From the NCBI GenBank assembly GCA_021775195.1, contig JAJFIG010000494.1, forward strand, positions 1-8,936: a DNA stretch of 8,936 bases. The letters are read 5' to 3'. A model generated the notes under the pieces. That model did not search any database and was not told the DNA's origin. It saw nothing but the letters and a program-made list of their open reading frames with translations. Below are positions 1 to 8,936 of the stretch, piece by piece; position 1 is the stretch's first letter, and each line of letters starts with the position of its first letter. The DNA is from Rhodospirillales bacterium. Its GTDB lineage: Bacteria; Pseudomonadota; Alphaproteobacteria; Rhodospirillales; 2-02-FULL-58-16. The position numbers were made by a program, and so were the translations under genes.

Positions 1-537
1 GGTCGCCGCCTCCACCGAGGCCGGGTTCATCACCGGCGCCATGGCACCGCGAAGCTGGTTCTCGATCCCCTTGGGCAGTCCCTTTGCCTTGATGGCGGCC
101 ATCAGGGTCTCGAACGTGTGCCGTCCGTGGGCGGCGACGGCGTCCGTGTTTTCCAATCCCTCCACGGCGCCGGAAGCGTCGGTCCGCAAATCCAGGTGCA
201 GGCCCTCGTTCCGGTTCGCCAGATCCCGGACCCAGGGCTCGACCACGAGGGTGCTATCGAGGGCCGTCCTGCCAAAAGTCCAGCGGATCAAGAAACCATC
301 CGCCAGCTTGCGGACCACCTCGACGTCGATGACCGTCCGGCTGCGAACAACCTGCTTGCGCTCGTCGTTGACGAATTGCTCCTTCTCCTTGAGCAACTCC
401 ATCCGGTGCCGCTCGCCGACCTCCCGCACGACGGGAAGCTGGACCACCTCCTGCTGATTTTGGGCAAACCCGTCCACCGGCCATAACGCCAGCACCGCCA
501 TGGCGGCGTAAAGCCGCGCCCCGTCCCGTAATTTCAT
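1..537 (-). CDS. Exported protein of unknown function, 3' end beyond the window
   Basis: A reading frame runs without a stop from an ATG at 537 to the left edge, giving 179 residues with the C-terminus missing. Residues 1-25 form a Sec signal peptide: a short basic start (MKLRDGAR), a hydrophobic core around residues 10-18, and a likely cut after GFA-25. The mature part opens with a charged, probably helical stretch (about 40-65, rich in E, K and R). Next comes a strand-like segment with valines and aromatics (about 66-100), a DLRTDASG turn near 116-123, and a helical region at 139-160. I recognise no family. The ATG is supported by an AGGGG ribosome site eight bases upstream (rc of 546-550). 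The Sel1-repeat gene lies upstream on the same strand across 149 bp, so co-transcription is possible but not shown. The reading frame and its export are well supported; the function is unknown. Confidence 0.75.
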   Translation of the reverse strand, partial: MKLRDGARLYAAMAVLALWPVDGFAQNQQEVVQLPVVREVGERHRMELLKEKEQFVNDERKQVVRSRTVIDVEVVRKLADGFLIRWTFGRTALDSTLVVEPWVRDLANRNEGLHLDLRTDASGAVEGLENTDAVAAHGRHTFETLMAAIKAKGLPKGIENQLRGAMAPVMNPASVEAAT

Positions 538-686
538 GGTTCCATCCCCTCGCGTCGTCTCGCCGCCCGTGGCAGCGTTCGATTATTCCAGCCGCCGGTT
601 TCGGTTTCCACGCCCAAATACGATTAATTTCTTAGATTTCCCCCCGCAGACGCCGTTTTTCACGGAAAACAACGAATTCACCTGGC
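538..686 (-). other. Intergenic gap between Sel1-repeat and exported-protein genes
   Basis: This 149-bp gap is visibly richer in A/T than its neighbours, especially 600-680, which fits a promoter for the exported protein. I found no convincing -35/-10 pair. A small CCGT/ACGG hairpin near 652-664 with a run of T could weaken read-through from the Sel1 gene, but it is too short to call a terminator. Confidence 0.3.
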
Positions 687-1406
687 TTATCGGTTCCCGG
701 GCACGTCCAATCCATCTTCTCCAGCCCTGCCCGGAACCCGGCCGGCATCGTCGCCGTCAAACCCGGCAACCAGTCGCCCGGCCTCGGCGACCTGAGCCGA
801 CGTCATCGCCGCCGCGACCACGTCCCGGTGCCCGGCGGCCATCTCCCATCCCCCGGACGCCGCCAGGCTCAGCCAGTACAGGGCCTGGACGGAATCCCGG
901 AGAACCCCGTGGCCATCGGCGTACAGGATACCGAGTTGATAGCAGGCGCTGGCGTGGCCCTGGGCCGCGGCCAGGCCGTACCAGCGGGCGGCCTCGGCGT
1001 CGTCCCTGGGGACGCCATGGCCATCATCAGTGGCCGCCCCGTCCCGGGCATCGTCGTGGAGAAGCCCGAGGGTGAACTGAGCCTCGGCGTCGCCCTTCCC
1101 GGCGGCGGCCCGATACCACCGCACCGCCTCGGCGTCGTCCTGGTCCACGCCCCGGCCCGTATCGAGCATGAGGGCAAAACCGGCCTGGGCCCCGGAGTGG
1201 CCCTGTTCGGCGGCCAGGCGGTACCAGTGGGCGGCCGCCCCATCGTCCTGAGGCACACCCCGGCCCAGGAGGAACATGCGCCCGAGGTTGAACCGGGCCG
1301 TGGCGTCGCCCCGCCGGGCTAGTTGCTCCATGATCCGGAACGAGCCGGAATAGTCACCCCCTTCATAGGCGGCGATCGCTTTCTGAAACAGGGCCCTGGT
1401 CGTCAC
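687..1406 (-). CDS. Sel1-like repeat (TPR-type) protein
   Basis: This 239-residue protein is built of Sel1-like repeats, alpha-helical hairpins that act as protein-protein adaptors. Four units are visible: about 33-70 (ATARFNLGRMFLLGRGV, then AAAHWYRLAAEQGH), 71-106, 107-151 and 152-187 (YQLGILYADGHGV, then ALYWLSLAASGG). The third unit has about nine extra residues (near 119-128) before its GHGV turn. A capping helix of the usual kind for these proteins (MTSAQVAEAGRLVAGF) follows at 201-216, then a low-complexity Gly/Asp/Arg tail. There is no signal peptide, so it is probably cytoplasmic. The start is GTG at 1406; no in-frame ATG lies upstream and the ribosome site is weak. The stop is TAA. 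It diverges from the exported ankyrin-repeat gene across 134 bp. The partner protein cannot be inferred. Confidence 0.85.
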   Translation of the reverse strand: MTTRALFQKAIAAYEGGDYSGSFRIMEQLARRGDATARFNLGRMFLLGRGVPQDDGAAAHWYRLAAEQGHSGAQAGFALMLDTGRGVDQDDAEAVRWYRAAAGKGDAEAQFTLGLLHDDARDGAATDDGHGVPRDDAEAARWYGLAAAQGHASACYQLGILYADGHGVLRDSVQALYWLSLAASGGWEMAAGHRDVVAAAMTSAQVAEAGRLVAGFDGDDAGRVPGRAGEDGLDVPGNR

Positions 1407-1540
1407 CCGATCATTTTCCCGCCTGCCCCCGCCACACCGCCGCGGCGGCTTGGCCTTGTGTCGCGCCGTCCTTCAAACATGGTACCTTCTTCCGACGGGG
1501 ACCGGAGGTCCCGGCGATTGATCCGTCATTCTGGACGATT
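1407..1540. promoter_or_regulatory. Divergent promoter region between Sel1 and ankyrin genes
   Basis: Both genes must start transcription from this 134-bp gap or beyond it. A weak plus-strand candidate is TTGTGT, 17 bases, ATGGTA around 1457-1485. A perfect 6-bp stem with a 3-base loop (GGGACC-GGA-GGTCCC, 1498-1512) lies about 30 bases before the ankyrin start and includes a GGAGGT that is too far away to serve that ATG. No operator is recognisable. Confidence 0.3.
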
Positions 1541-3163
1541 ATGAGATCGACAAGGCAATTTTTCCAGCCGGCGCTGACGCGGACTCTCGTCTCCATGCTG
1601 CTGTTCGTGGCGTTGAGCGCGGCGGCCCCGCCAACCAACACCCCCCATGGTGTCGTCGCCGGGGTCCGGGACGGGACCGCGATCGTCGTCCTCCGCGGCC
1701 CCGTGGCGCCCCGGCCCGGTGATCGGGTCCGCCAGGGGCAGCCGGGTCCAACCGACCCGCCCTTCGGAATCACGGTGTCCATCGCCGGCAATCAGGTCAC
1801 CGTACGCCAAAGCGACCCGGCGCGTCCTCTGGGCGCCGACCGCGAAGCCTTTTTCGAGACCGCGGCCCCGGCACCCCGCCTCGACCGCCACCTCGGGAAC
1901 CCCGAACCCGTCCGCTTTCCCCTGCCGGCGGCTCTCGGCACCGAGCAGGACCTGATCCGCGCCGCCACCAGCGGCGATGCGGCAACCGCCCGCATCGCCA
2001 TGGGCCGGCCGATCAACGTCGACGCCCTCGGCAGCCGCGGCGGCTGGCCCCTGGCCATCGCCGCCCAGCGCCGCCACATCGACATCGTCCGCGACCTGCT
2101 CGACCATCACGCCGATCCCAACCTCATCGACCGCAAGACCGGGCTCACCGCCCTCAAGATCGCCGCCAGCTGGGGCCGGGCCGGGGTCGCCCGCCTGCTC
2201 CTCGGCCACGGCGCCGCGGTCGACTACGCCGGTCCCCCGGGCGAGCCCTGGAACAAGGCATGGACGCCCCTCCATCACGCCGCCTCCGGCGACCACATGG
2301 AGACCGTGGAGGTCCTGCTAACCGTTGACGCCCGCGTTGATGGCGTTGACGGCGAGGGCGCGACGCCCCTGATGCGCGCCGCCGAGAACGGCGCCTTCCG
2401 CGCCGCCCGGCGCCTGCTCGCCAAGGGCGCCGATGTCGGCCACCGGTCCCGCTCCGGCGTCACCCCGCTGATGCTTGCCGCCACCGCCGACAGCCTGGCG
2501 ACCCTGGGCCTGCTGATCAAAAAGGGCGCCGGGATCGACGCCCGCATCCCCGAGGGCAGCGTCCTGCCCCGGCGCCTGTGGGGGGCGACGGCGCTGATGT
2601 TCGCCGCCGAGCGCGGACGCCACGCCGACGAGGTCGCCTTCCTCATCCTCGCCGGGGCGGAACCCGACCTCCGGTCCCGGGACGGCGAAACCGCCTACGA
2701 TTTCACCGCCCGCGCCCCCGACACCTGGGCCCGGGAGATCCTCGCCCCGTCCGTCAACCCCATTGCCGCGGCGTGGCACACGATGAAGGTCCGGGCCGGC
2801 TTCGATGCCTACAATGGCGATCCCCAGGACCTGCGCGCCATCCTCGGCCTCGGCATCCCGGCGAACCTGATCACCGATACCGGGCGCACCCTGCTCGGCC
2901 TCGCCACCGCCGCCGGCAACCGGGCGGCGATGGCGGTACTCCAGGACATGGGGGCCAACCCCAACCTCGCCAACAGGGCCGGCGACACCCCGCTCCACAT
3001 CGCCGCCGCCGCCGGCCACCTCGAGGCCTTCGTCCAGCTCCTCGCCGATGGCGGCGATCCGGACCTGAGAAACGGCTCCGGGCTCCTCCCCCGCCAACTG
3101 GTGCCGCCCTCCCGGCGCCCCGCCTTCATCACCGCCCTGGAAAAGGCGGCCAAGGGGTTATGA
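1541..3163 (+). CDS. Secreted/periplasmic ankyrin-repeat protein
   Basis: This 540-residue protein has a signal peptide at about 1-29: basic RSTRQ, a hydrophobic run LVSMLLFVALS, then an AAA-type cut. A beta-rich region at about 36-107 holds two similar strand-turn units (GVVAGVRDGTAIVVL and GITVSIAGNQVTVRQ) with a PGDRV turn. Ankyrin repeats fill most of the rest. Clear units begin near 167, 201, 240 (WTPLHHAASGDHMETVEVLL), 273 (GATPLMRAAENG), 306 (GVTPLMLAA) and 348. The stretch at about 390-445 is degenerate, and two good units follow near 449 and 481 (GDTPLHIAAAAGHLEAFVQLL). Ankyrin repeats bind other proteins and have no catalytic role. The ATG has only a poor ribosome site. The protein should act outside the cytoplasm, unlike the divergent Sel1 protein. 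Its partner is unknown. Confidence 0.88.
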   Translation: MRSTRQFFQPALTRTLVSMLLFVALSAAAPPTNTPHGVVAGVRDGTAIVVLRGPVAPRPGDRVRQGQPGPTDPPFGITVSIAGNQVTVRQSDPARPLGADREAFFETAAPAPRLDRHLGNPEPVRFPLPAALGTEQDLIRAATSGDAATARIAMGRPINVDALGSRGGWPLAIAAQRRHIDIVRDLLDHHADPNLIDRKTGLTALKIAASWGRAGVARLLLGHGAAVDYAGPPGEPWNKAWTPLHHAASGDHMETVEVLLTVDARVDGVDGEGATPLMRAAENGAFRAARRLLAKGADVGHRSRSGVTPLMLAATADSLATLGLLIKKGAGIDARIPEGSVLPRRLWGATALMFAAERGRHADEVAFLILAGAEPDLRSRDGETAYDFTARAPDTWAREILAPSVNPIAAAWHTMKVRAGFDAYNGDPQDLRAILGLGIPANLITDTGRTLLGLATAAGNRAAMAVLQDMGANPNLANRAGDTPLHIAAAAGHLEAFVQLLADGGDPDLRNGSGLLPRQLVPPSRRPAFITALEKAAKGL

Positions 3164-3183
3164 CGGCGGCGCCCCTCCGCCCC

Positions 3184-3200
3184 TGTCGGAATTCCTTACA
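3184..3200 (+). promoter_or_regulatory. Upstream activator site 1 (TGT-N11-ACA)
   Basis: The sequence is TGTCGGAATTCCTTACA, followed by CC. It is the first of three near-identical 17-bp elements. The outer TGT/ACA form an inverted pair, as in many sites for NtrC-family enhancer-binding proteins. Its centre lies about 204 bases upstream of the start site predicted from the sigma-54 promoter. Confidence 0.7.
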
Positions 3201-3246
3201 CCCTGATTGGCGGAAAACCTGGAATCGTTTCAGTATTCGCCACAGG

Positions 3247-3263
3247 TGTCGGAAATCTTTACA
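3247..3263 (+). promoter_or_regulatory. Upstream activator site 2 (TGT-N11-ACA)
   Basis: The sequence is TGTCGGAAATCTTTACA, also followed by CC. It begins 63 bp after site 1, close to six helical turns, so both would face the same side of the DNA. Its centre is about 141 bases upstream of the predicted start site. Confidence 0.7.
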
Positions 3264-3290
3264 CCTTTTTTGAGAACGAACCGGGAATTG

Positions 3291-3307
3291 TGTCGGATTT
3301 CTTTACA
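3291..3307 (+). promoter_or_regulatory. Upstream activator site 3 (TGT-N11-ACA)
   Basis: The sequence is TGTCGGATTTCTTTACA. It begins 44 bp after site 2, a little over four helical turns. Its centre is about 97 bases upstream of the predicted start, within the usual range for sigma-54 activator sites. Confidence 0.7.
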
Positions 3308-3368
3308 GGTCCGGTGGCGGCCCGAATTCGGCCCCGCCCAAGCCCTTGTAATTGAACGATACCCAAAC

Positions 3369-3386
3369 TTGGCACGGTTCTTGCTT
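3369..3386 (+). promoter_or_regulatory. Sigma-54 (RpoN) -24/-12 promoter
   Basis: TTGGCACGGTTCTTGCTT matches the RpoN consensus TGGCAC-N5-TTGCW exactly. The invariant GG (3371-3372) and GC (3383-3384) are separated by the required ten bases. Transcription should begin near 3396. Such promoters need an ATP-driven enhancer-binding protein, for which the three upstream repeats are the natural sites. Confidence 0.85.
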
Positions 3387-3517
3387 GGATTTCTGCTCGT
3401 GCCGAAGAACCGGCAGCCGCGCCTCGACTCGGGGGGAAACCGAAATTTTGAGGCATCGAAGCAGCCGGCGGTGGCGCCCGGGCGGCGATGATGTCGCCCG
3501 AATGTCGAAACGCAAGT

Positions 3518-3522
3518 GAGGT
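3518..3522 (+). promoter_or_regulatory. Ribosome binding site fixing the PEP-CTERM start
   Basis: GAGGT sits ten bases before the ATG at 3533 in an otherwise A-rich stretch. It supports 3533 over the in-frame ATGs at 3488 and 3491, which have no comparable site and would put a polar extension before the signal peptide. Confidence 0.7.
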
Positions 3523-3532
3523 AATTAAGAAA

Positions 3533-4225
3533 ATGAACTTCTGGAGTCGTAAATTTCTACCCCTGTCGGTCCTGCTCCTATCAATGAGCGCCGGACAGGC
3601 ATTCGCCGGCGTCGTTCTTTCCCCGAACGCCGTCATCAACAATTCCCTGGGCGAGTTCAATGCCGGGCTCGGGGTCAACAACCTGCTCGATCAGTCCGGG
3701 CTGTCGGCACCCTACGTCAGCGGGGTTACCGATTTCACCGCCTATACCGGCGCCGGCCCGACCCACGCCGGTAACGCCGATCCGGGGGGCATCCCCTTCG
3801 CTAGCCCCAGTGGCGTCACGTCCGGCATCATCGATTTCGACCTGGGGGCGGTCTTCAACCTCAGCCACTTCATCCTTTGGGGTGATGACACCCTGGGCAG
3901 CGGTGACGGAACACCCAGGAATTTCTCCCTCGCCGGTGCGCTGGTTTCGGACTTTTCCTCATCCACGTCCCTGGGCGGTTTCACCAGCGCCGCCACCACC
4001 GGCGCGCCGATCCCGGGACAGGTCTTTTCCTTCGCCCCGACCATGGCACGGTTCGTCCGCTTCCAGATCAGCAACGTCCACGGCTCGCCGCCCAACGTCA
4101 ACATCGGCGAGGTCGCCTTCGGCGATACCACCGTGGCCACGACCGTTCCCGAACCGGGGACACTTACGGTCCTCGGTCTCGGCCTCGCCGGTCTCGGTGT
4201 GATACGCCGCCGCAAGCGCGCCTGA
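3533..4225 (+). CDS. PEP-CTERM sorted protein with discoidin-like domain
   Basis: This 230-residue exported protein has a signal peptide at 1-25 (MNFWSRK, a hydrophobic LPLSVLLLSMS core, cut after AFA-25). The C-terminus carries the full exosortase signal: VPEP at 205-208, a hydrophobic segment at about 210-224 rich in Gly and Leu, and RRRKR at 225-229. In this family the motif is recognised by an inner-membrane exosortase that removes the tail and releases the protein to the surface or extracellular polymer. The middle (about 30-197) looks like a galactose-binding/F5-8C (discoidin-like) beta sandwich: IIDFDLGAVFNLSHFILWG near 99-117 and ARFVRFQISN at 172-181, then NIGEVAFG at 190-197. A carbohydrate-binding role in the extracellular matrix is inferred. 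No exosortase or polysaccharide gene lies in the window, so sorting would act in trans. It appears monocistronic under sigma-54 control. Confidence 0.9.
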   Translation: MNFWSRKFLPLSVLLLSMSAGQAFAGVVLSPNAVINNSLGEFNAGLGVNNLLDQSGLSAPYVSGVTDFTAYTGAGPTHAGNADPGGIPFASPSGVTSGIIDFDLGAVFNLSHFILWGDDTLGSGDGTPRNFSLAGALVSDFSSSTSLGGFTSAATTGAPIPGQVFSFAPTMARFVRFQISNVHGSPPNVNIGEVAFGDTTVATTVPEPGTLTVLGLGLAGLGVIRRRKRA

Positions 4226-4242
4226 CGCCATCCGGACACGAC

Positions 4243-4279
4243 AAAGGCCCCGACGGCGGTGCCGTCGGGGCCTTTTGTT
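4243..4279. terminator. Strong bidirectional intrinsic terminator
   Basis: A perfect 15-bp stem, 4243-4257 with 4261-4275, has a 3-base loop (GGT) and a GC-rich core. On the plus strand it ends in TTTTGTTT. On the minus strand its AAA arm gives a short T run, so it can also stop the phasin transcript. It sits 17 bp after the PEP-CTERM stop and 36 bp beyond the phasin stop, shared by the two convergent genes. Confidence 0.92.
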
Positions 4280-4311
4280 TGTGCCCGGCTCTTGGCGCCG
4301 GTGACGCCTGT

Positions 4312-4803
4312 TCAGGCGGCCTGGAACTGCTGCGCCTTCTTCAGGTTCGCGGCAACGGTAGCCTGGACCGGCTTGAGAACGTCCTTGGCGACCGTCTGCG
4401 TCACCGTGGCCAGCTCCTTACCGAACGCCGCCGTCTGCTCCTGGGCGGCCTTGACCAGGCCGGCCTGGACCGTCAGCGCGTCCTTGGGATTGTCCACCGC
4501 CATCAGCGTCTCGACGTTGGCGGCTTGGCCTTCGAGGGCGACCGTGACCTGAGACGTGGCCAGCTCGGCGATCTTGGTCATGCCGTCGATGGTGGCCTTT
4601 GCGACGGCGACGCCGGCGTCCATGTTGGCGCGGTGGGTCGCGGTGACCAGGTCAAGATTGGCGACCGCGGCCTTGCGGGCCTTGGCGGCCTCGACTTCGG
4701 CGACGGCGGTGAATTTCTCGTTGTTCTCCTTCACCGCGGCGAGGGCGTCGGTGACGGCGGTGCGGACAAGGTTGAGGGGATCATTGAGATTTATGTTGGT
4801 CAT
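4312..4803 (-). CDS. Phasin family protein (PHA granule-associated)
   Basis: This 163-residue protein is Ala/Lys/Glu/Val-rich, almost wholly helical, and has no Cys or Trp. It fits the Phasin_2 / PhaP type. Phasins coat polyhydroxyalkanoate granules, control their size and number, and block non-specific protein binding. Typical features are the helical N-terminal half (about 10-100) and the conserved block at about 106-160: NPKDALTVQAGLVKAAQEQ, then DVLKPVQATVAANLKKA with its Pro before the last helix. The length is normal for the family. The ATG at 4803 has an AAGGAAA ribosome site (rc of about 4813-4819). The upstream region carries a good sigma-70-like promoter and two PhaR-type boxes, which supports the assignment independently. 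The synthase and regulator genes are not in the window. The gene converges on the PEP-CTERM gene. Confidence 0.88.
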   Translation of the reverse strand: MTNINLNDPLNLVRTAVTDALAAVKENNEKFTAVAEVEAAKARKAAVANLDLVTATHRANMDAGVAVAKATIDGMTKIAELATSQVTVALEGQAANVETLMAVDNPKDALTVQAGLVKAAQEQTAAFGKELATVTQTVAKDVLKPVQATVAANLKKAQQFQAA

Positions 4804-4877
4804 CGTCTGGTTTCCTTATTCCATCGTATGGCTAAAAGGGTTCTGCCGGTGGCCTGTCATCAGCACCGCCAGCATTT

Positions 4878-4888
4878 CTGCAATGCAA
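4878..4888. promoter_or_regulatory. PhaR-like operator at the phasin start site
   Basis: CTGCAATGCAA (TTGCATTGCAG on the transcribed strand) fits the CTGC-N3-GCAG sites described for PhaR repressors of alphaproteobacteria at seven of eight fixed positions. It covers the predicted transcription start just below the -10 box, a repressing position. In that system PhaR leaves the DNA when it binds PHA, which induces the phasin. Confidence 0.55.
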
Positions 4889-4895
4889 TAAGCAA

Positions 4896-4923
4896 AATAT
4901 ACAGCGTTTCCAACGCATGTCAA
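4896..4923 (-). promoter_or_regulatory. Sigma-70-like phasin promoter
   Basis: On the minus strand TTGACA (4918-4923), a 16-base spacer and TATATT (4896-4901) are close to the housekeeping consensus. Transcription should start near 4889, giving a leader of about 85 nt before the phasin ATG. Confidence 0.7.
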
Positions 4924-4932
4924 GGAAAATTG

Positions 4933-4943
4933 CTGCACTGCAC
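4933..4943. promoter_or_regulatory. Second PhaR-like operator upstream of phasin -35
   Basis: CTGCACTGCAC, inside the larger TTGCTGCACTGCACAA, shares the TGCA-N-TGCAG core with the first box and lies about ten bases above the -35 element. The two boxes, 55 bp apart, flank the promoter and could bind the repressor together. Confidence 0.5.
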
Positions 4944-5092
4944 AATAGATATTCTGGGCCTGTTTTCGGCCCTTTTCCGGCCGCTCCCGAGGTTGCCGCT
5001 TCCCCGCGCCACCGCGATGGCGTAGCGTTGGCCGCCGCCGGCCCCGGACGAACCAAGGACGGCGCCCGACCACGCCTTTAATGGGGACCTGA
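4944..5092 (+). other. Upstream region of the hydrolase-oxidase operon
   Basis: This is the right-hand part of the 289-bp divergent gap between the phasin and the ArgE-like gene. It should hold the promoter for the plus-strand operon, but no convincing -35/-10 or sigma-54 pair is visible. A GGGGACC ribosome site lies just before the ATG at 5093. A small GGGCC/GGCCC hairpin (4956-4972) followed by TTTT is noted but is too weak to call. Confidence 0.3.
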
Positions 5093-6271
5093 ATGGCCGC
5101 CGACAAACCCGCCCGCTACACCAGCGTCGAGATGATCCGCCGGCTCATCGCCTTCGACACCGTCAGCCACAAATCGAACCTCGATCTCCTCGAATTCGTC
5201 AGCGCCTACCTCGCCGGCCACGGCGTCGAGAGCACCTTCATCTACAACGACGACCGGCAGAAGGCCAACCTCTACGCCACCCTCGGCCCCACCGACCGCG
5301 GCGGCATTCTGCTTTCCGGGCACACCGACGTGGTCCCGGTGGAGGGCCAGGACTGGCACACCGACCCCTTCACCATGGCCGAGAAGGACGGGCGCCTCTA
5401 CGGCCGCGGCACCGCCGACATGAAGAGCTTCATCGCCATCGTCCTCGCCCTGACGCCTGAGTTCCTCGAGCGCGGCCTCGAGACCCCGATCCACTTCTCC
5501 TTCTCCCACGACGAGGAGGTCGGCTGCATCGGCATCGCCAGTCTCATCGACATCCTCAAGGACGCCCCCGTCAAGCCGGCCATGTGCATCGTCGGCGAAC
5601 CCACCGAGATGCAGGTCGTGATCGCCCACAAGGGCAAGCAGTACCTGCGCGCCCACGTCGACGGCCGGGAGTGTCATTCCTCCCTGGCGCCCGAGGGCGT
5701 CAACGCCGTCGAATACGCCGCCGAGCTCATCGGCTTCATCCGCGGCCTGGCGCAGCGCTCCCAGACCGAGGGGCCCTTCGATCACGACTTCGACGTTCCC
5801 CACACCACCCTGATGACCGGCGTCGTCCACGGCGGCACCAACCTCAACATTGTCCCCAACCATTGCTGGTTCGATTTCGAGGTCCGCGAGATCCCCGGCG
5901 ACGACCCCTTCCCCAAGATCGCCGAGATCAAGGCCTTCGCCCGCGACCAGCTCGAGCCCCGCATGCACGCCGTCGACCCGTCGACGGGCATCCGTTTCGA
6001 GGACATGTCGATGCGCCCGAGCCTCGACACCCGCCCCGACGAGGACGTCGTCGCCTTCGTCAAGGCCCTGGCCGAGCGCAATGACCACGGCAAGGTCGCC
6101 TTCGGCACCGAGGGCGCCCATTTCCAACACTACGCCCGCATCCCGACGGTGGTCTGCGGCCCCGGCTCCATCGCCCAGGCCCACAAGCCCGACGAGTTCA
6201 TCAGCCTCGAGCAGATCGAAAAGTGCGAGGCCTTCCTCCGCCGCCTCATGGACCGGGTGTGCTTGAATTAG
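5093..6271 (+). CDS. argE: ArgE-type N-acyl amino acid deacylase, M20 family
   Basis: This 392-residue protein is a di-zinc M20 metallohydrolase of the acetylornithine deacetylase type, which removes the acetyl group from N2-acetylornithine or related N-acyl amino acids. Length and all expected catalytic and metal residues match. SGHTDVVPV carries His77 and Asp79, GRGTADMKSF carries bridging Asp109, and HDEEVG carries the base Glu141 and ligand Glu142. Glu169 lies in VGEPT, and His364 in AQAHKPDE. The lid/dimerisation domain lies at about 180-290, with HGGTNLNIVPNHC marking the usual substrate region. The protein is cytoplasmic. It is followed after 9 bp by an FAD amine/amino acid oxidase, not by other arg genes. 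Many alphaproteobacteria make ornithine with ArgJ, so a catabolic role on an acylated amino acid or amine is at least as likely as arginine synthesis. The family call is sure; the substrate is not. Confidence 0.9.
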   Translation: MAADKPARYTSVEMIRRLIAFDTVSHKSNLDLLEFVSAYLAGHGVESTFIYNDDRQKANLYATLGPTDRGGILLSGHTDVVPVEGQDWHTDPFTMAEKDGRLYGRGTADMKSFIAIVLALTPEFLERGLETPIHFSFSHDEEVGCIGIASLIDILKDAPVKPAMCIVGEPTEMQVVIAHKGKQYLRAHVDGRECHSSLAPEGVNAVEYAAELIGFIRGLAQRSQTEGPFDHDFDVPHTTLMTGVVHGGTNLNIVPNHCWFDFEVREIPGDDPFPKIAEIKAFARDQLEPRMHAVDPSTGIRFEDMSMRPSLDTRPDEDVVAFVKALAERNDHGKVAFGTEGAHFQHYARIPTVVCGPGSIAQAHKPDEFISLEQIEKCEAFLRRLMDRVCLN

Positions 6272-6280
6272 GGACCTGCA

Positions 6281-7603
6281 ATGGACGACATCTTCCATCC
6301 CGATTTCACCACCGACCCCTATTGGTGGGAGGCCGCCGCCCCGACCACCGAGGGCTCCCAGCCGCCTCCCGAGGAAACCGACGTCGCCATCGTCGGCAGC
6401 GGCTACACGGGGCTGACGGCGGCCATTGAGCTTGCCGACCGGGGGCACCGGGTCACCGTCCTCGAGGCCCGTGACTTCGGTTATGGCGCCAGCACCCGCA
6501 ACGGCGGCCACGCCAGCAGCGGCTTCAATCTCGGCAAGGCATCGTCGAGCGCCAAACCCTCGCCCCTCGTCAAGCACCTCGGCCTCGAGCACTACAACCG
6601 CCTTCTCGGCGAGTCCGTCGACTCCCTTCTCGAGCTCGAGGCGGTGATCGAACGCGAGGCCATCGACTGCGACTACCAGCGCAGCGGCCGTTTCGCCGTC
6701 GCCTACACCCCCACCCACTTCAAGCAGCTTGTGAACAAGATGACGGCCCTCGACCCCGACGGGTCCGGCGGCTACCGGCTCGTCCCCCGCGAGCGCCAGC
6801 GGGACGAGATCGGCTCCGACTTCTACCACGGCGGCATCGTCGTCGAGCGTTCCGGCCGGCTCCATCCGGCCCTCTATCATCGCGGCCTTCTGCACGCCTG
6901 CCAACGCCGCGGCGTGAGCCTCTCGGCACGGACCCCGGTCACCGCCATCGCCGCCGACGGCACCGGGTTCCGGGTCAGGACCCCAACCGCCGAGCTTCGC
7001 GCCAATGAGGTCCTGCTCGCCACCAACGCCTATTCCCAGGAACCGAGCCCGTGGCTGCGCCGCCGGGTGATCCCGCTCGCAAGCTGCATGATCGCCACCG
7101 AGGAACTGGACCCCGAGGTCATCCGCCGCCTCAACCCCAACCGCCGGACCATCAACGACACCAAGCGCATCCTCAGCTATTTCCGCATTTCGCCGGACGG
7201 CAAGCGGCTGCTCTACGGCGGCCGCGAGAGCTTCTTTACAACGGACCCGCGCCAGTCGGGCCGCCTTCTCTACGCCCGCATGACCTCCGTCTATCCCCAG
7301 CTTGCCGGGGTCCGCATCACCCATTCATGGTCGGGCCTGGTCGCCATGTCCTTCGACCACCTGCCCCACATGGGCACCCACGACGGCATTCACTACTGTG
7401 CCGGCTGCAACGGCAGCGGCGTCGCCATGATGTCCTATCTCGGGCGCCGGGTGGGCCGCAAGATCGCCGGCGACAGCACCCCCAGCGCCTACGACGGCCT
7501 CCCCTTCCCGACCCGCCCCACCTACACCGGCACCCCGTGGTTCCTGCCCGCCGTCGGCGGCTACTACCGGGCCATGGACCGCCTCGACCGCTGGCGCACC
7601 TGA
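6281..7603 (+). CDS. FAD-dependent oxidoreductase, PuuB/OrdL (DAO) type
   Basis: This 440-residue flavoprotein of the D-amino acid oxidase (DAO) superfamily resembles gamma-glutamylputrescine oxidase. An extension of about 34 residues with YWWEAAAP precedes the dinucleotide fold at about 34-62 (VAIVGSGYTGLTAA; Gly39, Gly41, Gly44, with Glu62 for the ribose). Next comes GASTRNGG at 69-76, the RNGG signature of PuuB/OrdL proteins. SWSGLVAMSFDHLPHMG and then YCAGCNGSGV near the C-terminus form the second flavin-binding part. Members oxidise primary or secondary amines and release H2O2 or pass electrons onward; the substrate here is unknown. The ATG follows the ArgE-like stop by 9 bp, with an AGGGAC ribosome site overlapping that stop, so the two are translationally linked. 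The C-terminal YYRAMDRLDRW coding sequence recurs 1083 bp downstream as the end of a lost paralogue. Confidence 0.9.
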   Translation: MDDIFHPDFTTDPYWWEAAAPTTEGSQPPPEETDVAIVGSGYTGLTAAIELADRGHRVTVLEARDFGYGASTRNGGHASSGFNLGKASSSAKPSPLVKHLGLEHYNRLLGESVDSLLELEAVIEREAIDCDYQRSGRFAVAYTPTHFKQLVNKMTALDPDGSGGYRLVPRERQRDEIGSDFYHGGIVVERSGRLHPALYHRGLLHACQRRGVSLSARTPVTAIAADGTGFRVRTPTAELRANEVLLATNAYSQEPSPWLRRRVIPLASCMIATEELDPEVIRRLNPNRRTINDTKRILSYFRISPDGKRLLYGGRESFFTTDPRQSGRLLYARMTSVYPQLAGVRITHSWSGLVAMSFDHLPHMGTHDGIHYCAGCNGSGVAMMSYLGRRVGRKIAGDSTPSAYDGLPFPTRPTYTGTPWFLPAVGGYYRAMDRLDRWRT

Positions 7604-7608
7604 CGGCG
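7557..7608 (+). repeat. 3' end of the FAD oxidase gene, copy 1 of a direct repeat
   Basis: The last 47 bases of the gene plus five beyond match 8640-8691 at 48 of 52 positions by direct alignment, at a constant offset of 1083 bp. The four differences are one in the Arg codon and three just before the stop. Copy 1 belongs to an intact gene. Confidence 0.8.
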
Positions 7609-7870
7609 TCCCCGACCTGGGGTGCCAACACCAAAAACGTGTATCTCTTCCGGCGCCACGCCCTAAACGATATACTATTCCATCGCGACGCCCCTTCATC
7701 GGCCCGTTGGGGCTGATGAAAACGCGCCTCGCCCGGCAACCGCGAAAGCCCAAACCCGGCCCCATGGGAATGCCGGGCAGCGACGAAAAGGAATTACATA
7801 CTGTCCCCAGAATTTCGTGAAAGTACCATGGCAACCGCATCTTGATGAGCTTCCAAGGGGTTATTGAAAA
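7604..7870 (+). other. Intergenic stretch with two inverted repeats
   Basis: No gene is credible in these 267 bp. One hairpin pairs 7696-7705 with 7710-7719 (TCATCGGCCC, loop GTTG, GGGCTGATGA; one G-U). A second inverted repeat, GCCCGGCA (7731-7738) with TGCCGGGC (7771-7778), encloses a 32-base loop. Neither has a T run, so I do not call them terminators. They may be the remains of a repeat element or a structured RNA. From about 7791 the composition turns AT-rich and the sequence belongs to the island that follows. An AGGGG ribosome site (7856-7860) precedes the next gene. Confidence 0.45.
7791..7808 (+). repeat. Left boundary repeat of the AT-rich island
   Basis: GAATTACATACTGTCCCC matches in inverse orientation the repeat at 8365-8384: the two share GGGGACA and an AATT end, with a less conserved middle. 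TGTCCCC-type repeats of this appearance often flank or accompany Y1 (REP-associated/IS200-like) transposase elements; that link is from memory of the pattern, not shown here. Confidence 0.5.
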
Positions 7871-8344
7871 ATGCGTGACGAAGATTTACTCGCGCACTTT
7901 CGCGCGATGAAATGTAATGATCAGGACACCACTAATTTTGATTTTTTTGACTTCTTGCATGCACATGGATCCCCGCTTGATGCGCTGTTCTATTCCCGAC
8001 TGTTCTGGCCAGAGTTCGTCGATATCAACGGAATGGTTTTTTTGAAGGAGACGATCGAAGATGACGATGATAAAGATCGTTTGGATGAGGCGTTAAAGCA
8101 CTATGATGGTGATAAAACCAAAACTGAGCAGTCATTTAATACAACCGAGATACCTTTTCTATTTGGCAAAAACTCAGAAGAAATAACTGACGAAGAAGAC
8201 TTAGCACTTGCTGAGCGACTGGCGGAAATGTGGCAATATAAATTACAAAATATTTATCCAAATCGCAGATTTATTGTACAAATATTGTCAGAGGAAGAGA
8301 CGGGTGACGCAATTGCGGTTAGTTTCTATACGGAAAGAGTTTGA
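7871..8344 (+). CDS. AT-rich orphan gene, acidic protein of unknown function
   Basis: This 157-residue acidic, soluble protein has no signal peptide or membrane segment. I do not recognise a named family. Visible features are a helical start (DLLAHFRAMKC), an aromatic segment at about 22-55 (NFDFFDFLHAHG, then LFYSRLFWPEFVDINGMVF), an Asp-rich linker at about 63-90, and the helix LALAERLAEMWQYKLQNIYP at 111-130. It ends in strand-like NRRFIVQILSEEETGDAIAVSFYTERV. The wide use of A/T-ending codons is unlike every neighbour and points to recent acquisition. A small acidic cytoplasmic protein stranded without partners would suit an orphan immunity protein or antitoxin-like product, but nothing in the sequence proves that. 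The ATG at 7871 has AGGGG ten bases upstream. It is probably a real gene: the frame is intact and codon use is coherent. Confidence 0.75.
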   Translation: MRDEDLLAHFRAMKCNDQDTTNFDFFDFLHAHGSPLDALFYSRLFWPEFVDINGMVFLKETIEDDDDKDRLDEALKHYDGDKTKTEQSFNTTEIPFLFGKNSEEITDEEDLALAERLAEMWQYKLQNIYPNRRFIVQILSEEETGDAIAVSFYTERV

Positions 8345-8364
8345 ATAAAGGGAAAACAAAAAAA

Positions 8365-8384
8365 GGGGACACAACACTTAATTG
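8365..8384 (-). repeat. Right boundary repeat of the AT-rich island
   Basis: GGGGACACAACACTTAATTG follows a run of A and lies 21 bp after the orphan gene stop. Read on the minus strand it begins CAATTAAG and ends TGTCCCC, the inverse partner of 7791-7808. Composition returns to GC-rich immediately beyond it. Confidence 0.5.
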
Positions 8385-8413
8385 ACCCGACGCACCACCG
8401 AACACACACCCCC

Positions 8414-8637
8414 TCACCGAAACGCCTCGACCCTCTCCGGCATGAAGATATCCCTGTGCTCGGCGGCGATGGCGAGGATGAAGCGCTGCAGGCGGCGGAC
8501 GCTGGCGAAGCGCTGCAGTTCCTCGGGCACCAGCAGCCAGTAGGCGCGGACGAAGAAGTGCTCCCGGGTCAGGATCGGCACCAGGCGCTCGTCGTTCCAG
8601 GCCATGAAGTAGGGCGGCACCCCGAAGCCGCCGCCAT
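8414..8637 (-). pseudogene. LysR-type regulator, C-terminal remnant
   Basis: The frame read leftward from about 8637 gives some 74 residues resembling the last quarter of a LysR-type effector-binding domain. It begins DGGGFGVPPYFMAW (the usual GlG(I/V)...P turn), continues NDERLVPILTREHFFVRAYWLLVPEELQ, and ends with the helix SVRRLQRFILAIAAEH and the tail PERVEAFR before TGA at 8414. LysR proteins are about 300 residues, so the helix-turn-helix and most of the sensor domain are gone. The first in-frame start is a GTG at 8620 with nothing to support its use. The right end abuts the remnant of a second FAD oxidase pointing the other way. The intact gene probably controlled the adjacent catabolic genes; it is now almost certainly inactive. 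Confidence 0.7.
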
Positions 8638-8686
8638 CAGCGGCTACTACCGCGCCATGGACCGCCTCGACCGCTGGCGTAGTTGA
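8632..8686 (+). pseudogene. FAD oxidase paralogue, 3' remnant
   Basis: The frame ends SGYYRAMDRLDRWRS then TGA at 8686, against GGYYRAMDRLDRWRT in the intact oxidase. The nucleotide match is 48 of 52 over 8640-8691, and weaker similarity may begin a few bases earlier. Nothing upstream in this frame resembles an oxidase; it is the antisense of the lysR remnant. This is therefore only the tail of a second copy whose first ~420 codons are lost. It is followed after 56 bp by the GMC oxidoreductase, with which the full gene probably formed an operon. Confidence 0.75.
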
Positions 8687-8742
8687 CGGCGGCCCTTACG
8701 TCGTTTACCCGTTGGTCACCCCAACCCGTGGATGACCGCGCC

Positions 8743-8936
8743 ATGAAAAACCTGGGTACATTCGATTACGTCATCGTCGGTGCCGGCACCGCCGGCTGCG
8801 TCCTCGCCAACCGCCTGACCGAGGATGCGGGCACCACCGTCGCCCTGCTCGAGGCCGGCGGCAAGGACAACTACATCTGGATCCACATCCCCGTCGGTTA
8901 CCTCTACTGCATGGGCAATCCGCGCACCGACTGGGG
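8743..8936 (+). CDS. GMC-family oxidoreductase, N-terminal part only
   Basis: An open frame from ATG at 8743 runs off the right edge after 64 codons. It starts FDYVIVGAGTAGCVLANRL (GxGxxG at about 13-18), then TTVALLEAGG with Glu37 for the FAD ribose, then IPVGYLYCMGNPRTDW. This is the standard N-terminus of glucose-methanol-choline oxidoreductases of the choline/alcohol dehydrogenase type, which oxidise an alcohol to an aldehyde with FAD. The substrate cannot be told from this part. The ribosome site is weak. A GTG at 8728 is in frame and would add five residues (VDDRA); I prefer the ATG because MKN..FDYVIVGAG is the usual beginning. Its natural upstream promoter may have been removed with the lost oxidase/lysR segment. 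Confidence 0.88.
   Translation, partial: MKNLGTFDYVIVGAGTAGCVLANRLTEDAGTTVALLEAGGKDNYIWIHIPVGYLYCMGNPRTDW

Follow-up and report, generated by a model that had tools for sequence, protein, structure and literature searches.

A probable compact PrsR/sigma-54 enhancer with a single predicted IHF site in front of a PEP-CTERM gene of a Rhodospirillales bacterium

Three closely spaced copies of a putative activator site lie in front of a sigma-54 promoter and a PEP-CTERM gene in the DNA of a Rhodospirillales bacterium, which raises the question whether so crowded an array is a working enhancer or the remains of one. The PEP-CTERM/PrsR regulon was predicted as early as 2006, yet the logic of its promoters has been little tested. 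Haft et al. (2006; PMC1569441) reported a 17-nt motif 5' of 99 of 167 proteobacterial PEP-CTERM genes, which ends in TTTACA, is sometimes repeated, and is separated in its last copy (motif 1) by a spacer of 62.8 nt (SD 10.6) from a sigma-54 motif (motif 2). PrsR was proposed as the activator in that work, together with PrsK and PrsT. In a bacterium of the activated-sludge type, floc formation involves a PEP-CTERM gene that depends on RpoN (PMC9850573). Here, the array was compared with all similar arrays of the same genome and with promoters of other genomes. The whole stretch of DNA that was analysed, 8,936 nucleotides in length, is referred to as the window.

The features of the array are compiled in Table 1. 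The initial annotation had described three tandem boxes of the form TGTCGG-N6-TTACA and a consensus RpoN promoter, and both descriptions were confirmed. The box pattern was found three times in the whole window, always exact and on the forward strand, and never in 200 dinucleotide shuffles; TGGCAC-N5-TTGCW was found once in the window and not in the shuffles. The start-to-start spacings of 63 and 44 bp and the box centres at -204, -141 and -97 were recomputed from the predicted start with the same result. The last six letters are TTTACA in boxes 2 and 3 and CTTACA in box 1. Box 3 is separated from the TGG of the sigma-54 site by 62 nt, the distance usual in this genome. No sigma-70-type promoter was matched within positions 3150-4350. 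The PEP-CTERM gene, for which an alternative in-frame ATG exists at 3488, was recognised by PF07589 with 28.9 bits (cut-off 20.7) and by TIGR02595 with 22 bits (cut-off 16). The hairpin behind it is a single terminator-like site, and shuffles gave an average of 1.7 in the same scan. On the upstream side, the stop codon of an ankyrin-repeat gene lies at 3163 and the array starts 20 bases further on; from this stop to the ATG at 3533 (3164-3532) no recognisable gene was seen, mechanical frames only.

Table 1. Predicted elements of the array and the gene behind it (positions in the window)
Feature	Position	Strand	Remark
Box 1 (distal), predicted PrsR site, TGTCGGAATTCCTTACA	3184..3200	+	exact match to TGTCGG-N6-TTACA
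Box 2, predicted PrsR site, TGTCGGAAATCTTTACA	3247..3263	+	exact match to TGTCGG-N6-TTACA
Box 3 (promoter-proximal), predicted PrsR site, TGTCGGATTTCTTTACA	3291..3307	+	exact match to TGTCGG-N6-TTACA
IHF-like element CAAGCCCTTGTAA in the box 3/promoter spacer	3339..3351	+	8/9 relaxed consensus, 7/9 strict consensus
Sigma-54 promoter TGGCACGGTTCTTGCT, predicted start ~3396	3370..3385	+	exact consensus
PEP-CTERM protein gene, 230 aa	3533..4225	+	PF07589 and TIGR02595 matches
Terminator-like hairpin 3' of the PEP-CTERM gene	4243..4275	+	15-pair stem, 11 G-C pairs

In order to place the array in its regulon, the box consensus was located in the whole genome with up to three mismatches, which gave 110 matches, compared with 3 for the reversed pattern. 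The best 100 of these 110 matches, the other ten having three mismatches, were grouped into 34 arrays including the window. No arrays were made from three-mismatch matches standing alone (seven contigs) or from the solitary reverse box of contig C506. Four boxes with three or four mismatches were retained inside arrays (C9, C59, C195, C312) and seven four-mismatch matches were excluded, some of them 24-34 bp from a retained box (C195, C234, C411). Among the 33 other arrays, six consist of two boxes and 27 of three. A first spacing of 105-110 bp was measured in 25 of these 27, and a last spacing of 108-114 bp in 30 of the 33. Typical of them are thus spacings close to 109 and 112 and a promoter 62-64 nt away, a gap present in 28 of the 33 arrays with a well-scored promoter, here with the window included. 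In the genome, 26 PEP-CTERM matches exceed the Pfam cut-off, and 24 of these follow an array on the same strand at no more than 2.5 kb, including one as the second gene; one further match below the cut-off is placed likewise. Among the ten arrays without such a match, the downstream frame leaves the contig in six, three precede frames with a PEP-like tail as judged by eye, and the array on C538 has no clear gene behind it. The gene in the window had been called a lone PEP-CTERM gene, which holds within the window but not in the genome. The expectation that the motif would lead to the rest of the regulon was supported for PEP-CTERM genes, whose predicted association with the arrays is strong; the window itself turned out to be an atypical member.

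The regulators expected of such a system are encoded in the genome. PrsR is represented by a single match above the family cut-off (665 bits; cut-off 502.6), PrsK and PrsT were found above their cut-offs with 727 and 857 bits, and the three genes are consecutive on contig C238 in the order prsK, prsR, prsT. A gene for RpoN is present, and both subunits of IHF (ihfA and ihfB) are encoded, with 144.8 bits for TIGR00988 and 133.4 bits for TIGR00987, above the respective cut-offs. Seven more NtrC-type regulators resemble TIGR02915 with 240-405 bits, below the PrsR cut-off. The gene of one NtrC-type regulator (C12:3982-5295; L041) is situated directly 5' of a three-box array with a PEP-CTERM gene. 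An exosortase gene had also been expected in the regulon, but none was detected by PF09721 or TIGR03109 in the assembly, which is 77.84% complete and consists of 569 contigs.

Alignment of the arrays on their boxes revealed a third element, TAA-N4-TTGAAA, which is near the reverse complement of the IHF consensus, given for E. coli as WATCARxxxxTTR (PMC3897727). This element was missed in the initial annotation, as was the fact that the box motif has been known since 2006 (PMC1569441). The IHF-like element was scored as a relaxed nine-position consensus, YAANNNNTTGAWW, and a stricter E. coli-type consensus was scored separately. In the other arrays the best YAANNNNTTGAWW matches are found mostly 25, 26-27 and 31-32 nt after boxes 1, 2 and 3, respectively. 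Compared with shuffled spacers, z values of 13.2, 8.6 and 15.4 were obtained for the first, second and third spacer (n = 27, 33 and 33), and the controls in the same spacers, namely the opposite orientation and two further patterns, reached z values of at most 4.1. At those offsets, 52 of 93 positions match the relaxed consensus in at least eight of nine letters (shuffled mean 0.3) and 34 of 93 the strict one (shuffled mean 0.2), and the TAA and TTG halves of the element, four apart, are conserved. In the window array, the only relaxed-consensus match of at least 8/9 is that at 3339-3351, and the 27-base spacer 5' of box 3 is too short for an IHF-like site at the usual offset. The missing upper sites alone are not striking, because 41 of the 93 positions in the other arrays likewise score below 8/9.

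The same elements were then analysed in other genomes. A scan of GTDB, with one genome per species, for a sigma-54 site preceded by two boxes with a spacing of 97-127 bp yielded 48 loci in records titled alpha-, beta-, gamma- or deltaproteobacterial or unplaced, with one Deferribacteres; some of the titles are genus or family names of those proteobacterial groups. Within the class, the two-box pattern was found in 3 of 385 genomes, the window's own included, and in none of the four genomes drawn from the same order. From the 48 loci, 38 (one per genome) were taken on. In 37 genomes, the combination of a box and a sigma-54 site gave 131 matches and the reversed pattern none, and 128 regions were analysed, all picked by box and sigma-54 site. 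A second box above threshold is absent in 43 of these 128 promoters. The gap between box and promoter, allowed to vary from 50 to 80 in the search, falls into classes of 50-55 (n = 13), 59-66 (n = 92) and 70-78 (n = 23), with 56-58 and 67-69 empty, so that the box position varies by about whole helical turns from promoter to promoter. Among the element matches of 8/9, those starting 30-34 nt before the TGG account for 3 of 4, 42 of 51 and 10 of 16 in the three gap classes. Where the element is present, the position of the box therefore shifts and the element mostly stays put; the element in the window, which starts 31 nt before the TGG, occupies this favoured position. Anywhere in the spacer, the element is present in 3 of 13, 48 of 92 and 12 of 23 promoters of the three classes, the opposite orientation with at least 8/9 in 4 of 13, 33 of 92 and 12 of 23, and the two control patterns in 1, 15 and 5 and in 0, 12 and 2.

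At -30 to -33, the element was found with 8/9 in 53 of 128 promoters, compared with 2 at off-positions. The strict consensus was matched with 8/9 in 39 of 128 promoters (control 1.0). By groups, with the labels taken from the record titles, the element is present at -30 to -33 in 38 of 64 alpha- and 7 of 19 gammaproteobacterial promoters and in 6 of 9 unplaced ones, but is rare in beta- (1 of 11) and deltaproteobacterial (1 of 23) promoters and absent from the 2 of Deferribacteres. In the opposite orientation it was observed at -18 to -20, a position chosen after looking, in 24 of 128 promoters, against 2 for the control. Ten of the 24 belong to the 23 promoters from delta-titled records, a group that includes L169-L171 and L182-L184.

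A palindrome, TTGCATA-N6-TATGCAA, was noticed 33-34 bp 5' of box 2 in 14 of the 34 arrays of the genome (11-16 of 16 letters), for example in L066, L069 and L067; it is absent from the window. Genome-wide, with up to two mismatches, it occurs at 18 places, 10 of them inside arrays, and the reversed pattern at none. As a general part of the switch the palindrome was rejected, as at least 13 of its 16 letters were matched in only one of the 128 promoters elsewhere, and there at another place.

The spacing of the boxes in the other genomes follows the DNA helix. Upstream boxes are on the same strand in 87 cases and on the opposite strand in 4 at the same threshold, with spacing peaks near 77, 92, 101, 112, 123, 133 and 143 bp. 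The 78 spacings at 70-150 bp are best fitted by a period of 10.95 (R 0.52, higher than in any jittered control), and equal weight per genome results in a period of 11.3. Because 44 promoters had been chosen by their spacing, the test was repeated on the other 84, which provide 34 spacings free of this choice with a period of 10.6 (p 0.0007). When each genome contributed a single spacing, 20 draws gave a median p of 0.003 and a highest p of 0.03. Judging from this comb of about 11 bp, activation by PrsR seems to need the boxes on a fixed face of the helix.

Measured against this comb, the window is an outlier. None of the 87 upstream boxes elsewhere, of which 44 come from promoters chosen at 97-127 bp and 43 are free of spacing choice, lies under 76 bp, and adjacent retained boxes in the 33 other arrays of the genome are always at least 99 bp apart. 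Box 3, the IHF-like site and the promoter retain the usual layout. The distance from box 1 to box 3 is 107 bp, which falls in an empty trough of the comb, and box 1 may therefore not work with box 3. Only this distance was compared with the comb, because 107 lies inside the observed range; phasing the spacings of the window by extrapolation was dropped, as the fitted period ranges from 10.6 to 11.9 between subsets. On straight DNA with 10.5 bp per turn, 44, 63 and 107 bp correspond to 4.2, 6.0 and 10.2 turns, and from these near-whole turns the three boxes would share one face if the DNA between them stays unbent. The reading of 63 bp as six helical turns in the initial annotation is thus correct for unbent DNA, but no other array uses this spacing. 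A simple collapse of direct repeats in the assembly is an unlikely origin of the spacings, as the flanks of the three boxes differ.

From the order and spacing of these sites, positions 3184-3385 probably constitute a compact PrsR/sigma-54 enhancer of the PEP-CTERM gene that is likely bent by IHF only beside the promoter. In such a switch, PrsK would phosphorylate PrsR, and the phosphorylated PrsR would bind the boxes, oligomerise and contact the sigma-54 polymerase via a loop folded by IHF. In the other arrays, more than half of the boxes are followed at a fixed distance by an IHF-like site, which suggests that repeated bends would stack the boxes there. In the window, the predicted bend lies between the nearest box and the promoter, and the lack of an IHF-like site between boxes 63 and 44 bp apart points to a compact version in which neighbouring boxes would meet without the help of IHF and a single bend, the last, would be retained. 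The upper bends of the enhancer in the window would accordingly have been lost and its boxes set at new spacings. A more general model is put forward tentatively, with doubt slightly outweighing confidence: at PEP-CTERM promoters of alphaproteobacteria and some other proteobacteria, PrsR boxes may alternate with IHF sites at whole turns, IHF may fold several PrsR assemblies onto one sigma-54 polymerase, and the window may be a natural IHF-poor compact design.

The main rival to the compact enhancer is a half-decayed array, a decayed or partly deleted copy in which boxes 1 and 2 would be leftovers and activity would depend on the promoter, the IHF-like site and box 3 alone. The two spacings are unmatched in the own genome and elsewhere, box 1 is outside the comb, and a deletion is easily imagined where the array begins so shortly after the ankyrin stop. 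All three boxes are perfect, however, and neglected sites would not last in this state; judging from the promoters elsewhere that have no second box, extra boxes seem dispensable and would be free to decay. On balance, decay is considered unlikely, though it deserves serious attention. The geometry could also be merely inherited, if one promoter cassette had been copied many times and the spacing were a relic. Several arrays do share sequence beyond the boxes as judged by eye, and the palindrome before box 2 is what relatives would show, but in other genomes several spacings occur, at steps of about one helical turn, a pattern not expected from one ancestral cassette, and this origin is regarded as improbable.

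Two further alternatives concern the proteins and not the layout. The YAANNNNTTGAWW element might be bound by a protein other than IHF, or be an AT-rich stretch with intrinsic curvature: its commonest form has TTGAAA compared with TTGAT in the E. coli consensus, and the strict consensus fits less well in this genome, in the other promoters and in the window. This is nevertheless rather unlikely: the element has a favoured offset from the promoter in all three gap classes, its TAA and TTG halves are conserved, and the genome encodes both subunits of IHF. Functional IHF sites with 67-78% identity to the consensus are among those published (PMC3897727). That the boxes are bound by a different NtrC-type regulator of this genome is conceivable from the seven further TIGR02915-like matches, one such regulator gene (C12:3982-5295) standing directly before an array. 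It is very improbable, however, as the single match that passes the PrsR cut-off adjoins prsK and prsT, and the box shows the same distribution across species as PrsR (Haft et al. 2006; PMC1569441). The compact enhancer activated by PrsR is the preferred interpretation.

Several features of this enhancer agree with known systems. The cis-site of Haft et al. (PMC1569441) and the window have in common the 17-nt box, the spacer of about 63 nt (62 in the window), the sigma-54 site, and a PEP-CTERM gene behind a large intergenic region, with more than 200 nt of non-coding DNA 5' of the gene, in a genome with prsK-prsR-prsT. The section of that paper on the cis-site gives neither an IHF site nor a spacing rule between repeats, and the window differs from its description by three boxes at 63 and 44 bp. 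In Aquincola tertiaricarbonis, the start of pepA was mapped to a sigma-54 site and its transcription depends on RpoN1 (PMC9850573). Like the window, pepA combines a sigma-54 promoter (TGGCAC / CTGCTT) with a PEP-CTERM gene and a predicted upstream enhancer; unlike for the window, neither a multi-box array nor an IHF site is mentioned in the parts of that study dealing with pepA. The orp promoters of D. vulgaris, as far as described in PMC3897727, resemble the window by an IHF site between the activator sites and the sigma-54 promoter. They are of a type with one or two candidate IHF sites per promoter, in contrast to the arrays of the genome analysed here, in which up to three boxes alternate with three IHF-like sites. 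No published account of IHF at PEP-CTERM promoters was found in a literature search that covered few subscription papers. New in the present analysis are the regulon-wide arrays, the IHF-like element, the comb of about 11 bp and the compact layout of the window.

Two observations were made elsewhere in the window. The 65 bases that end the gene of an FAD oxidoreductase (7548-7612) are repeated with 89% identity 1083 bp downstream, at 8631-8695, behind a possible cut-off gene on the other strand as judged by eye, and this repeat may reflect a rearrangement or an assembly join. Moreover, the frame 7871-8344 (157 residues), which had no match in Pfam or NCBIfam, has, as judged by eye, a far higher A+T content than the DNA around it and is possibly a recent arrival.

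With a rule that relates box, IHF-like site and promoter to helical turns, the PEP-CTERM/PrsR regulon would be easy to find, and the compact array of the window offers a built-in contrast to the usual layout. If the compact array works, adjacent boxes would need no IHF bend between them. If the reading of the arrays as composite enhancers is true, bent and straight versions of one enhancer would exist in a single genome, where they could be compared directly.
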